Shown here: one piece after another, positions 1 to 64,000 of the stretch | Layout of the letters: each line of letters starts with the position of its first letter | Numbering within the stretch: the first letter of the stretch is position 1 | Source: a bacterium | GTDB taxonomy: Bacteria > SZUA-79 > Acidulodesulfobacterales > Acidulodesulfobacteraceae | Reading direction: 5' to 3' | Length of the DNA stretch: 64,000 bases | Assembly: GCA_021777135.1 (NCBI GenBank) | Contig: JAJYDX010000002.1 | Coordinates: 92,084-156,083 of the forward strand | Made by a program: the position numbers and the translations under genes | The notes under the pieces: generated by a model | The model's database searches: none | Told to the model about the DNA's origin: nothing | Seen by the model: only the letters and a program-made list of their open reading frames with translations

Positions 1-85
1 TCATTATTATAATATTATTGCTTTTAATAAAAAAAATTTCAATATATTATATATTATATTATATTAAATTAAGTCACGGTAAATT
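1..85. other. AT-rich upstream region
   Basis: Almost entirely A and T, with TATATTATAT-like runs, and no coding signal. It probably carries the promoter of the zinc-ribbon gene that starts at 86. No clear Shine-Dalgarno sequence precedes that start. Confidence 0.4.
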
Positions 86-661
86 ATGGATATTAATTGT
101 CCTTATTGCGGAACGCACTACGAATTAGACGATTTATTGATTCCAGAAGGCAATATAAAAGTAAAATGCAAAGTATGTTCCAATGTTTTTATGTTAAATA
201 AAAACGTCGGAGCATTTAAAGATGAGCTTCCAGCCGAAGTTAAAAACGCCGAATTTAAACCGGAAGAGTCTTTAGAAACGCAAGTTCCTATAGAGCAGAC
301 GCCTGTTGAACATGAACACGCCACTGGCTATGAATCAGCTGAAGATTTAAAACATACCGATTCTGATGATTTTATGCAGGCGATTATGTCTGAAATCAAA
401 AGTGCGGTTGCCGAAGAAACAGATAAAACCGGCAGTGCCGATAAAAGCAAAAAAAATAAACATAATTCAGATTCTAATGCTGTTTCAGCGACGCAATCAT
501 CGTCTTCCGGCAAAGGCAGGACTAAGCTTTTTCAAATCGTAATGCTTATAGTTTTAATAGTTATATTTTTAATTTCCGCGGTATCGGTTCTTGTTCATTA
601 CGGCATAATAAATCTTCCTTTTCTTCCGGCGTCCGCATCGGCATTTTTATCTTCATTATAA
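86..661 (+). CDS. MJ0042-type zinc-ribbon, single-pass membrane protein
   Basis: The protein has 191 residues. The first 40 form a zinc ribbon with two CxxC pairs (CPYC near residue 5 and CKVC near residue 28) spaced as in the MJ0042/zinc_ribbon_5 family common at the N-termini of deltaproteobacterial envelope proteins. A charged, low-complexity linker (about 45-147) is rich in Glu, Lys and Ser. One strongly hydrophobic helix (about 149-175) follows, then a short tail. The likely topology is a cytoplasmic zinc ribbon anchored in the inner membrane. It converges on the histidine kinase gene, whose 3' end lies 48 bases away. The family is recognisable, but no specific function can be assigned. 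Confidence 0.7.
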   Translation: MDINCPYCGTHYELDDLLIPEGNIKVKCKVCSNVFMLNKNVGAFKDELPAEVKNAEFKPEESLETQVPIEQTPVEHEHATGYESAEDLKHTDSDDFMQAIMSEIKSAVAEETDKTGSADKSKKNKHNSDSNAVSATQSSSSGKGRTKLFQIVMLIVLIVIFLISAVSVLVHYGIINLPFLPASASAFLSSL

Positions 662-709
662 GATATTAAGAAAGGATTATATAAAACGGCTCAGAGTTTA
701 AGCGAAGCC

Positions 710-1771
710 TTATTGCGGCGTTTTAAATTTTTCTATAGGAATATAAACAGAAATAACTGTGCCGCGGTTTTTTACCGAAGATACATCGATAAAGCCTCCG
801 TGCTCGTGTATTATTTTCTGGCTTACCGCAAGTCCAAGCCCGCTGCCTTTTTCTTTTGTAGTGAAAAACGGAACGAATATATTTTTCATATCGTTTTTGC
901 TTATTCCGCATCCGTTGTCGATAAAATCTATTTTTATAAATTTAGGATTATTTCTTGAGTAATCCAGCTTGGTGATAATCTTTATTGTGCCGCCCGCCTG
1001 TTTTTTTACGGCATAAACCGAATTTTTTATTAAATTTAAGAACACCTGTATTAGCGCATTTTCCGAGGCATATATTTTTGGAAGGCTCGGGTCGAATTCT
1101 TTTATGACGTCGATGTTTTTTGCCGAAAACTCGGACTGTTCCATAATTACTATTTCATTAATTATTTTGTTGATATTAACGGCGGACGTTTTTATTTTAT
1201 GCTTTTTTGACAATGCCAAAAGGTCTTCTATAAGGTTGTTTATTCTGGAAGATTCTTTTATTATTATATCGAGAAAATTATTTAAATCAGGCTCGTTGAA
1301 TTTTCTTTTTAGATATGACGCCGAACCTTTGATTCCACCGAGGGGATTTCTTATTTCATGAGACATTTCCGCTATAAACCTAGACAGGTCCTCTATTCTT
1401 TCTTCACTTTTGATATTATGGTCCATTTCTTTAAATCTAGTAATATCTTTTAAAGAAATTAAGATATAAGACCTGTTAATTTCGTCTATAATTTTGGATA
1501 TTTCCAAAATTACGTATCTTATCTGATTTTTATTTTGAAATTTATATTCAAATTCTATAAAACCTTCTCCCGTCCGCATAACGTTTTCCACCTTTTCTTC
1601 GATATAGGCGTTATTATTGAAAAAGCGGCTAAGCGTTAAGCCGTTTAAGAATCTGTCGGAATATCCGGTAAGTTCCTGCGCGGGAAGGTTTAAAAACTTT
1701 AAAACGAGGTTTTCGTCGAATAAAATAACGGAATAATTTAAATTATTAAATATTAAGTTTGCCGTATCCAT
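710..1771 (-). CDS. PAS-domain sensor histidine kinase (NtrB/AtoS-like)
   Basis: A 353-residue cytoplasmic kinase with no membrane segment. An N-terminal PAS domain (about 5-115) is followed by a HisKA dimerisation domain whose H-box reads AEMSHEIRNP (phospho-acceptor His138). The HATPase_c domain shows an N-box (FLNLIKNSVYAV), a G1 box (DNGCGIS) and a G2 box (GSGLGLAVSQKIIHEHGG). The length and the ENPL-like RNPL motif fit the NtrB/GlnL-like group that partners sigma-54 activators. No response regulator is adjacent, so its partner is unknown. It diverges from cysC and converges on the zinc-ribbon gene. No Shine-Dalgarno sequence is evident before the ATG. Confidence 0.85.
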   Translation of the reverse strand: MDTANLIFNNLNYSVILFDENLVLKFLNLPAQELTGYSDRFLNGLTLSRFFNNNAYIEEKVENVMRTGEGFIEFEYKFQNKNQIRYVILEISKIIDEINRSYILISLKDITRFKEMDHNIKSEERIEDLSRFIAEMSHEIRNPLGGIKGSASYLKRKFNEPDLNNFLDIIIKESSRINNLIEDLLALSKKHKIKTSAVNINKIINEIVIMEQSEFSAKNIDVIKEFDPSLPKIYASENALIQVFLNLIKNSVYAVKKQAGGTIKIITKLDYSRNNPKFIKIDFIDNGCGISKNDMKNIFVPFFTTKEKGSGLGLAVSQKIIHEHGGFIDVSSVKNRGTVISVYIPIEKFKTPQ

Positions 1772-1852
1772 TTTTTAAATATTACTATGATTATTTTTAT
1801 TATACCATTTTTCTTATTATCATTTTTACGTGATTTTGCTTTTATTGCGTTT

Positions 1853-1862
1853 ATGATATAAT
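1853..1862 (+). promoter_or_regulatory. Extended -10 promoter for cysC
   Basis: ATGATATAAT contains a perfect TATAAT with an upstream TGn extension. It lies 35 bases before the cysC ATG. No good -35 box is visible at 16-18 bases upstream, which is compatible with an extended -10 promoter. The same word recurs before four other genes in the window. Confidence 0.5.
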
Positions 1863-1896
1863 CATTTCTAAATAACAAAAAAATAATACATAAATA

Positions 1897-2502
1897 ATGT
1901 CTAACGCTACATCTGCAAATATCGTCCCGCAAAAGACCGATATAGGGAAAAAAGAAAGAAGCATCGTTAAAAAACATAAGCCCTGCGTTGTATGGTTTAC
2001 AGGTCTTAACTGTTCCGGTAAATCCACCATTGCTAACGCGCTTGAGATAAAATTAAACAAACTCGGTTATCATACCTATCTTTTAGACGGAGACAATATA
2101 AGACACGGTTTAAACAAAGACCTGGGATTTTCCCCAGAAGACAGAATGGAAAACATGAGGAGGGTCGGCGAAGTTGCGAAGCTTTTCGTCGATGCCGGCG
2201 TCATAACTTTATGCGCTTTTATTTCGCCGTTCAAAGACACCAGAAAGAAAATCAGGGGATTATTCGAAGAAGAAGAGTTTATCGAAGTCTACGTCGATAC
2301 CCCTTTGGAAGTTTGCAAACAGAGGGACGTCAAGGGGCATTACAGGAAAGCCCTTATGGGCGAGATTAAAGGGTTTACCGGCATAGACTCGCCATACGAG
2401 CCGCCGGAGAATGCAGAAATTATAATTAAAACTGCTGAATGTAACATTGACGATGCCTGCGAAAAAATATTAACGTATTTAAAAGAAAAAGAAATTATTT
2501 AA
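1897..2502 (+). CDS. cysC: Adenylylsulfate (APS) kinase
   Basis: Phosphorylates adenosine 5'-phosphosulfate to PAPS with ATP. The P-loop GLNCSGKST lies at residues 36-44. The conserved DGDNIRHGLNKDLGFS block follows, then the ISPF region that carries the phospho-serine in the family, and the GFTGIDSPYEPP substrate lid. The 201 residues match stand-alone bacterial CysC. There is no sulfurylase fusion, and neither sat nor cysD/N is nearby. The first 25 residues are a polar extension of the kind common in this family. The HIT-family gene begins about 100 bases downstream on the same strand. Confidence 0.93.
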   Translation: MSNATSANIVPQKTDIGKKERSIVKKHKPCVVWFTGLNCSGKSTIANALEIKLNKLGYHTYLLDGDNIRHGLNKDLGFSPEDRMENMRRVGEVAKLFVDAGVITLCAFISPFKDTRKKIRGLFEEEEFIEVYVDTPLEVCKQRDVKGHYRKALMGEIKGFTGIDSPYEPPENAEIIIKTAECNIDDACEKILTYLKEKEII

Positions 2503-2603
2503 CCCCTTATTTTTAATATCCAGGGTAAATTTATTCCGTTACCTTTACGCCGGTTATAAAATTTTATTGTTTAAATTTTATAAATTATTTATAATACAAA
2601 ATT

Positions 2604-2960
2604 ATGGTTTTAAAAGATGATTGTATTTTTTGTAAAATCGTAAATAAAGGGATACCGGCAGATATAGTTAAAGAAACCGATAATTTTATCGTCATAAAGG
2701 ATATTAATCCGGTTGCGCCGGTTCATCTTTTAATAATTTCAAAAAGGCATTACGACAGCGTTCTGGACGCCGGCGGAGAAAACGGGTTGGACGGAAAAAG
2801 CGGAATATTCAGGCTTTTAGGCGAACTCGCCGAAGATTTTAAAGTTGCAGATAATGGTTTTAGGGCTGTAATTAATACAAAAGAGGACGGCGGGCAGACG
2901 GTAAGCCATCTTCATATTCATTTTATTGCCGGCAGGCGTTTCGGCTGGCCTCCAGGCTAG
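2604..2960 (+). CDS. HIT family hydrolase (HinT-like)
   Basis: A 118-residue protein with an N-terminal CIFCKI motif, as in HinT-like proteins, and the histidine triad HLHIHF (His102, His104, His106) near the C-terminus, ending in GWPPG. The family hydrolyses nucleoside phosphoramidates and related adenylylated compounds; some members act on adenylyl-sulfate. CIFC could bind zinc together with a His. It follows cysC and precedes speE with a 58-base gap. The family call is firm, the substrate is not. Confidence 0.88.
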   Translation: MVLKDDCIFCKIVNKGIPADIVKETDNFIVIKDINPVAPVHLLIISKRHYDSVLDAGGENGLDGKSGIFRLLGELAEDFKVADNGFRAVINTKEDGGQTVSHLHIHFIAGRRFGWPPG

Positions 2961-3018
2961 CAGGTTAAAATTTTACGTAAAATTAAGATAATTTAATAAG
3001 AGGAAATAATAAAAATTA

Positions 3019-3882
3019 ATGGAAACTTGGTTTTTCGAGAATCAGACCGGCAATTTCGGAATAAAAATTAGAATTAAATCCATTTTGTTCCATGAATTTT
3101 CCGATTATCAGGAAATAACGATTTACGATACTTTGGAATTCGGAAAGGTGCTTGTACTGGATAAAGCCGTTATGTTTTCCGATAAAAACGAGTTTGTTTA
3201 CCATGAAATGCTTGGACTTGTGCCGCTTTTTTCGCATGAAAAACCGGAAAGGATTCTTATAATAGGCGGCGGAGACGGCGGAGTAGTCAGGGAGTGCCTC
3301 AAAAATCCGTTTGTAAAGCATATCGACTTAGTAGAGATTGACAAAAAAGTCGTTGAAGTTTCAAAAGAGTTTTTTCCAGAAATAGCCTGCAAGCTTGAAG
3401 ACGACAAAGTGCGGGTTTTAGCAGAAGACGGCATAGAATTTATAAAAAATATAAGCGCACGCGGCAACGAAGACGAAAAGTACGACGTAATCCTTGTTGA
3501 TTCAACCGACCCGGTAGGTCCTGCGGAAGGACTGTTCAAGCGCGATTTTTACGAAGCTGCGTACGGAGCTTTGAACGCCTCAGGAATTTTTACGGCGCAA
3601 ACCGAATCGCCGTTCTTTAATCAAAATTTGATAAAAGACATAGGTAAAATTATTAAGGAAATATACGCAAAGTCATCTCTCTACTGCGCTTCTATTCCGG
3701 TTTATCCCAGCGGTTTATGGAGTTTTACTGCAGGCTCTAAAAAATACGATACGAAAGTTATAAATGAAAGTTATAAAGATTTTGATTTCGGGCGGTTAGA
3801 AAAGGAACTGAAATACTATTCCCCAGAAATTCATCATTCATCTTTCGTTTTGCCTAATTTTATAAAGGATATAATTAAATAA
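3019..3882 (+). CDS. speE: Spermidine synthase (polyamine aminopropyltransferase)
   Basis: Transfers an aminopropyl group from decarboxylated S-adenosylmethionine to putrescine. The 287-residue protein has the N-terminal beta domain, the co-substrate motif GGGDGG at 83-88 and the catalytic DSTDPVGPA block. YHEML near 61 also matches SpeE. It is followed after 25 bases by agmatinase and then by pyruvoyl arginine decarboxylase, so the three make the agmatine route to spermidine. The decarboxylated-SAM source (SpeD) is not in the window. AGAGGA lies about 13 bases before the ATG. Some SpeE relatives make thermospermine or use agmatine directly, which the sequence alone cannot exclude. Confidence 0.93.
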   Translation: METWFFENQTGNFGIKIRIKSILFHEFSDYQEITIYDTLEFGKVLVLDKAVMFSDKNEFVYHEMLGLVPLFSHEKPERILIIGGGDGGVVRECLKNPFVKHIDLVEIDKKVVEVSKEFFPEIACKLEDDKVRVLAEDGIEFIKNISARGNEDEKYDVILVDSTDPVGPAEGLFKRDFYEAAYGALNASGIFTAQTESPFFNQNLIKDIGKIIKEIYAKSSLYCASIPVYPSGLWSFTAGSKKYDTKVINESYKDFDFGRLEKELKYYSPEIHHSSFVLPNFIKDIIK

Positions 3883-3907
3883 ATAATAAATAAATAGAAA
3901 TAATAAA

Positions 3908-4810
3908 ATGAAAAAGAAACAATTAAAAGAAAAAGAAAAAACATCAAGCCCTATTTTATCTAAAACTTCGTCATATTTTAATTCGTCTGGTTCCTACGAA
4001 AAATCAGGCTTAATTCTTCTCGGAATGCCAATGGATTATACGGCAAGCAATATCCCGGGCTCAAGGTTCGCGCCTAAAAGAATAAGGGAGTTGTCCTACA
4101 CGCTTGAAAACTACAGTCCCTTTTTCGACGACTATATAGACGAAAAGTTTTACGACATAGGGGATGTAGTAATGCCATGGGGAAATACCGATAAAAGCAT
4201 AAAATTTATAGATGAAACGGCTAAAAGCATTTTAGGCGACGGTAAAAGAATAATTGGTATAGGAGGCGACCATTTAATTACATATCCTATAGTAAAGCAA
4301 TATGCGTCTAAATATAAAGATATCATCGTATTGCAGTTTGACGCGCATACGGATTTAAGGGAAGAATGGAACAACGAAAAATACTCTCATGCAACGGTTT
4401 TAAAGCTCGTTCACGACATTATAAAAAAGGGAAACCTGTATCAGTTCGGCATAAGGTCCGGATCTAAAGAGGAATTTGATTTTGCTAAAAAGCACTGCCA
4501 TATTTATAAAAACGAGGTTTATGAACCGCTTAAGAAAGTTATAGGTTCTCTTGCCGGTAAAAACGTATATCTTACTATAGACATTGACGTCCTGGATCCG
4601 GCTTTTGCCCCCGGAACGGGATACATAGAAGCCGGCGGAATATCTTCAAAAGAGCTTTTCGACGCGGTGTCCTTGCTGTTGTCGGAAGCTAATGTAGTAG
4701 GGGCAGACGTAGTAGAAGTGTGTCCTCCTACCGACAATTCGGACAGGACTTCGGCAATCGCCGCAAAACTAATAAGAGAAATAATCATAGGAATGAGCAG
4801 AAAGATTTAA
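3908..4810 (+). CDS. speB: Agmatinase (ureohydrolase)
   Basis: Hydrolyses agmatine to putrescine and urea using two manganese ions. The 300-residue protein shows all arginase-fold metal motifs: GGDH (His122), DAHTDL (Asp145, His147, Asp149) and DIDVLDP (Asp225, Asp227), followed by the PGTGYIEAGG loop typical of agmatinase. A lysine-rich N-terminal extension of about 30 residues is specific to this protein. It lies between speE and the arginine decarboxylase that makes its substrate. Arginase or formimidoglutamase is less likely given the neighbours. Confidence 0.92.
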   Translation: MKKKQLKEKEKTSSPILSKTSSYFNSSGSYEKSGLILLGMPMDYTASNIPGSRFAPKRIRELSYTLENYSPFFDDYIDEKFYDIGDVVMPWGNTDKSIKFIDETAKSILGDGKRIIGIGGDHLITYPIVKQYASKYKDIIVLQFDAHTDLREEWNNEKYSHATVLKLVHDIIKKGNLYQFGIRSGSKEEFDFAKKHCHIYKNEVYEPLKKVIGSLAGKNVYLTIDIDVLDPAFAPGTGYIEAGGISSKELFDAVSLLLSEANVVGADVVEVCPPTDNSDRTSAIAAKLIREIIIGMSRKI

Positions 4811-4889
4811 TCTTTTAAATTCCCGATTTCCGGGAACGAAATTATAAATAACCTAAATTTTAAAGTAAGGAAAAACGGAGGGAATAACA

Positions 4890-5363
4890 GTGTTTGAAAC
4901 GCCCGATATATACACTCTGGTTGCTGGAACGTCGGAGGGGACTTCAAAATTGGGGGCATTTGATAATGCCATTTTAAAAGCCGGTGTCGGCAATACTAAT
5001 TTAATAAAATTAAGCTCCATACTGCCTCCCAAGGCGGCATTCAAGGAAAAAATCGTTTATCCGCGCGGAGTGCTTGTGCCTATAGCATACGGTTCCATTT
5101 CAAGCGACAAAAAAGGTAAAACAATTGCTGCGGCAGTTGCCATTGCCATTTCGGTCGAAGAAGGATTCGGCGTTATAATGGAATATTCAGGAGAGGTTAC
5201 AGCGGATAAAGCAGAAGAAACGGTCAGGAAAATGGCGGAAGATGCAATGAAGCACAGGAATATCGAAATTAAAGAGATAAAGTCTAAAAGCTCTGAGCAT
5301 ACGGTTGAAAATTTCGGTTGTGCATTTGCCGCGGTTCCTATGTGGTATTCAAAGCTGTTGTAA
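4890..5363 (+). CDS. pdaD: Pyruvoyl-dependent arginine decarboxylase
   Basis: Decarboxylates arginine to agmatine with a covalently bound pyruvoyl group instead of PLP. The 157-residue proenzyme contains GVGNTNLIKLSSILPP; by family knowledge the chain self-cleaves between Ser42 and Ser43, turning Ser43 into pyruvate. The length and the GFGVIMEYSG block match archaeal PvlArgDC and its bacterial relatives. The start is a GTG at 4890, supported by GGAGGG 8 bases upstream. It completes an arginine-agmatine-putrescine-spermidine set with speB and speE. Confidence 0.92.
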   Translation: MFETPDIYTLVAGTSEGTSKLGAFDNAILKAGVGNTNLIKLSSILPPKAAFKEKIVYPRGVLVPIAYGSISSDKKGKTIAAAVAIAISVEEGFGVIMEYSGEVTADKAEETVRKMAEDAMKHRNIEIKEIKSKSSEHTVENFGCAFAAVPMWYSKLL

Positions 5364-5396
5364 TGTTTTATTGAAAATATTTCGTAATAAAATAAT

Positions 5397-5448
5397 AAGG
5401 AGAGGGGCCGCGCGAAATCTGTCTTTTTAAGAATTTCCGCGACCCTTG
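5397..5448 (+). promoter_or_regulatory. Shine-Dalgarno / hairpin / TTG start arrangement
   Basis: A strong AAGGAG at 5397-5402 is more than 40 bases from the first possible start (TTG at 5446), because an in-frame stop sits at 5428-5430. The space is filled by an imperfect hairpin: 5405-5418 pairs with 5433-5445 (12 base pairs, one mismatch, one bulge). Folding would bring the Shine-Dalgarno close to the TTG. Confidence 0.5.
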
Positions 5449-6471
5449 AGCGGTTTGAATAAAACCTTCGCAATATCTACATCTTTAGGATTAATATTTG
5501 TTATAGTTATAATTTTCGTAGTAGGTCCGAAAAACATACTTCAGATGATAGGACATCTGAATCTTTTGGATTTTATCGTCTTGTTCCTGCTTTCTTATTT
5601 AGCGCTTTTTTTTTCGGCACTTTCCTTAGGCAATGCTTTAAAAGTATATGATGCTAAAATAGGGTTAAAGCATATTGCCAATATTAAGTTAATTGGATAC
5701 AGCGCTAATTATATTGCTCCGTCGGGCATATTTGCAGGATTTATAGGCGGCGACGCAATTATGGCTTTAATTCTTAAAAAAAGAAGCGGACTTGAATTCA
5801 AAAGAGGTTTTTCCGCCGGTCTTGCCGCAAAGGTAATAGAGTTTGCGATGTTCCTTCTTTTTATTTATCTAGGGCTTATACTTGGCTTCAGGTATTTTTA
5901 TCTTCCTACCGAGGTATGGTATTTACTTCTTATCGCCGCAATATTCGTCGGAGCGGTTACCATGGTTTTTTTAATTAATCCTATTATAGACAACAGGTTC
6001 TTTACAAAAATATTAAGGTATTTAACTAAATTTAAAATACTCAATAAAATTATTTTTAAACTCCTTAAACATACAAACAACTTTGAAAAAGAGCTTCATA
6101 TGTTTTACGTTAAAGGAAAAAAATATCTTTTTTTAAGCCTTTTTTTAAGCCTGATTGAAACCGCGGTTCTGGTATTTCAGATATGGCTTTTAGTCTATTA
6201 TCTGGGTATTAATATGGGATTTTCAAAAACTCTTTTAGTGTTTTCAGTCTCCATGCTTGTTTTTGCGCTTCCGCTTGCTCCGGGCTCGGCTGGAACTTAT
6301 GAACTTTCGCAGGTTGGTCTTTTTGATATATTGGGGCTTGGTTCGGACGTAGGACTCGCTTTTAGTTTAATTATGAGGGCTATAAATATACTTATGGTCG
6401 CAATCTCGTTTTTTCTCGTCCCGCATTATGGATTTCATTTCTTTAAAAAACCGGAGGAGGAGGAAATATGA
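5446..6471 (+). CDS. Flippase-like / lysylphosphatidylglycerol synthase TM-region protein
   Basis: A 341-residue polytopic inner-membrane protein with roughly eight hydrophobic segments. It resembles the LPG_synthase_TM/UPF0104 family (AglD/MprF N-terminal-like), whose members act in lipid flipping or lipid-linked sugar transfer. The YxAPSGIFAGFIGGDAI and LAPGSAGTYELSQVGLF blocks are typical. Its last codons overlap the next glycosyltransferase ATG by four bases (ATGA), so the two are translationally coupled and a joint role in glycolipid assembly is likely. The start is uncertain: only TTG at 5446 or 5455 is available before the hydrophobic N-terminus, since an in-frame stop lies at 5428. 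Confidence 0.78.
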   Translation: MSGLNKTFAISTSLGLIFVIVIIFVVGPKNILQMIGHLNLLDFIVLFLLSYLALFFSALSLGNALKVYDAKIGLKHIANIKLIGYSANYIAPSGIFAGFIGGDAIMALILKKRSGLEFKRGFSAGLAAKVIEFAMFLLFIYLGLILGFRYFYLPTEVWYLLLIAAIFVGAVTMVFLINPIIDNRFFTKILRYLTKFKILNKIIFKLLKHTNNFEKELHMFYVKGKKYLFLSLFLSLIETAVLVFQIWLLVYYLGINMGFSKTLLVFSVSMLVFALPLAPGSAGTYELSQVGLFDILGLGSDVGLAFSLIMRAINILMVAISFFLVPHYGFHFFKKPEEEEI

Positions 6472-7535
6472 AAATAATATATTCACTTTGCAGTTGGGGT
6501 CTGGGTCATGCGACAAGGGGACTTCCGGTAATAAGGCGTCTTATAAAAGACGGGCATGAAGTAATTGTTTATACTTCCGGAAGAAGCCTTGAACTGCTAA
6601 AGTCGGAACTAGGAAGCGGCGCACGTTATATAGCCTCGGTACCTTATCCTTCGCCGTATTCGGATAAAATAGGGTTCGCGTGGAGATTTATTAAAACCGC
6701 GCCTAAAATAATTGAACTTATTAAGGAAGAAACGAAAGATATCGCTAAAATAGTCGATGAAAATAAGATAGACCTTATAATTTCAGATTCCAGGTTCGGC
6801 TCCTACAGCAAGTCGGTGCCGTCTTACCTGGTCTTTCACCAGTTAAGGTTTATAGCGCCTCTAAGACTAATGCCCGCGGAGATGCTTACAGAATATTATA
6901 ACCACAATTTACAGAATAAATTTGAAAAGATAATAGTTCCGGATTACGGCGATAATTCACTTTCCGGCGATTTATCGCATAACTTAAGATATTTCAAGAA
7001 GGAGAACGTGGAATACATAGGAATTTTATCAGATTTCGAAAAAATAGAAACTACCGAAGATATTGAATATCTTTTTTCTATTTCAGGACCAGAGCCTACA
7101 AGGACGGCGCTTGAAAAAGCGCTTCTTTCCCAAATTAATCTTTTGAAAGGAAAAATTGCCGTTTCGCTTGGAAAACCGGGTAAGTTTACCGAAGAGGTCA
7201 GAGGTAATGCGGTAATATATTCTTTTTTAGAAAAGAAGAGGCGCGACGAGCTTATGAACAGGGCTAAAATGGTAGTTTCAAGGTCGGGATATACTACCGT
7301 TATGGACGTCGCCGAAATCGACAAAAAGGCGTTTTTTATTCCAACCCCGGGGCAGACCGAACAGGTATATCTTGCAAAGCATCTTGAAAAGGCAGGATAT
7401 TTTCATTCGGTAAAACAGGGGAAACTTAAACTTGACGAAGACACGCAAGAGGCTTTAAAATATAAAGGGTTTATTCCTCCATGGAAAACTGCCGAAAGCG
7501 TTGAAAGATTTCTTAAAGTAATCGGGATTGCATGA
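6468..7535 (+). CDS. MJ1255/MurG-like glycosyltransferase
   Basis: A 355-residue GT-B enzyme. The N-terminus (IYSLCSWGLGHATRG) is the signature of the MJ1255/VC2487 family related to MurG. The C-terminal half contains an SRSGYTTVMDVAEID block and an IPTPGQTEQ nucleotide-sugar-binding motif. By family knowledge it transfers a sugar from a UDP-type donor, probably to a lipid or surface polymer. It overlaps the flippase-like gene by four bases and has an excellent GGAGGAGGAGG Shine-Dalgarno. The acceptor is unknown. Confidence 0.85.
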   Translation: MKIIYSLCSWGLGHATRGLPVIRRLIKDGHEVIVYTSGRSLELLKSELGSGARYIASVPYPSPYSDKIGFAWRFIKTAPKIIELIKEETKDIAKIVDENKIDLIISDSRFGSYSKSVPSYLVFHQLRFIAPLRLMPAEMLTEYYNHNLQNKFEKIIVPDYGDNSLSGDLSHNLRYFKKENVEYIGILSDFEKIETTEDIEYLFSISGPEPTRTALEKALLSQINLLKGKIAVSLGKPGKFTEEVRGNAVIYSFLEKKRRDELMNRAKMVVSRSGYTTVMDVAEIDKKAFFIPTPGQTEQVYLAKHLEKAGYFHSVKQGKLKLDEDTQEALKYKGFIPPWKTAESVERFLKVIGIA

Positions 7536-7609
7536 TTTCTTAGTTATAATTAAAAAATAATAATTAAGTTAAAATAAAATAAAATAAATATATAAATATT
7601 TAAAGCAAT

Positions 7610-8344
7610 ATGGTTTCTATAATTATACCGGCACATGAAGAAGAAAAGTATATAGGCGCTTCGATAGAAAAGCTCTTGAATCAGAAAGAAGCTATTTTTA
7701 TTAAAAAAAACGAAAATAAGGCAGATTTCTCATTGGTTGCGTCCGAAGGCAAAACCATATGCGAACTGACTGTAGTTGTTACGCACGGCGCAGACGATAC
7801 GGAAGGGGCGGTATCAAAATATGCCGCCGCCGGAGTTAATCTTGTTTCCGGTAATTTCAGCGGAGTATCGGAAGCAAGGAATATAGGCGCTTCGGTTTCC
7901 AGAGGCGATATTTTTTTATTTTTGGACGCGGATACCCTTTTAAACGACGGTTTTATAAAAAGGCTAGACGATTTTAAAAGCAAACGCGATTTCATAGGGA
8001 CTTCAAGGCTATTACCCGATATTAATACGGCTAAGGCGCGGATTTTTATGTTTGGAAACAATATAGCGCATATAATATCCAAAACGTCGATGGCTTTGAT
8101 ATTCTGCCATAAAGAAGTCTATAAAAAGGTCGGCGGTTTCGACGAAAAAATGCAAGCAGGGGAAGACCTCAAGTTTATCAGCATCGCCTTAAAAAATAAA
8201 TTTGGAAAATTCAAATATCTTGGCGACATAAGCGCCGTTACATCCATGAGAAGGTTCGAAACAAACGGCTATTTTAAGACGGCTATGGAATGGATGGGCG
8301 GGTATTTTTTTAAACCGCCTGAGCATTACGAAGTGGTAAGGTAG
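7610..8344 (+). CDS. Family 2 glycosyltransferase
   Basis: A 244-residue GT-A enzyme. It starts with MVSIIIPAHEEEKYI, has the SEARNIGA nucleotide-binding helix near residue 90 and the metal-binding LDADT motif (DxD) near 105, and carries GGFDEKMQAGED, the catalytic-base region of GT2 enzymes. A roughly 30-residue insertion (about 25-55) separates the first strand from the DxD region. No membrane helix is present. It probably works with the two upstream genes in polymer or glycolipid assembly. No Shine-Dalgarno is visible. Confidence 0.85.
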   Translation: MVSIIIPAHEEEKYIGASIEKLLNQKEAIFIKKNENKADFSLVASEGKTICELTVVVTHGADDTEGAVSKYAAAGVNLVSGNFSGVSEARNIGASVSRGDIFLFLDADTLLNDGFIKRLDDFKSKRDFIGTSRLLPDINTAKARIFMFGNNIAHIISKTSMALIFCHKEVYKKVGGFDEKMQAGEDLKFISIALKNKFGKFKYLGDISAVTSMRRFETNGYFKTAMEWMGGYFFKPPEHYEVVR

Positions 8345-8520
8345 ATGCAGATATTTATTCCGTTTTAACGCGCTAACCTTACATACGTAATAATTTTCTG
8401 CCGTTTATAAATTTTTTATAAAAAACTGTTGCAAGTATTTTTAAATTTTAATAAAATCTTATTAAAATTAGACTATAAAAGAGTCGTGCTTTTTATATGA
8501 TTTAAAAACGGAGACCGTGA

Positions 8521-9729
8521 ATGAAAATATTAAACGTATTATTAGCATTACTAGGATTAGTTTTATTAACCGCGGTTCATCCTGCTGTTTCGTTTGCCGG
8601 AAGCACCGGAACGATTACGGGAATTACTCCTAACAACTCTTACGGTACCACAGCACCGGCACAGATAAACAATCCGCAGGAATTTCAATCCCAATCGTAT
8701 AGCGGAAACGGAACCGTAAACTCAGGTAGCCCTTTCAAATGGTGGGGTTATACGATAAATTTTTCTCCGCTAGTAAGCCAGAACTTTTCAAATCCAATAA
8801 GCCAGTTCGACAACGTATCTACCGGCATAACTTCAATTAATAACCAACCGGTTTCTTTTACGGTTAACGACAATAATTACGGCCTTGCAAATTCCAGTTT
8901 TAACGGCAACGGATATGCGTTTAGGTATCATTCTTTTAACCACGTTATTTCAGTAGGGGACTTTTTGCCGCCGCCTATTTCATGGATTTTATTTTTCGTT
9001 CCAAGCTTTAAAAACAAGTATTATTACTCCAGTTCAAACTTTAATATAAGCTACGTAGATAGTTCCAATCTTGCCATGAACACGCCAGACGCTACGATTG
9101 ACGGAAAAATGCAGGAATTATTCATCAGGTATTACTGGAGCCCAGTGGGGTTAGATTATCCTATAACTTTAGATAATAATAAAATTACTATAGTGCCCTA
9201 TGCCAATTTAGGATTAGGCGGATTTACGGATTTCTTTTACGCGAATGATTTTAGTTCCGCTAACCAACAGGATTTGCTTTATATAGCTCTAACAAACTCT
9301 CAGGCAGCCGACGGAAACTACGCACAGGGGCTTTATGGTTTGGGATTAAGATACGGCTTAGGCGTTCAGATGTTTATGAATAATTTTTCCGCGGACGCTT
9401 CTTTTCATGTTTTGCCTTACGATTTTAAAAGGGGCTTTGCGGCGCCGGGGTTTATCGCAGACAATCAGGGAGCTTCTATTCCTAATCCCAATATGAACGA
9501 GCATATATTAAATATTGGCGCAAGATATAATTTTGCCGGCAACTTGTATGCCGGAGTAAGTTATGAACGAGATGCCTTTGCGGTAGGCTCCATAGGACAG
9601 ACGCCAGTGAGTCTTTCAGGGGTTAACATTACAGGAGGCGGAACCGGAACGGTTAATGCCGATAATTATTACAGCGGAGGAACTATCTCTAACAATTACC
9701 TGTATATTTCGCTTGGATACGAGTTTTAA
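8521..9729 (+). CDS. Putative outer-membrane beta-barrel protein
   Basis: A 402-residue protein of unknown function. It begins with a Sec signal peptide (cleavage expected near residue 26, after VSFAG). The mature part is rich in Asn, Ser, Gly and Tyr, with alternating short strands. It ends in YLYISLGYEF: a C-terminal Phe with alternating hydrophobics is the recognition signal of BAM-assembled barrels. FYANDF and NIGARYNFAGNLYAGVSYERDAF look like barrel strands and turns, as in OprF/OmpW-size porins. GGAG precedes the ATG by 7 bases. It stands alone, with about 180-240 bases of non-coding DNA on each side. Confidence 0.65.
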   Translation: MKILNVLLALLGLVLLTAVHPAVSFAGSTGTITGITPNNSYGTTAPAQINNPQEFQSQSYSGNGTVNSGSPFKWWGYTINFSPLVSQNFSNPISQFDNVSTGITSINNQPVSFTVNDNNYGLANSSFNGNGYAFRYHSFNHVISVGDFLPPPISWILFFVPSFKNKYYYSSSNFNISYVDSSNLAMNTPDATIDGKMQELFIRYYWSPVGLDYPITLDNNKITIVPYANLGLGGFTDFFYANDFSSANQQDLLYIALTNSQAADGNYAQGLYGLGLRYGLGVQMFMNNFSADASFHVLPYDFKRGFAAPGFIADNQGASIPNPNMNEHILNIGARYNFAGNLYAGVSYERDAFAVGSIGQTPVSLSGVNITGGGTGTVNADNYYSGGTISNNYLYISLGYEF

Positions 9730-9972
9730 TAGGCTTATTTGTTTTTTCGGCAACTCTTAATATTAATGCCGCGAAAGTTTATCGCCGTTTATGGCATTAT
9801 AGTTCATATGCCGCCCGCATTTATAATACCGTAATAATCTCAGATAGCTATTTTCAGAAGAAAAGGTATATCTAAACTCGTCAGATACTTAAAAGTTTCA
9901 TATAATTAAATCATATTTTTTATTTTTATTCTAAAATTTTAAAAATTATATGATATTATTTATGTAAATATT
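9730..9972. other. Intergenic region with weak inverted repeats
   Basis: These 243 bases hold no convincing reading frame. Short GC-containing inverted segments (AATGCC against GGCATT about 22 bases apart) lie in the first half. The second half is very AT-rich and ends in the promoter word listed at 9950. An sRNA or terminator is possible but not supported further. Confidence 0.3.
9950..9959 (+). promoter_or_regulatory. Extended -10 promoter for the EAL-HDOD gene
   Basis: ATGATATTAT lies only 14 bases before the ATG at 9973. A transcript starting about 7 bases after it would have a very short leader, consistent with the absence of a Shine-Dalgarno sequence. Confidence 0.45.
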
Positions 9973-11211
9973 ATGAGTATACCTATTTTTATCGGCAGAC
10001 AGCCTATAATAGACAGAGATAAAAGCATATTTGGATATGAAATATTATTTAGGACATCTGTTGAAAATAATTCTTCCGGCGTATCGGTATGCGATAATTT
10101 GAGCGCAACAGCAAGCGTGTTGGAAAATATCTACGATATGGGCATAAAAACGCTTATGGGCGACAAACCGGCGTTTATTAACGTAACGCCGGATGTTTTA
10201 AAAAAAGATATGATGGAAATCCTGCCTAAAGATAAAATTGTATTAGAAATACTTGAAACAAGCAAAATAGACGATAATGTTATTTCTATAGTAAGGGAAT
10301 TTAAAAACAAAGGTTTTAGAATAGCGCTGGACGACTTTGTTTATACTGAAGAATGGGAGCCGCTCCTGCCTTTGTCAAATTACGTTAAGCTCGATGTAAA
10401 GCAGTATTCCAGAACTGAAATTAAAGAAATGTTTTCAATATTAAAATCGTTTGACGTAAAATTATTGGCAGAAAAAATCGAAACAGATGAAGATTTTCAA
10501 TTTTATAAAGATGTGGGCTTTGATTTATTCCAGGGTTATTTTTTTCAAAAGCCCGTAGTAATTACTTCTAAGACTTTAGACTTAGATTATAAAATGCTAT
10601 TAAATATATTTAATTCATTTCAAGCAAACGCGGATATAGAAGAGATAGAACTGCTTTTTAAAATGTCGCCTGATCTCATATATCGCCTTCTAAAGCTTGT
10701 TAACTCTGTCGCCTATGATTTCATGTCTAAAATATCTTCCGTAAAACAGGCAATAACGCTTTTAGGATACGATAATATTTCAAGATGGATACTTACCATT
10801 GTACTTGCTTCAAAAAAAAGCGATTCCATGTCGGATCCGGTGCTTGAAAGCGCCATGATTAGAGGAAGGATGATGGAGGATATTTGCAAAAAATATATAC
10901 ATAAAGGGCTTTCCGATAAAGCGTTCTTAACCGGTATGCTTTCGTTGGTAAATATTGCCCTTGGAATGTCGCTTAAAGAATTATTAGACGAAATCAGGGT
11001 AGACAGCATAATTAAAGAAGCCTTAGTCGCTAAAAAAGGAAAGCTAGGAGAATTAAACGCATTTATAGATGAATACGACAAACGCGATTATTTTTTGGCA
11101 GGCTCAATCCTAAAAAAAATAAATCCTTCCACATCGTTTTCCGATATTATTAAAATAAATACAGACGCATTAATGTATTTAGAAGAAGTAAAAAAAACCG
11201 GCTTAATTTGA
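9973..11211 (+). CDS. EAL-HDOD signalling protein (YuxH/CmpX type)
   Basis: A 412-residue cytoplasmic protein. The N-terminal EAL domain (1-200) keeps the Glu of EIL (YEILFR), the Asn of FINVTP, the Glu of LEILE, the Asp pair in ALDDF, the Lys of KLDVK, AEKIE and FQGYFF. The DFG(S/A)G loop-6 motif is replaced by DFVYTEEW, as in the YuxH group, so c-di-GMP hydrolysis is doubtful and a ligand-binding or protein-interaction role is more likely. The C-terminal HDOD domain (about 205-400) is a signalling module. It is followed after 22 bases by a diguanylate cyclase, so the pair is probably co-transcribed. Confidence 0.88.
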   Translation: MSIPIFIGRQPIIDRDKSIFGYEILFRTSVENNSSGVSVCDNLSATASVLENIYDMGIKTLMGDKPAFINVTPDVLKKDMMEILPKDKIVLEILETSKIDDNVISIVREFKNKGFRIALDDFVYTEEWEPLLPLSNYVKLDVKQYSRTEIKEMFSILKSFDVKLLAEKIETDEDFQFYKDVGFDLFQGYFFQKPVVITSKTLDLDYKMLLNIFNSFQANADIEEIELLFKMSPDLIYRLLKLVNSVAYDFMSKISSVKQAITLLGYDNISRWILTIVLASKKSDSMSDPVLESAMIRGRMMEDICKKYIHKGLSDKAFLTGMLSLVNIALGMSLKELLDEIRVDSIIKEALVAKKGKLGELNAFIDEYDKRDYFLAGSILKKINPSTSFSDIIKINTDALMYLEEVKKTGLI

Positions 11212-11233
11212 TTTTAATAAATTCAAGACGCTT

Positions 11234-14200
11234 ATGGTAAGCAAAAATACTTCAAAGAAATCTATAATCTATTACCCGCGTCATCAATATATAGCCATTC
11301 AGATATTTTTTATAATTCTGGCGGCACTCGCCATATTTATATTTACGCAAAACACTATAGAAGTAACCAAAGTTACGGACGCAGATTTAAAAAGCAGGGG
11401 GAATTCCGCGGCTAAAACTATAGCAGAAGGCGTTTTTGAACAAATTAATGCGCATTTTCACGATTTAATGTTCTTTCGCTACGCTTTTTTTCGGAAAGAT
11501 TCAAACATTATGATTCCCAAAGGCAAGGCTCTTGAAATATTTAAGAAATTCAAAAGAACGCATCCAAGCATGACTTACTTGAATATTCAAGACGCTAATG
11601 CAAAAAGAATAATATTTTCTACTAAAAATCAACTTTATCCAATAAATAAAAGCCGGGAATTTAAAAATTTAAAAGGTTTTCCAAACAGGCTTATAGGCAA
11701 GCCTGTTTGGATTGATAGTTATAAAACCTGGGTTTTGCCAATGCGCGTAAGAATAACGAATCATGCCGGCAAGGCTATCGGTTTTATCGGTTCATCTTTT
11801 GTTTTGTCTAATCTACGCTCAATTCGGACATTTCCTCTTATTAAAGCCGTAGTCATGAGTGTTCCAGACGGACGTGTAATATCCGCTTGGAAAGACGGAC
11901 GATGGATGCCGCCCAGCACCGGCTTCAAAGCTCCCGCGGGAGAAGTTCTAATGCCTATTTCAGGTCTTCCATGGATTGTGCATGCCGAATGGGATAACGC
12001 AATTTGGAATCAGCTTTTTTGGCAAGCGGAACTCCCACGGTTAATTTTCTTTATCGTATTGCTACTGTTTTTAATTACCGTATATGTTGCCGCAAAATAC
12101 GCTTATAAACGCAACCGCGAGCTAATCGAATATCAGACTGCCATGCTCGATATAAGTCAGCGCATTTTTAGTTTTGACGATCCAGAACTTATTTATCGCA
12201 CTGTAGTCGACACCATTGTAAAAAAGACAAAAGCAATCGCCTCGTATATAATAATTCCTGATGCTAATAGCGAGTGGTTCCGAATTGCCGCAGTTTCTGC
12301 CGACAAGGTAGATTTAGAACAGGCATTATCGCAAATGAAAATTTCTAAAGATCCAAATAATATTCCTTTTGGAGATTTACTGCCTGCTAAATGCTATAGG
12401 GAAAAAAAAGTTATGGGACCGGTTAATACGCAACATCTTAAATCCTTTATCGAAATAAATCAGCAATTTGTTATATTGCGGCGCATTCGTAGCGTTATGG
12501 CGTACCCTATATTTATTTACGGTCAGTCTGACCCAGTTGCAGTTTTGGCTATCCAAAACGATTCGCCAAGGCACTTCACTAAAACGTTACAGACCTTGTT
12601 TTCTCAAATGGTCGTGTTTATAGGCTCTTCAATTAAGCAATCTATTCATCGCAAACAACTTCTTGACAGCGAACAATTTAACGTATCTTTATTTGATTCA
12701 TTAGGAGCTATAGCTTTAGTAATAGACCCTAATGGTCGTATCGTGCGAATCAATTCTCAGGCAGAGGCTTTTATGGGGCATTCCCTTGCTGAGATAAGCG
12801 ATATTCCTTATTTTTGGGAGCGTTTAATTCCTGAGGATGAACGTCCCGATATACACGAAGTATTCGAGGCTATTCATAATAATGCCGTTCCTAAAAAGGT
12901 TGAAAACAATTGGATAAACTTGTCCGGAGAAAAGCGGCTTTTTGAATGGACCAATACCGTAGTTCAAGACAATCAGGGAAATCCACGCTATTTACTTTCG
13001 ATAGGTTTCGATATAACTGAAAGGAAGCGTCTGGAAAACGACCTGCAAAAAAGCTTATTAAAACAAAAAGAGCTAATACAGTTCAATAAACTTTTAGGCG
13101 AGACAAATCAAACAATAGCCCGCATAGAAAATGATAAAGAACTTTTACAGAAATTATGCGATTTAGCTGTCAGGTTTACGCCTATTCGTCTATGCTGGGT
13201 CGGCAAACCTGATTCGGCAGGAGATTTTAAAGTTATAGCCAAAGCGGGGGAGACAGATTATTTAGACGGTTCGCATATTTCCGCTAATCCTGATATTCCA
13301 GAAGGACAGGGACCTGCCGGTCGTTCGTGGCGGGATAAAGTGACGTTTTATAGTAATTCGTATTCTAAAGATGCGCATATGATTCCATGGAAGGAAAGAG
13401 CGGCTCGTTTTGGTCTTTCAGCGAATACTACCATTCCTATTTTCAGAAATGGACAGATATGGGCGGTTATATCTTTTTATTTAGGAGAAGATAAAGAATT
13501 TACGACAGAATTACTAAATTTATTGGATGAGTTGGGACGCGATATTAATTTTGGTCTTGACCACATTGACAATATAGAGCGCGAAAGAAATACTCAAAAG
13601 TTTAACGCAATTTTACTAAACAGCATGGCGGCAGGTATTACCGTGGTCCGCTATCCAGACCGCATTATAGAGAGTATAAATGAGACGGCGCAAAAGATTT
13701 TTAGGGCATCTTCGGAACAGGACTTAGTGGGCCACAAAGCCGTAGAAGTTTTCTCTGACAGTGAAACAGCAGAAAAAATAGGGAATCTTGCTATTGAAAT
13801 CTTATCTAAAGGATACGACTCGATGCGCGATGTTCCATACCGCTGTATGGACGGTTCTATTATCCATATCGATCTTTCCGGTCAAAAAATTCCTGGCAGA
13901 ACGGGAGAACCGGACAGAATTGTATGGACGTTAGTAGACATAGAAGAACGGCACAGGTTAATGGAAGAAATTACACGGCAATCCATAACTGACGTCCTAA
14001 CCGGACTTCCGAACCGCAGAGCATTAGAACAGGAGTTGGAACGCGCGCTTGCAAGAACGCAGCGTAGAAAAAAGATATTAGCTTTATGCATGCTTGATTT
14101 AGACGGCTTTAAACCTGTAAACGATACCTATGGACACGATGCAGGAGACGAGGTTTTGACCGTTATAGGAAAAAGATTGTCAGAATCTATTAGAAGCGCA

Positions 14201-14497
14201 GATTTTGCCTCGCGTCTCGGAGGCGACGAGTTTGTAGTATTAATTGAAGATTTCGATAATATGGATGAGATAAAGGTTATTCTAGAAAGAATCGAGAGTG
14301 CTATTAAAACCCCGATTAATTTAAATAAGTATAACGGGCAAGCGGTATCGGTGGGAGTTAGTATAGGCGTATCCATATATAGCCCTACAGATGAGACGTC
14401 CGATAGGGGCAATAACCTTTTGCGACTTGCGGATCAGGCATTATATAAATCTAAGACCCATAAAATAGATAGGCTAGAATCTTGGGTGTTTTCATAA
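11234..14497 (+). CDS. Membrane multi-sensor diguanylate cyclase (Cache-GAF-PAS-GAF-PAS-GGDEF)
   Basis: A 1087-residue c-di-GMP synthase. TM1 (about 17-42) and TM2 (about 268-291) flank a periplasmic dCache-like sensor. Then come a GAF domain (about 300-475), a PAS (about 480-600), a second GAF (about 615-790), a second PAS (about 795-905) and GGDEF (about 915-1085). The active site GGDEF (996-1000) is intact, and the inhibitory I-site RSAD lies five residues before it, so activity with product inhibition is expected. Arginine is mostly encoded by CGN, unlike neighbouring genes, which prefer AGA/AGG; this suggests transfer. The ATG start has no Shine-Dalgarno and may be coupled to the EAL-HDOD gene. 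Confidence 0.9.
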   Translation: MVSKNTSKKSIIYYPRHQYIAIQIFFIILAALAIFIFTQNTIEVTKVTDADLKSRGNSAAKTIAEGVFEQINAHFHDLMFFRYAFFRKDSNIMIPKGKALEIFKKFKRTHPSMTYLNIQDANAKRIIFSTKNQLYPINKSREFKNLKGFPNRLIGKPVWIDSYKTWVLPMRVRITNHAGKAIGFIGSSFVLSNLRSIRTFPLIKAVVMSVPDGRVISAWKDGRWMPPSTGFKAPAGEVLMPISGLPWIVHAEWDNAIWNQLFWQAELPRLIFFIVLLLFLITVYVAAKYAYKRNRELIEYQTAMLDISQRIFSFDDPELIYRTVVDTIVKKTKAIASYIIIPDANSEWFRIAAVSADKVDLEQALSQMKISKDPNNIPFGDLLPAKCYREKKVMGPVNTQHLKSFIEINQQFVILRRIRSVMAYPIFIYGQSDPVAVLAIQNDSPRHFTKTLQTLFSQMVVFIGSSIKQSIHRKQLLDSEQFNVSLFDSLGAIALVIDPNGRIVRINSQAEAFMGHSLAEISDIPYFWERLIPEDERPDIHEVFEAIHNNAVPKKVENNWINLSGEKRLFEWTNTVVQDNQGNPRYLLSIGFDITERKRLENDLQKSLLKQKELIQFNKLLGETNQTIARIENDKELLQKLCDLAVRFTPIRLCWVGKPDSAGDFKVIAKAGETDYLDGSHISANPDIPEGQGPAGRSWRDKVTFYSNSYSKDAHMIPWKERAARFGLSANTTIPIFRNGQIWAVISFYLGEDKEFTTELLNLLDELGRDINFGLDHIDNIERERNTQKFNAILLNSMAAGITVVRYPDRIIESINETAQKIFRASSEQDLVGHKAVEVFSDSETAEKIGNLAIEILSKGYDSMRDVPYRCMDGSIIHIDLSGQKIPGRTGEPDRIVWTLVDIEERHRLMEEITRQSITDVLTGLPNRRALEQELERALARTQRRKKILALCMLDLDGFKPVNDTYGHDAGDEVLTVIGKRLSESIRSADFASRLGGDEFVVLIEDFDNMDEIKVILERIESAIKTPINLNKYNGQAVSVGVSIGVSIYSPTDETSDRGNNLLRLADQALYKSKTHKIDRLESWVFS

Positions 14498-14587
14498 AAT
14501 ATGCGCCTGATTATAAATTTTTTAAAATTTTTAATTAACTAAAATTAATGTATTATAATGGTCATTAGATAAACAGGGAGAAACTAT

Positions 14588-15829
14588 ATGAAAAAAAAGT
14601 GTTTAAAATTTAAAACGGTTTTATTTGTATTTTCATTTATGTTTTTTTTCCTCGCGACGCTACTTTCTCTAAAAACCAATGCTTCAGCGATTTGTACCGG
14701 AAAATATTCCTGTTTTATGTTCAACGTCGGCGGAGTCGGCGGCGACTGCACTTACTCCCCAGAGTTAGTCATTAATCCTAATGGAACATATACTTACGAT
14801 ACTTCTAACGGCACTTGGAAGGTTGAAAACGGAAAACTTTATCTTTCTAATGCTAAATTATGGGGAGCTGGCACTATAGAATCTAATAACAGAGTGGTTT
14901 TCAATTACCAATATAAAGGCTTGAAACAGGTCGTTACTTATCTAAACCAGTATTGTTCGGCTAACTCTAACGGCAGCGTTTCTTCCGTCGGGGGTGCTGA
15001 AAAAACCATGTCCACCAGAAACGAGTCCTCCGCTAACGAAGCCGTCTCTTCCGGCAACACGGCAACCGGCGGCAAAGGTAAATACGTACCAACGGTATCC
15101 ATAAAAACCATAAGTTATAATAATATGAACTACACCATTTTTGATGGAGTTGATAAAATTGGGCAGAAAATGAGTGTGCTTGCTGGAGCAAACGGCGTGG
15201 TAATCTTATCCGTAAACCGCATGAAAAACCAGGTAAAGACTCAAAATGGTTACATAAACAAGTATTATAAAAAACCTTTATACCAGATTTATTTTTATCC
15301 TGATGCCGCCGCTAAAACTCTTGCCTTCCGGCTGCTGAAAGACGGCAGCGGACTGTCTTATTATGACGTAGGAGGTAAAATAATTATTTACAGGTATAAA
15401 AACGGCTCAAGTATAGGCGGCGCCCTTAACAACAGTGAAATTCAAAACTTTGGAATATCAATGGCCTCCGCATCCCAGTTTCCAGGAGGAGGGGTTTCAA
15501 AAATAGTTTACGTTAAGCTTAAAGGTGGCAGGTACTTATATGTATTCGAAGCGGTAAACGGACTGATTTATTTTGTAACGGACGGAAAAAAAATTGCCAA
15601 TAACCCATCCACTATACTATTCGGTATCATAAAAAAAATTGGCGGTAAATCTGAACCGTTTAATATTTTCGAAGCATCTCCCTTAAAAAACGGCAACTTT
15701 ATTGTTGGCATATTCAGGCACAGGGGCGGCATCCACAAGCTTTATTTCCAATTTGACAACCTTCGCCACAGGCTTGAGTTTGGGACTCTGCACCCACAAA
15801 AAAATCTTTATTACGTTTCTATACCATGA
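14588..15829 (+). CDS. Secreted protein of unknown function
   Basis: A 413-residue protein not recognised as any family. An N-terminal Sec signal (about 1-34, ending TNASA) is followed by a small Cys-containing domain (about 35-125) with beta-rich GTYTYDTSNGTWKVENGKLYLSN-like segments (only part quoted). A Ser/Asn/Gly-rich linker (about 125-165) leads to a larger C-terminal beta-rich region (165-413) with repeating KxxYxxYF-type patterns. No membrane helix or lipobox follows the signal. GGGAG lies 9 bases before the ATG and a TATAAT-like box sits near 14554. A long AT-rich hairpin begins 7 bases after the stop. It is probably periplasmic or exported. Confidence 0.6.
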   Translation: MKKKCLKFKTVLFVFSFMFFFLATLLSLKTNASAICTGKYSCFMFNVGGVGGDCTYSPELVINPNGTYTYDTSNGTWKVENGKLYLSNAKLWGAGTIESNNRVVFNYQYKGLKQVVTYLNQYCSANSNGSVSSVGGAEKTMSTRNESSANEAVSSGNTATGGKGKYVPTVSIKTISYNNMNYTIFDGVDKIGQKMSVLAGANGVVILSVNRMKNQVKTQNGYINKYYKKPLYQIYFYPDAAAKTLAFRLLKDGSGLSYYDVGGKIIIYRYKNGSSIGGALNNSEIQNFGISMASASQFPGGGVSKIVYVKLKGGRYLYVFEAVNGLIYFVTDGKKIANNPSTILFGIIKKIGGKSEPFNIFEASPLKNGNFIVGIFRHRGGIHKLYFQFDNLRHRLEFGTLHPQKNLYYVSIP

Positions 15830-15835
15830 AACGCA

Positions 15836-15882
15836 ATTTGAAAATAAAAAATACATCAGAAAAATATTTTTTATTTTCAAAT
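15836..15882 (+). terminator. AT-rich hairpin after the secreted-protein gene
   Basis: A perfect 18-base-pair inverted repeat: 15836-15853 pairs with 15865-15882 around an 11-base loop. It begins 7 bases after the stop codon at 15829. The arms are almost pure A/T with a single G-C pair, and no T-run follows beyond the arm, so it may protect the 3' end as much as terminate. Confidence 0.55.
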
Positions 15883-16125
15883 ACTTGATATACGTGTTTA
15901 ATAAAGCTAATTTCTGGCTAAAATATTCAGTGAAGCTTTAAATGGCAGACAGAAAAAAGAGCTAAACAAATCCTGCAAATCCGGCTTCTAAAATCCCTTA
16001 GGCACTTTTTATACAAACGGAGGTAGTAATAGGACAAAAGGACGTTATCATAATGAAAGCAAAAGAATTTAGCCGACACAGTGTTATAGGATGTGCTACG
16101 GCAAAAAAGATTTTATATGGTTTAG
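15883..16125. other. Intergenic region before tRNA-Lys
   Basis: No supported gene. A short frame from an ATG at 16053 runs into the tRNA and is rejected. ACGGAGGTAG near 16018 looks like a Shine-Dalgarno but leads to no recognisable product; the stretch could be the remnant of a decayed gene. Confidence 0.3.
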
Positions 16126-16201
16126 TGGTGGGCTGTCCCGGGATCGAACCGGGGACCTACTGATTAAGAGTCAGTTGCTCTACCGATTGAGCTAACAGCC
16201 C
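16126..16201 (-). tRNA. tRNA-Lys (anticodon CTT)
   Basis: The reverse strand folds into a complete cloverleaf: acceptor GGGCTGT/ACAGCCC, D-arm GCTC...GAGC, anticodon stem ACTGA/TCAGT around the loop CTCTTAA (anticodon CTT, reads AAG), and T-arm CCCGG TTCGATC CCGGG. Discriminator A and an encoded CCA (16126-16128) complete 76 bases. Confidence 0.97.
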
Positions 16202-16312
16202 GTATTAATTTCATTTAATAAAATATATGGAATTGAAAATGTCATTCAATTATATACTATTTTTATTTTTCTAGTCAATTTTTTTTGAGGTTTTGAGCAA
16301 TATTTTTTATTG

Positions 16313-16322
16313 ATGATATAAT
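16313..16322 (+). promoter_or_regulatory. Extended -10 promoter for the phosphoribosyltransferase gene
   Basis: ATGATATAAT with a TTGAGC -35-like box at 16293-16298, 18 bases upstream of TATAAT. It lies 57 bases before the ATG and just upstream of the hairpin leader at 16344-16381. Confidence 0.55.
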
Positions 16323-16343
16323 TATATACAAGACAACAAATCC

Positions 16344-16381
16344 GGAGGCGGATAAAAAGTGTTATCCGAATTGACGGCATG
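16344..16381 (+). promoter_or_regulatory. Shine-Dalgarno, hairpin and start codon leader
   Basis: GGAGG (16344-16348) is immediately followed by a perfect 7-base-pair hairpin, CGGATAA (16349-16355) with TTATCCG (16362-16368). Ten bases later comes the ATG at 16379. With the hairpin folded, the effective spacing is about 10 bases, against 30 unfolded. The same bases also encode a 7-codon frame (GTG at 16359) whose stop overlaps the ATG as ATGA. Confidence 0.5.
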
Positions 16382-17032
16382 ATATTTAAAAATAGGCGTG
16401 AGGCAGGCAAGATGCTCGCGGCAAAGTTTTTCGCTGACAAGTTTGACGGCGGCAATACTGTAGTCGTAGGATTATTAAGAGGAGGTATTCCTGTTGCCTA
16501 TGAAATAGCGGCGGCTTTAAAAGCGCCGTTAGACGTTGCGTTGGTTAGGAAAATTGGCGCTCCTAATCATGAAGAACTGGCAATAGGAGCGATAGTTGAC
16601 GGAAAATCCCCCAAAGTCTATTTTAACGATTCAATTATATCGCGAATTAATATTCCATCGGGATATTTAGAGCGTATAAAACAAATTAAGCTTAAAGAGA
16701 TAAGAGAAAGAGAGAAAATATACAGGAGCGAAGGCGGAAAGATAGACGTTAGCGGTAAGACCGCAATAATAGTGGACGACGGTATTGCCACCGGCGCGTC
16801 GGTAAGCGTAGTCATAGAAGCCGTTAAGGAAGAAAAGCCCGCTAAGATAATTGTTGCGGTTCCAGTTATCGCTGCAGATACCTTAAAAAAATTGCAAAAA
16901 ACAGTTGATAAAGTGGTTGTTTTAAGCGCGCCGGAAGAGTTTTATGCCGTAGGCGAGTTTTATAATGATTTTAGTCAGACTACTGATGACGAAGTAGTAG
17001 ACCTTTTAAAAAAATCCCAAAAAAAATATTAA
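16379..17032 (+). CDS. Phosphoribosyltransferase-domain protein
   Basis: A 217-residue stand-alone type I phosphoribosyltransferase fold. The N-terminus FKNRREAGKMLAAKF and the GLLRGGIPVAYEIA block match the family that includes Rv0571c-like proteins. The PRPP-binding loop is IIVDDGIATGAS (about 138-149), and PNHEELAIGAI and APEEFYAVGEFY are also typical. The physiological substrate of this family is not established. The ATG at 16379 is chosen because it aligns with the family start, although its Shine-Dalgarno is 30 bases away across a hairpin. The DUF59 gene starts 143 bases downstream behind its own promoter. Confidence 0.85.
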   Translation: MIFKNRREAGKMLAAKFFADKFDGGNTVVVGLLRGGIPVAYEIAAALKAPLDVALVRKIGAPNHEELAIGAIVDGKSPKVYFNDSIISRINIPSGYLERIKQIKLKEIREREKIYRSEGGKIDVSGKTAIIVDDGIATGASVSVVIEAVKEEKPAKIIVAVPVIAADTLKKLQKTVDKVVVLSAPEEFYAVGEFYNDFSQTTDDEVVDLLKKSQKKY

Positions 17033-17066
17033 ATTAATTCAAATAATAAAATTTTTTTTATTTGAA

Positions 17067-17092
17067 TGTTATAATTGTGATTAAAATCAATT
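17067..17092 (+). promoter_or_regulatory. Promoter with FNR/HcpR-like palindrome upstream of the DUF59 gene
   Basis: TGTTATAAT (17067-17075) is an extended -10. Directly after it, GTGAT TAAA ATCAA (17077-17090) matches the FNR consensus TTGAT-N4-ATCAA at 9 of 10 positions. Its position would overlap the start of transcription from that -10, fitting repression, or lie about 48 bases upstream of a second TATATT at 17120. The regulator is inferred, not seen. Confidence 0.45.
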
Positions 17093-17175
17093 TTATTTAA
17101 TTTTAAATCTGATAAACTTTATATTAAAAAGGAATATGAGTTAATTTCTTTTAATTTTTAATAAAGGAGTTTATT

Positions 17176-17484
17176 ATGGCTGAGTTTAACGAAGATGACG
17201 TTCTGAAAAAATTAAGAAACATTATAGACCCAGAACTTGAAGTAAATATCGTGGATTTAGGTCTCGTATATAAAATAAATTTAAACGGCAACGGTAACGT
17301 AGCACTTGATATGACCTTGACCGCAAAGGGTTGTCCTATAAGCGGCGTAATAAAATATGAAGTCGAAGAGGCATTGAGAAGTATTCCGGGGGTTAAAAAC
17401 GTAGCTGTAAATTTTGTCTGGGAACCTGAGTGGAACACTTCGATGATAAAGTCGGAAGCGCTTAAAATGCTTAAGACGCATTAA
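17176..17484 (+). CDS. MIP18/DUF59 family iron-sulfur assembly factor
   Basis: A 102-residue protein with the full DUF59 pattern: DPELEVNIVDLGLVY near 15-29, the LTAKGCPIS motif with the family's invariant Cys near 52-60, and a C-terminal VWEPEW block. Relatives (SufT, PaaD, the MIP18 domain) help mature Fe-S clusters. It is preceded by GGAG with 9-base spacing and followed after 53 bases by the polytopic membrane protein. Hemerythrin and DUF2249 genes close by make a role in cluster repair under NO or oxygen stress plausible; that is inference. Confidence 0.88.
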   Translation: MAEFNEDDVLKKLRNIIDPELEVNIVDLGLVYKINLNGNGNVALDMTLTAKGCPISGVIKYEVEEALRSIPGVKNVAVNFVWEPEWNTSMIKSEALKMLKTH

Positions 17485-17537
17485 ACCAATTTAATTAACG
17501 TAATAAAACATTAATAATAAAAATAGGTGATTAAAGT

Positions 17538-18785
17538 ATGAATGCAACAGACAGTTCTATCGAAATATCTTTAAAACATATTAAAACCGCACTTGTTTTT
17601 TTGCCGGTTTTTTTTATCGTAATGTTTTTAGACGTTAAAAATTTTAACGAATATTTTTTTATGAATATGAAAATAATTTCGTTAACCCATATATTTACCC
17701 TTGGGTTTTTATTGATGGTTATTATGGGAGCCTCTTATATGCTTTTGCCAGTAGCTCTGGGAGTAAAGATAGCGTATGAAAAGCTTTTCTTTCCAGTATA
17801 TTACGCATATACGGCATCATTATTATTATTCGTTATAGGCATGCATTATTTTATAGGTTCTGTTATTGCAGCCGGAGGGATCCTTTTATTTATATCGGTT
17901 TTAATTTATAACATAAACATACTTGCAAGTTTGAAAAAGGTAAAAAAATGGGATTATTCCGCCGCCGGAATAGCTTTCGCTTATTCGTACCTGTTTATTG
18001 GGTTGTCGTTGGGATTATACCTTGCTTTATCGTTTTATTTTAAAATAGGGTTTAATATTTACGGCATACTCCAGGACCATATTTACGTTATGTTTATAGG
18101 TTTTGCCGTTATGCTTTTTATAGCCGTTTCATACAGGCTGCTTCCTATGTTTTATATGACTAAAACTCCTGCCGGCATATATTGGAAAACCGATTTAGCT
18201 GCGGTTAACTCTGGCATAATAGCCATAATTGCTTCTTCTTTTTTTAAAAACAGTTCCGCCGTCCATATTTATATGAACGGTATAGGCATAGGTCTGCTTA
18301 GCCTGGGAATCCTTTTATACTGCTATGTGTTTTTTAATCTTATGTTAAAAAGGCTTAAGAAAAAGTTTGATATTACTACTTTTTATCTGTTTGCCGGCAT
18401 TATATTCTTAAAACTGGCTGTCATAATCGGCTTAATGCTTGCAATAATACCGCAAAGAGAATTAAACTTATTCGGCGGTATAAACGGTCTATATTACGTA
18501 TTCGGGTTTTTGGGACTGTTCGGTTTCGGAGGCATGGTAATAATAGGGTTTTTGCATAAAATATACCCTTTCCTAATAAGCCTTAAAGTATTTGAAAAGG
18601 CAAAGAAGGGAGCATACGGAAAATTATTTTCAGATTTAAAAACTAAATATTTAGAATATTTAATATTCGGACTTTTTCTGGCAGGTTCTATTTTTTGGAT
18701 ATTTTATTTAATTCAAATTGCCGCCGCAATCCTTTTCATCGCGTCTTTAATACTTTTATTTCATATACTTTCTATGGGCTGGTAA
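17538..18785 (+). CDS. Polytopic membrane protein, NnrS / heme-copper-oxidase subunit I-like
   Basis: A 415-residue inner-membrane protein with about 12 predicted helices. Two repeated blocks with His followed by a long hydrophobic helix (SLTHIFTLGFLLMVIMGASY and DHIYVMFIGFAVMLFIAVSY, each ending in LLP) resemble the heme-ligating helices of NnrS-like and CcoN-like proteins. The full histidine set of a true oxidase catalytic centre is not apparent, so it is unlikely to be a respiratory oxidase. NnrS relatives protect cells from nitric oxide. AGGTGA precedes the ATG. It converges on the DUF2249 gene, separated by a long palindrome. Confidence 0.55.
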   Translation: MNATDSSIEISLKHIKTALVFLPVFFIVMFLDVKNFNEYFFMNMKIISLTHIFTLGFLLMVIMGASYMLLPVALGVKIAYEKLFFPVYYAYTASLLLFVIGMHYFIGSVIAAGGILLFISVLIYNINILASLKKVKKWDYSAAGIAFAYSYLFIGLSLGLYLALSFYFKIGFNIYGILQDHIYVMFIGFAVMLFIAVSYRLLPMFYMTKTPAGIYWKTDLAAVNSGIIAIIASSFFKNSSAVHIYMNGIGIGLLSLGILLYCYVFFNLMLKRLKKKFDITTFYLFAGIIFLKLAVIIGLMLAIIPQRELNLFGGINGLYYVFGFLGLFGFGGMVIIGFLHKIYPFLISLKVFEKAKKGAYGKLFSDLKTKYLEYLIFGLFLAGSIFWIFYLIQIAAAILFIASLILLFHILSMGW

Positions 18786-18800
18786 AATAAAATAAAAATA

Positions 18801-18863
18801 AAAAGGGGTCAGATTTTAAATCTAAAAGGGGTCAGATTTAAAATCTGACCCCTTTTAGATTTA
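18801..18863. repeat. Palindromic GGGGTCAGATTT repeat at a convergent junction
   Basis: A partial unit (AAAAGGGGTCAGATTT, 18801-18816, plus TAAATCT) is followed by a perfect inverted repeat: 18817-18839 is the exact reverse complement of 18841-18863 around a single base. The right arm contains the stop codon of the DUF2249 gene. It lies between two convergent genes and can act as a bidirectional terminator. A second copy of the core is at 23935-23983. Confidence 0.9.
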
Positions 18864-19409
18864 TTTCCAAATCTTGATCGTATAAAGCTCATCTCCATTG
18901 CTTTCAGTTTCTTCAGTCAAAAATTTATATCCAGCGTCTTTTAACCTAGGATATAAATGTATCGGTTTTCTTTCGTGTATTATGTGGAGCGCATCGGATT
19001 CGCCAAAACTTTCTAAGGTGGAAAATATTTTAAGCATTGGTTGCGGCGGTTCTAAGCCCCTTACATCTAGCTCTATGATATTTTGTTTATGAGCCAGATT
19101 TTTTAAGTCCTCGTCGTTAAATCTATTTTCGTCGGCTTCTTCGGAAACCCTGACCGGTTTTACCCCTGTATCGTTTCTAAAAAAAATAATTTCGAACCCC
19201 TCCGGCACTTTGTTGGTAATATGTTCAAATCCTTTATTTTTTAAAACCGAATAAAGCGGAAACGGTTCAAAACTATTTATTAAGTCGAGCGCCTCCCCGT
19301 CTTTTAATTTGTTTACTTCTTCCATAATCTTTTTGAATGGGTCCGCCCCGTTTTTAATATCTTCTCTTACGTCAAGCTTAATTTTTTTTAAATCGTCTAT
19401 ATTTTGCAT
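18861..19409 (-). CDS. Tandem DUF2249 domain protein
   Basis: A 182-residue soluble protein built of two copies of the TusA-like DUF2249 fold: residues about 8-80 (LDVREDIKNGADPFKKIMEE ... FEPFPLYSVLKNKGFEH) and about 110-182 (LDVRGLEPPQPMLKIFSTLE ... HERKPIHLYPRLKDAGYKF). Each copy has the LDVR start and the P-(L/I)-(H/Y)-LYP-like turn. The family co-occurs with hemerythrins and NO-response genes; its biochemistry is undefined. The ATG follows AAAGGAGG. It is the second gene of an operon after the hemerythrin gene (52-base gap), and its stop codon lies inside the palindromic repeat. Confidence 0.85.
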   Translation of the reverse strand: MQNIDDLKKIKLDVREDIKNGADPFKKIMEEVNKLKDGEALDLINSFEPFPLYSVLKNKGFEHITNKVPEGFEIIFFRNDTGVKPVRVSEEADENRFNDEDLKNLAHKQNIIELDVRGLEPPQPMLKIFSTLESFGESDALHIIHERKPIHLYPRLKDAGYKFLTEETESNGDELYTIKIWK

Positions 19410-19461
19410 GATTTTATCCTCCTTTTATATTTTGCGTTTATATCCTGCCGACTATTCAAAG

Positions 19462-19956
19462 CTATTTTAAGGCAAGTATTTTTTCCATAATTTCGCGCTT
19501 TTCTTCCTGAGTCAGATGCATCTCTGCCATATTAAACAATATGTGGTCTTCTTTATCTTCATGTTCCAACAAAAGCTGGCTCAAGGAACTTCCGGCGTTT
19601 ATAATAGATTTATAATCTTTATCGGACTGGTAGCCGTTAATTTTTAATTTAAAACCCGCGTAAAGGTCTCTGCAATGGCTGTGTTCGATAATCATAACGT
19701 TTATCGGTCCGGTTTCTACGCCTATATAATTTCCTAGAACCGGAAACAAAGCTTCTTCTTCTTTTTTGAAATGCACTTCTAAATCTTTATCCATAAAAGA
19801 TATTATTTCGTTTAGCTGATTTATTATGTTATTCCTGTCTTCATCAGAACCTGCAGAGGCGATTTTCTTTAAGTATCCGTCTAATTTATTTAAAACATCC
19901 CTTATTTCTTCGTGTTCAATCCTTAAAACCGCTAGGGGGTCGCGACTTGTATCCAT
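19462..19956 (-). CDS. Hemerythrin-like HHE domain protein
   Basis: A 164-residue four-helix di-iron protein. The ligands are visible in order: IEHEE near residue 14, HFKKEEE near 77-83, IIEHSH near 110 and LEHEDKEDH near 140. The HHE arrangement matches bacterial hemerythrin-like and RIC/YtfE-like proteins that bind O2 or NO or repair iron centres; the N-terminal Cys-containing domain of RIC itself is absent. AAAAGGAG precedes the ATG. It leads an operon with the DUF2249 gene and diverges from the heme GGDEF-EAL gene across a GTGA-N6-TCAC palindrome. Confidence 0.9.
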   Translation of the reverse strand: MDTSRDPLAVLRIEHEEIRDVLNKLDGYLKKIASAGSDEDRNNIINQLNEIISFMDKDLEVHFKKEEEALFPVLGNYIGVETGPINVMIIEHSHCRDLYAGFKLKINGYQSDKDYKSIINAGSSLSQLLLEHEDKEDHILFNMAEMHLTQEEKREIMEKILALK

Positions 19957-20035
19957 AGTTATAGCTCCTTTTAGTTAAATATTAACTTATTTTTGGTTCC
20001 GTTTATTTAATTTTATCATAATATGTTTTTATTGC

Positions 20036-20051
20036 AGTGACAAATGTCACA
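20036..20051. promoter_or_regulatory. CRP/HcpR-type operator in a divergent promoter region
   Basis: AGTGACAAATGTCACA is a palindrome with the GTGA-N6-TCAC core used by CRP, HcpR and related regulators. It lies between hemerythrin (-) and the GGDEF-EAL gene (+). For the plus-strand promoter (TGTTATAAT at 20092-20100) its centre falls near -63, a class I activation position. On the minus strand a TATTAT at 20018-20023 lies close enough that the operator overlaps its -35 region. Confidence 0.6.
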
Positions 20052-20091
20052 TATGATTAAAAAAGATAAATATTAAATTTATGTCATTTAA

Positions 20092-20100
20092 TGTTATAAT
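20092..20100 (+). promoter_or_regulatory. Extended -10 promoter for the heme GGDEF-EAL gene
   Basis: TGTTATAAT provides a perfect TATAAT with TGn extension, 57 bases before the ATG at 20158. No Shine-Dalgarno is evident before that ATG. Confidence 0.5.
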
Positions 20101-20157
20101 ATAAAATGTATAAATTATAACTGACAAATTATACGGTAGATTTTTAAATTAAAAAAT

Positions 20158-22773
20158 ATGGCGTTTAAACTTCCGCGTTTTTTTAAAAGACTTGATAAAT
20201 TTATACTCTGCATTGCGGTTTCCACTAGCGTTGCCATAGCGGTTATATCTGCTTACCTGCTTTATAATTTTGCAAATAATATAATAAACACCGGCGTTGT
20301 TACTACAAGTTCGTATATAGCCGATCAGACCTTTAATACCATGTATCAGGTAATGAAAAGGGGATGGAACGAAAAACAGGTAGAAGGGTTTATAGGAGCG
20401 CTTAAAAAATCTTCCAAAAATGAAAATATGGTCGGAGTTTCCATATATAGGGGTGCGATAGTAGATAAGCAGTTCGGCACTGTTCCTCAAACTACGGAAA
20501 ACGGCATAGTTAAAAAAGCTTTCGAAACAAAAAAAGTAATTCATAAAACTTTAAACGGAAAAGAAATCTACGCATATCCGCTGCTCGCAAAAACAATGTG
20601 TCTTAGATGCCATACTATGGCTAAAGCGGGAGATGTCAACGGAGTCATAGAAGTTTCTTTTAATACTGAAAATTTAAATAGTAAATTCAAGGACTATTAT
20701 TTCCTTATTTTATTTCTTATCTTTATTCTGCCGATTTCTGGCGGAGTTTTCGTGACTTTAGTGTTAAGGCGCTCTATAAAGCACGGAATGGAAAGCATAA
20801 ACAAAGAAGTAGAAAATATAAAAACCGTAAAAGATTTAAAATATTTAGATACAAAGCTTATAGACCTTAAGTTCGAAGAATTTAACCAGATTTATCAGGG
20901 AGTAGGCGGACTTTCCGCCAGGCTTAAGGATATAGCCGTGGACAAAGACGTTCTTGAATTCGAAATTAAACTTCTGGAACGGTTTATCATTACGTCTGAA
21001 GTAGTTAAAGACTGGAAAGAGCACGTTTTTAACCTTTTGATAGAAATGAATAATATCATTAAAGTATATAACGTATTTTCTATCTTCGTACATGATGAAA
21101 ATTTAATAGAAATAGAGGTGTTTTGGAAAGGCAGGCCTACCGAAAAGACTAAAAAATTATTCGATAATCTTATTTATAAAAGCATATACCACAACGGTTT
21201 AAATACTTTTTTTATAAAAGGCATAGGAAACCACGAGATATTTCACAACGTAACGGATAAAAATTTAAAACTTCCAGAGCTTTCGGAAGAAGATTTATCC
21301 GTCCAGACGAAAAAGGTAATTCTTGATACGCCTCATATAGGGGGAATAGTAGGCATTGGCATTCAGGCGGAAGAATCCATAGACACCGTCAGGGAACTTG
21401 TTATAAGCAGCGTTTTAACCACCCTCCTGAATGTTATAGGCTCGATAAAAGCTATATATAAATATACTAAAGAGCTTGAATATTACGCTACGAGGGACGG
21501 ACTCACTACCCTGTATAATCAGCGAGTGTTTATGGAATTTTTACATTACGAAGTCGAAAGGTCAAAACGAAATAATATTCCATTCAGCTTAGTCTTTATA
21601 GATTTCGACAATTTTAAGCTGATTAACGATATGTATGGACATAATTTTGGCGACAAGTTTCTCAAGGCGATATCAGACATACTCGAAAAAGAAAAAAGAA
21701 GCGAGGATATTTTAGCGCGTTACGGCGGCGACGAGTTCGTTATGATTCTTCCGGGGGCCAAAGAAGAACAGGCATATATGATTTCTAATAAAATAAGGGA
21801 AAGCATAAAAAAGTTTTCGCTGATAGATACTAATACTCAAAAATCGGTGGGGGCAACTGTTTCTATAGGAATAGCGGTCTATCCTTATTCCGCCGCGGAC
21901 GAAAAAGACCTGTTTTTACTTGCCGACAATATGATGTATAAAGCGAAAAAAAACGGAAAGGATACCGTTTATACGGCAAAGGAAGAGGATGCAATATCAG
22001 TATATAAAGAAGTTTCCGAAAAGAGCAAAATGGTCTTGAACGCCCTTGAACAAGACATAATACTTCCCTATTTTCAGCCTATAATGGATTTAAGCACCGG
22101 AAATATTATCGCGCACGAACTTTTAATGAGGATAAAATTAGACAATATTAAGGGAGACCTTCCAAATGTTATTTCTGCCGGAGAATTTATTGAAATAGCA
22201 GAAAATATAGGCGTTGCCCATAAATTGGATTTATTGCTTCTGGAAAAGGCGTTTATGAAAATTAAGGAAGAAGGCTATAACAGCGATATGTTTATTAATC
22301 TTTCCCCTAAATCTTTAATAGTCACCGACTACGTAAAAACCGTAAAGCGCTTGTCCTTGAAATATAATATAGATACATCCAAAATAGTTTTTGAGCTGAC
22401 AGAGAGAGAAACGGTAAAAAACATCACTCTTTTGGAAAAGTTCGTGGTTAATCTTAAATATGAAGGATTCAGGTTTGCGGTCGACGATTTTGGGTCGGGT
22501 TTTAGTTCTTTCTTATATATTAAGAGATTCCCCATAGATTTTCTTAAGATAGACGGCGAATTCATAAGGGGGATTTTTGACGATAAAATGGATAGGGCTG
22601 TAGTAGTAAGCTCAATTTCTATTGCAAAAGAAATGGGAATTAAGACTATAGCCGAATTTATAGAGTCAGACGAAGTTTTAGTAGAATTGAAAAAGTTGAA
22701 TGTGGATTACGCCCAAGGTTTTTTCATAGGAATACCCTCGCAAGATTTCTCCAAAAAAAGCATCGTTAAGTAG
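20158..22773 (+). CDS. Heme c-type sensor GGDEF-EAL c-di-GMP enzyme
   Basis: An 871-residue membrane protein. TM1 (about 15-37) and TM2 (about 181-204) enclose a periplasmic domain that contains CLRCH (148-152), the motif for covalent c-type heme; the layout resembles DUF3365/Tll0287-like heme sensors. A GAF-like region (about 255-440) leads to GGDEF (about 450-610). The active site GGDEF (523-527) and the I-site RSED five residues earlier are intact. The EAL domain (about 630-865) keeps ELLMR (Glu654), NLSPK, FELTE, VDDFGSGFSS, LKID, AEFIE and AQG, so both synthesis and hydrolysis of c-di-GMP are possible. A redox, O2 or NO signal read by heme is the likely input; that is inference. Confidence 0.88.
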   Translation: MAFKLPRFFKRLDKFILCIAVSTSVAIAVISAYLLYNFANNIINTGVVTTSSYIADQTFNTMYQVMKRGWNEKQVEGFIGALKKSSKNENMVGVSIYRGAIVDKQFGTVPQTTENGIVKKAFETKKVIHKTLNGKEIYAYPLLAKTMCLRCHTMAKAGDVNGVIEVSFNTENLNSKFKDYYFLILFLIFILPISGGVFVTLVLRRSIKHGMESINKEVENIKTVKDLKYLDTKLIDLKFEEFNQIYQGVGGLSARLKDIAVDKDVLEFEIKLLERFIITSEVVKDWKEHVFNLLIEMNNIIKVYNVFSIFVHDENLIEIEVFWKGRPTEKTKKLFDNLIYKSIYHNGLNTFFIKGIGNHEIFHNVTDKNLKLPELSEEDLSVQTKKVILDTPHIGGIVGIGIQAEESIDTVRELVISSVLTTLLNVIGSIKAIYKYTKELEYYATRDGLTTLYNQRVFMEFLHYEVERSKRNNIPFSLVFIDFDNFKLINDMYGHNFGDKFLKAISDILEKEKRSEDILARYGGDEFVMILPGAKEEQAYMISNKIRESIKKFSLIDTNTQKSVGATVSIGIAVYPYSAADEKDLFLLADNMMYKAKKNGKDTVYTAKEEDAISVYKEVSEKSKMVLNALEQDIILPYFQPIMDLSTGNIIAHELLMRIKLDNIKGDLPNVISAGEFIEIAENIGVAHKLDLLLLEKAFMKIKEEGYNSDMFINLSPKSLIVTDYVKTVKRLSLKYNIDTSKIVFELTERETVKNITLLEKFVVNLKYEGFRFAVDDFGSGFSSFLYIKRFPIDFLKIDGEFIRGIFDDKMDRAVVVSSISIAKEMGIKTIAEFIESDEVLVELKKLNVDYAQGFFIGIPSQDFSKKSIVK

Positions 22774-22935
22774 AATTTTATTTAATTATTATATTATTAA
22801 TATATCTAAATTTTTATATATATTTTTATATAAAATAGTTAAAAATTATAATTGATTTATTTATTTCAATATGTTAAAACGATAAATACAGTTCATTTAA
22901 ATTAACTTTTTTATGAAAAAATGGAGGAACGGGTT

Positions 22936-23931
22936 ATGAACCGAGTTAAACTAAAGCTTTTACTTTTACCGGTTTTTGTGTTTTTATCTGCGCTATTAAT
23001 TTCTAAGAACGTATTTGCCGCTAATTATGGCGTTTATACCAAAATAGCGGTTAATGTTCCGGGAAGCATTTCTTCAGTGTCCCAGAAAGTTGAATCAGCA
23101 CTGAATAGCCATAACTGGACGGTAATAGGTAAATTTAATACGGCGTTGCCGGCAGGGGATTCATATGTTTCCAATGTCATTGTCGCGACTAACGGGGTTT
23201 ACGATAAATATATGGCAGATAACGGCAACTACCCGCTGGGCGCTTTCGGACTGCCTTTAAGGGTAGCAGTTTACAGCACTCCAAACCAGGGCGTCGTCGT
23301 GAGCATGCTCAACCTTCCGGCGTTAGCCAGAACTTTTTCAGGAAATTCATATGTGAATTATGCCGTAGAGGTTAACAATTATTTAAAAGGCGTAATAAGA
23401 GACGCAGTAGGAGGAACGCCTTCTGATGACCAATACGGACCTATGAGAAGCGGCAGGTTTCCGGGCGGTATCGGTGGAGGTTCATTCCCCGGCAGCGTTA
23501 ACCAAATAACCAATTACAGCGGCAGCAGCAATTCAAATCTTTTGGGCGTGGCAGACCTCGTATTAAAAGGCATAGAACATAATAACGGCGGATGGCGGTT
23601 AGTTTACAAAATAGAAAAGCCTTCCATAGGTTTCATAGAACTGGGCGTTACGAGAAATTCCACAGAAAAACATTCGATAGAAATAGACAGCGGTTCAAGG
23701 GCAACTTCTTCTGATAAATTTCCAGGAATAGACCACAGCCCCGCTTATCCCGTAGAAATACTTATATATAGGGACGGAAATTATACCGATATTTCGATTT
23801 TAGGAGAAATGTGGAGAATGAAGTATTATTTTGCCGATGCCGGAATGATGGCTTTTATGAGCCATATGGGCATGCCTGGTTCCATTCAAGGTTCTTTGAA
23901 GCAGATGATTTTATACGGACTTGCATATTAA
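22936..23931 (+). CDS. Secreted protein of unknown function (possibly DUF302-like)
   Basis: A 331-residue exported protein. The ATG at 22936 is preferred over the in-frame ATG at 22921, because GGAGG (22923-22927) lies inside the longer version and 8 bases before 22936. A Sec signal (about 1-28, ending NVFAA) is followed by about 130 residues whose pattern (VESALNSHNWTVIGKF ... YSTPNQGVVVSMLNLPALA) loosely recalls the DUF302 fold. A Gly-rich linker then leads to a second beta-rich domain (about 190-331). No catalytic motif is recognised. It converges on nrdJ across the second palindromic repeat. Confidence 0.6.
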   Translation: MNRVKLKLLLLPVFVFLSALLISKNVFAANYGVYTKIAVNVPGSISSVSQKVESALNSHNWTVIGKFNTALPAGDSYVSNVIVATNGVYDKYMADNGNYPLGAFGLPLRVAVYSTPNQGVVVSMLNLPALARTFSGNSYVNYAVEVNNYLKGVIRDAVGGTPSDDQYGPMRSGRFPGGIGGGSFPGSVNQITNYSGSSNSNLLGVADLVLKGIEHNNGGWRLVYKIEKPSIGFIELGVTRNSTEKHSIEIDSGSRATSSDKFPGIDHSPAYPVEILIYRDGNYTDISILGEMWRMKYYFADAGMMAFMSHMGMPGSIQGSLKQMILYGLAY

Positions 23932-23934
23932 TAA

Positions 23935-23983
23935 AAAACGAAAAAAGGGGTCAGATTTTAAATCTGACCCCTTTTTTCGTTTT
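23935..23983. repeat. Second GGGGTCAGATTT palindrome at a convergent junction
   Basis: A perfect inverted repeat: 23935-23958 is the exact reverse complement of 23960-23983 around one central T. It shares the core with the copy at 18817-18863, but its outer arms are different (ACGAAAAAA type). It starts 4 bases after one stop codon and ends 37 bases before the nrdJ stop, so it probably terminates transcription from both sides. Confidence 0.9.
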
Positions 23984-24020
23984 CCTTTTTAGTTTCTAGT
24001 TTGTTTACGACTTTTTCCTT

Positions 24021-26498
24021 TCATCCGCAATCAGAATACCCGCAGTCGAGGCATACCGTGCAGCCTTCGGCATGTTTTAAATTGGAACCGCCGCATGATG
24101 GGCAGGCTCCCCTGCCTTGGACGGCGTGAGTTTGATTTTGAACGGCTGCGTGTTTTTCGGAATGCGAATCTTCAGGATTTAAGGCGTTATTAGCATTTAA
24201 CACGCTTTTTACATTATTATCCGGCGACATAATTTTTTCGTTAAGACTTTTTTCAAGGGCTTTTCCTATAGCGTCGGCGCATGAATATATTATGTTTGTT
24301 CCGAAACCGTAAGGAATATTACATCTTATTCCTTTTAACTGGCTAATTATCTCTTCGGCGCCTATTCCAGACCTTAATGCCAAGCTTACCATTCTTCCGG
24401 TAGATTCTGTTTGCGATTGTGCGCATCCGCCGGATTTGCCTATAGAGTTAAATATCTCGAAAGGATTTCCGTTTTCATCGTAATTTATAGTTACGTAAAG
24501 AGGACCGCACCCAGTAGTAGTCTTAACGGTTACTCCGCGTATTATATCCGGACGCTTTCTTGGTTCTATTTGCCGTTTATTTTCGCCTATTTTTCCGGCT
24601 GGATTATTATCTGTATCTTTTTTCGACGATTCGCCGTTTCCTGAAGAGCCGGAGGTTAAAACCTGCTCTCTCGAGCCGTCCCTGTAAACCGTAATGCCTT
24701 TTAAGTTAAGATTATAGGCAAGAGTGTAAACTTCTTTTATATCGTCTTTTTTTGCAGAATTATGGAAATTAACCGTTTTACTGACCGCGTTATCCGTAAA
24801 TTTCTGAAAAGCCGCCTGAGTCATAACGTGCCACTTTGGGGTAATATCGTGCGAAGTTATAAATATCCTGCTCAAATATTCATATTCGTCATCTTTCAAT
24901 AATTTAGATATATCCTTGTCGTATTTTTTTCCAAGGCTGCCGTTTTTTACTATAAAATCAATCAGCTGAACCGAATAAACACCCATAGCTTCTAAAACGC
25001 CTTTAAGATTTTTGTCTATTTCTATAAGAGTTTGTTTGTCTAAAACGTGTCTTTCATAGGCAAGCGCGAATAAAGGCTCTATGCCGCTCGAAGCGCCGCC
25101 TATAATGCTTATGGTTCCCGTTGGGGCTATGGTGGTTGTAGTGCCGTTTCTCATGGCTTTATAACCTTTTTCTTCCCAGAGCGAGCCTTTAAAATTAGGA
25201 AAACTGCCTCGATGTATCCCCATCTCCTCCGATTTTATTTTTGATTCTTTATTTATAAATTCCATTATATTTTCCGCGATTTTAAGCGCGAGACCGCTGT
25301 CGTATGGTATTCCTAATTTTATCAGGGTATCGGCATACCCCATAACACCCAATCCAATTTTTCTGTTGGAAAGCGTCATTTTTTTTATTTTTTCTATAGG
25401 ATAATGATTTTTATCTATTACGTTGTCTAGAAAATGAACGGCAGTATGGACGGTTTTTTTGAGAGTATCAAAATCAATAAAGGATAGGTAATCGGATATT
25501 GCGTCTTCAGGATTATTTCCCATTTTTTTTAACGCATCTTTAAGATTCAGTTTATCTTTTTCTATCTTATTTTCTTTTATAAATTTCCCGATGTTAATAG
25601 AACCTAAATTACAGGATTCATAAGCCAATAGAGGCTGTTCGCCGCAAGGATTGGTAGCTTCAATCTTTCCGACGTTAGGTATTGGATTAAGATTGTTTAT
25701 CCTGTCTATGAATATAATGCCGGGTTCACCGCTTGCCCATGCCGTTTCAACTATTAAATCGAAAACTTCTTTGGCGTTAAGATATTTTGATATTTCGTTA
25801 TTTCTAGGATTTATTAAAGGATAGTCCTCGTTTTTTAACGCATGCTCCATAAAATCTTCGGTTATAGCGACGGAAATGTTGAAATTATTAAGCTTGGAAG
25901 TATCTTTTTTAGAAGTTATAAAGTCTATTATGTCAGGGTGGTCTATTCTTAAAATTCCCATGTTTGCGCCTCTTCTGGTTCCTCCCTGCTTTATGGCTTC
26001 TGTCGCGCTGTTGAATACCTGCATAAACGAAACCGGTCCGCTAGAAACGCCTTTCGTGGAATGAACAGTGTCGTTTTTAGGTCTTAGCGAAGAAAACGAG
26101 AACCCGGTTCCGCCGCCGCTCTGATGAATAAGGGCGGTATTTTTTATTGTTTCAAATATGGATTCCATCGAGTCTTCTATAGGAAGGACAAAACACGCGG
26201 AAAGCTGCTGTAGCGGTCTTCCCGCATTCATTAGCGTAGGAGAATTTGGAAGAAAGCGAAGGGAAGACATCTCCTCGAAGAAACCTTTAGCCGTGATTTC
26301 AATATCTTTTTCTGATTTTCCATAATTTAAGTCTGCTTCCGATATATTCTTAGCGACTCTTTTAAACAGATCCGTTATAGTTTCGATAATTTCGCCTTTT
26401 GCGTCTTTAGCCAGGTATCTTTTTTTTAAAACGGTTATTGCGTTTTCGGAAAAATTTAAAGCAAGCGGGTCATTCGATTCGTCTTTTTGCTTTTTCAT
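24021..26498 (-). CDS. nrdJ: Adenosylcobalamin-dependent (class II) ribonucleotide reductase
   Basis: Reduces ribonucleotides to deoxyribonucleotides with a B12-generated thiyl radical, oxygen-independently. The 825-residue protein has the conserved LSACFVLP (Cys102), SGGGTGFSFSSLRP, the NPCGE active site (Asn283, Cys285, Glu287) with SCNLGS (Cys296), and the PTGTISIIGGASSGIEPLFA block. The C-terminal region ends in a Cys-rich tail (CPSCGGS ... CTVCLDCGYSDCG), the redox-active and zinc-binding end of NrdJ. No N-terminal ATP-cone is apparent. The ATG follows AAAGGAGG. Two NrdR boxes lie upstream, predicting repression by NrdR when deoxynucleotides are plentiful. Confidence 0.95.
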   Translation of the reverse strand: MKKQKDESNDPLALNFSENAITVLKKRYLAKDAKGEIIETITDLFKRVAKNISEADLNYGKSEKDIEITAKGFFEEMSSLRFLPNSPTLMNAGRPLQQLSACFVLPIEDSMESIFETIKNTALIHQSGGGTGFSFSSLRPKNDTVHSTKGVSSGPVSFMQVFNSATEAIKQGGTRRGANMGILRIDHPDIIDFITSKKDTSKLNNFNISVAITEDFMEHALKNEDYPLINPRNNEISKYLNAKEVFDLIVETAWASGEPGIIFIDRINNLNPIPNVGKIEATNPCGEQPLLAYESCNLGSINIGKFIKENKIEKDKLNLKDALKKMGNNPEDAISDYLSFIDFDTLKKTVHTAVHFLDNVIDKNHYPIEKIKKMTLSNRKIGLGVMGYADTLIKLGIPYDSGLALKIAENIMEFINKESKIKSEEMGIHRGSFPNFKGSLWEEKGYKAMRNGTTTTIAPTGTISIIGGASSGIEPLFALAYERHVLDKQTLIEIDKNLKGVLEAMGVYSVQLIDFIVKNGSLGKKYDKDISKLLKDDEYEYLSRIFITSHDITPKWHVMTQAAFQKFTDNAVSKTVNFHNSAKKDDIKEVYTLAYNLNLKGITVYRDGSREQVLTSGSSGNGESSKKDTDNNPAGKIGENKRQIEPRKRPDIIRGVTVKTTTGCGPLYVTINYDENGNPFEIFNSIGKSGGCAQSQTESTGRMVSLALRSGIGAEEIISQLKGIRCNIPYGFGTNIIYSCADAIGKALEKSLNEKIMSPDNNVKSVLNANNALNPEDSHSEKHAAVQNQTHAVQGRGACPSCGGSNLKHAEGCTVCLDCGYSDCG

Positions 26499-26534
26499 TG
26501 CATCCTCCTTTCTTAATTACATTCAATATTCAAT

Positions 26535-26581
26535 ATACAATATATAGATAATATTTTTTATTTCTATACAATATATTGTAA
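26535..26581 (-). promoter_or_regulatory. Tandem NrdR boxes upstream of nrdJ
   Basis: Two sites match the NrdR core CwAtATaTwG: CAATATATAG at 26538-26547 and CAATATATTG at 26569-26578. Their spacing is 31 bases, three helical turns, as known for NrdR-regulated promoters. They lie 40-80 bases before the nrdJ start; tolQ begins on the other side at 26676. Confidence 0.8.
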
Positions 26582-26675
26582 TTAAACTTTTGTCAATAGA
26601 TTTTTTTATAAAAAAGATTTATAATCAGAAAACGAAATAAAATACATCTAAAATTGGGAGGAATAAGTATAAACA

Positions 26676-27416
26676 ATGCTGAATAATTTGGGTGGCGGCG
26701 CTATAGGAGGCATTGCGGCGGGCGGAAATATGAATATACTGTCGCATATTCTAACTACGAATATTGTAGTTAAATTAGTCTTGCTATTGCTGTTCTTTTT
26801 TTCCTTAATATCATGGGCAATCATATTTTATAAATTGCGTTATCTTGGCAAAGCCAGAAAGGAAGACAAGGAATTCCTTGATTTATTCTGGGAATCGAAA
26901 AGGCTTGATTATGTTTATACTGCCGCAAAAAGCTTAAGTTACAGCCCTATAGCTTTTATGTTTAACATAACTTATAAAGAACTTCTTAATATCAAGAAAA
27001 AAACTGAAGGCGGGGATCGGGGCGAGCAAAGAAACAATAAGGAAGATAACGAAGAAAACCTTGCATACGTTGAAAGGGCTTTAAAAAAATCACAGTTGTC
27101 TTCTATCGCGAAACTAGAAGTTTCGCTGCCGTTTCTTGCCACGGTCGGTTCTACTGCTCCTTTCATAGGTCTTTTTGGAACGGTTTGGGGGATTATGACT
27201 TCGTTTGAAAGTATTCAAAGAGCCGGAACTGCCGGACTTGCTGTAGTCGCCCCAGGCATAGCCGATTCACTCATAGCTACGGCAGCCGGTCTGTTTGCCG
27301 CTATACCGGCGGTTATTGCCTATAACTATTATTCCAACAGAGTAAGGGTTATAGTGAACGAGATGGTAGATTTTGCTTACGAATTTATGACTATAATAGA
27401 AAGGCAGATTCTATAA
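26676..27416 (+). CDS. tolQ: TolQ proton channel subunit
   Basis: A MotA/TolQ/ExbB-family inner-membrane protein that, with TolR, uses the proton gradient to energise TolA. The 246 residues contain TM1 (about 30-53), a cytoplasmic domain with a charged insert (KKKTEGGDRGEQRNNKED), and TM2-TM3 with the family signature VGSTAPFIGLFGTVWGIMTSF and LIATAAGLFAAIPAVIAYNY. GGGAGG lies about 14 bases before the ATG, a rather long spacing. It overlaps tolR by one base. ExbB is the alternative name, but the tolB and cpoB neighbours favour TolQ. Confidence 0.92.
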   Translation: MLNNLGGGAIGGIAAGGNMNILSHILTTNIVVKLVLLLLFFFSLISWAIIFYKLRYLGKARKEDKEFLDLFWESKRLDYVYTAAKSLSYSPIAFMFNITYKELLNIKKKTEGGDRGEQRNNKEDNEENLAYVERALKKSQLSSIAKLEVSLPFLATVGSTAPFIGLFGTVWGIMTSFESIQRAGTAGLAVVAPGIADSLIATAAGLFAAIPAVIAYNYYSNRVRVIVNEMVDFAYEFMTIIERQIL

Positions 27417-27871
27417 TGTTTACACCTTTTGACGAAAAAGACGATAAAAAAAGCGGCGGTACGGGATACAGGCTTATGTCTGAAATCAATATCACCCCTT
27501 TTGTCGACGTTATGCTCGTCCTACTTGTTATTTTCATGGTTACAGCGCCAATATTGGTTCACGGAATTCACGTCAATCTGCCATCCGCCGCCGCGCATGC
27601 ACTTAAGGCGCCGGAAAAAACCATAGTCGTTGCGGTTACTTCTAATAGAGCCGTTTATATAAACAAATTTAAGGTAGGACTACCGGTTCTAACGGAAAAA
27701 CTCGCGGCAATATACAAGCATAGAAAGGATAAGCAGATATTTCTCAAAGCAAGCTCTTCGCTGCCTTACGGATATGTAATAAAAATAATGGCGGCGATAA
27801 AAGATGCCGGAATTACAAAAATTGGAATGGTAACTGCTAATCCCAAGCTTGCGGGCAGCGTCGGCAGGTAA
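27416..27871 (+). CDS. tolR: TolR / ExbD-family protein
   Basis: A 151-residue protein with a single TM helix (about 25-45). The membrane segment carries the proton-relay Asp in NITPFVDVMLVLLVIFMVT. The periplasmic domain has the SSLPYGYVIKIMAAIKDAGI block. It overlaps tolQ by one base (TAATG) and precedes the TolA-like gene, so the energy-transduction trio is in order. ExbD is the close relative; context favours TolR. Confidence 0.92.
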   Translation: MFTPFDEKDDKKSGGTGYRLMSEINITPFVDVMLVLLVIFMVTAPILVHGIHVNLPSAAAHALKAPEKTIVVAVTSNRAVYINKFKVGLPVLTEKLAAIYKHRKDKQIFLKASSSLPYGYVIKIMAAIKDAGITKIGMVTANPKLAGSVGR

Positions 27872-27881
27872 AAACCTCTTT

Positions 27882-28661
27882 ATGTTTAAGGATAACAATA
27901 AAGGTATAGGACTATATTTAATATATTCCGCTATTTTTCATATATTATTAATCGGGCTTGTAATATATCTTTCTATAAGGTTCAGGCCTGAGATTCAGTC
28001 TATAGGCTCAAAAGTCGTCGTAAGCGTCGTAAGCAAAGTCCCCGGACCACTTGCTTCTGTTAAGTCCATTTTGTATCCTCCTAAGCCTAAAACGACGCAA
28101 CACTCTTCAAGCAAGCCCGCTCCCGTTAAACCCGCAAAGACTGTTTCGGTACCTATAACAAATAAGCCCTCTTCTATGGTATATCCAAAAAAAATCAGGC
28201 AAAAACAGGTTCAAAACAGGAGATATGAGAAGCCGCATCCTTATGTGCCGACATTAAATTCAAATGTTTATGCCCGCCTGCAAAATAAGGTAAACCTTAG
28301 CAGCGCCTACGGCAAGCTAAGCGAGTCTTTAATAAGAGGGAACGTTCACAGGTTTCAAGGTTATGTAAACAAGATAGTTTCGGTTATAACGTCAAATTTC
28401 GATATATCACTAAATAAGTACCTAAACTATAAATCAGTCGTAGCTTTTCAGATATCCAAATCGGGACGAATTTATGCAGTTAGGTTGGTTAAATCTTCGG
28501 GAAACGGATACTTCGATTCACAGTCGGTTGAAGCTGTTAAATTGTCTAGCCCTCTGCCGGCGCCGCCAGCCGGCTTTATGCGGTTCGTAAATTCAAATAA
28601 TGCCGGGGAGGGAGTATTGATGAATTTTAATCCTAAAGAAATTCTTAAAGACAGACCTTGA
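27882..28661 (+). CDS. tolA: TolA / TonB-like energy transducer
   Basis: The ATG at 27882 (10 bases after the tolR stop) is preferred to an in-frame TTG at 27849 inside tolR, because it directly begins the short cytoplasmic segment before the TM helix. The 259-residue protein has one N-terminal TM helix (about 10-33), a Pro/Lys/Ser-rich periplasmic linker and a C-terminal TonB_C/TolA domain (about 165-259, VVAFQISKSGRIYAVRLVKSS ... ). The linker is short compared with the long helical domain of E. coli TolA, so the naming rests on operon position. Confidence 0.82.
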   Translation: MFKDNNKGIGLYLIYSAIFHILLIGLVIYLSIRFRPEIQSIGSKVVVSVVSKVPGPLASVKSILYPPKPKTTQHSSSKPAPVKPAKTVSVPITNKPSSMVYPKKIRQKQVQNRRYEKPHPYVPTLNSNVYARLQNKVNLSSAYGKLSESLIRGNVHRFQGYVNKIVSVITSNFDISLNKYLNYKSVVAFQISKSGRIYAVRLVKSSGNGYFDSQSVEAVKLSSPLPAPPAGFMRFVNSNNAGEGVLMNFNPKEILKDRP

Positions 28662-28697
28662 TATTTTTTAATAATTTAATTTATAATTATAACGACT

Positions 28698-30041
28698 ATG
28701 AAAATAAGATTGATTACAGCGTTTTTATCTATTTGTTTTTTAACCGGTATTTTTGTTTTATTTCCGGAAAATTCGCATGCAAAAATTTATATAAATATTT
28801 ATGCTGCCAGAATAAAAAAAATCAGGGTTGCGGTTCCTGATTTTAAAAATATTTCGGCATACGGACAACATAAAAAAATAGAAAAGAATGCGGCCGACAT
28901 TATTAGGCACGACCTTTCGGTTATAGGATATTTTCGGGTGGTAAATCCCCTTTCTTATCTTGAAAACTCGCAGTATGCGCCGGTTAGTCCTGAAAAAATT
29001 GACTATTCCAACTGGAGCGTTTTAAACGCCCAATATCTTATAACAGGCGAGTATAAGACGTCCAACGGCATAATAAAAATGAAGGCAAATCTGATTAGCG
29101 TTTATACCAGGCATTTACTTTTTTCGGAAAAGCTTGAGGGTATGGATAATCAATACAGGTTCCTGGCAAATAAGTTCGCGGACGATGTGCTGAAGTTTTT
29201 AACCGGAGTTAAGGGACCTTTTACTACGAGGGTATTTTTCGTAGGCGAAAATGACGGCTCTAAAAATATTTTAGTAATGAATTTTGGGGGGCATAGAGTT
29301 AAGAAAATAACAAATGACGACTCAATAAATATTTTCCCTTCTCCTTCACCCCACGGAAATAAGGTTGCTTATATTTCTTTTAAGGACGGAAATCCAGCAG
29401 TCTTTATTAATAATTTGAAATCAGGCGGAACGAAAAAGCTTAATCTCCCAGGTCCGGCGGATTTCGTCGCATGGTCTCCTGACGGAAATAAATTAGCCGT
29501 GGCGCTTACGCCAGACCATTTAAATACTGAGCTATACAGCGTCGGCGTAAACGGGGGGAATATAAAGCAGCTGACATTTACGGACGGAATTAATACTTCG
29601 GCTTCGTTTTCTCCAAGCGGTAATAGAATTGCGTTCGTATCCAGCCGCGGCGGTAGTCCTCAGATTTACGTTATGAATTCGGACGGAAGCTCTCAGCGCA
29701 GGATTACTTATAACAAAAGCAGTTATAATTCAAGTCCCGCATGGTCGCCGGACGGAAAAAAAATAGCTTTTACGTCTTTCGTTAACGGCGCCTTAGAAGT
29801 ATGCATTATGAATACCGACGGTTCAGACGAAAGACAGGTAACCAATACTCCGTATAGCGCGCAGCATCCCGAGTGGACAAGGGATTCCAGAATTATTACG
29901 TTCGATACGGAAATTGGAGGAAGGCAGGAACTTTATATGATTGACGTTAATGAAAGCGGAATGATGAGGTTTATGCCGCGTATATTTCCGGAAATGCAGA
30001 ATTATTACGACGCGCAGTGGACGCTTAAGTCTTCTTATTGA
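28698..30041 (+). CDS. tolB: TolB beta-propeller protein
   Basis: A periplasmic component of the Tol envelope system. The 447-residue protein has a Sec signal (about 1-29, ending SHA), an N-terminal TolB domain (about 35-165, IRVAVPDFKN ... YLITGEYK) and about five PD40/WD40-like beta-propeller blades, recognisable by repeated SPSPHGNKVAYIS, WSPDGNKLAVAL, FSPSGNRIAFVSS, WSPDGKKIAFTS and WTRDSRIITFDT. It follows tolA by 36 bases. Its usual outer-membrane partner, Pal, is not encoded next to it. Confidence 0.93.
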   Translation: MKIRLITAFLSICFLTGIFVLFPENSHAKIYINIYAARIKKIRVAVPDFKNISAYGQHKKIEKNAADIIRHDLSVIGYFRVVNPLSYLENSQYAPVSPEKIDYSNWSVLNAQYLITGEYKTSNGIIKMKANLISVYTRHLLFSEKLEGMDNQYRFLANKFADDVLKFLTGVKGPFTTRVFFVGENDGSKNILVMNFGGHRVKKITNDDSINIFPSPSPHGNKVAYISFKDGNPAVFINNLKSGGTKKLNLPGPADFVAWSPDGNKLAVALTPDHLNTELYSVGVNGGNIKQLTFTDGINTSASFSPSGNRIAFVSSRGGSPQIYVMNSDGSSQRRITYNKSSYNSSPAWSPDGKKIAFTSFVNGALEVCIMNTDGSDERQVTNTPYSAQHPEWTRDSRIITFDTEIGGRQELYMIDVNESGMMRFMPRIFPEMQNYYDAQWTLKSSY

Positions 30042-30113
30042 AAAATAGCCAGTTATATGATAAATTTAAACTATAAATTACGCAGGTTTTATAAAACGGG
30101 AGCGGGAAAATCT

Positions 30114-30926
30114 ATGAATACTAATAATAAAAAGTTTTTTAAGGCTTTAATATTCGGTTCTATTATATTATTTTCCGTTTCGTCGATACTTGCCGGATGC
30201 GCTCCAATGGAGCCTGATTCCATACACCGCTTAAAAGTTCAGGTAAAAAAATTAAATAAAAAAACTGCAGAATTATCCCAAAATGATTCATATCTGGAGA
30301 AAAAACTTCATCAAATGCAGTTAAATACTGCTAACAATGGAGTTGAAATTTCAAGTTTGAATGCCAAAATCAGGGACATTTACGGAAAATACGAGGTAGA
30401 ATCTCATAACCTTAATATTCTCCAGAAAAGATTTAAAGATTATCGCCTGGTGGTTAATAAAGAACTTGTAAAATTATTAAAGCTTGCTAAAGTTCAACCG
30501 GTTTTACCCGGAAAAACAAGCGTAAAATCTGTAGTCGTCAAGAAAGAAAATTCAATGGAGTATAGTTTTAAAAAAGCCTTGTCGCTGTATGACAAAAAAG
30601 ATTTTGCAGCAGCCGCCGTCGCATTCCGTAAATTTTTAGATAAATATCCACAGTCTAATTTTACCGCAGACGCCATGTTCTACAAAGCTTCGGCAAATTT
30701 TAACCTAAAAAAATATCCTGTTTCCATATTGCAATTCCATAAATTTTCACAGATATATCCTAAAAACCCAAATGTTCCCATGGCTATTTATTTACAGGGC
30801 GTAGGTTTTTTAAAAGTTTCCGATCCTTCGGACGCGTCGATTTTATTTAAGCAGGTAGTTGCAAAATATCCCGGTACAAAAGCCGCGGAACTTTCCAAAC
30901 AGGCGCTTAACGGGCTTTCAAAATAA
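30114..30926 (+). CDS. cpoB: CpoB/YbgF-like TPR lipoprotein
   Basis: The ATG at 30114 is chosen: GGGAGCGGG lies 7-15 bases before it, and it directly starts a lipoprotein signal (hydrophobic core then LAGC, Cys near residue 29). The in-frame ATG at 30057 lacks these. The 270-residue mature form has a coiled coil (about 40-125), then three TPR units (about 150-270) with FKKALSLYDKKDFAAAAVAFRKFLDKYPQS-type helices (partly quoted). CpoB links Tol to peptidoglycan synthesis in E. coli but is periplasmic there; here a lipobox suggests outer-membrane anchoring. Confidence 0.83.
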   Translation: MNTNNKKFFKALIFGSIILFSVSSILAGCAPMEPDSIHRLKVQVKKLNKKTAELSQNDSYLEKKLHQMQLNTANNGVEISSLNAKIRDIYGKYEVESHNLNILQKRFKDYRLVVNKELVKLLKLAKVQPVLPGKTSVKSVVVKKENSMEYSFKKALSLYDKKDFAAAAVAFRKFLDKYPQSNFTADAMFYKASANFNLKKYPVSILQFHKFSQIYPKNPNVPMAIYLQGVGFLKVSDPSDASILFKQVVAKYPGTKAAELSKQALNGLSK

Positions 30927-30943
30927 ATACAAAAGCCGGACAA

Positions 30944-31990
30944 ATGGAAGAAAGCGGAATCAGGATTATAAATTTAGCGTTCGAATCCAGCTGCGACGAT
31001 TTTTCATGCGCCGTTCTTTTAAGAGATGCGAACGGAATAAAAATATTATCCAATATAATTTATTCGCAGGACTATATACACGGTATATATGGAGGCGTCG
31101 TTCCGGAGCTTGCTTCCAGAAATCACATAAAGGCTTCTCTTCCGTCTCTTAGAATTGCCCTGTCGGAAGCCGGCGTAACATTGAAAGACGTAAATTTAAT
31201 ATCCGCGACGGCAGGACCAGGACTTATCGGTTCATTGCTTATAGGGTTCATGGAAGCAAAAACCCTGTCTTATGCGCTTAATATCCCCTTAGCGAGAGTT
31301 AACCATATCGAAGGACACATTTTTAGCCCTTTTATGGAAACCGAAGAAAGTTTTCCTTTTATAGCCCTGGTAATTTCAGGTGGACATACCCATATATACT
31401 TAGTAAAATCGCATGACAGTATAAGGCTTTTAGGAAGAACGCGCGACGACGCCTGCGGCGAACTCTTTGATAAAATCTCCAATTATTTAGGGTTTGGTTA
31501 TCCGGGAGGAAAAATTATTGACCAGCTTGCCGAAAAAGGGGACAAAGACGCTTTCAAATTTCCTCTGCCTATGATGCACAGCAAAGATTTAGACATGAGT
31601 TTCAGCGGGCTTAAAACCGCGGTAGTTTCTACAATTGATAATCTTGGCGGACCCGATAAAATAACTGAAAATATCGCTTGCGACATTTCCGCTTCCCTTA
31701 GGGAAGCCGTTGCCGAAATTCTTTATAAAAAAACGGCAGCCGCATGCTCGGTTTATGGCGTTAAAGCAATAGCGGTTTCGGGAGGGGTTTCAGCAAATTC
31801 AAGGATAAGGTCTATCTTTAAGCACCGCGGAAAAAACGATAATTTTAATATTTTTTTCCCTTCCGTTTCCAATTCTACCGATAACGCGGCTATGATAGGA
31901 TATGCAGGATTTTTTAAGACGCCCGCGTATCCTCTTGAAAATATGGAAAAATTTCTAAATATAGATGCCGACCCTTCGTGGGAACTATAA
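30944..31990 (+). CDS. tsaD: tRNA N6-adenosine threonylcarbamoyltransferase
   Basis: Transfers the threonylcarbamoyl group to A37 of ANN-decoding tRNAs, with TsaB/TsaE. The 348-residue ASKHA-fold protein has ESSCDDFSCAVL, GGVVPELASRNH, the metal-binding NHIEGH (His121, His125), SGGHTHIY, GYPGG and DNAAMIGYAG. All catalytic motifs are present. It follows cpoB by 17 bases and overlaps nothing; rsmA starts 10 bases later. Confidence 0.95.
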   Translation: MEESGIRIINLAFESSCDDFSCAVLLRDANGIKILSNIIYSQDYIHGIYGGVVPELASRNHIKASLPSLRIALSEAGVTLKDVNLISATAGPGLIGSLLIGFMEAKTLSYALNIPLARVNHIEGHIFSPFMETEESFPFIALVISGGHTHIYLVKSHDSIRLLGRTRDDACGELFDKISNYLGFGYPGGKIIDQLAEKGDKDAFKFPLPMMHSKDLDMSFSGLKTAVVSTIDNLGGPDKITENIACDISASLREAVAEILYKKTAAACSVYGVKAIAVSGGVSANSRIRSIFKHRGKNDNFNIFFPSVSNSTDNAAMIGYAGFFKTPAYPLENMEKFLNIDADPSWEL

Positions 31991-32000
31991 ATTTACTCTT

Positions 32001-32885
32001 ATGAATAAGAAAAATAAAGTGATTTTAGGTCAGAATTTTTTGACTAATAAAGATATAGCGCGTAATATAGTTGATTCCTGCAGTTTTTCCGCAGACGACC
32101 ACGCCGTTGAAATAGGTCCGGGAGAAGGCGTATTGACTGAGCTTATCGCTGGAAACGTCAAAACTTTTACTATAATAGAAATAGATACTTTTTATTATAA
32201 TTTTATTAAAGGAAAGCTTAATAAATTTAATAAAACAGGTTTTAACGAAGTCGGCGTACCAGCCGTAAATATAATAAACGATGATGCCCTTAAGTTCGAT
32301 TACGCTGCTTTAAGTAAAAAATTCTCTTCTAAATTAAGGGTTATTTCAAATCTTCCCTACGAGATTTCCGGACCTATTATAGATAAATTTATAAAAGAAA
32401 AGGATTCTTTTTCGGATTTAACGCTAATGTTTCAAAAAGAGTTTGCGGAAAGGCTTTATTCAAAAGAAAATGATTCTGGAAGAGGCGCTTTAAGCGTTAT
32501 AGCCGGCTTGAATTTTGAAATAACGAAGCTTTTCGGAGTAGGCAAATTAAATTTTAACCCTGTTCCAAAAGTAGATTCTACAGTTCTGAGGCTTATCCCT
32601 AAATATTTTGAGGACGCTGATTTTTCTTGGGCTTCTTCCTCCCAATTTTTTAATTATTTTGTTCACCAAATCTTTAAATTAAGAAGGAAAAAACTTAGAA
32701 ATTCTATATACGCTTCGTTTTTTGGAATCCCGCCTGACGTAAAAGAAAAAATTTTTACCTGTTTAGATATAGACTTGGACAAAAGACCGCAGGAATTAAC
32801 ATCAATGGAGCTGGTGCAGGCAGGCAGGCAATACGACGACTATTTAAAATCAGCCGAAAAGAAGTATAATAATAACCATAAATAA
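32001..32885 (+). CDS. rsmA: 16S rRNA (A1518/A1519) dimethyltransferase
   Basis: Dimethylates two adjacent adenines in helix 45 of 16S rRNA (KsgA). The ATG at 32001 begins the canonical MNKKNKVILGQNFLTNKDIA; an in-frame ATG at 31965 would overlap tsaD. SAM motif I is EIGPGEGVLTE near 37-47 and motif IV NLPY is at 117-120. The C-terminal helical domain has FKLRRKKLRNS and LDLDKRPQEL-type blocks. Length (294 residues) is normal. It follows tsaD, a pairing also seen in other bacteria. Confidence 0.94.
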   Translation: MNKKNKVILGQNFLTNKDIARNIVDSCSFSADDHAVEIGPGEGVLTELIAGNVKTFTIIEIDTFYYNFIKGKLNKFNKTGFNEVGVPAVNIINDDALKFDYAALSKKFSSKLRVISNLPYEISGPIIDKFIKEKDSFSDLTLMFQKEFAERLYSKENDSGRGALSVIAGLNFEITKLFGVGKLNFNPVPKVDSTVLRLIPKYFEDADFSWASSSQFFNYFVHQIFKLRRKKLRNSIYASFFGIPPDVKEKIFTCLDIDLDKRPQELTSMELVQAGRQYDDYLKSAEKKYNNNHK

Positions 32886-32911
32886 TATTATACCGTTTAT
32901 AGCGCGAAATT

Positions 32912-34393
32912 ATGGAAAAAGCCGTCATAGCTTTAGATTTAGGAACTACAGGTAACAGGGCTATCGCATTTGATAAAACCGGAGCGGTTATACATTCTTC
33001 TTATTACGAATTTCCCCAAATATATCCTGAGCCCGCATGGGTGGAACAAGACCCGTTCGATATATTAAACTCTGCGGTAAGGGCTTTAAAGGAGACGGTC
33101 GAAAATTGTTCTTCATATGAAATAGTTTCAATGGGAATTACCAACCAGAGGGAAACGACAATACTTTGGAATAAGAAAACTGGAAAGCCGGTTTATAACG
33201 CAATAGTATGGCAGTGCAGGAGAACCGCTGAAACCTGCGAAAATTTATCGGAATACCGCAAATTAATTAAAGAAAGAACCGGACTGTTTTTAGACCCTTA
33301 TTTTTCAGCGACGAAGATTAAGTGGATTATAGATAACGTTTCAGGCGTTAAAAGAGCCGCAGAAAAAGGAGAAATTGCTTTCGGAACCGTGGATACATGG
33401 ATTTTATGGAATCTTACCGGAGGCATGGTTCATGCGACTGACGATTCTAATGCTTCAAGGACCCTTTTATATAATATAAATAAATTAAAATACGACGAAG
33501 AACTGATTAGAACTTTCGGGGTTTATGAATCTATGCTGCCAAAAATTTATGACAGCAATAATTATTTCGGAGATATCGAAAAATCCATAGCAGGAAAATC
33601 TATTCCTATAAACGCTATCTTAGGCGACCAGCAGGCATCTCTTTTTGCGCATACCGGTTTTGAAAAGGGTATAATAAAAAATACGTACGGAACGGGACTT
33701 TTCGTAATGACGGAAACGGGAACGAGCATTTTCGCTTCAGAAAAATTAGTAGCCACCGTAGCTTGGAAACTAAGCGGAGAAGCTTGCTACGCTCTCGAAG
33801 GCAGTATTTTTACCGGTGGAGAAATTATACGCTTTATTAAAGACAACCTTGGCATTTTAAATTCAGCGGGTGAGTCTTCGGACGCGGCCAAAAAAGTAAT
33901 TTCAAACGGAGGCGTATATTTTGTTCCTGCATTATCTGGTCTGGGCGCTCCGTATTGGGACCCGGAAGCAAGAGGTCTTATTATCGGATTAACCGGAGCG
34001 GCTACTAAAAACCATATAATAAGGGCGGCGCTTGAATCTTTGGCGTATCAGACTAAAGACGTTATTGAAGAGTTTAAGAATACGATGGAAAAGACATTCG
34101 ATTTTTCAGGTTATAAACTAAGGGTTGACGGGAAAGCCAGCGGTAACGATTTTTTGATGCAGTTTCAATCGGATATTTTAAATATGACTGTAGAAAAAAC
34201 TTTTTTTACGGAAATGACGGCATTAGGCATTGCCGGACTTAGCGGAATTACTTCGGGTTTTTGGACCGTGTCCGATTTTTTCGGCATCAAAAAAGTAGAA
34301 AAAGTTTATAACGTTTCGATGGACTATGAAACAAGAAACGAAAATTATAGAAAATGGCGGAAAGCGGCGGCTAAGTCTTTAAAATGGGTATAA
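32912..34393 (+). CDS. glpK: Glycerol kinase
   Basis: Phosphorylates glycerol to glycerol-3-phosphate with ATP. The 493-residue FGGY kinase shows the phosphate loop LDLGTTGNRAIAFD (the usual form is DQGTTSSRAI), the ITNQRETTILWNKKTGKP block, the ILGDQQASLFAH motif with its substrate Asp, and GAPYWDPEARG. No glpF, glpD or regulator is adjacent; it follows rsmA by 26 bases. Family members that use other polyols exist, but the INQRET and GDQQ motifs favour glycerol. Confidence 0.9.
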   Translation: MEKAVIALDLGTTGNRAIAFDKTGAVIHSSYYEFPQIYPEPAWVEQDPFDILNSAVRALKETVENCSSYEIVSMGITNQRETTILWNKKTGKPVYNAIVWQCRRTAETCENLSEYRKLIKERTGLFLDPYFSATKIKWIIDNVSGVKRAAEKGEIAFGTVDTWILWNLTGGMVHATDDSNASRTLLYNINKLKYDEELIRTFGVYESMLPKIYDSNNYFGDIEKSIAGKSIPINAILGDQQASLFAHTGFEKGIIKNTYGTGLFVMTETGTSIFASEKLVATVAWKLSGEACYALEGSIFTGGEIIRFIKDNLGILNSAGESSDAAKKVISNGGVYFVPALSGLGAPYWDPEARGLIIGLTGAATKNHIIRAALESLAYQTKDVIEEFKNTMEKTFDFSGYKLRVDGKASGNDFLMQFQSDILNMTVEKTFFTEMTALGIAGLSGITSGFWTVSDFFGIKKVEKVYNVSMDYETRNENYRKWRKAAAKSLKWV

Positions 34394-34426
34394 TAGGGCA
34401 AGTTAAGGTTTCCAATGAAGTAAAAT

Positions 34427-34436
34427 ATGATATAAT
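34427..34436 (+). promoter_or_regulatory. Extended -10 promoter for the small TPR protein
   Basis: ATGATATAAT, 40 bases before the ATG at 34476, with an AAAACGGAGGG Shine-Dalgarno between them. The arrangement suggests that the TPR gene begins a new transcript after glpK. Confidence 0.45.
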
Positions 34437-34475
34437 TAAAATAGATATAAAAAAAGAATAAAAACGGAGGGAAAA

Positions 34476-34847
34476 ATGAAAAAAAGCATTGTTCTATGGC
34501 TAATTTTAGTATTGTCTTTGGTTTTATTTTCAAAAAACGCTTTTTCGGCAAAAATGCCGGCTGCGGCAGATGCAGGCGTTAATGTTCACAGCGCCAAATT
34601 TCAGTATAATAAAGCGCTTATGGCTATGAAGGGAGCTTATTATTACTCCGCGGTGCAACATTTTCAAAAAGCCATACTCATTAAACCCCGTTTTGCCTTA
34701 GCTTGGGCGCATATGGGCGTTGCCTTGCACAGGCTTGGCTTTCCTTCATTGGGAATAGTAAGCCTTCAGAAAGCATTAAAATACAATCCTAATATAAAAT
34801 GGGCAAAAATTAAATTAAAAAAATATCTTGCAAGCCCAAGAAGGTAA
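34476..34847 (+). CDS. Small exported TPR protein
   Basis: A 123-residue protein with a Sec signal (about 1-25, ending AFSA) and two to three TPR helices pairs (NKALMAMKGAYYYSAVQHFQ; AWAHMGVALHRLGFPSLGIV). Function is unknown; such proteins serve as periplasmic interaction scaffolds. Strong GGAGGG before the ATG. It lies 10 bases upstream of the nucleotidyltransferase-like gene. Confidence 0.75.
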   Translation: MKKSIVLWLILVLSLVLFSKNAFSAKMPAAADAGVNVHSAKFQYNKALMAMKGAYYYSAVQHFQKAILIKPRFALAWAHMGVALHRLGFPSLGIVSLQKALKYNPNIKWAKIKLKKYLASPRR

Positions 34848-34857
34848 AATAAAATAG

Positions 34858-35712
34858 ATGGGTTTTAAAGGTTTTGACGCGTTTGCAGAATCGCCGGTTT
34901 TTGAAAATATTATCCACAAGGAAGCTCTAGACCTTAATATCGCTTTTGTCTGTTTTTACGGCTCAAGAAACTATAACCTGGAAACTGACAAAAGCGATTA
35001 TGATTTTTTTATAGCCTATTACCCTTCGTTCGAAAATTTTTACTTTAATAAGTTCTCGCGGTCGTCCGTCATAGAAAAAGATTACGATTATTTCATAACG
35101 CCTTTTCACGAATATTTAAGGCACGCGATGAACGGCAATATTAAATTTATAGAACCCATCATATGCGATACCGTATTTATAGAAAATTCTTTTTATAGCC
35201 AGAATTTAAAACTTATAGAAAAAGTAAAAAATTTCATCCTGATTAATGTTGAAAAAAATTTTAAATCTATGTACGGAATAATAAAAAATAAAAAATTAAA
35301 CGTAGAAAAAGGGCTTTATACTTCTAATACATTAAAGTACAAAGAAACCCACGGCTACGATATTAAAGAGGCAATAAATTCCTTACGCATAGCTTTTTTG
35401 CTTGAAAATTATATAAATACCGGAGAATTTTCTTTTCGAGTTAACCGGAACCCGGTTTACAAAGAATTCGTAAATTATTTATCAGGTATAAACAATCGAA
35501 CTATAACTAAAAATAATTACTTGGAAATTATAAATAAAAAAATGGAAGATATCGATAAAGCGGAGCGTGAATCTTTAGCGGGGGTTAAAGCCATAAATGC
35601 AAGCGATGCCATGCATAACGAGGCGCAATTTCGGCGTAATATAGAGCAGGATATTGTTGAGATTTGCAGGGATAAAGCCTGTTTTGCAAAAAATAATAGA
35701 TATATGGTATAA
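34858..35712 (+). CDS. Predicted nucleotidyltransferase (RlaP/YcgL-like)
   Basis: A 284-residue protein with a pol-beta-type nucleotidyltransferase core. FYGSRNYNLETDKSDYDFF carries the GS loop and the metal-binding DxD-like SDYDF pair, and a later YDYFITPFHEYLRH block follows. This is the arrangement of the predicted nucleotidyltransferase family that includes RlaP (RNA ligase-associated). No RNA ligase is adjacent. A Tyr-rich middle and a helical C-terminus (about 170-284) complete it. The substrate is unknown. It precedes panD by 14 bases, but a functional link is not apparent. Confidence 0.68.
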   Translation: MGFKGFDAFAESPVFENIIHKEALDLNIAFVCFYGSRNYNLETDKSDYDFFIAYYPSFENFYFNKFSRSSVIEKDYDYFITPFHEYLRHAMNGNIKFIEPIICDTVFIENSFYSQNLKLIEKVKNFILINVEKNFKSMYGIIKNKKLNVEKGLYTSNTLKYKETHGYDIKEAINSLRIAFLLENYINTGEFSFRVNRNPVYKEFVNYLSGINNRTITKNNYLEIINKKMEDIDKAERESLAGVKAINASDAMHNEAQFRRNIEQDIVEICRDKACFAKNNRYMV

Positions 35713-35726
35713 TAATACATTAAAAT

Positions 35727-36086
35727 ATGCAAAAATTTTTACTTAAATCTAAAATACATAGGGTCAGGATAACGGACGCCAACCTCGAATACGAAGGTTC
35801 CATCTCTATTGATGAAGAATTAATGGAACAGGCGAATATTCTTCCTTACGAAAAGGTAAGCGTATGGGATATAAACAACGGCGCCAGATTTGAAACCTAT
35901 GCTATTCCAGCGGTTAAACACTCCGGAGACATAATAGTCAACGGCGCGGCTTCACGGTTAGTGCAGATAGGGGACATTATAATTATAGCTACGTTTGGGA
36001 TTTATGACGAAAAAGAACTTGACGGATTTAAACCCGTTTTAGTTTACGTGGACGGAAAAAATCACGCAGTCGATATAGTTAAATAA
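35727..36086 (+). CDS. panD: Aspartate 1-decarboxylase (pyruvoyl enzyme)
   Basis: Makes beta-alanine from aspartate for pantothenate synthesis. The 119-residue proenzyme shows the self-cleavage site EYEGSISID; by family knowledge the chain breaks between Gly24 and Ser25, and Ser25 becomes the pyruvoyl group. KIHRVRITDA, VWDINNGARFETY and GAASRLVQIGD are typical. Length is normal. It is two genes upstream of panC, with which it shares the pathway. Confidence 0.95.
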   Translation: MQKFLLKSKIHRVRITDANLEYEGSISIDEELMEQANILPYEKVSVWDINNGARFETYAIPAVKHSGDIIVNGAASRLVQIGDIIIIATFGIYDEKELDGFKPVLVYVDGKNHAVDIVK

Positions 36087-36097
36087 ATATATATTTA

Positions 36098-37414
36098 ATG
36101 AAAAAATATTTTGCCGATTACATATTGACTTCGGCGCGTTCTTCCGGTTCCATTCCCGCTTTCATAAATAACGGGATATTGACGGCGGACGAAAGAATAG
36201 GCAATATTTTATCAGTAAAAAAAATCGGCAAGGAAAAAAAAGAAAATTCGTCGACATTCGCGCATACAGGTTTTAAAACCTTAATCGTTCCCGGATTCAT
36301 AAACGCCCATACCCACTCCGACCTCACTTTTAAACCGGACAAAAAAACTCCGAGGATTTTTTCCCAATGGGTTTTATCCCTAATAGAAAAAAGAAAATCT
36401 CTGAATGCCGAAGAAAGAATAAATTTAAGGCTAAAGGCATATAAAAAATTCATTGAAAGCGGAACGACCGCTATAGGCGATATTATAGAGCCTGCTTATT
36501 TTTGCGATTTTACCCATATATTATCCAGGACGAGTGTCTTTCCCAGGGTAAAAGGGTTTATGGAACTAAGAGGCATTGACCCTTCTTGCGCCGTTCAAAA
36601 AATAGAAGAATTTAAAAGTTTTTTTAAAAGCAACGCGGAAGCTTTTAAAAAAACTGAAAGATATTTTTCTTTAGGGATATCGCCTCATTCGGTATATTCC
36701 GTATCAGAAAATTTGTTTAGGGAAATATTAAAGGCAAACCGCAAATTAAAGCTTAAAATTGCCGTCCATGCCGCCGAACATTTTTCGGAAACGGAATTTA
36801 TATCCGGCAAGGGCGGCGATATTTCAGAAGGTCTTCTGCCGGGGATTAACCTGTCGAAATTTTCAATTCCGCCTAATCTGTTTCATTCTCCTATTTCTTA
36901 TCTTTACAGCTTAAAAATTTTAAGTCAAAATACGTCCTTAATACACTCAAACGAGATAAACGCGGAAGACATAGATATAATAAAAAAAACAGGCGCTTCT
37001 ATTATACACTGTCCCAGAAGCAACGCATTTTTTAAATCAAAAAAACTTCCGCTTAAAAACATTCTTGAAAAAGGGATTCCTGTTTCACTGGGAACCGACA
37101 GTCTTTTCTCAAATAAATCGTTGAACTTTTTGGATGAACTTCTATATGCAAAAAAAATACACTCCGATGTGAAGTCTAAGGATTTGTTTTATGCGGCAAC
37201 GGAAGGCGGCGCGAAGGCGCTTTCTTTCAGAGGCGTTACCGGAACGCTTGAACCCGGTTCTTACGCGGATTTTACGATTTTTAAGATAGGCAGCAACGCA
37301 GTTTTAAATAAAGACAACGCATATGACGCCGTTATTTCTTTGAAGAAAAAAGATATATTAGGCGTTGCTATAGGGGGAAATATAGTTTATAAAGGGCCGG
37401 CTAATTTAATATAA
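36098..37414 (+). CDS. Amidohydrolase, deaminase-like
   Basis: A 438-residue metal-dependent amidohydrolase of the ATZ/TRZ-type cytosine deaminase-like group. Metal ligands are seen in NAHTHSDL (HxH), HAAEHFSE (His), LIHSNEI (His) and GTDSLFSN (Asp). The SIIHCPRSNAFF block is typical of S-adenosylhomocysteine, methylthioadenosine or aminodeoxyfutalosine deaminases. It sits between panD and panC (11-base and 66-base gaps). The substrate cannot be told from sequence; a futalosine-pathway (menaquinone) role is one option. Confidence 0.75.
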   Translation: MKKYFADYILTSARSSGSIPAFINNGILTADERIGNILSVKKIGKEKKENSSTFAHTGFKTLIVPGFINAHTHSDLTFKPDKKTPRIFSQWVLSLIEKRKSLNAEERINLRLKAYKKFIESGTTAIGDIIEPAYFCDFTHILSRTSVFPRVKGFMELRGIDPSCAVQKIEEFKSFFKSNAEAFKKTERYFSLGISPHSVYSVSENLFREILKANRKLKLKIAVHAAEHFSETEFISGKGGDISEGLLPGINLSKFSIPPNLFHSPISYLYSLKILSQNTSLIHSNEINAEDIDIIKKTGASIIHCPRSNAFFKSKKLPLKNILEKGIPVSLGTDSLFSNKSLNFLDELLYAKKIHSDVKSKDLFYAATEGGAKALSFRGVTGTLEPGSYADFTIFKIGSNAVLNKDNAYDAVISLKKKDILGVAIGGNIVYKGPANLI

Positions 37415-37480
37415 ATTTAGCCGCTTATTTTGGAATTAAATCAGATAATAATATAATGATTTTATACGGGAGCGTTATCC

Positions 37481-38311
37481 ATGAAAATTATTAAAGATAT
37501 AAAAGAAATGAAAGAGTTTTCGGGGAATTTAAAAAAAAAGTCTGCTAAAGTTTCTTTTGTTCCGACTATGGGCAAGCTTCACGCAGGACACATAAAGCTC
37601 GTCGAAGAAGCTAAAAAATATGGCGAAGCCGTAGTTTCCATATTCGTCAACCCTATTCAATTTGCGCCCAACGAGGATTTCAATAATTATCCCAGAGATT
37701 TCGCAAGCGACGCCGGAATATTATCTGATATAGGCGCATCCTGTCTTTTTTATCCTTCAGAAGATATAGTAAAAAAAACCGAAACCTTTTTAATTAACCC
37801 GAAATACTCGGAAAGATTTGAAGGAATTTTTAGGCCCGGGCATTTTCAGGGCGTTCTTACAATAGTTATGAAGCTGTTTTCTATAGTAGAGCCGGATTTT
37901 TCTTTTTTCGGGCTTAAAGATTACCAGCAGTATGTTTTGATTAAAAAAATGGCCGAAGACTTTTTTATGGACGTTAAAATTATCCCCGTTGAAACGGTAA
38001 GAGAAAAAAACGGACTCGCAATGAGTTCAAGAAATGTTTATTTTAACGAGGCTGACAAAAAAGCCGCCCGCAGTTTTTATAAAGTCTTAAAGGATACCTT
38101 AAATTTATTTGAATCTGGAGAGAAATCGGCGGAAAAATTAACTTCTTTCGTTATTAAAGAATTAATAAGCGATGGTTTCAAAATAGATTATGCGGAGATT
38201 GCCGACAAGGAATTGAACTGCGTAAAACATAGGGTAGAACGGGGCGATATTCTGCTTGCCGCCGTTAAATTTAAAGGGGTTAGGCTTTTAGACAATATTT
38301 TTTTCGTATAA
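37481..38311 (+). CDS. panC: Pantothenate synthetase
   Basis: Condenses pantoate with beta-alanine at the expense of ATP. The 276-residue class I synthetase-like protein has the ATP-binding VPTMGKLHAGH (His34 and His37, a HIGH-like motif), SIFVNPIQFAPNEDFNNYPR, EGIFRPGHFQGVLT, FGLKDYQQ and the KMSKS-like AMSSRNVYF. GGGAG lies 8 bases before the ATG. panB is not in the window. Confidence 0.95.
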   Translation: MKIIKDIKEMKEFSGNLKKKSAKVSFVPTMGKLHAGHIKLVEEAKKYGEAVVSIFVNPIQFAPNEDFNNYPRDFASDAGILSDIGASCLFYPSEDIVKKTETFLINPKYSERFEGIFRPGHFQGVLTIVMKLFSIVEPDFSFFGLKDYQQYVLIKKMAEDFFMDVKIIPVETVREKNGLAMSSRNVYFNEADKKAARSFYKVLKDTLNLFESGEKSAEKLTSFVIKELISDGFKIDYAEIADKELNCVKHRVERGDILLAAVKFKGVRLLDNIFFV

Positions 38312-38349
38312 ATTTTTTGTCTATGAATTAATTGAAAATGCAAATTTTT

Positions 38350-38359
38350 ATGATATTAT
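38350..38359 (+). promoter_or_regulatory. Extended -10 promoter for the alpha-glucan cluster
   Basis: ATGATATTAT, 62 bases before the ATG at 38421. It probably starts the transcript covering the DUF4912-like and GH57 genes. Confidence 0.45.
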
Positions 38360-38420
38360 TTAAAAAAGATTAATTTTTTTAATAACCGCAACTATCTGAT
38401 TTACAGTAAAGGCAACCTAA

Positions 38421-39662
38421 ATGAATGAAGATTTTCTAATTACCGTAGTTTTCGACCCGAAAAAGATATCAGAAACTAAATTTAGAACCGGCAGAATTAT
38501 TTATACAAAAAATCCCGATGAAAAGAAGAAAAATAAACTCGTTGAAAAATTAGAAAAAAAAGCTGCGGAGGACAGTTTAAAATTTAACAGCAGGCGGCTT
38601 TCCAGTTTATTCGTTCCAGTATTTAGCGGGTGCATTTCCTTTTCTGCAGAAAGACATTTACCAGGCGAATATATTGAAAATCTTGTAGATTTCGGGAATG
38701 TTTTTTTTGGGCGCGTAGAAGAATACTTCGGTTTAGACATTATCGATTACAGTTTGATAGATTTGAAAATCGGGGCTGAAAAAAAAGAAAAAAAACATAA
38801 AGGCAGGAATTTTTTTGTTTTTGAAATTTTTAATTATAATTTTGATACGCATAGGGCTGTAAAAAGCGAGTTTGTAAAAAATCCTAATATAAAAAAAATA
38901 ACTAAAATAGCCGAAGACGTCTTAACCGGCGGTAAGCATGCCGCAAACTTAAAAACAGCCAAAAAAACGGTAAAGCCGTCCGAGGAAAAATCCTACGGCG
39001 GAAAAGCGCCATCGGCAGCAAAAATTAAAATAGGCAAAAAAATTACAGAAGATGTTTTTAATGCCGTCAGTCCCGAAATATGCCAAACCGAATACGCCGG
39101 GCAGGAAAAGAAGATGGAAGAACAGGTCGGTTTAATTTCTTTAAACTGGAGCCTTCTCAGTCCGTCAGAGAACATTCCGGTTCTTGAAGCTGGCGAGCCC
39201 GTGGAGATTAGCGGCGAAAGCATGGTAAGAATTTATTTTCAGAAGCCTGCCGTCAGGAAGGTTGCCTGGAGATTCAGAAAAAAACCTGAAAACGAAAGTT
39301 CAAAACCGATACTAAGAGTTTATAAAGATTCCGATATGTTGTGGTACGAGGCGCTAGACGCTCCTTTCGGCAGCAGGTATATTATTTTCCCGGAAGCTTC
39401 CGAGCTGTCGCAGACATGGGTAGAGATAGGGTATTTAACTGAAAAGGGAAAATTTATTTTTATAGCAAGAAGCCCGGAATGGCCGCCTGTTTGTTTGCTT
39501 AAAAAACTGCCAAAATTAAAAATGGAAAGAAATATATCCAAGAGTACGTTGCTTTTAGGCGCCACCGAAAGCATACCTGGAGGCAGCCGTCTTCCGGTTA
39601 ACGTAAATATTACAAATTCAGGGGCGGGATTTTCCGCTTCGGGGCAAGATAAAATTAGATAA
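38421..39662 (+). CDS. DUF4912-like protein of the glycogen locus
   Basis: A 413-residue protein. The C-terminal part (about 235-395) matches the DUF4912 pattern: KPILRVYKDSD, MLWYEALDAPFGSRYIIFPEASELSQTWVEIGYLTEKGKF (partly quoted), and it ends in the LLGATESIPGGSRLP tail typical of those proteins. The N-terminal 110 residues and a Lys-rich linker are not recognised. DUF4912 genes often sit beside GH57 alpha-glucan enzymes, as here; the function is unknown, with a glucan-binding or regulatory role possible. Confidence 0.62.
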   Translation: MNEDFLITVVFDPKKISETKFRTGRIIYTKNPDEKKKNKLVEKLEKKAAEDSLKFNSRRLSSLFVPVFSGCISFSAERHLPGEYIENLVDFGNVFFGRVEEYFGLDIIDYSLIDLKIGAEKKEKKHKGRNFFVFEIFNYNFDTHRAVKSEFVKNPNIKKITKIAEDVLTGGKHAANLKTAKKTVKPSEEKSYGGKAPSAAKIKIGKKITEDVFNAVSPEICQTEYAGQEKKMEEQVGLISLNWSLLSPSENIPVLEAGEPVEISGESMVRIYFQKPAVRKVAWRFRKKPENESSKPILRVYKDSDMLWYEALDAPFGSRYIIFPEASELSQTWVEIGYLTEKGKFIFIARSPEWPPVCLLKKLPKLKMERNISKSTLLLGATESIPGGSRLPVNVNITNSGAGFSASGQDKIR

Positions 39663-39756
39663 TTATATTTTTACATTAGTTCTATCGTTTGTCGTAATAT
39701 AATTCCCCCGCAGGCAAAATATAGAACCTGATTATAATAATGAAAGAGGAAATTTT

Positions 39757-41454
39757 ATGTCCGATATAAATAGCTATACCGGTAAATGGCTTCCCGTTCT
39801 ACATTTTCATCTTCCGTTCGTTAGGCATCCGGAAAGTTCTAGATATTTAGAAGAGGAATGGTACTTTGAAGCGGTTACCGAAACGTATCTTCCGCTTCTG
39901 GAAACTTTCGATAACCTTGAAAACGACAATATTGATTTTAAATTGACAATGTCTTTAACTCCGACGCTTTTAAGCATGATGAATGACGATTTATTGTCGG
40001 AACGCCTTAAGGATTATATAAGCGCGAGGCTTAAAGTTTTAGACGAAGAGGCTTTTAGGACAGAAGGAGACCCGGATTTTCATCCGGTAACTTTATTTTA
40101 CAGGCAGAGATATAAAAACTGGTACTCTAAAATAAAAACGGAAGGCGGAAAATATCTTATAGCGGAATTTTTAAAGCATTTTAATAAAGGACGCTTAGAT
40201 ATCATTACTTCGGCGGCTACGCACGCTTTTTTAATTTCTATGGTAGGAGAGCCTGAGGCCATAACTGCGCAGATAGAAGTGGGCATAAAAACTCACGAAG
40301 ATATTTTAGGCATTACGCCAAGAGGTATTTGGCTTCCTGAATGCGGTTACACCGAAGGCTTCGACGCTATACTTAATAAATATGGAATTTATTATACCTT
40401 TTTAGACAGGCACGGTATTGATTCAGCTAATCCTAATCCTATTAACGGATGTTTTTCGCCGGTAGTGACTCCTTTTAACGTAGTGATGTTCGGAAGGGAC
40501 CCGGAAAGTTCGCGTCAAGTTTGGTCGTCTAAGGAAGGATATCCTGGAACGCCTGTTTACAGGGAGTTTTACAGGGACGTAGGGTTCGATTTGGATTTAC
40601 CCCACCTTACCCCCTTAAGGCATGGAAGCCTTAAGACTTTTACCGGACTTAAATATTACGCTATTACGGGGCAGGGAAATTACAAAAATGCGTATAGACC
40701 GTCTGCAGCTAAACGGCAGGCTTATGAACATGGAGCGCAGTTTGTTTATCACAGGGAGCTTCAGGCCGAGTATCTAAAAGAATTTATTAACGAGCCGGTC
40801 ATAGTGTCAATGTACGACGCTGAATTATTCGGACACTGGTGGTTCGAAGGTCCGTGGTGGCTTGAAGCTGTTTTTAGGAGAATGAATGAAAACAATTCAG
40901 TAAAACCGGCAAAAGCCAAAGATATTTCCGATAATACTATTTATAAGCTTAAAAGCATATTAAAGAAGTACAAAAATAATAATAACGTCTTTTCTGCCGG
41001 TATTCTTGAAGAAATAAACAAAAAAAACGCAAAAAACGGCGTATTTATAGCGCAGCCGGCTACATCGTCATGGGGCGGAGGCGGATATGCGGAAGTATGG
41101 CTTAACGGGAAAAACGATTCAATCCAGCCTTTTTTATCTGATTTATCGATAAAACTGATAGATATTTGCAAAAACCAATATAATCGTGTAAAATATCCCG
41201 AAGTTTTAGACCAGGCGGCCAGGGAGCTTATCTTGGCTCAATCCAGCGACTGGCCTTTTATGCTCACTACGGGACAGGCAGTAAGCTATGCCGAGAGAAG
41301 AATTAAGGCCCATATGGTAAGGGCAAAAAGATGTATTTTAATGTCGATAGGCGAAGAAGCATTTGACAAAATCTGGTTCGAAGACATATCCTATAAAGAC
41401 AATTTATTTCCGCGCTTGAACGCAAAAGAATTATACGGAAAAAACATATGCTAA
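39757..41454 (+). CDS. GH57 1,4-alpha-glucan branching enzyme
   Basis: A 565-residue GH57 enzyme with the DUF1957-type C-terminal domain. The N-terminal barrel starts WLPVLHFHLPFVRHPE. The nucleophile is Glu195 (GIWLPECGY) and the acid/base is Asp354 (MYDAELFGHWW), as in Thermus and Thermococcus GH57 branching enzymes. The four-helix C-terminus has LAQSSDWPFMLTTG and YAERRIKAHMVR. It transfers alpha-1,4 segments to alpha-1,6 positions. It replaces GlgB in this locus; no GH13 branching enzyme is nearby. AGAGGAAA precedes the ATG. Confidence 0.9.
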   Translation: MSDINSYTGKWLPVLHFHLPFVRHPESSRYLEEEWYFEAVTETYLPLLETFDNLENDNIDFKLTMSLTPTLLSMMNDDLLSERLKDYISARLKVLDEEAFRTEGDPDFHPVTLFYRQRYKNWYSKIKTEGGKYLIAEFLKHFNKGRLDIITSAATHAFLISMVGEPEAITAQIEVGIKTHEDILGITPRGIWLPECGYTEGFDAILNKYGIYYTFLDRHGIDSANPNPINGCFSPVVTPFNVVMFGRDPESSRQVWSSKEGYPGTPVYREFYRDVGFDLDLPHLTPLRHGSLKTFTGLKYYAITGQGNYKNAYRPSAAKRQAYEHGAQFVYHRELQAEYLKEFINEPVIVSMYDAELFGHWWFEGPWWLEAVFRRMNENNSVKPAKAKDISDNTIYKLKSILKKYKNNNNVFSAGILEEINKKNAKNGVFIAQPATSSWGGGGYAEVWLNGKNDSIQPFLSDLSIKLIDICKNQYNRVKYPEVLDQAARELILAQSSDWPFMLTTGQAVSYAERRIKAHMVRAKRCILMSIGEEAFDKIWFEDISYKDNLFPRLNAKELYGKNIC

Positions 41455-41473
41455 GTTTTGATAATGAACTTTA

Positions 41474-41492
41474 ATTTTGCTATATGCAAAAT
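41474..41492 (+). repeat. Intergenic hairpin with GCAAAATCAAAGA
   Basis: ATTTTGC TATAT GCAAAAT forms a 7-base-pair hairpin between two GH57 genes, followed by CAAAGA. A similar hairpin with the same downstream bases is at 45541-45558. Confidence 0.55.
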
Positions 41493-41513
41493 CAAAGAAG
41501 GAATATAAATTAG

Positions 41514-43319
41514 ATGAATTTAGTATTGTGGTGGCATATGCACCAGCCAGACTACAGGGATATTAACGGCGAGTTTATGCTTCCATGGGTTTATCTCCAC
41601 GCGATAAAAGATTACGTAGATATGCCCCTTAACATTGCCGCGTCTTCCGGTATGAAAGCCAACATAAATATCACTCCGGTTTTAATAGACCAATGGCAGG
41701 ATTATAATTACCGCATAGAAAAAGCCCTTTTGGAACCCGATGAGGACGCAGCTATTAATATATTGCCGGACCGTTTTTTAAGACCGCTGCTCGTTAAAAA
41801 TTTAGACAACGGCGATGACGACGCGAAATTATGGATGTCGGACCATTACAGATGGGCAAATTATGAAAGGATGGTTTCCAGATTTGACGAATATAAAACG
41901 CTATACGATCTTGCATCTTCGGATGCAAGCCGCGTTTATTTAAACGATGCTTTTTATTTTGACCTTTGCGTTTGGTTTCATCTTGCATGGTGCGGCGAAT
42001 GGATAAAGAAATACGACCCGATAATTAAGCATTTTATAAATAAAGGCTTTAATTATACCTATGCGGATAGAAGGCTTCTGCTTAAAAGAATTTTAGAATG
42101 GTTGAAATACGGTATTTCTTTATATGGATTTCCAGCAGTCAAGGGGGGAGCCGCGCCTTCTTCATTTCCGGAATATCCTGATATGCTCGAAAATAGTAAA
42201 ATAAAAGAGTTGAGCGAGAAAAATAAAGGGGAATACGAAATTACGCTTTCCCCGCACTATCATCCTATAATTCCGCTGCTTCTGGACATCCATTGCGGAG
42301 GCGTGTCGGCTCAGATGACCGGCATATCTTACGAACCGTTATATATGGAAAAATATAACTACGGATTAGAGAGGGCAAAATGCCACATGGATTCTTTAGA
42401 TAAATACTATCAGTCTGTAGCAAATAAAAATAAAATTAAAGCTTTATGGCCGTCAGAAGGAGCCCTTTCTTCTGAATCGCTTGAACTTTTTAACGGATAC
42501 GGCATAAATATTTGCGCTAGCGGGGAAGAGCTTCTGTCGTCATCTTTAGGATTAGACGCCCATAAACCGGTGTTTTCCCAGGGTAAAAATATTTTGCCTC
42601 TTTATACGGTCTATAAATGGAAGGATACGGACCTTAAAATAATTTTCAGGGATTCCGGGCTTTCTGATTTAATAGGTTTTACTTACGCAAAATGGAGAGG
42701 CGACGATGCGGCCAATAACCTTATAAACAAACTCAATTCTGTTGACGACTACGACAAAGAAGCAGTTGTATCGATTATATTAGACGGAGAAAATGCCTGG
42801 GAATATTACTACGAAAACGGTTTTTACTTTTTAAACGATTTATATTCCCTAATATCTTCGTCAGTTAAAATAAATCCTCTTTTGTTAAGCGAAGTTTGCG
42901 CGAAGCCCGATGTTTCAAGATTAGTTAAGCTGGATTATATCATGCCGGGTTCATGGGTAAACGGAAATCTTAGAATGTGGGTAGGAGAAGCACAAAAAAA
43001 TAAAGCGTGGGCATTGCTTAACGATGCTAAAGACGTATTATTGGATTCAATTAAAAGCGGAAAAATGAATACAAATGACATCGGAAACGCCTTAAAAAAT
43101 CTTATGGCGGCTGAAGGTTCCGACTGGTTCTGGTGGCTAGGGGAAGACAGTCCTCTTTTTTCGCAGTCTTCCATGGAAAAAATTTTTAGGAATTTTTTAA
43201 AAAATATTTATCTAACCGCCGGAATCCCGGTTCCGGAAAAATTATTCGAATCGTTATCCTCCACAAAAAATACTATAGCCGAAATGGGTGGAATGATGAA
43301 AAGAGGTCACGAACTTTAA
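41514..43319 (+). CDS. GH57 alpha-amylase-like glycoside hydrolase
   Basis: A 601-residue GH57 enzyme. The start (LVLWWHMHQPDYRD) and GEFMLPWVYLHAIKDYVDMP are typical of the GH57 alpha-amylase/amylopullulanase-like branch. The predicted nucleophile is Glu315 (LWPSEGALS) and the acid/base Asp424 (ILDGENAWEYY). A C-terminal domain (about 460-600) contains SWVNGNLRMWVGE and GSDWFWWLGEDSP. It probably acts on alpha-glucan in glycogen or maltodextrin turnover. Weak AAGGA precedes the ATG by 13 bases. Confidence 0.85.
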   Translation: MNLVLWWHMHQPDYRDINGEFMLPWVYLHAIKDYVDMPLNIAASSGMKANINITPVLIDQWQDYNYRIEKALLEPDEDAAINILPDRFLRPLLVKNLDNGDDDAKLWMSDHYRWANYERMVSRFDEYKTLYDLASSDASRVYLNDAFYFDLCVWFHLAWCGEWIKKYDPIIKHFINKGFNYTYADRRLLLKRILEWLKYGISLYGFPAVKGGAAPSSFPEYPDMLENSKIKELSEKNKGEYEITLSPHYHPIIPLLLDIHCGGVSAQMTGISYEPLYMEKYNYGLERAKCHMDSLDKYYQSVANKNKIKALWPSEGALSSESLELFNGYGINICASGEELLSSSLGLDAHKPVFSQGKNILPLYTVYKWKDTDLKIIFRDSGLSDLIGFTYAKWRGDDAANNLINKLNSVDDYDKEAVVSIILDGENAWEYYYENGFYFLNDLYSLISSSVKINPLLLSEVCAKPDVSRLVKLDYIMPGSWVNGNLRMWVGEAQKNKAWALLNDAKDVLLDSIKSGKMNTNDIGNALKNLMAAEGSDWFWWLGEDSPLFSQSSMEKIFRNFLKNIYLTAGIPVPEKLFESLSSTKNTIAEMGGMMKRGHEL

Positions 43320-43346
43320 TATATAATAATAACTAAAATAATAAAT

Positions 43347-45536
43347 ATGACCAAATTTGTTTTAGGTTTTCACTGCCACCAGCCGGTCGGAAACTTTGAT
43401 TTTATTTTTAAGGAAGTTCATTTAAAATCATACAGTCCTCTTATAAGGGCTATGTCTTCGCTTAACGTAAAATTTTGCCTCCATGCTTCAGGCATACTTC
43501 TTGAATGGTGGGAAAAGAATGACCCCTCATTAATTAAAATTATCTCGGAAGGCGTCGAAAAAGGTTCGATAGAGATTGTCGGAGGAGGCTATTACGAGCC
43601 TATACTTGCGTCTATTCCTGGAAAAGACAGATTAAGACAGCTTGAAATGTTCAATGCGGCATTAAAAAAGCTTTTCGGAAAATATCCGTCGGGCGCATGG
43701 ATAACCGAAAGAATATGGCAGCCCGATATCATAAAAGATTTAAAGGAAGCAGGATTGAATTACGCTTTTTTGGACGATTTTCAATTTTTTCAGGCAGGAG
43801 TATCTAAAGGCGATATAGATAATATTTTCAGGACGGAATACGACGGGCGGTATCTTGACGTTTTTCCGATACACGAAAGATTAAGATATAAAATACCTTT
43901 TGCCGAACCGGAAGAATCTTTAAATGAAATAATTAATTTAAACGGCAGATGTTCTAATCTTTCGGTTATGTTTGACGACGGCGAAAAAATGGGCGGATGG
44001 CCTGATACTTACGAATGGGTTTACGGTAAAGACGGAAACAATGGATGGCTCTATAATTTTATTAACGAAGCAAAATATAATGATGATTATTCAAGCAATA
44101 TAAGCTTTGAGCTCCCATCCGATATTTTAAAAGGGGACAAGTTTGCCGATTCTTCAAGAGTTCCCGTATATCTGCCTGTTTCTAGTTACAGGGAGATGGG
44201 AGAGTGGACTCTTTCCGTAAACCAAAGACGCGAATATGAAGAAATTAAGGCGCAAAATCCTTCCGCCCCGCTAAGCGGGGGTATCTGGCATAATTTTTTA
44301 ACGAGGTATCCAGAGGCAAACCTTCACCATAAAAGAATGTTAAACCTAAGCCATAAGATAAATTATTCGGGAAAAAATTATGGCAAATACCTTGACGGAG
44401 CATTAAATGAGCTCTTCAAGTCGCAGGCTAACGATGCATATTGGCACGGCGTTTTCGGCGGCATTTACCTGCCTCATTTAAGAAGGGGAATACGCGCCGC
44501 TCTCTTGAGGTCTTATAAGCTTTATAAAGATGCCGTTAAAAAACATATTGAAAATGAACATTATGATTTTGACTCTGACGGAGAAAACGAAATACTGCTT
44601 TCAAATGACTACTGGTGCATAATATATAAGCCGTCCTCAGGTTCTTTTTCGGCGTTGGATTGCATAAAAGAAGATTTAATTCATTCATTGGGCGACGTAT
44701 TTTGCCTGCATAAAGAGTACGATATTATAAAATTAAAAGAAGACAGATTGAGAAAATCTGCAGGAGAACAAAAAAGCGGCGGGTCTAAAGACGGCGGAAA
44801 CGGAGGAGCTGAACCTCCGGCAACAATACATAAAGAGGCTAAATATCCTTCAGACCTGTGCGATGATGATTTAATAATATATAATGATGCTCTTCCCGCC
44901 TTTGAAATCTTATTTAACGATGCAAAGATTTATTTTAAGGACGAATATATAGAAGAAGACGAAAATAAAGGTTGCCTGATGATTAAAGCCGCCGGATTCA
45001 TAAAAGAAAATTCGGAACAGTGCTTCGATAAAGAGGTTAATGCAGACATTAAAAACGATAAGAATAGCAAGGCTAACAATGCGGTAGAAAAAGCATATTT
45101 AGACTTAAAAATAAACATAGGCAGGTTTCTGGATTTCTCTATTAATTCCAATATAAAAACTGCCGGAAAGCTTGACATAATTTACAGGTTTGCTTTTCCA
45201 GGCGGAAACGGTCCTGCCGTAAATATCGATATTGACGGAGATATAAAAGGATTAAACGATAATATCAAAAAAGAAGTAAAGACCGGAAACGAAAACTTTG
45301 TATATCTAAGCGATTCTTTCTGGGGCGGAAAGATAAATATTAAGGAGCTGACGGAAACGGAATTTATTAAAAAATACGATTTGTTTTTTAAGCCGATAAC
45401 TACAATTTCTCTTTCGGAAAGCGGATACGAAAGAATTTTTCAGGGCGTAGAGCTTAAATATAGTTTTAATTTACCGATAGAAGAAGATTTTAGTAGTATA
45501 ATAACTATAGATATAGAAAAGATATTTGTTTCATGA
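43347..45536 (+). CDS. GH57 4-alpha-glucanotransferase-like enzyme
   Basis: A 729-residue GH57 enzyme with DUF1925/DUF1926-type downstream domains. The catalytic barrel begins VLGFHCHQPVGNFDF. The nucleophile is Glu121 (ITERIWQPD) and the acid/base is in the Asp210-Asp211 pair (MFDDGEKMGGWP), at the positions found in Thermococcus litoralis 4-alpha-glucanotransferase. The C-terminal half is beta-rich with a charged insert near 465-485 (SAGEQKSGGSKDGGNGG). It would disproportionate maltodextrins. The alternative is an alpha-amylase of the same branch. Confidence 0.85.
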   Translation: MTKFVLGFHCHQPVGNFDFIFKEVHLKSYSPLIRAMSSLNVKFCLHASGILLEWWEKNDPSLIKIISEGVEKGSIEIVGGGYYEPILASIPGKDRLRQLEMFNAALKKLFGKYPSGAWITERIWQPDIIKDLKEAGLNYAFLDDFQFFQAGVSKGDIDNIFRTEYDGRYLDVFPIHERLRYKIPFAEPEESLNEIINLNGRCSNLSVMFDDGEKMGGWPDTYEWVYGKDGNNGWLYNFINEAKYNDDYSSNISFELPSDILKGDKFADSSRVPVYLPVSSYREMGEWTLSVNQRREYEEIKAQNPSAPLSGGIWHNFLTRYPEANLHHKRMLNLSHKINYSGKNYGKYLDGALNELFKSQANDAYWHGVFGGIYLPHLRRGIRAALLRSYKLYKDAVKKHIENEHYDFDSDGENEILLSNDYWCIIYKPSSGSFSALDCIKEDLIHSLGDVFCLHKEYDIIKLKEDRLRKSAGEQKSGGSKDGGNGGAEPPATIHKEAKYPSDLCDDDLIIYNDALPAFEILFNDAKIYFKDEYIEEDENKGCLMIKAAGFIKENSEQCFDKEVNADIKNDKNSKANNAVEKAYLDLKINIGRFLDFSINSNIKTAGKLDIIYRFAFPGGNGPAVNIDIDGDIKGLNDNIKKEVKTGNENFVYLSDSFWGGKINIKELTETEFIKKYDLFFKPITTISLSESGYERIFQGVELKYSFNLPIEEDFSSIITIDIEKIFVS

Positions 45537-45540
45537 TGGC

Positions 45541-45558
45541 TTGATTTTGCAAAATCAA
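45541..45558 (+). repeat. Perfect 18-base palindrome before glgA
   Basis: TTGATTTTGCAAAATCAA is its own reverse complement and is followed by AGATAA. It lies 4 bases after the stop of the GH57 glucanotransferase and 35 bases before glgA. The right half shares GCAAAATCAAAGA with the hairpin at 41474-41492. Confidence 0.6.
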
Positions 45559-45592
45559 AGATAATAAATTGGGATAATAACCGTCAAACGAA

Positions 45593-47185
45593 ATGAGCGA
45601 GTTTAATAATGAAATATGGTTTGTGGGGGCGGAAATGTCGCCTTTGGTTAAAGCCGGAGGGCTGGGCGACGTAATGGGAAGCCTGCCTAAAGTTTTACTG
45701 AAGTCGGGTATTAATATTAGGGTCGTTATTCCTTATTACAAAAATATAATTCCAGAAAACCTTATAGAAATAAAAGAAGTATATCCTGCCGGAAAAGTAA
45801 ATTTTGGAGAAATTCCTTTTGAATTTGGAATTAAAACCGGTTTTGCAATGGGCGATATTCCTATCGTATTGATAGAACAGAATCATTTTTTTAATAGAGA
45901 AGACGTTTATGGTTCTCATGGCGGAGTTTGCGCATACAAGGACAATCTGTGGAGGTATGCGATGTTTGCCCACGGAACCGCCTACGCCATGAAAATTTTA
46001 GGTATCCCGCTGATAGTACACGCGCATGATTGGTCTGGAGGCTTGGTTCCCGCCGTTATAAGGCAGACGCTAGGCGATAAAAAAGTTCTAATAGAAGGAA
46101 CGTCGGAAGGCATATTAAACGCAAAATTAGGCAGGCGCATAAACGCAAAAGGACTGAGACCCGCTATAGTTTTTACTATTCATAACCTTGCTTATCAAGG
46201 CGTTTACGGCATTGACGACTTTTACGATATCGGACTGGATTTCAGATATAATTCTTCTGAAGCGTTTGAACATTTCGGAACATTTAACAGCCTTAAAGGA
46301 GGAATAAAGCTTTCTGACGCAGTTACGACCGTAAGCCCGACCTATTCAAACGAAATTACTACTCCAGAGTTCGGGTTCGGATTGGACGGCGAGCTTGAAA
46401 TGTTTAAAAGAAGCGGAAGGCTTAATGGAATACTTAACGGAATAGATTTAGATTACTGGAACCCTAAAACCGACAGGCTCGTAAGCCATAATTTAAATTT
46501 AAAAGACGATAAATATACGCTTAAAGATTATAAGGCTTGGGAAAATTTTAAAGCTAAGAATAAAAAAGCGCTTTTTTCGGATATTTCTATGTCTTTAAAA
46601 ACCGGTCCGGAAGGAAAGCCATTTCCTCTTATAGGCGTAGTGAGCAGGCTTACCGAAGAAAAAGGCATAGACGAATTTTTAGATTCGCTTTTTAACTGGA
46701 AGGATTTTCCTTTTCAGGTCGTTATACTCGGAAGCGGCAGGGATAATATCGAAGATAAAGCCAATTATCTTTCTAAAATATATAGAGACAAGGTTTATGC
46801 TATTACCGGCAGTTACAACGAAACTTTATCCCACAAAATATACGCGGCGTCCGATATATTTGTCATGCCTTCTAAGTTTGAGCCTTGCGGACTGTCGCAG
46901 ATGATAGCCATGAGATACGGATGCGTTGTAGCTGCGGCTGATACAGGGGGTCTTCACGATACGGTTTCCGATATGACTGATTTAAGCGAAAAAAATCCGT
47001 CAGGCATATTAATTAAACATGCAAATCCAGACGCGGTAGCATGGGCGTTGAACGCATTATATAACTGCTATATAGAAGACGGCTCAAAATGGCACAATCT
47101 TGTGATTAACTCAGCCAATAAACACTTTGGATGGGGCGATTCCGCGAAGATTTATGAAAACCTTTATTATAATATTATAAAATAG
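45593..47185 (+). CDS. glgA: Glycogen synthase (GT5)
   Basis: Elongates alpha-1,4-glucan from ADP-glucose (or UDP-glucose). The 530-residue GT-B enzyme has the KxGGLGD nucleotide motif (Lys20 to Asp26), TIHNLAYQGVY, GILNGIDLDYWNP and the C-terminal FEPCGLSQMIAMRYGCV donor site with Glu of SKFEPCG. It completes the glucan cluster with the GH57 enzymes. glgC is not in the window, so the sugar nucleotide source is elsewhere. No Shine-Dalgarno is evident. Confidence 0.94.
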   Translation: MSEFNNEIWFVGAEMSPLVKAGGLGDVMGSLPKVLLKSGINIRVVIPYYKNIIPENLIEIKEVYPAGKVNFGEIPFEFGIKTGFAMGDIPIVLIEQNHFFNREDVYGSHGGVCAYKDNLWRYAMFAHGTAYAMKILGIPLIVHAHDWSGGLVPAVIRQTLGDKKVLIEGTSEGILNAKLGRRINAKGLRPAIVFTIHNLAYQGVYGIDDFYDIGLDFRYNSSEAFEHFGTFNSLKGGIKLSDAVTTVSPTYSNEITTPEFGFGLDGELEMFKRSGRLNGILNGIDLDYWNPKTDRLVSHNLNLKDDKYTLKDYKAWENFKAKNKKALFSDISMSLKTGPEGKPFPLIGVVSRLTEEKGIDEFLDSLFNWKDFPFQVVILGSGRDNIEDKANYLSKIYRDKVYAITGSYNETLSHKIYAASDIFVMPSKFEPCGLSQMIAMRYGCVVAAADTGGLHDTVSDMTDLSEKNPSGILIKHANPDAVAWALNALYNCYIEDGSKWHNLVINSANKHFGWGDSAKIYENLYYNIIK

Positions 47186-47195
47186 CCCATTTAAG

Positions 47196-48554
47196 ATGCT
47201 CGTATTAATTAAAATCATATCGATAATATTTTCTGCCGCAGTTTTAATTACGCTTGCCGTTAAAAAACCTGAATTAAAAAGTTTTTTTGAAAAGGCAGGT
47301 ATTTTCGGAATATTTTTATTCGCGCTTTTTATACCGCTTAAAGACGGTTTTGCTGTTTTCGGCATGGTAACCGCGGTTATATTTTTTATTGCTTATAAAA
47401 TTGCCGGACGGGATATTTCAATTGCTAAAACCGATTTTAACGTTCCATTATTTTTGTATCTCGGATTAGTTTTAGCTTCTTTTGCATGGACTTATAATAT
47501 ATTAGACAGTTTTAACGAAGGGGGCGAAATAGTTTATTTCGCACTTTTCTTTTTTGCGGCTGCCGGTTTATTGAACACTAAAAAAAGAATAAATTTTATG
47601 GTTTATACTTTTACGTTTTCAGTATGTATTGCTATAATTTACGGATTTTTTCAGGGAATATATATAAACGCGCTCCATTCCTCAGGCAGGCTTACTGGAC
47701 CGATAGGCAACTGGGTCGGTTTTCCGGTACAGGTTTCTTACGGCCTGGTAGTAATTATATCTTATTATATGCTTGATTTTAAAAGAAAAGGGGAGAGCCT
47801 GTCGGCATCCTTAACAGGTATAATTCCAGGAGTTGTGTCCGCGGTTTTTTTTGGCTTTATCATGATTCTTGGATTTTTAGATATAGCATTTGCAAAGGCG
47901 AGGTCGGCATGGCTCGGCATTATACCGGCTATTTTCGTTTTAATGTATTTCAAATCGAAAAAACTTTTTTTCATCGTATTGGCTTTGATTATTGTATTAA
48001 ATATAGGGATTTTTTCTGTTTCCAAAACTTTTAAAAGCAGAATATTTTCTATGTTTAATCCAAAAATATACAGGCTGGAACTTAAAAATCACGGAGATAT
48101 AGAAAGCCATATAGCGTTAATAGAATCGGCATGGGCTGTTTTTAAAAGATATCCTTTAACCGGAGTCGGAGTAGGAGCGTTTTCAAAATATTTCGACGAG
48201 CATAAAGGAGTCAGGTTTCCGTGGTACAAAAATCCTAAGACCGGCAGCAAACTATATGATTTATACGATAACTGGCCTGAGAACGGCTATATGCAGGCGC
48301 TTGCCGAAACAGGGATATTTGGTTTTTTTGCTCTTATGTGGCTTTTCTTCCTGGGGTTGAAAAAACCTTTTAAGCTTTTTAAAGATTCCGGCGATAAATT
48401 TAAAAGGAAAATATCCGCTATGACAGTCGGAACAAGCATAATATTTTATGCTTCGTTTGCCGGAGTATCCAATATGTCTAACGACGAACTGGCTAATCTT
48501 TGGCTTTTCTTTTTAGCTTTATTTGCGGCCGTAAATTCAATTCAGGATGCCTGA
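47196..48554 (+). CDS. O-antigen ligase / polymerase-like membrane protein
   Basis: A 452-residue polytopic protein with about 11 hydrophobic segments. A large periplasmic loop contains the Wzy_C-type pattern SAWAVFKRYPLTGVGVGAFSKYFDEH and PENGYMQALAETGIFG. By family knowledge such proteins ligate or polymerise lipid-linked glycans (WaaL/Wzy). It starts 11 bases after glgA and precedes the glycosylphosphotransferase, so both probably serve surface polysaccharide assembly. Ligase and polymerase cannot be separated by sequence. Confidence 0.82.
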   Translation: MLVLIKIISIIFSAAVLITLAVKKPELKSFFEKAGIFGIFLFALFIPLKDGFAVFGMVTAVIFFIAYKIAGRDISIAKTDFNVPLFLYLGLVLASFAWTYNILDSFNEGGEIVYFALFFFAAAGLLNTKKRINFMVYTFTFSVCIAIIYGFFQGIYINALHSSGRLTGPIGNWVGFPVQVSYGLVVIISYYMLDFKRKGESLSASLTGIIPGVVSAVFFGFIMILGFLDIAFAKARSAWLGIIPAIFVLMYFKSKKLFFIVLALIIVLNIGIFSVSKTFKSRIFSMFNPKIYRLELKNHGDIESHIALIESAWAVFKRYPLTGVGVGAFSKYFDEHKGVRFPWYKNPKTGSKLYDLYDNWPENGYMQALAETGIFGFFALMWLFFLGLKKPFKLFKDSGDKFKRKISAMTVGTSIIFYASFAGVSNMSNDELANLWLFFLALFAAVNSIQDA

Positions 48555-48588
48555 TAAAAATATAAAATTTTTAAAAAATATTTAGTAT

Positions 48589-49974
48589 ATGCTTTATCAT
48601 AGAAGTAAGATACTAGCCCAGTATCTTTATATTTTATCAGTTATTTTCGTTGCGGGAAGTTTTTTTCTCGCTTTTGCTTCGTATAATATTTTTAGTCCTT
48701 TAATCATAGGCTATAAACTTTATTCTCTAACCTATTATCTCTGGCTTTTGATTCCCGTATGTATTATATTTTATTTTCTTCTTTTCATATTCAGGATGTA
48801 TTTGAGTTTAAACACCGAGAATTTTAAATACGATATCGCCGGTCTTTTAGAAATTACCGTTATTGCCGTATTTTTGATATACGCAATTATGTTTATGTTT
48901 AAACTGACTTATATATCAAGGCTTTTCATAGGTTATTTTGCCGTTTATTCTTTTATTTCCCTGGTTCTTGCCGATTATATCGGCAGGAAGCTTATAAAAG
49001 GTTTGAAAAGGCGGGGGTATTCGGTAAGAAATATTTTGTTGGTCGCCGGAGAGGGAACTGCGGATACTGCGGCAAGCTTTAGAAAGTCTATCGAGTCTCA
49101 GGAATATCTCGGTATAAAATTAGTAAAGGAAATAAACAAGAAAGATATAGACGGTCTTATCGATTTCGTCCTTAATAATCCCGTTGACGAGGTTATATTA
49201 GACGTAAGAGCCGAAGAAATAGCCGATATTAAAGATGTAATACTGCTTTTGGAAGAAAAAGGAATTGCGGTTAAAATACCTACCCAATTTATACCGTTTA
49301 AACATTCCAAGGTTTCTTTTGAAAAAGTTGGCGGAAATTCCGTAATTTCATTTTATACGGCTCCTGAAGACGACATAAGGCTTTTGCTTAAAAGGCTTAT
49401 AGACGCAACCGGTTCTTTCGCGGCTATGGCTGTTTTTTTAATTCCCGCTTTAATTATCGCGATTTTAATAAAGATTGATTCCAAGGGCAGCGTGCTCTAT
49501 AAAAGCAAAAGAGTCGGCAAAAACGGCAGAATTTTTACCTTTTATAAGTTCAGGACAATGTATTCGGGAAGCGATGAATTAAGAGATGAACTTATAAAAG
49601 AATACAGCAATGACGGAATTGAGATAAAACTCAAAAACGACCCAAGAATTACGAATGTCGGCAGGTTTTTAAGAAAAACAAGCATGGATGAATTGCCGCA
49701 ATTTTACAATGTATTGAGGGGCGATATGAGCCTTGTCGGGCCTCGTCCTCCCATGCCTGACGAAGTCAAAAAATATTCCGTAAGACAGAGGCGCAGAATT
49801 TCCGTTAAGCCCGGCATTACCTGCCTTTGGCAGATAAGCGGAAGAAGCAGTCTTAGCTTTGAGGACAGGGTAAGGCTCGACCTGATGTATATAGACGACT
49901 GGTCTTTAAAATTAGATTTAGTAATACTTTTGAAAACCATACCCGCCGTCTTATTCGCAAAAGGAGCGCTTTAA
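48589..49974 (+). CDS. Polyprenyl-phosphate glycosylphosphotransferase
   Basis: A 461-residue membrane enzyme. Four N-terminal helices (about 10-130) are followed by a CoA-binding-like domain (about 145-265), one more helix (about 272-295) and the catalytic WbaP/PglC-type C-terminal domain with KSKRVGKNGRIFTFYKFRTM, DPRITNVGRFLRKTSMDELPQ, SLVGPRPPMP and KPGITCLWQISGR. It transfers a sugar-1-phosphate to undecaprenyl phosphate and starts a glycan chain. The donor sugar is unknown. It is the last gene before aconitase, with about 200 bases of AT-rich spacer. Confidence 0.9.
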   Translation: MLYHRSKILAQYLYILSVIFVAGSFFLAFASYNIFSPLIIGYKLYSLTYYLWLLIPVCIIFYFLLFIFRMYLSLNTENFKYDIAGLLEITVIAVFLIYAIMFMFKLTYISRLFIGYFAVYSFISLVLADYIGRKLIKGLKRRGYSVRNILLVAGEGTADTAASFRKSIESQEYLGIKLVKEINKKDIDGLIDFVLNNPVDEVILDVRAEEIADIKDVILLLEEKGIAVKIPTQFIPFKHSKVSFEKVGGNSVISFYTAPEDDIRLLLKRLIDATGSFAAMAVFLIPALIIAILIKIDSKGSVLYKSKRVGKNGRIFTFYKFRTMYSGSDELRDELIKEYSNDGIEIKLKNDPRITNVGRFLRKTSMDELPQFYNVLRGDMSLVGPRPPMPDEVKKYSVRQRRRISVKPGITCLWQISGRSSLSFEDRVRLDLMYIDDWSLKLDLVILLKTIPAVLFAKGAL

Positions 49975-50173
49975 ATTAAAAAACCTGTTTACTTTTTTAA
50001 AAAATTATATTAAAATAACCAAATATTTTAAACAGCCTTTTTGTATAATCCGTCTATAGCCGTAAGTTTATCTAAAAATCAAACGCCTGTTTAATTTTCA
50101 TTGCGTAAAATAATTATTGATAACTTTTTTCATTAATATTAATATTAATAATTAAATCGGGAGGATTTAATTT
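49975..50173. other. AT-rich intergenic region upstream of aconitase
   Basis: No gene. TGTATAATCC near 50041-50050 resembles a -10, and GGGAGG 11 bases before the ATG is the ribosome binding site. ATTAATATTAATATTAAT near 50133 is a short AT-repeat. No convincing terminator or known operator is seen. Confidence 0.35.
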
Positions 50174-52102
50174 ATGGGACAGAGTTTAACGAACAAAATT
50201 CTAGGCGCGCATCTTGTAAGCGGCAATTTGAAACCCGGAGAAGAAATCGCGATTAAAATCGACAGGACGCTTACGCAGGATGCCACAGGAACTATGGCAT
50301 ATCTTCAATTTGAAGCGATAGGCGTGCCTAAAGTTAAAACGGATTTATCGGTCAGTTATGTTGACCACAACACTTTGCAGACCGGATTTGAAAATGCGGA
50401 CGACCACAGATTTTTGCAGACATTAGCCGCCAAATACGGTATATTTTATTCTAAAGCTGGAAACGGCATATGCCATCAGGTTAATCTCGAAAGATTCGGC
50501 GTTCCAGGCAAAACGCTTTTAGGTTCGGACAGCCATACGCCGACAGCCGGAGGCGTCGGAATGATAGCTATAGGCGCCGGCGGTTTAGACGTTGCCGTCG
50601 CAATGGGCGGAGGAGCATTTTATATGACCGCTCCCAAGGTAGTATTAGTTAAACTTACCGGAAAACTTTCAGACTGGGTTTCCGCTAAGGACGTTATTCT
50701 CGAATTATTAAAAAGACTTACCGTTAAAGGCGGCGTAGGTAAAATTTTTGAATATGGCGGCGAAGGCGTAAAAACGCTTACTGTGCCGGAAAGAGCCGTA
50801 ATTACCAATATGGGCGCGGAACTTGGAGCTACAACCTCCGTGTTCCCCAGCGATGAAAGAACTTTGGAGTTTTTAAAGGCTGAAGGCAGGACGGGAGATT
50901 ATGCCCCTTTATCTGCCGATGCAGACGCGGTTTACGACGAAGTTATAGACATAGATTTAAGCTCATTAGAACCTCTTGCAGCTAAACCCCATATGCCTGA
51001 CCAGGTTGCAAAAATCAGCGAGTTAAAAGACATAAAAGTTGACCAGGTCGCTATAGGAAGCTGCACAAACTCTTCTTATGTAGATTTGATGACCGTTGCC
51101 AGTATATTGAAGGGTAAAAAAGTACATCCTGACGTTAGTCTAGTAATATCCCCCGGCTCTAAGCAGGTTTTTGAGATGATAGCAAAAAATGGCGCTCTTG
51201 CGGATTTAATAGCCTCAGGCGCAAGGATTCTTGAATCTACATGCGGACCCTGCATAGGAATGGGTCAGGCTCCAAGGTCCGGCGCAGTTTCTTTAAGGAC
51301 GTTCAACCGTAATTTTGAAGGAAGAAGCGGAACTAAAGACGCAAAAATATATCTTATTTCCGTTCAGACGGCGGCAGCTTCGGCTCTTACGGGATACATA
51401 ACAGACCCGAGAACTTTGGGAAAGGCCCCGGAAATTAAGATGCCTGAAAAATTTGACATAGACGATTCTATGATAATGCAGCCATCAACTAAGCCTGAAG
51501 AGGTCGAAGTTTACAGGGGACCGAACATTAAACCTCTTCCTATACAGCAAAAACTCCCGGAATCTATGGGCGGCAAGGTTCTGCTTAAAGTAGGCGACAA
51601 CATAACTACAGACCATATAATGCCGGCCGGTTCCAAGATACTTCCTTTGCGTTCCAATATACCTGCAATATCTAAGTATGTTTTTGAATCGGTTGACCCT
51701 ACCTTTTCGGAAAGAGCTTTGAAAGAAAAAGGCGGTTTTATTATAGGCGGAGAGAACTACGGACAAGGTTCCAGCAGGGAGCACGCTGCGCTTGCCCCTA
51801 TGTATCTTGGCGTAAAAGCCGTAATAGCCAAATCTTTTGCAAGAATTCATTTTGCAAATCTTATCAATTTCGGAATATTGCCGCTTACTTTTGAAAATCC
51901 TGCCGATTATGATAAAATAGAACAGGGAGACGAGCTATACGCACCCGATATTTTAAAAGAATTAAACGGACAAAAGCCTGTTACCTTTGTCAATAAAACC
52001 AAAGGAAACGCTGAATATAAATTTAAATATAATTTAACTGACAGGCAGGTTACAATAATAAAAGAGGGCGGATTATTAAATGAAACAAAAGCTCTCCGTT
52101 AG
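50174..52102 (+). CDS. Aconitate hydratase
   Basis: Interconverts citrate and isocitrate. The 642-residue protein belongs to the short aconitase branch shared with mitochondria-like enzymes. The 4Fe-4S ligands are Cys297 (GSCTNSS), Cys357 and Cys360 (TCGPCIG). GSDSHTPTAGGVGMIAIGAGG and, in the swivel domain, GGENYGQGSSREHAALAP are canonical. Strong GGGAGG precedes the ATG. It starts a run of housekeeping genes and is followed by NAD kinase after 15 bases. Confidence 0.94.
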   Translation: MGQSLTNKILGAHLVSGNLKPGEEIAIKIDRTLTQDATGTMAYLQFEAIGVPKVKTDLSVSYVDHNTLQTGFENADDHRFLQTLAAKYGIFYSKAGNGICHQVNLERFGVPGKTLLGSDSHTPTAGGVGMIAIGAGGLDVAVAMGGGAFYMTAPKVVLVKLTGKLSDWVSAKDVILELLKRLTVKGGVGKIFEYGGEGVKTLTVPERAVITNMGAELGATTSVFPSDERTLEFLKAEGRTGDYAPLSADADAVYDEVIDIDLSSLEPLAAKPHMPDQVAKISELKDIKVDQVAIGSCTNSSYVDLMTVASILKGKKVHPDVSLVISPGSKQVFEMIAKNGALADLIASGARILESTCGPCIGMGQAPRSGAVSLRTFNRNFEGRSGTKDAKIYLISVQTAAASALTGYITDPRTLGKAPEIKMPEKFDIDDSMIMQPSTKPEEVEVYRGPNIKPLPIQQKLPESMGGKVLLKVGDNITTDHIMPAGSKILPLRSNIPAISKYVFESVDPTFSERALKEKGGFIIGGENYGQGSSREHAALAPMYLGVKAVIAKSFARIHFANLINFGILPLTFENPADYDKIEQGDELYAPDILKELNGQKPVTFVNKTKGNAEYKFKYNLTDRQVTIIKEGGLLNETKALR

Positions 52103-52117
52103 CTTTCAGGCGAATTA

Positions 52118-52966
52118 ATGTTTGCATCGGATTTCAATAAAAATGTCAAGAGAGTTCTGGTTTCCTATAAAAAAGGCGCTGAAGAAGCGCTGAAATCCGC
52201 AAATTACGTATGCAAGTTGTTTAAAAACAACGGCATTGAAGGAATTGTAAGACCCAGCATGGGCATTACGGTTTCCGACACTAAAGACGTAGGTCTTGTC
52301 GTAGTTTGCGGTGGAGACGGAACTCTTTTGATTACTTTAGGAAAAATTTTTCCCCTTGAAGTTCCCGTTATAGGAATAGATTTTGGCACTCTGGGATTTC
52401 TGGTAGAAGTTCCTGAACGCAAAAAAAAAGAAGCCGTAGAAAGATTTTTAGAAGGTTCTTTGGAATTTATTCCTAGAATGGCATTAAATATAGAAGTATT
52501 CAGGAAAGGCATATCTATCGAAAAACTAGTTTCTTTAAATGAAGCGACTATAGCAAGAGAAAAAAGCATTCATGCAAGGGTTATTAATCTGACCGTTTCC
52601 GTAAACGACTCATGGTTGAATGATTTTAGGGCGGACGGTCTTATAGTCGCCACTCCAACCGGTTCTACCGCATATTCTCTATCAGCCGGAGGTCCTATCG
52701 TTCAACCTGATATGGACGCTTTTATTTTAACGCCCATATGTCCGCATACTCTCTCTAACAGACCTCTAATTATAAACCCCTGTGAGCTTAAGATAAAAAT
52801 TCTGCCGCAGGAAAGGGACATTTTTATTTCAGCAGACGGAAGAGACGGCTTAAAGCTTTATGACGGCGATGAAATAATAATTAAAAAACACTCCTCTAAG
52901 GTTTATCTCTCCGCTTCCCTGGATTACGATTACTGGAATATATTAAGAACGAAATTAAACTGGTAA
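52118..52966 (+). CDS. nadK: NAD kinase
   Basis: Phosphorylates NAD to NADP. The 282-residue protein has the GGDGT motif (VVVCGGDGTLL), GTLGFLVEVP, the NE(A/G) block LNEATIAREKS, and PTGSTAYSLSAGGPIVQPD. Length and order are standard. It precedes recN by 8 bases, a common deltaproteobacterial and Gram-positive pairing. Confidence 0.94.
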   Translation: MFASDFNKNVKRVLVSYKKGAEEALKSANYVCKLFKNNGIEGIVRPSMGITVSDTKDVGLVVVCGGDGTLLITLGKIFPLEVPVIGIDFGTLGFLVEVPERKKKEAVERFLEGSLEFIPRMALNIEVFRKGISIEKLVSLNEATIAREKSIHARVINLTVSVNDSWLNDFRADGLIVATPTGSTAYSLSAGGPIVQPDMDAFILTPICPHTLSNRPLIINPCELKIKILPQERDIFISADGRDGLKLYDGDEIIIKKHSSKVYLSASLDYDYWNILRTKLNW

Positions 52967-52974
52967 AAGTAAAA

Positions 52975-54678
52975 TTGTTAAGAACAATATACATAAAAAA
53001 TTTTGCTACCATAGACTATCTGGAAATTGATTTTTGCGAAGGCATGAATGTTTTGAGCGGCGAAACCGGAGCCGGAAAAAGTATAATTATAGAATCTATA
53101 AATTTTCTTTTCGGAAGGACTAAGGGTTCTGATATTATTAGAACCGGTGAAAAAGAAGGTTTTGTAAGCGCGGTATTCGATACAAGCGGAGGTGAAGGTG
53201 GTGCGGATTTACAGGATATATTCAATGAAAGCGGCATAAAGGATACGTCAAATCCTGAAGAGATAATTCTTAAAAGGACTATATCCGATTCAGGTAAAGG
53301 CAAGTATTTTATAAATAACGAACAGGTAAATAAAAACATACCGGAACGCATCGGCGAAACCCTTGTTAAAATATTCGGTCAGAACGACAGGCGGTTTCTT
53401 ATAGAGCCGGACAGCCAACTTGCTTTTTTGGATAATTTTGCCGGCAATCAAGAATTAATCGCCCATGTTAAAAAAATATACCGCAGTATTAAAGAAATAG
53501 AATACGAAAAGGTTTCCATAGAAAAAAAAATAGACGGAATATCAAGGGCAAAGACAATAAATTCATACATTGCCGGCGACGTTGAGAATCTTGAAATAAA
53601 ATCCAAAAACGACGAACAGATTTTAAATGAAGAACTTAAAAGGCTTGAAAACATAAACGGCATAAAAGAATTTATTTTATCTTCAATAGATATCATTGAC
53701 AACGAAGAATATGGAATATTGAAGCATTTAAATCCTCTTATATCCAATCTTTCTAAATTATCGGAATTAGATTCAAACTTTAAGAAAAAAGAGGAATTAA
53801 AAAACGCTGAAACAGTTAAAATATTAATCGACGATATTCTTCTGTCCTTAGCAAAATATTCTTCCATAGAATTTGATGAAGAAAAATTAAATAAAATAAG
53901 GTTTAAAATAGACGCCATTATAGGAGTCGAAAATAAATACGGCGTTTCTAATCTGGAAGAACTGTTGAAAATTTACGACGATGCAAAAAAAGAATTGGGC
54001 GGCATATCGGAACTTGAAACGAGAATTACGGAAATAGACGCCGAATATGAAAATTTGAAGGAAAAATATTTGCGGTTGGCGGAAGAATTACACGATAAAA
54101 GACTTGCCTCCGCTTTGGTCTTGGAAAAAGAAATAGAAGAAGAACTTTTGTTTCTTGGAATTAAGCCGGTATTTAAGATTAAGCTTGCCAAGGCAGATTT
54201 TAATGAAAGTTTTTCGGAAACAGGACTGGACGAATGTGTTTTTATGTTTTCGGCAAACCCGGGGGAAGACCCTAGACCGCTTTCTAAGGTCGCGTCAGGC
54301 GGCGAGCTTTCACGCCTCAGTTTGTGTATATTAAAAGTTTTGAATAAAAGAAAAGACGCAGCGTCTTTTGTATTCGACGAGATAGACGCCGGAATAGGCG
54401 GCGATATTGCAAACTTTGTGGGAGAAGCACTAAGGTCTATTTCAACTTTAAACCAAGTAATACTGATAACTCATCTTGCTCAGGTTTCGTCTTTCGCCGA
54501 CAAACATTTTTTTGTTTATAAAGAAGTTGAAGACGGAAAGACTTACACTAAAATTAAAAGCCTTTCAATGGATGAAAGAATCGGCGAAACGGCAAGAATG
54601 TTATCGGGCGATTCAAAAGGAGAAGCCGCGTTACGGCACGCAAGAGAAATTCTTAAAAGGAGGGGTTTCGTTGTATAA
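52975..54678 (+). CDS. recN: DNA repair protein RecN
   Basis: An SMC-like ATPase for double-strand break repair. The 567-residue protein has Walker A GETGAGKS (29-36), two coiled-coil arms (about 160-360), the ABC signature KVASGGELSRLSLCILKV and Walker B SFVFDEIDAGIGG, then LITHLAQVSSFAD. The start is a TTG, supported by alignment with the family N-terminus (LRTIYIKNFATID). No Shine-Dalgarno is visible, so it is probably coupled to nadK, which ends 8 bases before. Confidence 0.94.
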   Translation: MLRTIYIKNFATIDYLEIDFCEGMNVLSGETGAGKSIIIESINFLFGRTKGSDIIRTGEKEGFVSAVFDTSGGEGGADLQDIFNESGIKDTSNPEEIILKRTISDSGKGKYFINNEQVNKNIPERIGETLVKIFGQNDRRFLIEPDSQLAFLDNFAGNQELIAHVKKIYRSIKEIEYEKVSIEKKIDGISRAKTINSYIAGDVENLEIKSKNDEQILNEELKRLENINGIKEFILSSIDIIDNEEYGILKHLNPLISNLSKLSELDSNFKKKEELKNAETVKILIDDILLSLAKYSSIEFDEEKLNKIRFKIDAIIGVENKYGVSNLEELLKIYDDAKKELGGISELETRITEIDAEYENLKEKYLRLAEELHDKRLASALVLEKEIEEELLFLGIKPVFKIKLAKADFNESFSETGLDECVFMFSANPGEDPRPLSKVASGGELSRLSLCILKVLNKRKDAASFVFDEIDAGIGGDIANFVGEALRSISTLNQVILITHLAQVSSFADKHFFVYKEVEDGKTYTKIKSLSMDERIGETARMLSGDSKGEAALRHAREILKRRGFVV

Positions 54679-55345
54679 AACTGGCAGGCAGAGGTACGAG
54701 AAAGGCGGGGGCGCTATTTTTTATCCCGCGGAAATAGAAGTAGAGATAGAAATAGAACCGGAGGGACATTCAGGCGCCAAATCGGCCATTAAAAATAAAA
54801 ATTCCGGCAGAAGAAAAACGGTCAAGACAGCCAAGGCGGATATAGACGTTAAAAAAATCAAAACCGTAAAGGTTGTTCTAAGAAAAGCGCTTATGTGCGA
54901 CGTCAAGTATCTTTATAATCTTTTTTCGGAATATTCAAAAGCCGGAGAGATGCTTCCGCGTTCTATGAGCGATATATATGAACATCTGCGGGATTTTTAC
55001 ATAGCCGAAATAGAAAATGAAGACGAAGGAGGACAAAACGAAATTATAGGAGCCTGCGCCCTTGCAATAGTATGGGAAAATCTTGCTGAAATAAGGTCTT
55101 TAGCGGTAAAAAGACCTTATACAAGAAAACTTATAGGTACTGAACTTATAAAAAAATGCATCGAAGAAGCAAAATTCTTTAAGATAACAAATCTTTTTGC
55201 GCTCACCTATAAGCCTAAATTTTTTCAAAAATCCGGGTTTAAAATAATCGATAAATCTGAACTGCCCCATAAAATATGGAGCGACTGCATAAACTGCGTA
55301 AAATTTCCTGATTGCGACGAAACAGCCGTGATGCTTGAGCTGTAA
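54671..55345 (+). CDS. argA: Short-form N-acetylglutamate synthase (GNAT)
   Basis: Acetylates glutamate, the first step of arginine synthesis. The TTG at 54671 is preferred: GGAGGGG (54659-54665) is 5 bases upstream, and it overlaps the recN stop by 8 bases. The 224-residue protein has a 65-residue Lys/Glu-rich N-terminal extension without known fold, then the GNAT core with GEMLPRSMSDIYEHLRDFYIAE, EIRSLAVKRPYTRKLIGTELI and the ELPHKIWSDCINCVKFPDCDE tail that marks the short ArgA family. That tail has a Cys cluster. ArgJ downstream supports the assignment. Confidence 0.85.
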   Translation: MYKTGRQRYEKGGGAIFYPAEIEVEIEIEPEGHSGAKSAIKNKNSGRRKTVKTAKADIDVKKIKTVKVVLRKALMCDVKYLYNLFSEYSKAGEMLPRSMSDIYEHLRDFYIAEIENEDEGGQNEIIGACALAIVWENLAEIRSLAVKRPYTRKLIGTELIKKCIEEAKFFKITNLFALTYKPKFFQKSGFKIIDKSELPHKIWSDCINCVKFPDCDETAVMLEL

Positions 55346-55442
55346 ATCCCCATAGACAAAATCCAAACTATGTATTATAATAAATAAAATTTGCATAAGA
55401 AATAAACTGACTTGAAATAAAAAAAAGGGGGAAAAGTTAGTA

Positions 55443-55811
55443 ATGTTTAATATTTTCAAAAGGGAAGGCCTGTTCGGAGACGTTAACCAGATTACTCCGG
55501 AAGATGCTCATAAAAAAATATCGGAGGATAAGGGTAAAAATACTCTAATAATTGACGTAAGAGAGCCGCATGAATTTAACGGCAACCTGGGGCATATAGA
55601 AAACGCAAAATTAATTCCGATAAGACTACTGCCCTTAAAAATTGCAGATCTTGAAGCTTACAAAGATAAAGATATAATCGCGGTATGTCATAGCGGGGCA
55701 AGAAGCTATTCGGCATGTTCCATGCTTAAAAGACACGGATTCGATAAGGTTTATAATCTTAAAGGCGGTATGCTTTTATGGAAAAAATCAGGTTTAAAAA
55801 CGTTTATTTAA
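55443..55811 (+). CDS. Rhodanese-like domain protein
   Basis: A 122-residue single-domain rhodanese. The active-site loop is CHSGARSYS (Cys near 84), preceded by IIDVREPHEFNGNLGHIENA and followed by VYNLKGGMLLWKKSG. It transfers sulfane sulfur; the acceptor is unknown. GGGGG lies about 13 bases before the ATG. Confidence 0.88.
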   Translation: MFNIFKREGLFGDVNQITPEDAHKKISEDKGKNTLIIDVREPHEFNGNLGHIENAKLIPIRLLPLKIADLEAYKDKDIIAVCHSGARSYSACSMLKRHGFDKVYNLKGGMLLWKKSGLKTFI

Positions 55812-55818
55812 TAGAAAA

Positions 55819-56634
55819 ATGAATAATAAAAGTAAAGAATTTTATGTTTTTGTTGTATCCGATTCTACCGGAGAAACAGCCGAAAAAGTTGCCAGAGCTG
55901 CAATATCCCAATTTTCTATTCCGGACGTCCATCTTAAAAGATTTTTATTAATCGATTCAGAGTTAAAATTAAGAGAAATAATTACCGAAGCATCTGATAA
56001 AAGCGCTTTAGTTATTTTTACGCTCGTTAAAGATGAACTCAGGAACATTATGCTTCAGGAATCCGCCGAAAAAGGCATCGCGAGCATAGATATTATAGGA
56101 CCGGTATTAAATTCCATAGCAAATATCCTCAACCTGTCTCCAGAAAGGAAACCGGGGTTAATTCACAGGGTTAACGACGAATATTTTAAAAGAATAGACG
56201 CGCTGGAATATGCGGTAAAACACGACGACGGTCAGAGGATTGACGAAATACAGGATGCCGACGCTCTTATACTTGGGGTTTCAAGAACGTCCAAGACCCC
56301 TTTATGTTTGTTCCTCGCGCAGAGGGGCTTTAAGGCGGCAAATATTCCGATAATAGATACTCAGGGTATTGACGAATCCGTTTACGGCTTACCGGGCGGA
56401 AAGATATTCGGACTTATTTCAAACTCAACGAGAATAGCTAACTTAAGAAAAGAAAGATTAAAAAGGATGGGACTTCCTCTTTCTCAGGATTATGTATCCA
56501 AAGAATCCATAGAAGCTGAACTTTCACATTCTTTAGCTTTATATTCCAAGTTGAACGCATATGTTATAGATATTACTGAGAAGTCCATAGAAGAAGTTGC
56601 CGCAGATATAATTTCCCGCATAAACAATAAGTAA
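55819..56634 (+). CDS. ppsR: PEP synthetase / PPDK regulatory kinase-pyrophosphorylase
   Basis: A DUF299 protein that phosphorylates and dephosphorylates PEP synthase or pyruvate, phosphate dikinase using ADP and phosphate. The 271 residues show VSDSTGETAEKVARAA at the N-terminus, the P-loop-like GVSRTSKTPLCLFLAQRGFKAANIP and a typical C-terminus. Its target enzyme is not in the window. It follows the rhodanese gene by 7 bases. Confidence 0.9.
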   Translation: MNNKSKEFYVFVVSDSTGETAEKVARAAISQFSIPDVHLKRFLLIDSELKLREIITEASDKSALVIFTLVKDELRNIMLQESAEKGIASIDIIGPVLNSIANILNLSPERKPGLIHRVNDEYFKRIDALEYAVKHDDGQRIDEIQDADALILGVSRTSKTPLCLFLAQRGFKAANIPIIDTQGIDESVYGLPGGKIFGLISNSTRIANLRKERLKRMGLPLSQDYVSKESIEAELSHSLALYSKLNAYVIDITEKSIEEVAADIISRINNK

Positions 56635-56670
56635 ATGCCTAATATAAATTTAAAAAGGAATAAAATATAA

Positions 56671-58116
56671 ATGAAAGTTTTACATGATGCCGCAAACCGG
56701 GAGCCAAACGATGAAGTTTCTAAGAAGCTTCGCGGGGAAGCCGAAGATTTGAGAAAGCCAAGCGGTAATTTTGACGGCGTAATTTCGCTTATAGACGATT
56801 ATGCTAAGAAAAAGGGAATAAAGATAGAGGCTTACCTGTTTAACTCTAAAATATTAAAGATGGAGTCCGAAGACGGTAAAATATCTAATTACGTCAACGC
56901 GGAAACCAACGGTCTTAACGTCCGGCTTTTTGATAAAAAAAAATTAAGCTTCTCTTATTGTCTTGGTTTAGAAGAACAAAAGATTATAAATGCCTTAGAC
57001 GGAGCATATTCCCTTCTGAAGTTTATGGATGAAAACGAATATTTTGATTTAGCCGAAAAAGACGAAAGTCTTATGGATTCAAGTCTGCCTGAAAAATTAG
57101 GCATTTATTCTGACGACTGCCAACTCGTAGATATAGACAAAAAAAAATCTCTTCTTATAGAGATGGAAGAAACTGCATATTCATATGATAAAAAAATATA
57201 TAAAACAGACAAGCCTTCCTACTCGGAAACATTAATCTCTAAAAGATTTTATAACTCAAACGGACTCGATTTGTCTTCCAGGAAAACTTTTTACGAAATA
57301 TTTTTATCCGTTGCGTCAAAAAACGGAGAAGATACCGGGTCTGGATTTGATTTTGATTTTTCGCACAAATTTGAAGAGTTGAAATTTAAAAAAACCGCTA
57401 TGAACGCCGCGAAAAAAGGCGTAGACCAGCTTGGAGCCCGCACGGCGCCAAGCGGAAGCTATAATGTAATATTCGATAATTATACCGCTTCCGAGATTCT
57501 TAGTATTTTAAAACAGTCCTTTTATGCCGATAGCGTTTACAAGAAGAAATCTTTATTGGAAGGCAAATTAGGGGAAAAAGTATTTTCAGATAAAATAGAT
57601 ATTATCGACGACGCTGTATTGTATGGAGGCGCTTTTACCGATATATTCGACAGGGAAGGCGTCAAGACGCAAAAAAAGATTTTATGCTCGTCCGGCGTCA
57701 TAAAATCATATTTATACGATATTGAATACGCCAAAAGGACAGGCGAAAAATCAACAGGCAATTCGGTAAGCCGCTCGTTTACTCTACCCCCCGATATCGG
57801 TTCTACTAATTTTTTTATAAAAAACGGGGAAACCAACATTTTAGATATGATTGGCTCTATTAAGGATGGTTTGTATATTACAGAGCTTATGGGTCTCCAT
57901 ATGGCAAAGCCTTATACCGGCGAGTTTTCGCTCGGCGCTTCCGGCTTTTATATTAAAAACGGAAAGCTGGATTTTCCAGTTAAAGGAATAGTTCTTAGCG
58001 GGAACCTTATGCAGTTATTTAACGCAGTAGTAAAGATAGCCGACGACATACGTTTTTTCGGTTCTACCGGTTCGCCTTCGATATTGTTTGATAATGTTCA
58101 GGTTTCCGGTACTTAA
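56671..58116 (+). CDS. pmbA: PmbA/TldE-type protease subunit
   Basis: The TldE-like partner of the TldD/TldE metalloprotease. The 481-residue protein has the conserved C-terminal ITELMGLHMAKPYTGEFSLGASGFYIKNG block and GIVLSGNLMQLF, but no HExxxH metal motif, so it is the non-catalytic PmbA/TldE member. tldD is not in the window. AAAGGAA precedes the ATG. Confidence 0.88.
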   Translation: MKVLHDAANREPNDEVSKKLRGEAEDLRKPSGNFDGVISLIDDYAKKKGIKIEAYLFNSKILKMESEDGKISNYVNAETNGLNVRLFDKKKLSFSYCLGLEEQKIINALDGAYSLLKFMDENEYFDLAEKDESLMDSSLPEKLGIYSDDCQLVDIDKKKSLLIEMEETAYSYDKKIYKTDKPSYSETLISKRFYNSNGLDLSSRKTFYEIFLSVASKNGEDTGSGFDFDFSHKFEELKFKKTAMNAAKKGVDQLGARTAPSGSYNVIFDNYTASEILSILKQSFYADSVYKKKSLLEGKLGEKVFSDKIDIIDDAVLYGGAFTDIFDREGVKTQKKILCSSGVIKSYLYDIEYAKRTGEKSTGNSVSRSFTLPPDIGSTNFFIKNGETNILDMIGSIKDGLYITELMGLHMAKPYTGEFSLGASGFYIKNGKLDFPVKGIVLSGNLMQLFNAVVKIADDIRFFGSTGSPSILFDNVQVSGT

Positions 58117-58168
58117 ATTTTAAATAATGCAAATTACTAAAACGTAAAAACAACGGAGCGTATTAACA

Positions 58169-60802
58169 TTGGTAGTTAAATTATTAAAAAGTATTTTTGG
58201 GACCAGCAATCAAAGAGAACTCGCAAAACTGAAACCTTTGGTTGATAAAATAAATTCATTGGAGCCCGTATATTCTAATTTAGGGGACGATGAAATAAGA
58301 GGGATGACCCATAAGTTTAAAGACGAACTTAAGGGGCTTTCCCTTGCCGAACAGCATAAAAAACTTAACGATATGATTCCTGATGCTTTTGCCGTAGCCA
58401 GGGAGGGAATTAAAAGAGCTCTTAATATGCGGCCTTTTGATGTCCAGCTTATCGGCGGGATGATACTGCATTCTGGAAAGATTGCGGAAATGGCGACCGG
58501 AGAAGGAAAAACCCTGGTGGCAGTTCTGCCGGCTTACCTTAACAGCCTTACGGAAAGAGGAGTTCATGTAATTACCGTAAACGATTATCTTGCCAAAAGG
58601 GACTCTGAGTGGATGGGCAAAGCTTATAATATGCTTGGTCTTTCCGTCGGCGTTATAACCAACGACTTGGACGACGCGGAAAGAAAAAAAGCATACGGCT
58701 GCGATGTTACGTACGGAACCAATAACGAATTCGGGTTTGATTATCTTAGGGATAATATGAAATTTTCATTGGATGATTACGTCCAAAAGGAATTAAATTA
58801 TGCCATAATTGACGAAGTGGACTCCGTGCTTATAGACGAAGCGAGGACCCCGCTTATAATTTCCGGAGAATCCGACGAAACTACCGAGTTATATTACAAA
58901 GCCGATAATACCGTAAATCTTTTGAAAAAAGATTCGGATTACACGGTAGATGAAAAATTAAAAACCGCCATACTGACGGAAGAAGGCATAGAAAAAGCCG
59001 AAAAAGCCTTAAATATAAGAAATATATACGACCCAAGGCATTTAGACATGCTTCATGCCATAAACCAATCATTGCGCGCTCACGCATGTTATTTCAGGGA
59101 CGTAGATTATTTAGTTCAGGATAATCAAGTCGTCATAGTCGACGAATTTACCGGAAGGCTTATGAACGGCAGGCGTTACGGAGAAGGGCTGCATCAGGCT
59201 TTAGAAGCAAAGGAGCGCCTTAAGGTAGAAGGCGAAAACCAGACTTTAGCCACGGTTACGTTTCAGAATTTTTTTAGAATGTATAATAAACTTGCAGGTA
59301 TGACGGGCACCGCGGATACGGAAGCAGAAGAATTTAAAAAGATATATAATCTAGACGTAGCGGTCATACCTACCAATAAGCCAATGATTAGAAAGGATTA
59401 TACCGATTTGGTATTTGCCACCGAAGCCGAAAAATTTAACGCCGTATCGGAAGAAGTAGCCGAAAAATACAAAGCAGGACAGCCAGTACTGGTTGGCACT
59501 GTTTCCGTGGAAAAGTCTGAAAGGCTTAGCGGTATTTTAAAGAAAAAAGGAATACCGCATTCAGTCCTGAATGCAAAAAACCATGCAAAAGAAGCTCATA
59601 TTATCGCAAACGCCGGACAGAAAAAATCAGTTACAATATCTACAAATATGGCGGGAAGGGGCACGGACATCGTTCTCGGCGAAGGAGTTAAAGACATTGG
59701 GGGGCTTCACGTTATTGGAACGGAAAGGCATGAATCGAGGCGCATAGACAACCAGTTGAGAGGCAGGTCCGGCAGGCAGGGCGACATAGGTTCTTCCAGA
59801 TTTTATGTTTCCCTGGAAGACGACCTTATGAGAATATTCGGTTCCGAAAGGCTCGCCCCGTTTTTAGAAAGGCTTGGATTGAAAGACGGTCAGGCTATTG
59901 AACATAATATGATATCTAAGGCTATTGAAAACGCGCAAAAAAAGGTTGAGGGGCATAATTTCGATATAAGGAAAAATTTAATCGATTACGACAACGTTAT
60001 GAATAAACAGAGGGAGCTTATATATTCTTACAGGAAAAGGATACTTCAGATAGATGAACTTTCTGAAATTTACGACGATATTCTGTTCGATATTAAATCT
60101 TTGCTGGAATCTTATTTTCAAGACTATGTTCAGGAAAAATCGCATAGCGAGAACTGGGACATAGAAGGTCTTTTAGAACTCGTTAAAGTAAACCTTTCCG
60201 TAGATATACTTTCAATGCCGTCTGAAATTCTTAAGCTTGATTTTGTAGGTTCTTCCGATATAGCAAAAAAAGACGCGGTTATCGCGGCTTTTAAAAAAAT
60301 GCCCAGAAATGAACTCTTTAATATATTCTCAGATTTAATCAAAAAAAGCATAGACGTTAAAATAGCTTTATTTCCCCAGGAAGAAAAGGTAGATATTATT
60401 AAAGCCTTATATCTTCAGGCGGTGGACGGTTTATGGAAGGACGCGCTGACCTCTTTGGACGCACTTAAAGAAGGCATAGGGCTCAGGGGATACGCGCAGG
60501 TGAATCCTCTAATAGAATATCAGAAAGAGGCTTATAATTTATTTATAAACATGCAGTTCAGAATGAAAGAGGAATCATTGAATTCTATATCGTCGGTTCA
60601 ATTCGAAGATAGCGTAAATGCAGGAGATATATTGGCGGGCGCGGGTCTTCTTTCCGACAACATAATTCTTACCCATAATGAAATAAATCCTGAAGGGGAT
60701 AAACAAAAACCCATAGTTAAACCAAAAAAAATAGGAAGAAACGAACCCTGTCCATGCGGCAGCGGCAAAAAATATAAAAATTGCCATGGAAAAAATCAAT
60801 AA
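58169..60802 (+). CDS. secA: Preprotein translocase ATPase SecA
   Basis: Drives Sec-dependent export. The 877-residue protein has Walker A ATGEGKT (109-115), the DEVDS Walker B, VTVNDYLAKRDSEWM, GRGTDIVLG, and the C-terminal SEC-C zinc motif (CPCGSGKKYKNCH). The start is a TTG with GGAG about 8 bases upstream. The C-terminal 17 bases overlap argJ, suggesting translational coupling. Length is normal. Confidence 0.96.
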   Translation: MVVKLLKSIFGTSNQRELAKLKPLVDKINSLEPVYSNLGDDEIRGMTHKFKDELKGLSLAEQHKKLNDMIPDAFAVAREGIKRALNMRPFDVQLIGGMILHSGKIAEMATGEGKTLVAVLPAYLNSLTERGVHVITVNDYLAKRDSEWMGKAYNMLGLSVGVITNDLDDAERKKAYGCDVTYGTNNEFGFDYLRDNMKFSLDDYVQKELNYAIIDEVDSVLIDEARTPLIISGESDETTELYYKADNTVNLLKKDSDYTVDEKLKTAILTEEGIEKAEKALNIRNIYDPRHLDMLHAINQSLRAHACYFRDVDYLVQDNQVVIVDEFTGRLMNGRRYGEGLHQALEAKERLKVEGENQTLATVTFQNFFRMYNKLAGMTGTADTEAEEFKKIYNLDVAVIPTNKPMIRKDYTDLVFATEAEKFNAVSEEVAEKYKAGQPVLVGTVSVEKSERLSGILKKKGIPHSVLNAKNHAKEAHIIANAGQKKSVTISTNMAGRGTDIVLGEGVKDIGGLHVIGTERHESRRIDNQLRGRSGRQGDIGSSRFYVSLEDDLMRIFGSERLAPFLERLGLKDGQAIEHNMISKAIENAQKKVEGHNFDIRKNLIDYDNVMNKQRELIYSYRKRILQIDELSEIYDDILFDIKSLLESYFQDYVQEKSHSENWDIEGLLELVKVNLSVDILSMPSEILKLDFVGSSDIAKKDAVIAAFKKMPRNELFNIFSDLIKKSIDVKIALFPQEEKVDIIKALYLQAVDGLWKDALTSLDALKEGIGLRGYAQVNPLIEYQKEAYNLFINMQFRMKEESLNSISSVQFEDSVNAGDILAGAGLLSDNIILTHNEINPEGDKQKPIVKPKKIGRNEPCPCGSGKKYKNCHGKNQ

Positions 60803-61988
60803 TTTTTCATTTTCGGGTAAATCCTGCGGATTAAAAAAAAATAAAAATTTAGACGTCGGGCTTATGGTTTCAGAAACGCCCCTTAACGTCAGCGCCGTAT
60901 TTACGCGCAATAAGGTTAAGGCTGCACCTGTTATTATATCTAAAAAGAATTCCAAAAATGTCATAAAAGCATTAATAGTAAATTCTGGAAACGCAAACGC
61001 TTGCAACGGCAAATACGGCATATTAGACGCTAAAAGAGTTTTGGAATCAGTTTCAAAAGAAATCGGAGCCGCTCCGGAAAATATTTTTATTTGCTCTACG
61101 GGAGTCATAGGAGAAAGGCTTGACGCGACTTTGATAGAACGGGCCGTTCCGGAATTGGTAAAAGCTGCTGACAAAAGCGGGTTCGACGATTTTGCTAAAT
61201 CGATTATGACTACCGATACTTTTTGTAAAACTGCTTCTAAAGAAGTCATTTTGGACGGAGTAAAATACAGTATAATCGGTACGGCTAAAGGTTCAGGCAT
61301 GATAATGCCTAACATGGCGACGATGCTTGCTTTTATATTTTCCGATATTCCGCTTAGCAAGGAAAAGGCAGACGAAATATTCAAAGACTGCGTGGAAACC
61401 TCTTTTAACTCCATAACTGTCGACGGCGATACTTCGACTAACGATACTGCCGCTTTTTTCTATCCCCATGCAGGTGAAAATACCGAAAAAGTAAATAAAG
61501 AACGGTCTTTTAAAAAATCCTCCGCAAATTATAACATAGTTAAAAACGCCCTTTCTGAAGTATGTTTCGAACTTGCTAAAATGATAGTGAAAGACGGGGA
61601 AGGCGCTACCAAGTTCATAAAAATTACCGTTATGAATGCTTATACCGAATCAGGCGCAAAAAAGATTGCCTTTACAGTGGCAAATTCTCCATTATTTAAA
61701 ACTATGATTACCGGCGAGGATTTAAATTGGGGAAGGATAATGGCTGCGATAGGAAGGTCGTCCGTACCGCTTAAACCTGAAAATATAGACATTTATATAA
61801 ACGATAAATTAATAGTGCAAGATTCCACAGTTTTCAAAGGGTTAAGCAAGGCTGAGGAAAAATACGTTTTATCTCCTAAAGAAATAGATTTTAAAATAGA
61901 CCTTAAATGCGGCAAAAAAAACCGGTCTGTTTTAACTTGCAATCTTACCAAGGAATATATAGATATAAACGCTTCTTACAGAAGCTGA
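60786..61988 (+). CDS. argJ: Bifunctional glutamate N-acetyltransferase / ornithine acetyltransferase
   Basis: Recycles the acetyl group between acetylornithine and glutamate. The 400-residue proenzyme has GSGMIMPNMATML, with self-cleavage before Thr179 (Ala178/Thr179), which becomes the catalytic N-terminal nucleophile. SGNANACNGKYG, CSTGVIGERL and GEGATKFIKI are typical. Overlaps secA by 17 bases. Short-form ArgA about 6 kb upstream could supply the first acetylglutamate. Confidence 0.95.
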   Translation: MEKINNFSFSGKSCGLKKNKNLDVGLMVSETPLNVSAVFTRNKVKAAPVIISKKNSKNVIKALIVNSGNANACNGKYGILDAKRVLESVSKEIGAAPENIFICSTGVIGERLDATLIERAVPELVKAADKSGFDDFAKSIMTTDTFCKTASKEVILDGVKYSIIGTAKGSGMIMPNMATMLAFIFSDIPLSKEKADEIFKDCVETSFNSITVDGDTSTNDTAAFFYPHAGENTEKVNKERSFKKSSANYNIVKNALSEVCFELAKMIVKDGEGATKFIKITVMNAYTESGAKKIAFTVANSPLFKTMITGEDLNWGRIMAAIGRSSVPLKPENIDIYINDKLIVQDSTVFKGLSKAEEKYVLSPKEIDFKIDLKCGKKNRSVLTCNLTKEYIDINASYRS

Positions 61989-62015
61989 GGTTCTTACTCG
62001 TAAAAATAGCGATTT

Positions 62016-62717
62016 ATGAAAATCCCCGTCTTATACTATCATAAAATAGACTATCCTAAAAAAGACGCCGTATATAAAGGGCTGTATGTAACTCCGGAGC
62101 AGTTTAAAAGGCAGATAGCCTTATTGAAATTTTTAGGTTATCATACCATAAATCCTAAAGAAATTTTGTCATTCGTTAAAGGGCATAAAATACAGGTAAA
62201 AAAACCTTTGCTGATAACGTTCGACGACGGATATGAAAATAATTATTTAAACGCTTATCCAGTACTCAAAGCCGCCGGTTTTACTTCTGTAATATTTATA
62301 AGTTCCGGTTTTATCGGAAAAAAAAATATAATTTCAGACGAAAGAGAAAAAGTTCGAGAGGATTTTTTAAATAAAAGCGAAATTAAAGATATGTTCGCTG
62401 ACGGGTTTTTCATAGGTTCGCACGGAATAAACCACTATTATTTGGACAGACTTGAGGAAGGAGTTTTAATAGGCGAACTGATAGCTTCAAAAGCCTATCT
62501 GGAAAACATGCTTAACGTACCGGTGGATTTTTTTTCTTACCCCTTTGGGGCTTATAACGCAAACGTAATGAGAGCCGTTAAAAAAGCGGGGTACCTGGGG
62601 GCATTTACTACCGTAAGGGGAAAAGTCGACGTCGGAGACAATTCTTATGAATTAAAAAGGATTTCCGTCAACGGATATAATAATATTTTTAATTTTCTTT
62701 ATAAAGTAATAGTTTAA
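62016..62717 (+). CDS. Polysaccharide deacetylase (NodB-like)
   Basis: A 233-residue NodB-fold deacetylase. The catalytic motif 1 is ITFDDGYENN (two Asp), motif 2 is GSHGINH (two metal His), and motif 3 is SYPFGAYN. No signal peptide or membrane helix is seen, so it may act in the cytoplasm or be released in another way. The substrate (peptidoglycan or another acetylated glycan) is unknown. It precedes rpsB by 163 bases. Confidence 0.85.
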   Translation: MKIPVLYYHKIDYPKKDAVYKGLYVTPEQFKRQIALLKFLGYHTINPKEILSFVKGHKIQVKKPLLITFDDGYENNYLNAYPVLKAAGFTSVIFISSGFIGKKNIISDEREKVREDFLNKSEIKDMFADGFFIGSHGINHYYLDRLEEGVLIGELIASKAYLENMLNVPVDFFSYPFGAYNANVMRAVKKAGYLGAFTTVRGKVDVGDNSYELKRISVNGYNNIFNFLYKVIV

Positions 62718-62839
62718 ATTTCAAAATCTGGATTTGAGATAAAATAATTTTCTTGCAAAAAATCCGTAAAAATGATAAAAAAATAAGTTTAGTATGTTTA
62801 ATTAACCCGTACCCGTCTATTAATTTGTGCTTGAAGTGC

Positions 62840-62875
62840 TTTGCGTAGGCGGGGAGAAAAAAGCGCAAAAGGAGG
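62840..62875 (+). promoter_or_regulatory. Hairpin and Shine-Dalgarno in the rpsB leader
   Basis: TTTGCG (62840-62845) can pair with CGCAAA (62864-62869), immediately before AAGGAGG (62869-62875). The hairpin could control S2 translation, as ribosomal leaders often do. No match to a described rpsB motif is claimed. Confidence 0.35.
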
Positions 62876-62880
62876 CTAAA

Positions 62881-63696
62881 ATGCCGTTTAACGTAACAAT
62901 TAAGCAGTTGTTGGAAGCAGGAGTCCATTTCGGACATCAGACAAAAAGATGGAACCCAAAAATGAAGCCCTATATATACGGGGCAAGAAACGGTGTCCAT
63001 ATAATCGACCTTCAAAAAGCCCTTCCTTATATTTCGGCGGCTTACGATAAGTTGTTCGAATTGGCTAAAGAAGGCAAGACCATTCTTATAATAGGCACAA
63101 AAAAACAGGCAAATCCCATAGTCGTTGAAGAGTCTAAGAGATGCGGCATGCCTTACGTAAATGAAAGGTGGCTAGGCGGAATGATTACTAATTTCGCTAC
63201 TATTAAACTTTCTATTAAAAGACTAAAAGAATTGGAATCTCTTAAAGAATCGGAAGAATTTTCCAGATTTACCAAAAAAGAAATGGCAAGAATGGAAAAA
63301 GAAATACTCAAGCACCAGAAAGTTCTTAACGGCGTTAGAGATATGAATAAAATACCTGACGCAGTATTCATAGTCGACGTCCATCACGAAATTATTGCCG
63401 CAAAAGAAGCAAGAAGGCTTGAAATTCCCATAATAGGAGTAGCCGATACTAATGCCGACCCAAATTTCGTGGACTGGCTGATACCTGGCAACGACGACGC
63501 AATAAGGGCAATAAAATTAATACTAAGCACAATGGCAGACGCAATAATAGAAGGAAAAAAGATTTACGACGAAAAAGCGTCCAAAGGCAAAGCTCAGGCA
63601 GTACCGGAAGGAGTAATTACTGAGGAAACTTTTGCGGCAGTCTCGGCAGGTGAAGACGTTTCCGCAGACGCTGAAGAATCCGATATCTCCATTTGA
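62881..63696 (+). CDS. rpsB: 30S ribosomal protein S2
   Basis: A core 30S subunit protein. The ATG at 62881 begins MPFNVTIKQLLEAGVHFGHQ, the normal S2 N-terminus, with GGAGG 5 bases upstream; an in-frame TTG at 62827 is rejected. The 271-residue protein has MKPYIYGARNGVHIIDLQK, RWLGGMITNF and VADTNADPN blocks. A C-terminal acidic tail (about 235-271) is a common lineage-specific extension. It precedes tsf. Confidence 0.97.
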   Translation: MPFNVTIKQLLEAGVHFGHQTKRWNPKMKPYIYGARNGVHIIDLQKALPYISAAYDKLFELAKEGKTILIIGTKKQANPIVVEESKRCGMPYVNERWLGGMITNFATIKLSIKRLKELESLKESEEFSRFTKKEMARMEKEILKHQKVLNGVRDMNKIPDAVFIVDVHHEIIAAKEARRLEIPIIGVADTNADPNFVDWLIPGNDDAIRAIKLILSTMADAIIEGKKIYDEKASKGKAQAVPEGVITEETFAAVSAGEDVSADAEESDISI

Positions 63697-63753
63697 GCAT
63701 CCGACGAGCATAGAATAAATAAAAACACTATATGAAAGGGAGGAAATAATAAA

Positions 63754-64000
63754 TTGGAAAAATCAACTAATATAAGCGCTGAACTTGTTAAAAATTTGCG
63801 CGGAATGACGGGAGCAGGCTTTGTGGACTGCAAAAACGTTCTTATAGAAACCGGCGGTGATTTAGAAAAAGCCGTAGAAGCGCTTAGAAAAAAAGGTCTT
63901 GCTAAAGCCCAAAAAAAGGCAAACAGAGAGGCGAAAGAAGGCTTGATTTATTCATATATTCATGCTGGAGGAAGAATAGGCGTTATTTTGGAAATAAACT
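63754..64000 (+). CDS. tsf: Elongation factor Ts (partial, runs off the window)
   Basis: Translation from a TTG at 63754 (GGGAGG 10 bases upstream) gives [16 protein letters not shown], then [19 protein letters not shown] and [21 protein letters not shown], the N-terminal UBA-like and core regions of EF-Ts. The window ends within codon 83. It follows rpsB as in most bacteria. Confidence 0.95.

Follow-up and report, generated by a model that had tools for sequence, protein, structure and literature searches.

The closest described systems are two genes of bacteriophage T4 with an RNA structure between the Shine-Dalgarno (SD) sequence and the start codon. The structure shortens the distance between the SD and the start, in gene 38 from 22 to 5 nt and in gene 25 from 27 to 11 nt; destabilising the structure lowers initiation in both genes, and the split region of gene 25 occurs in close T-even phages and is absent from distant ones (PMC3014915). 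For Escherichia coli thrS, it is reported that the ribosome accommodates a long hairpin within its site without unfolding it (PMC3936740). In the polyamine modulon of E. coli, genes have either a distant SD or a UUG or GUG start; bulged structures are stressed there, and an SD distance of 11 nt is given for rmf (PMC7177335). Further split ribosome binding sites beyond the T4 genes were not found among the matches listed, which comprised titles, abstract beginnings, and open-licence papers only.

The window (the whole 64,000-nt stretch of DNA that was analysed) contains a flippase-like gene whose product matches LPG_synthase_TM (PF03706, E 8.5e-32), and the leader of this gene has AAGGAG (from 5397), 52 bases, and TTG 5455, in this order (Table 1). 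Here it is proposed, with good confidence, that this leader corresponds to a split ribosome binding site like those of T4 genes 38 and 25. The anti-SD of the ribosome would pair with AAGGAG at 5397-5402, and the hairpin at 5403-5447 would stay folded and remove most of the 52 intervening bases from the path. Approximately 7-9 unpaired nt would remain ahead of TTG 5455, a spacing like that of ordinary leaders, and the hairpin would act as a structural spacer permitting initiation. The sequence and its comparison with relatives provide the elements, the start column, a near-constant exterior spacing as opposed to a changing linear one, and an either/or between hairpin and proximal SD; from these, we infer the folding of the RNA in the cell, the acceptance of the folded hairpin by the 30S subunit, and translation from TTG 5455.

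Table 1. Features of the two leaders and adjacent genes, in window coordinates.
Feature	Position	Strand	Basis
Pyruvoyl-dependent arginine decarboxylase (PF01862), pdaD	4890..5363	+	Profile match; upstream in 23/23 copies
Distal Shine-Dalgarno AAGGAG	5397..5402	+	Sequence; duplex energy with 16S 3' end
Hairpin filling the SD-start interval	5403..5447	+	16 predicted pairs; outer 5403-5407 with 5443-5447
Single-stranded spacer, 7 nt in the minimum-energy fold	5448..5454	+	Predicted fold
LPG_synthase_TM (PF03706) membrane protein, start TTG 5455	5455..6471	+	Profile match and relatives
Distal SD GGAGG of the phosphoribosyltransferase gene	16344..16348	+	Sequence
7-bp hairpin (16349-16355 with 16362-16368), ends 10 nt before ATG 16379	16349..16368	+	Predicted fold
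Phosphoribosyltransferase-domain protein (PF00156), split leader	16379..17032	+	Profile match

The elements listed in the earlier note, AAGGAG at 5397-5402, an in-frame stop at 5428, and TTG codons at 5446 and 5455, are all present in the sequence. The stop (TAA 5428-5430) is in frame with both TTG codons; between it and 5455 there is no in-frame ATG, GTG, or TTG apart from TTG 5446, and the next in-frame start after TTG 5455 is ATG 5545. A sequencing error does not need to be invoked for this stop, as relatives with other in-frame stops, or with none nearby, have the same arrangement. The 52 bases of the interval are predicted to form one imperfect hairpin (-17.8 kcal/mol for 5403-5454), with helices 5403-5407/5443-5447, 5409-5412/5438-5441, 5414-5418/5433-5437, and 5419-5420/5430-5431. 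All 12 pairs of the stem first described, which was thought to end at the TTG, are within the 16 predicted; however, the outer pairs 5403-5404 with 5446-5447 reach further and place TTG 5446 partly inside the stem.

The distal SD of the window pairs with the 16S 3' end at -8.2 kcal/mol, compared with -1.9 kcal/mol for the bases adjacent to the start. The 16S 3' end used, GGATCACCTCCTTTT, is that of three relatives and has the usual anti-SD; a 16S gene is present in 9 of the 30 family genomes and was not found in the draft genome of the window itself. Folding of 5390-5460, which the earlier note had suggested, returns the hairpin, although with an ordinary stability, since 39 of 200 shuffles fold as well (z -0.79). 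A single helix in the same register and as stable was obtained in 4 of 400 shuffles of the interval. It is because of its conservation in relatives, and not stability alone, that the hairpin is more than chance. An intrinsic terminator was rejected, as the two terminator-like sites are both at 5540-5561 (one per strand) and none lies at 5403-5454, and so was a repeat or mobile element, the leader DNA matching no other site of its own genome at E <= 0.001. Viral contigs gave no confirmed relative.

The flippase-like gene was searched in 30 family genomes, of which 22 gave a match, with 23 copies in total; the relatives are metagenome assemblies. The column of TTG 5455 has TTG in 13 copies, GTG in six, and TTA with a TTG just before it in four. 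In 17 copies, the match to the window reading frame begins at residue 4, the TTG 5455 column; it begins at residue 1 for the copy of the window itself and at residue 2 in five (L002-L006), where the similarity starts two codons ahead of the start column, a point against the split-site reading. In four hairpin copies (L007, L009, L010, and L022), an upstream start is impossible because of a stop codon 9 nt ahead of the GTG. Upstream in-frame starts are found in L008 (TTG at -33 and -48) and L015 (GTG at -6, TTG at -66), and the position of TTG 5446 holds an in-frame start in the window copy only. Based on the start column of the relatives and the stops 9 nt upstream in four copies, the start of the gene is most likely TTG 5455. 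The start assumed previously, TTG 5446, is probably wrong, being partly in the stem and unique to the window copy, whereas 5455 is the conserved column. All 23 copies appear to start with TTG or GTG, and none with ATG.

The comparison with orthologous leaders proposed in the earlier note showed that the SD-hairpin-start arrangement is kept in 11 of the 23 copies (L001, L002, L004-L010, L013, and L022); apart from the window copy, a hairpin lies between a distal SD and the start in 10 of the other 22. Another 11 copies have an SD 4-10 nt from the start, and one (L028) has neither SD nor hairpin. L006 was included among the hairpin leaders on the strength of its core stem, for which the gaps are 5 and 14 nt. 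A proximal SD core is absent from all 11 hairpin leaders and present in 11 of the 12 others (Fisher 1e-5, for related sequences and uncorrected for kinship). Duplex energies in the hairpin leaders are -8.2 to -9.0 for the distal SD and 1.9 to -4.3 for the start-adjacent bases. In 11 of 11, the distal SD is too far from the start linearly and there is no usable proximal SD.

A FastTree phylogeny was built from four neighbouring proteins, with the root placed on genus g2. The hairpin leaders form one clade in it together with L003 and L028 (support 0.96 for the split), so that one gain and two losses would be the simplest history; the tree contains only about three independent changes. L003 has lost the distal SD and the in-register hairpin and has GGGGGAG 4 nt before its TTG, a replacement by a proximal SD as the split-site reading predicts. 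L028, without hairpin and SD, indicates that the gene can stand without both, which the split-site reading does not predict. Genome G007 holds both L028 and L005, from different clades, one without and one with the hairpin, and this double copy would correspond to mixed strains in the assembly or to a duplication. Copies L007-L010 and L022 (clade B) have in common a conserved AT-rich stretch upstream of the SD (about 70 bases upstream of GGGGGAT), longer than a leader needs, which could represent a promoter or another RNA element. In L016-L019 of genus g2, a unit like AACTCTTAAGGAGATTA occurs two or three times ahead of the TTG start, and every copy of the unit carries an AAGGAG.

The SD-start segments of 11 leaders were folded, including L003 and L006 and leaving out L009, which is nearly identical to L007 and was folded separately; the SD was taken as GGGGGAT in L007, L008, L010, and L022 and was set by hand in L002. 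In 9 of the 11, one helix in register is predicted, beginning 0-2 nt past the SD and ending 7-10 nt before the start. The linear SD-start spacing is 44-77 nt, whereas the exterior spacing left by the predicted hairpins, 7-12 nt in these nine, is 7 nt in L001, L007, L010, and L022, 9 nt in L008, and 12 nt in L002, L004, L005, and L013, a distance at which initiation would be functional. For comparison, 207 GGAG/GAGG sequences were located at up to 60 nt from 416 predicted starts in the window's own genome, and 153 of them are at a distance of 4-13 nt, with a peak at 8. When each segment was shuffled 400 times, such a register arose in 20-35 shuffles; for the nine leaders, 0-8 of the shuffles matched the stability as well. 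L003 fails this register test, 12 of 400 shuffles being in register with a stability that matches that of its fold. In L006, the core stem is kept, yet additional bases pair across the spacer in the minimum-energy fold. The lower stem opens with G-C, G-C or G-U, A-U, C-G, and G-C in L002, L005, and L013, and other lineages have other stems. The covariation of the five clade-B leaders is weak, being reached by 124 of 500 shuffles, and the lower stem hardly varies among them.

A stable hairpin beside the start codon, in one gene of an operon and in a genome with a csrA gene, could also be a regulatory switch (a thermometer, a riboswitch, or a protein site such as that of CsrA) turning translation on or off, as the earlier note had suggested; this appears improbable. 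The upper stems and loops vary widely, also between close species, while the geometry persists, and neither SD nor start is consistently masked. The predicted unpaired probability in the 11 hairpin leaders ranges without pattern from 0.10 to 0.96 for the SD and from 0.13 to 0.59 for the start, the SD being predicted as partly paired in several (unpaired 0.34 in L001 and 0.10 in L010). No evidence of a switch was found, and no result supports temperature or ligand control. A known riboswitch or thermometer family was rejected, as only a tRNA reaches its Rfam gathering score in the window; five weak local matches were also obtained, none of them over 5403-5454.

A second gene of the window, encoding a phosphoribosyltransferase (PRTase), does likewise, less cleanly than the flippase-like gene. 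Its leader has the stem CGGATAA/TTATCCG, then 10 nt, and the ATG. From 30 PRTase loci (L063-L092), 18 leaders were folded, leaving out two partial loci, two distant paralogues, and eight with less than 62% identity, and 14 of the 18 have one helix in register, with a predicted exterior spacing of 8-11 nt. These 14 are from genera g1 and g5, except for L070, which lies on a contig of a g2 genome where a less similar copy is also present. L074 and L080 have an SD directly before the ATG, with no intervening hairpin; in L078, the stem is broken, a GAGG is 8 nt from the ATG, and the distal GGGAGG is kept; L079 (g3) has a weak fold. An SD-like core is located 6-7 nt from the ATG in six of the 14 hairpin leaders, five of these cores being partly formed by the end of the stem, and AAGG is 3 nt from the ATG in two, so the distal SD may be a second site there; such a core is absent in the remaining six, the window copy included. 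In an alignment of 16 of the 18 leaders (A3), two pairs changed on both sides, and the covariation is weak, with 29 of 500 shuffles reaching the observed value. The hairpin pattern occurs once in each of 10 of the 30 genomes, always just before the PRTase gene. In the window, the flippase-like and PRTase genes are about 11 kb apart; on contig C1 of genome G001, both (1896-2915 and 5803-6447) are on one 9-kb contig, with the PRTase after the second glycosyltransferase.

The genome of the window is a 2.12-Mb draft, of which about a third (610,499 bases) was scanned, as the earlier note had proposed, for a distal SD, a hairpin, and a start. This gave no excess, with four matches in 471 genes when shuffles predict 4.57; the window's two cases account for two of the four. 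The arrangement is therefore not a general strategy, and a genome-wide one was rejected on the same counts; the shared initiation strategy suggested in the earlier note holds insofar as both window genes show the arrangement in part of their relatives. In the scanned third, conservation is behind the two window cases only, the comparison having covered these two of the four. A first, uncontrolled scan of 312 kb gave 14 rows in 249 genes, the flippase-like gene included, many at internal start codons. With relaxed criteria, these 312 kb yielded five matches compared with 6.3 expected, and the flippase-like gene was missed. In relatives, 177,357 bases were scanned, part of them selected for containing the loci; three of 149 genes matched compared with 2.07 expected, each being flippase-like or PRTase, and the rule missed at least the known cases L006, L008, and L075.

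The leaders of neighbouring genes do not have the arrangement: it was found in none of the 83 readable (speE 12, arginase-family 3, pdaD 22, glycosyltransferases 22 and 22, HIT 2), including 0 of 22 for pdaD, by a rule that finds 8 of the 23 flippase-like leaders and catches 8 of the 11 with a hairpin, missing L002, L005, and L006. This count bears on a further explanation, in which the hairpin arose by chance between the genes, or serves RNA processing or stability, and TTG 5455 initiates without the distal SD. The ease with which GC-rich segments fold, the start of L028 with neither element, and the genome survey without excess are in its favor; however, the register and exterior spacing are held across the clade despite much sequence change, a strong distal SD is present in 11 of 11 hairpin leaders, and hairpin and proximal SD are mutually exclusive, so it is considered unlikely, if somewhat less so than a switch.

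The order of genes in the window is spermidine synthase, an arginase-family gene, pdaD, the flippase-like gene, and two glycosyltransferase-type genes, and the arginase-family gene is probably an agmatinase. The arginase-family gene and pdaD are upstream of the flippase-like gene in 23 of 23 copies, the glycosyltransferases are downstream in 22 of 23 (L022 ends inside the gene), and speE is present in 13 of 13 longer loci. By analogy with E. coli polyamine-modulon mRNAs, which have distant SDs or UUG/GUG starts (PMC7177335), this neighbourhood and the UUG or GUG starts are suggestive of a polyamine-responsive translation, in which spermidine would tune the hairpin and the distant SD with UUG/GUG would be used well only with polyamine. 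Spermidine is the likely product of the neighbourhood, and this possibility, compatible with the split-site reading, is given a low probability. The same small likelihood is assigned to its stricter form, a polyamine-sensing split site in which the hairpin would be a spermidine sensor and would match the synthesis of the membrane protein to the product of the adjacent genes. Outgroup copies lie in this neighbourhood too and have an SD at the usual distance, so the polyamine context does not require the hairpin; several hairpins are very stable already.

If true, the split site of the flippase-like gene would be a bacterial chromosomal case, kept in a group of uncultured bacteria and with a precedent in two phage T4 genes. 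It would also provide evidence from nature that ribosomes tolerate a large folded hairpin lying between the SD and the start, drawing on one gain and two losses, one of the losses having a proximal SD in its place. Start finders that expect a close SD would misplace or miss such starts, and the earlier start call is probably 9 nt off.

With the E. coli polyamine modulon, the flippase-like gene shares a distant SD, an inefficient start codon, and a polyamine-type gene neighbourhood; however, the 11 nt of rmf, the only distance found in the accessible text, are far shorter than the interval here. E. coli thrS is alike in the reported tolerance of a folded hairpin within the ribosome binding site. 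Unlike in the flippase-like leader, the thrS hairpin is upstream of the SD and serves autoregulation. T4 gene 38 is alike in the structure between SD and start, although it is a phage gene with a shorter interval and an AUG start. Compared with T4 gene 25, the case described here, known from sequence and prediction, is a bacterial chromosomal gene with an interval of 44-77 nt, larger hairpins of changing sequence, and a UUG or GUG start.

Follow-up and report, generated by a model that had tools for sequence, protein, structure and literature searches.

The locus described here encodes a membrane protein in which a putative heme-c sensor is joined to GGDEF and EAL domains (Table 1). It lies within a window of 64,000 nucleotides, the whole stretch of DNA that was analyzed, from a 2.12 Mb genome (92 contigs, completeness 100%) whose close relatives are MAGs, one of them named Candidatus Acididesulfobacter diazotrophicus (genus spelled Acidulidesulfobacter in the taxonomy, phylum Candidatus Acidulodesulfobacteriota). 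The order is known from acid mine drainage and comprises facultatively anaerobic sulfate reducers (PMC6776010). As the initial annotation stated, the sensor gene diverges from a hemerythrin gene, whose product is weakly similar to the RIC/YtfE Fe-S repair proteins (TIGR03652, 46.7 bits, below the cut-off). The multi-TM neighbor yielded no identification beyond a weak COX1 match. A second GGDEF protein, of 1087 residues with PAS and GAF domains, is encoded in the same window about 6 kb upstream, at 11234-14497.

Table 1. Features of the sensor locus, in window coordinates.
Feature	Position	Strand	Basis
Fe-S assembly (DUF59) protein	17176..17484	+	PF01883 E 2e-21
Multi-TM protein	17538..18785	+	COX1-like, low score: PF00115 in 4/9 orthologs, best E 0.0027
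DUF2249 / TusA-like protein	18861..19409	-	Pfam search
Hemerythrin-domain protein, 164 aa	19462..19956	-	PF01814 E 2e-20
Palindrome GTGACAAATGTCAC, Crp/Fnr-like half-sites	20037..20050	.	Divergent sensor/hemerythrin promoter, conserved between species
Putative heme-c sensor-GGDEF-EAL membrane protein, 871 aa	20158..22773	+	ORF, ATG start, Pfam; 18 orthologs in genus and family
TM helix 1, residues ~15-35	20200..20262	+	Hydropathy; long helix in model
Periplasmic sensor domain, residues ~38-178, sCache_heme-type fold	20269..20691	+	AlphaFold, Foldseek, profile comparisons
Met66, candidate distal heme ligand	20353..20355	+	Invariant in 26 aligned sensors; aligns with GSU0935 Met60
CLRCH 148-152, predicted c-type heme attachment, His152 predicted proximal ligand	20599..20613	+	Invariant 18/18 orthologs, 26/26 sensors
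TM helix 2, residues ~181-203	20698..20766	+	Hydropathy
Cytoplasmic linker, residues 206-436	20773..21465	+	~40% of columns invariant in orthologs
GGDEF domain, residues 444-602, I-site RxxD 514-517	21487..21963	+	PF00990 E 2e-44
EAL domain, residues 625-858, catalytic residues intact	22030..22731	+	PF00563 E 2e-54

The opposite strand of the sensor gene carries numerous stops, and an antisense reading frame of 131 residues (20149-20544) is without support. Reading frame and hydropathy bear out the earlier placement of CLRCH between two transmembrane helices, on the periplasmic side, and positive charges lie at the cytoplasmic ends of both hydrophobic segments that bound the motif. The protein has only three cysteines (residues 18, 148 and 151), two of them within CLRCH, and chance alone would produce a CxxCH motif about 3e-5 times in the periplasmic part. 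The ortholog set comprises 18 sequences from the genus and family, the window protein included, which are 58-100% identical over the first 448 residues. C148, C151, H152, M62 and M66 are kept in 18 of 18, in a sensor domain (positions 38-178) of which only 27% is invariant. The cytoplasmic linker found no match in a Pfam search and is GAF-like by inspection only. Downstream, the I-site R514-x-x-D517 and GGDEF 523-527 are invariant in the same 18 sequences, as are E654/L656/R658, N714, E746, E749, D776/D777, K797, E833 and Q853 of the EAL domain. The annotated integrity of the GGDEF, I-site and EAL sites is therefore upheld, and the output is predicted to be a diguanylate cyclase combined with an EAL phosphodiesterase, with catalytic and I-site residues intact.

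The sensor domain escapes direct searches: no sensor-domain model of Pfam or NCBIfam reaches its cut-off in the window protein. PF11845, the model of the sCache_heme (DUF3365 / Tll0287-like) family, scores 13.7 bits there against a curated threshold of 24.1; nearly all of its branch likewise falls below, a single homolog narrowly clearing the threshold with 24.2 bits. Searching the own genome with PF11845 gave only chance-like fragments with stops. A PDB profile search with the close orthologs alone returned nothing; once distant homologs were added it yielded matches, the best of which, 3b42 (GSU0935), was weak (E 0.057). The AlphaFold model of residues 36-184, built on 26 sequences, reached a pLDDT of 81.8 and a pTM of 0.78, with ~88-94 in the CxxCH region, while a first model that included the TM helices was of mediocre confidence and had heme sensors only at ranks 3, 5 and 6. 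The predicted order of elements is helix, helix, beta-1, helix, helix, beta-2, beta-3, a short CxxCH helix and beta-4 (in model numbering, strands 93-97 and 100-108, helix 111-115 with CxxCH at 113-117, and strand 125-134).

Comparison of the predicted structure with DUF3365/Tll0287-like heme domains, the check proposed in the initial annotation, came out in favor of a heme sensor: Foldseek against the PDB placed the GSU0935 heme sensor at the top (E 9e-5, probability 1.00), followed by GSU0582 (0.99) and Tll0287 (0.99, TM 0.54), and also matched Cache domains that carry no heme, WalK and TlpB among them. The Geobacter and Tll0287 structures reportedly date from 2008 and 2017. Superposition on GSU0935 leaves a large rmsd of 12 Å, likely because GSU0935 crystallized as a domain-swapped dimer (PMC8396549). 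GSU0935 and GSU0582 (3b42 and 3b47, probably Pfam PF21563) carry CxxCH in the same place as the window protein, but their sequence similarity to it is very weak and their output is chemotaxis signaling rather than GGDEF-EAL. Profile-profile comparison with PF11845 members above the cut-off gave 98.2% (E 4.8e-14) over 49 columns covering beta-3, CxxCH and beta-4, part of this score resting on the CxxCH motif itself; against in-genome and MCP-type paralogs it gave 99.5% over 180 columns. Since PF11845 stays below its cut-off, membership is claimed for the wider sCache_heme superfamily only, and not for the Pfam family as modeled. The window protein combines TM helices with a signaling output, the fusion that characterizes signaling-type (Cluster 2) sCache_heme proteins, and its standing as a sound but distant member of this recently described sensor family is well supported.

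From its sequence and modeled fold, the periplasmic domain very probably binds a covalent heme c outside the inner membrane, with His152 as the expected proximal ligand. Cytochrome c maturation genes, whose absence the initial annotation would have held against a heme-c sensor, are present: a CcsB-like protein, which scores 232 bits with TIGR03144 (cut-off 187.6), and ResB (192.6 bits) are encoded side by side at C71:84348-86512, ~6-8 kb upstream of the window, and are assigned by sequence to system II cytochrome c maturation. Together with the fold match, these genes support the heme-c interpretation. CSS proteins of the PdeC type rely on two paired cysteines in the periplasm (PMC8846402), and CxxCH could likewise be a thiol pair, forming a disulfide or holding a metal as in the CSS-type redox phosphodiesterases, instead of a heme site. 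This is very improbable, as His152 is just as invariant as the two cysteines, fold and motif position match heme-c structures, the maturation genes are present and Met66 is conserved.

Met66 is the likely distal ligand of this predicted heme c. In the PDB profile match it aligns with position 26 of the 3b42 chain; because chain His110 corresponds to GSU0935 His144 (an offset of 34), position 26 is Met60, which is the distal heme ligand of GSU0935 (PMC8396549). The positional coincidence is strong support, short of proof, for ligation by Met66. GSU0935, the best fold match, is high-spin when oxidized and low-spin, Met60-ligated, when reduced, and has been proposed to sense redox potential (PMC8396549). 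By analogy, the heme c of the window protein could exchange electrons with periplasmic cytochromes or iron, with Met66 going on and off to set c-di-GMP and no gas ligand involved; strict conservation of Met66 and a His/Met heme would fit such a redox sensor, as would the occurrence of the order in acid drainage rich in iron and sulfur, both oxic and anoxic (PMC6776010).

To follow the spread of the sensor, 84,980 species genomes were scanned. Magnetospirillum moscoviense and MAGs labeled Methylocystaceae yielded further heme-sensor-GGDEF-EAL proteins, and the Campylobacterales contributed members that are either GGDEF-EAL or PAS-containing proteins. CxxCH persists in these alphaproteobacterial and Campylobacterales relatives. 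Eleven positions are invariant in the 26-sequence alignment (M66, G69, W70, V102, G107, P141, C148, C151, H152, A155 and G158), two of which, A155 and G158, are not constant in additional Campylobacterales proteins. Among 99 relatives of Magnetospirillum, 22 had a match to the sensor profile. Homologs that span the full length and share the linker, 44-47% identical over ~840 residues, turned up in 8 of 99 genomes related to a Helicobacteraceae MAG; among these eight, L137 has an internal stop. The full-length Campylobacterales homologs share with the window protein the whole architecture, linker included, and all key residues, whereas their gene neighbors differ; none was found characterized.

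The genome of the window also encodes a related CxxCH sensor with GGDEF only (L036:4297-6312, contig C76) and a related 277-residue CxxCH sensor that ends after a HAMP-like region (L035:2157-2990, contig C54); the layout of the latter resembles that of the P. azotoformans protein studied in PMC12889525. Sister genomes carry 772-residue paralogs (48% identical; L051:1633-3948 and L052:6902-9217) that keep linker, GGDEF and EAL and are without the heme domain, a few residues joining their two TM helices. A histidine kinase encoded near a multiheme cytochrome (L043:4305-6284), whose periplasmic domain contains two CxxCH motifs, is possibly a diheme sensor.

The trio of sensor, hemerythrin and DUF2249 genes, mostly together with the DUF59 and multi-TM genes, is kept in two genera. 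In a haloarchaeon, DUF2249 proteins increase when conditions are denitrifying (PMC11218638). In one genus clade (L045, L046, L063, L064 and L071) the sensor stands beside other genes, without the hemerythrin pair. Its neighbors in the first two of these loci are dut-like and hemB-like genes, the latter identified by inspection as a heme-synthesis gene (L045:1805-2785 and L046:6386-7366). The Campylobacterales loci have no obvious NO genes adjoining the sensor. Neighborhood alone was accordingly rejected as proof of NO sensing, the genus clade and the Campylobacterales having other neighbors.

The promoter shared by the sensor and hemerythrin genes contains a conserved palindrome, GTGACAAATGTCAC, identical in several species and symmetrically changed to GTGAT-N4-ATCAC in others, the second genus included. 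Its half-sites resemble Crp/Fnr-family boxes, for example that of HcpR, TTGACnnnnGTCAA (PMC1274295). Two near-copies, GTGACAAAAGTCAT and ATGATTTTTGTCAC, occur in the same genome between the gene for RIC/ScdA and a divergent operon for cytochrome c and a quinol NO reductase, qNOR (L150:1441-1454 and 1501-1514; G000:C54:186401-186474), and a third copy, in the GTGACAAAAGTCAT form, lies downstream of a thioredoxin-reductase-like gene (C54:331313, gene identified by inspection only). The pattern GTGACAAANGTCAY, which was chosen after the alignment had been inspected, is expected 0.026 times per genome and was seen three times; palindromes with at most one mismatch numbered 8 against 7 in a reversed control, which is no enrichment. 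A scan of the window for FNR boxes found fewer sites than chance and was dropped. In three tested loci of the genus clade that lacks the hemerythrin pair, no palindrome was found upstream. The palindrome may act on the hemerythrin gene and not on the sensor; in the second genus it is separated from the sensor gene by two small genes.

The genes next to the near-copies are themselves concerned with NO. The reductase matches 3ayf (E 3e-175) and PF22085 and forms an apparent operon with cytochrome c; NCBIfam gave no match for this protein, so its identification is by PDB and Pfam. RIC/ScdA scores 200.5 bits with TIGR03652, just under the cut-off of 204.7. An Rrf2-family regulator (NsrR/IscR-like) is encoded beside the RIC gene and the qNOR operon, at L150:216-635. 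Judged by sequence, the hemerythrin/heme-sensor and RIC/ScdA-cytochrome c-qNOR promoters possibly belong to one Crp/Fnr-type NO regulon in this phylum.

Among the gas or redox inputs suggested in the initial annotation, NO is the leading candidate because of the conserved palindrome, its near-copies at RIC and qNOR, and the NO binding of a signaling-type relative. That published signaling-type sCache_heme protein binds NO tightly and forms no stable O2 complex; slow NO release without a stable O2 complex is the mark of the NO-sensing type (Cluster 2). On this genomic context and the biochemistry of relatives, we put the chance that NO is the main signal at somewhat better than even. The redox alternative raised by GSU0935 is a serious rival but appears less likely, given the palindrome common to the sensor promoter and the NO-detoxification genes, the hemerythrin and DUF2249 neighbors retained in two genera, and the NO-binding relative. 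Oxygen or reactive oxygen could also be sensed, which would guide the cell in a gradient of oxygen: the Desulfovibrio heme-c chemoreceptor DcrA has been described as an oxygen and redox sensor (PMC8396549), members of the order have cydAB and presumably use O2 (PMC6776010), and one Campylobacterales ortholog lies beside a rubrerythrin-like gene (by inspection). The sCache_heme proteins tested autoxidize and, as said, hold no stable oxy complex, which makes an oxygen sensor improbable.

We therefore favor, with modest confidence, a one-component heme-c switch of c-di-GMP with NO as its most likely ligand. The protein would sit in the inner membrane, its periplasmic Cache domain holding one heme c through Cys148 and Cys151, with His152 proximal and Met66 probably distal. 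A diatomic ligand, most likely NO, would displace Met66 on the ferrous heme, and the resulting movement of the N-terminal helix would be relayed by TM1, TM2 and the cytoplasmic linker to both output domains, GGDEF and EAL, shifting the balance between c-di-GMP synthesis and hydrolysis. Our guess, held with low confidence, is that NO favors the EAL side and release from the biofilm. NO is commonly reported to promote such release.

H-NOX, DosP and the globin-coupled sensors carry a non-covalent heme on the cytoplasmic side, in folds unrelated to sCache_heme. As is predicted for the window protein, these heme-b sensors provide a heme input to c-di-GMP turnover, and a 2022 census of c-di-GMP inputs includes H-NOX and similar NO sensors, whose heme is non-covalent (PMC8846402). 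Heme-c Cache sensors are already known, fusions of sCache_heme to GGDEF/EAL outputs included (preprint PMC12889525). The initial view that a covalently bound heme setting c-di-GMP is uncommon is thus half right: the architecture occurs in several phyla, and a description of the sensor family appeared in 2026 (PMC12889525). As far as the literature examined shows, what is new is a branch missed by the Pfam model, a conserved Met position, the spread of the branch and a possible NO regulon.

The branch extends the sCache_heme family past its Pfam model, and Met66 and the promoter site at 20037-20050 are concrete, testable points. We tentatively propose that a Met-ligated heme-c Cache branch, spanning acid-mine sulfate reducers, alphaproteobacteria and Campylobacterales, may read periplasmic NO directly into c-di-GMP, and that in this phylum it may be transcribed together with NO-detoxification genes under a single Crp/Fnr-type regulator. 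A covalent heme facing the periplasm would detect NO from the surroundings while it is still outside the cell.

Follow-up and report, generated by a model that had tools for sequence, protein, structure and literature searches.

The window, i.e., the whole 64,000-nucleotide stretch of DNA analyzed here, carries two palindromes. Copy 1 (18817-18863; 23 perfect pairs) is laid out as TAAATCTAAAA-GGGGTCAGATTT-A-AAATCTGACCCC-TTTTAGATTTA and copy 2 (23935-23983) as AAAACGAAAAAA-GGGGTCAGATTT-T-AAATCTGACCCC-TTTTTTCGTTTT, the latter being a perfect 49-nt palindrome in which 24 pairs flank one central base. Direct reading confirmed what an earlier note on this DNA had described, namely that both copies share the 12-nt core GGGGTCAGATTT and that their outer arms are unlike, each set being fully paired. 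In addition, copy 1 is adjoined by a direct half-unit that was absent from the earlier note. The features of the two junctions are as follows.

17538-18785, + strand: 415-aa ORF, upstream convergent neighbor of copy 1
18800-18816, + strand: extra direct half-unit AAAAAGGGGTCAGATTT beside copy 1 (same architecture in L188 and L237)
18817-18827, + strand: copy 1 left outer arm TAAATCTAAAA
18828-18839, + strand: copy 1 core half-unit
18840, no strand: copy 1 central base A
18841-18852, - strand: copy 1 inverted core half-unit
18853-18863, + strand: copy 1 right outer arm TTTTAGATTTA; the 182-aa gene has its stop codon in the last 3 bases
18861-19409, - strand: 182-aa ORF, convergent with the 415-aa ORF; its ortholog anchors the copy 1 junction
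22921-23931, + strand: 336-aa ORF, upstream convergent neighbor of copy 2
23935-23946, + strand: copy 2 left outer arm AAAACGAAAAAA, perfectly paired with 23972-23983
23947-23958, + strand: copy 2 core half-unit GGGGTCAGATTT
23959, no strand: copy 2 central base T
23960-23971, - strand: copy 2 inverted core half-unit
23972-23983, + strand: copy 2 right outer arm TTTTTTCGTTTT
24021-26498, - strand: 825-aa ORF, convergent with the 336-aa ORF; its ortholog anchors the copy 2 junction

On reading, the sequence of the 825-aa ORF suggests a ribonucleotide reductase. Among its orthologs (L249, L254, L267, L271, and L274), the frame measures 1215-1275 aa in some genomes versus ~770-890 aa in most others, which suggests that the frame around this ribonucleotide-reductase-like gene has been extended or has gained an insertion, for instance an intein.

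The window holds five matches to the core (at most 1 mismatch), against 0.27 expected from shuffles. Both palindromes fold strongly as RNA (copy 2 with a z of about -10) and are predicted to be terminator-like, with a GC stem and then a T-tract at the gene ends, as in intrinsic terminators. An Rfam search of the region returned only sub-threshold look-alikes of miRNA, snoRNA, and sRNA hairpins. The corresponding junctions of sister species hold related but different hairpins, of the GGGGCCTGATTT, GGTGTCAGAATT, and GGCGTCAGATTT types, with unalignable flanks. None of these sister junctions proved to be a clean empty ortholog whose flanks could be aligned, so neither arm of copies 1 and 2 could be assigned as native. 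The intergenic flanks of the orthologs compared for another locus, L232, were not alignable either.

In the genome of the window, the 12-mer core occurs 13 times: within the palindromes, several times as an unpaired single copy (TAAAGGGGTCAGATTTATTTA form), and once in apparently coding sequence. The exact-core pattern, which biases the recovered cores towards perfection, revealed two further palindromes in this genome, one at C1 (outer arms of just 6 bp, then a mismatch) and a fourth at C60 with the core GGGGACAGATTT. Without its outer arms, the palindrome reads GGGGACAGATTTGAAATCTGTCCCC as one string. The palindromic form is present in 18 of the 30 genomes of the bacterial family, where a reversed control pattern had 0 matches. 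Among the matches listed from elsewhere, it was found in Delta- and Gammaproteobacteria, Nitrospirae, Coprothermobacterota, a Clostridium metagenome-assembled genome (MAG), and others, and the palindromes measure 24-25 bp across phyla. One complete Marinobacter plasmid has a related palindrome with AGGGAC ends, phages yielded weak matches only (91% identity over 23 bases), and a full-text literature search for the core sequences gave no relevant paper among those listed.

The same motif lies next to a transposase gene. Our genome has one Y1 transposase gene with the single-unit form of the repeat on its flanks, and sister genomes show the same arrangement at related genes, where the cores begin GGGG, GGTG, or GGCG and continue as [AT]CAGATTT. 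At several loci of the genus, units of either orientation, direct or inverted, are found within ~1.2 kb of a Y1 (IS200-like) transposase gene; these single repeat units beside the IS200-like (Y1, REP/TIR-associated) gene have the core as their end motif. The transposase gene matches PF01797, with an NF047646 match below the cut-off. Subclass 2.1 transposases have an HTH extension at the C-terminus; here, ~120 residues follow the Y1 domain, and no Pfam HTH match was obtained at E ≤ 1. In two papers, the terminal repeats of TIRYT transposases have the consensus GGGGWSAS (PMC3733652) and those of Y1 subclass 2.1 read GGGG[AT][CG]A[CG] (PMC6006769). Both GGGGTCAG and GGGGACAG conform to GGGGWSAS. 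It is therefore likely, when taken jointly with the snap-back copying proposed below, that the core represents a terminal repeat, of the kind associated with an IS200-like Y1 transposase, in the form of a minimal palindromic dimer whose half-units GG[GTC]G[AT]CAGATTT stand head to head. Its distribution shows that this 24-25-bp cassette spreads into intergenic DNA and, in frame, into coding DNA, presumably moved by a mobilizing enzyme.

A linkage between palindrome and transposase gene at the locus was rejected, because just 1 of the 116 loci outside the family (among the matches listed) has the gene close by and because, by the PF01797 profile, the gene is absent from several palindrome-bearing genomes. 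G022, for example, contains 12 palindromes yet has no PF01797 match. At L014 (1064-2971), degenerate single units (AATAAAGGNGWCAGATTTATTT) cluster around a Y1 transposase gene, and CACTCCGGCAGAC follows some of them. L375 (G012) holds a longer hairpin, with terminal repeats of the GGCGTCAGATTTTATTTTACGCA type around a loop, and this hairpin may be related to the palindrome in a MITE-like manner.

We assessed outer-arm pairing against a shuffle control, in which left and right flanks were re-dealt among copies. The 50 family copies have a mean of 4.72 contiguous outer pairs, compared with 1.28 after shuffling; the largest mean of the shuffles was 2.14, and 0 of 2000 reached the family mean. For 116 copies in other taxa (among the matches listed), the mean is 1.70 versus 0.38. 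The excess is confined to approximately outer positions 1-8, and arm lengths are bimodal, with many of 0-1, others of 4-14, and one of 25. In the AT-rich family, the innermost AAAA/TTTT may be part of the element rather than copied. Most palindromes of one genome have differing arms. RNA stems that evolve by compensatory change should leave wobbles and pairs beyond mismatches, whereas a copied tract should not. Indeed, pairing in the 10 nt past the first mismatch is 0.239 and 0.250, with a background of 0.29-0.31, and first mismatches are not enriched for G-T wobble (5/28 and 3/20).

Copies with imperfect arms, which the earlier note had named as a finding that would speak against it, do exist (the C1 copy, L335, L284, and L344). 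They weaken the idea of continuous correction and leave a templated origin unaffected. Since one-sided and concerted outer changes occur at similar frequency in orthologous pairs (13 and 10, respectively), the arms are not continuously corrected.

The earlier note had also proposed that the copies lie between convergent genes as bidirectional terminators. This placement holds for copies 1 and 2 and fails as a general rule. By a simple ORF rule, with further checks limited to the genes named here, the 50 family copies include 21 with tandem neighbors, 19 within ORFs, 6 at convergent junctions, and 2 at divergent ones; elsewhere, 44 of 109 copies (among the matches listed) are intragenic and 15 convergent. 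Profile matches support several palindrome-bearing genes as real, i.e., those for a mannosyltransferase, chorismate synthase, a sigma-54 activator, and an iron-sulfur/NADH-ubiquinone oxidoreductase 20 kDa protein. Intragenic copies, a location that does not fit an intrinsic terminator, are in frame (e.g., in chorismate synthase and the sigma-54 activator), and those of the family also have paired arms, of up to 14 bp. The chorismate synthase palindrome occupies a variable loop, in frame; its paired arms differ by species, and other species have degenerate or half copies. Depending on the species, this one loop position contains a half-unit, a palindrome, or a palindrome in decay, always in frame (L242 997-1021 in G026, L335 in G000, L339 in G014, L344 in G024, and L345 in G008), which gives it the look of a tolerant hot spot.

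Orthologous genes reveal both the copied tract and its native template directly. In the mannosyltransferase of G022 (L416/L188), the left flank AAAGCGGTGGAAAA contains the KAVE codons (AAA GCG GTG GAA), which are conserved in orthologs with or without the palindrome. The 14-nt inverse of this flank, TTTTCCACCGCTTT, lies across the palindrome in G022 only; in the orthologs, the sequence opposite the KAVE codons is not their inverse. Across four lineages of this gene, the arms are unlike and pairing is kept. In a Syntrophaceae sugar-epimerase-like gene, comparison of the filled L122 with the empty ortholog L145 gives a net in-frame insert of 36 nt: TTTTCG (coding strand) is native in L145, and its inverse CGAAAA is present in L122 only. 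In the linker of the sigma-54 activator, F-x-S is encoded by a right flank that varies with the species (TTTTTTTC, TTTTTATC, TTTGTTTC, and CTTTATTTC), and the left arm is the exact complement of this flank in each of them. The palindrome-free activator gene of G018 has the right flank and lacks the left arm; this site could represent palindrome loss rather than an empty site. Finally, the palindrome at G016 6049, together with 13 nt of flank (CGGTGGAAACAAA), equals the inverted surroundings of a copy 444 bp away, and the G017 ortholog is without both palindrome and flank. Each of these short tracts thus repeats nearby native sequence in inverted form, uninterrupted and sharply bounded, as expected of a template switch. 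Collectively, the pairing above shuffled levels, which applies to the family and to other phyla, the abrupt ends, and the arms traceable to native flanks bear out the templated arm-to-arm copying that the earlier note had suggested.

Snap-back template switching, with a mobile TIR-type palindrome as its site, is in our view the best explanation of the locus-specific paired arms, and a likely one. In quasi-palindrome template-switch mutation, one event makes one arm the reverse complement of the other (PMC7202029, PMC8794818); from this known process and from the footprint described above, we infer the snap-back step. During replication, a new strand that had just copied the palindrome would fold into a hairpin, which would bring its 3' end against the flank just synthesized. 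The polymerase would then extend this end on its own flank as template, for a few to ~14 bases, before rejoining the original strand. The product would be flank X, the palindrome, and the reverse complement of X, i.e., a constant core with arms that are locus specific and still paired. The tandem half-units beside copy 1, L188, L237, L257, and L335 are compatible with slippage at these hairpins. More tentatively, the palindrome might be a self-spreading hairpin that multiplies mainly through replication template switching with no dedicated transposase, whereby the nascent strand would gain the palindrome elsewhere by microhomology, snap back, copy its own flank, and return. Were this so, each insertion would bear a signature pair of locally templated arms.

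Selection on RNA hairpins, which in bidirectional terminators would keep the arms complementary via compensatory mutations, agrees with the convergent setting and terminator-like scores of the window copies and with the related but different hairpins at the same junctions of sister species. However, it is unlikely to be what causes the pairing, since intragenic, in-frame copies carry paired arms too, and equally long ones; the abrupt tract ends, the lack of wobble enrichment, and the inverted copy of the conserved mannosyltransferase codons also argue against it. Copies 1 and 2 may well act as bidirectional terminators too, as predicted from their structure, but as a consequence of the palindromes. 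It is similarly improbable that the arms are carried by the mobile element and owe their variation to insertions that each copied another source copy plus some flank. The two G016 copies that lie 444 bp apart do share identical arms and 5 more flank bases, and family arms are A-rich, as are the AATAAAGGGG half-units; this idea conflicts, however, with the local native flanks that match the arms in L416 and L122/L145 and with the diversity of arms within one genome.

A preference of the element for the centers of pre-existing inverted repeats would yield paired, locus-specific arms in a single step, but the empty sites L145 and G018 hold just one of the two arms and orthologs of the G022 gene have no inverse opposite the KAVE codons, making such a preference very unlikely. 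Even less credible is an assembly or library artefact of MAGs at hairpins. Among the listed loci of named source, long arms do occur only in MAG contigs, those of cultured isolates being 0-1 bp, but identical arms recur at orthologous sites of different species (L193/L195 and L240/L226), reading frames remain open, and tracts stop after a few bases, where native sequence resumes.

The snap-back copying proposed for this palindrome has the same footprint as known quasi-palindrome template switching; the difference here is its recurrence at one mobile palindromic core, reaching unrelated flanks. REP/REPIN elements with RAYT transposases are short dispersed palindromes tied to Y1 transposases, and the palindrome described here resembles them in all these respects. 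It differs from them in its many intragenic copies and perfect stems, and GTAG or GTGG at the 5' foot of the hairpin is not present as a rule in the flanks of the copies read. The TIR repeats of TIRYT transposases (TIRtrons; Di Nocera 2013, PMC3733652; Y1 subclass 2.1, PMC6006769), as far as excerpts of these sources describe them, are alike in their GGGGWSAS-fitting core and in the single units that, here in this genus, flank an IS200-like Y1 transposase gene. TIRs occur single, dimeric, or grouped, whereas abutted 24-25-bp palindromes are common here, several palindrome genomes lack a transposase gene, and the excerpts contain no mention of locus-specific paired arms. In-frame insertion is common to our palindrome and the Rickettsia palindromic elements, which are palindromic repeats inside protein genes (PMC3733652), but the 24-25-bp core represents an unrelated motif, spans several phyla, and has copied outer arms.

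These observations bear on the old question of how perfect hairpins originate and are kept up without broken intermediates. With one recognizable core at many loci, in many phyla and at orthologous sites, the tract length, direction, and frequency of natural snap-back copying become measurable, and in-frame coding copies separate mutational cause from selection on RNA structure. In addition, a short palindrome adds ~8-12 residues to conserved enzymes.

The mannosyltransferase loop also holds, in frame, another palindromic repeat that is unlike the first, CCCCTCCTTAAAAGGAGGGG ... GGCCGAAGGCCGACGGGG (L426, L427, L428, L436, and L437), and a repeat related to it is located where the 182-aa gene meets its convergent neighbor (L279, L283, and L290).
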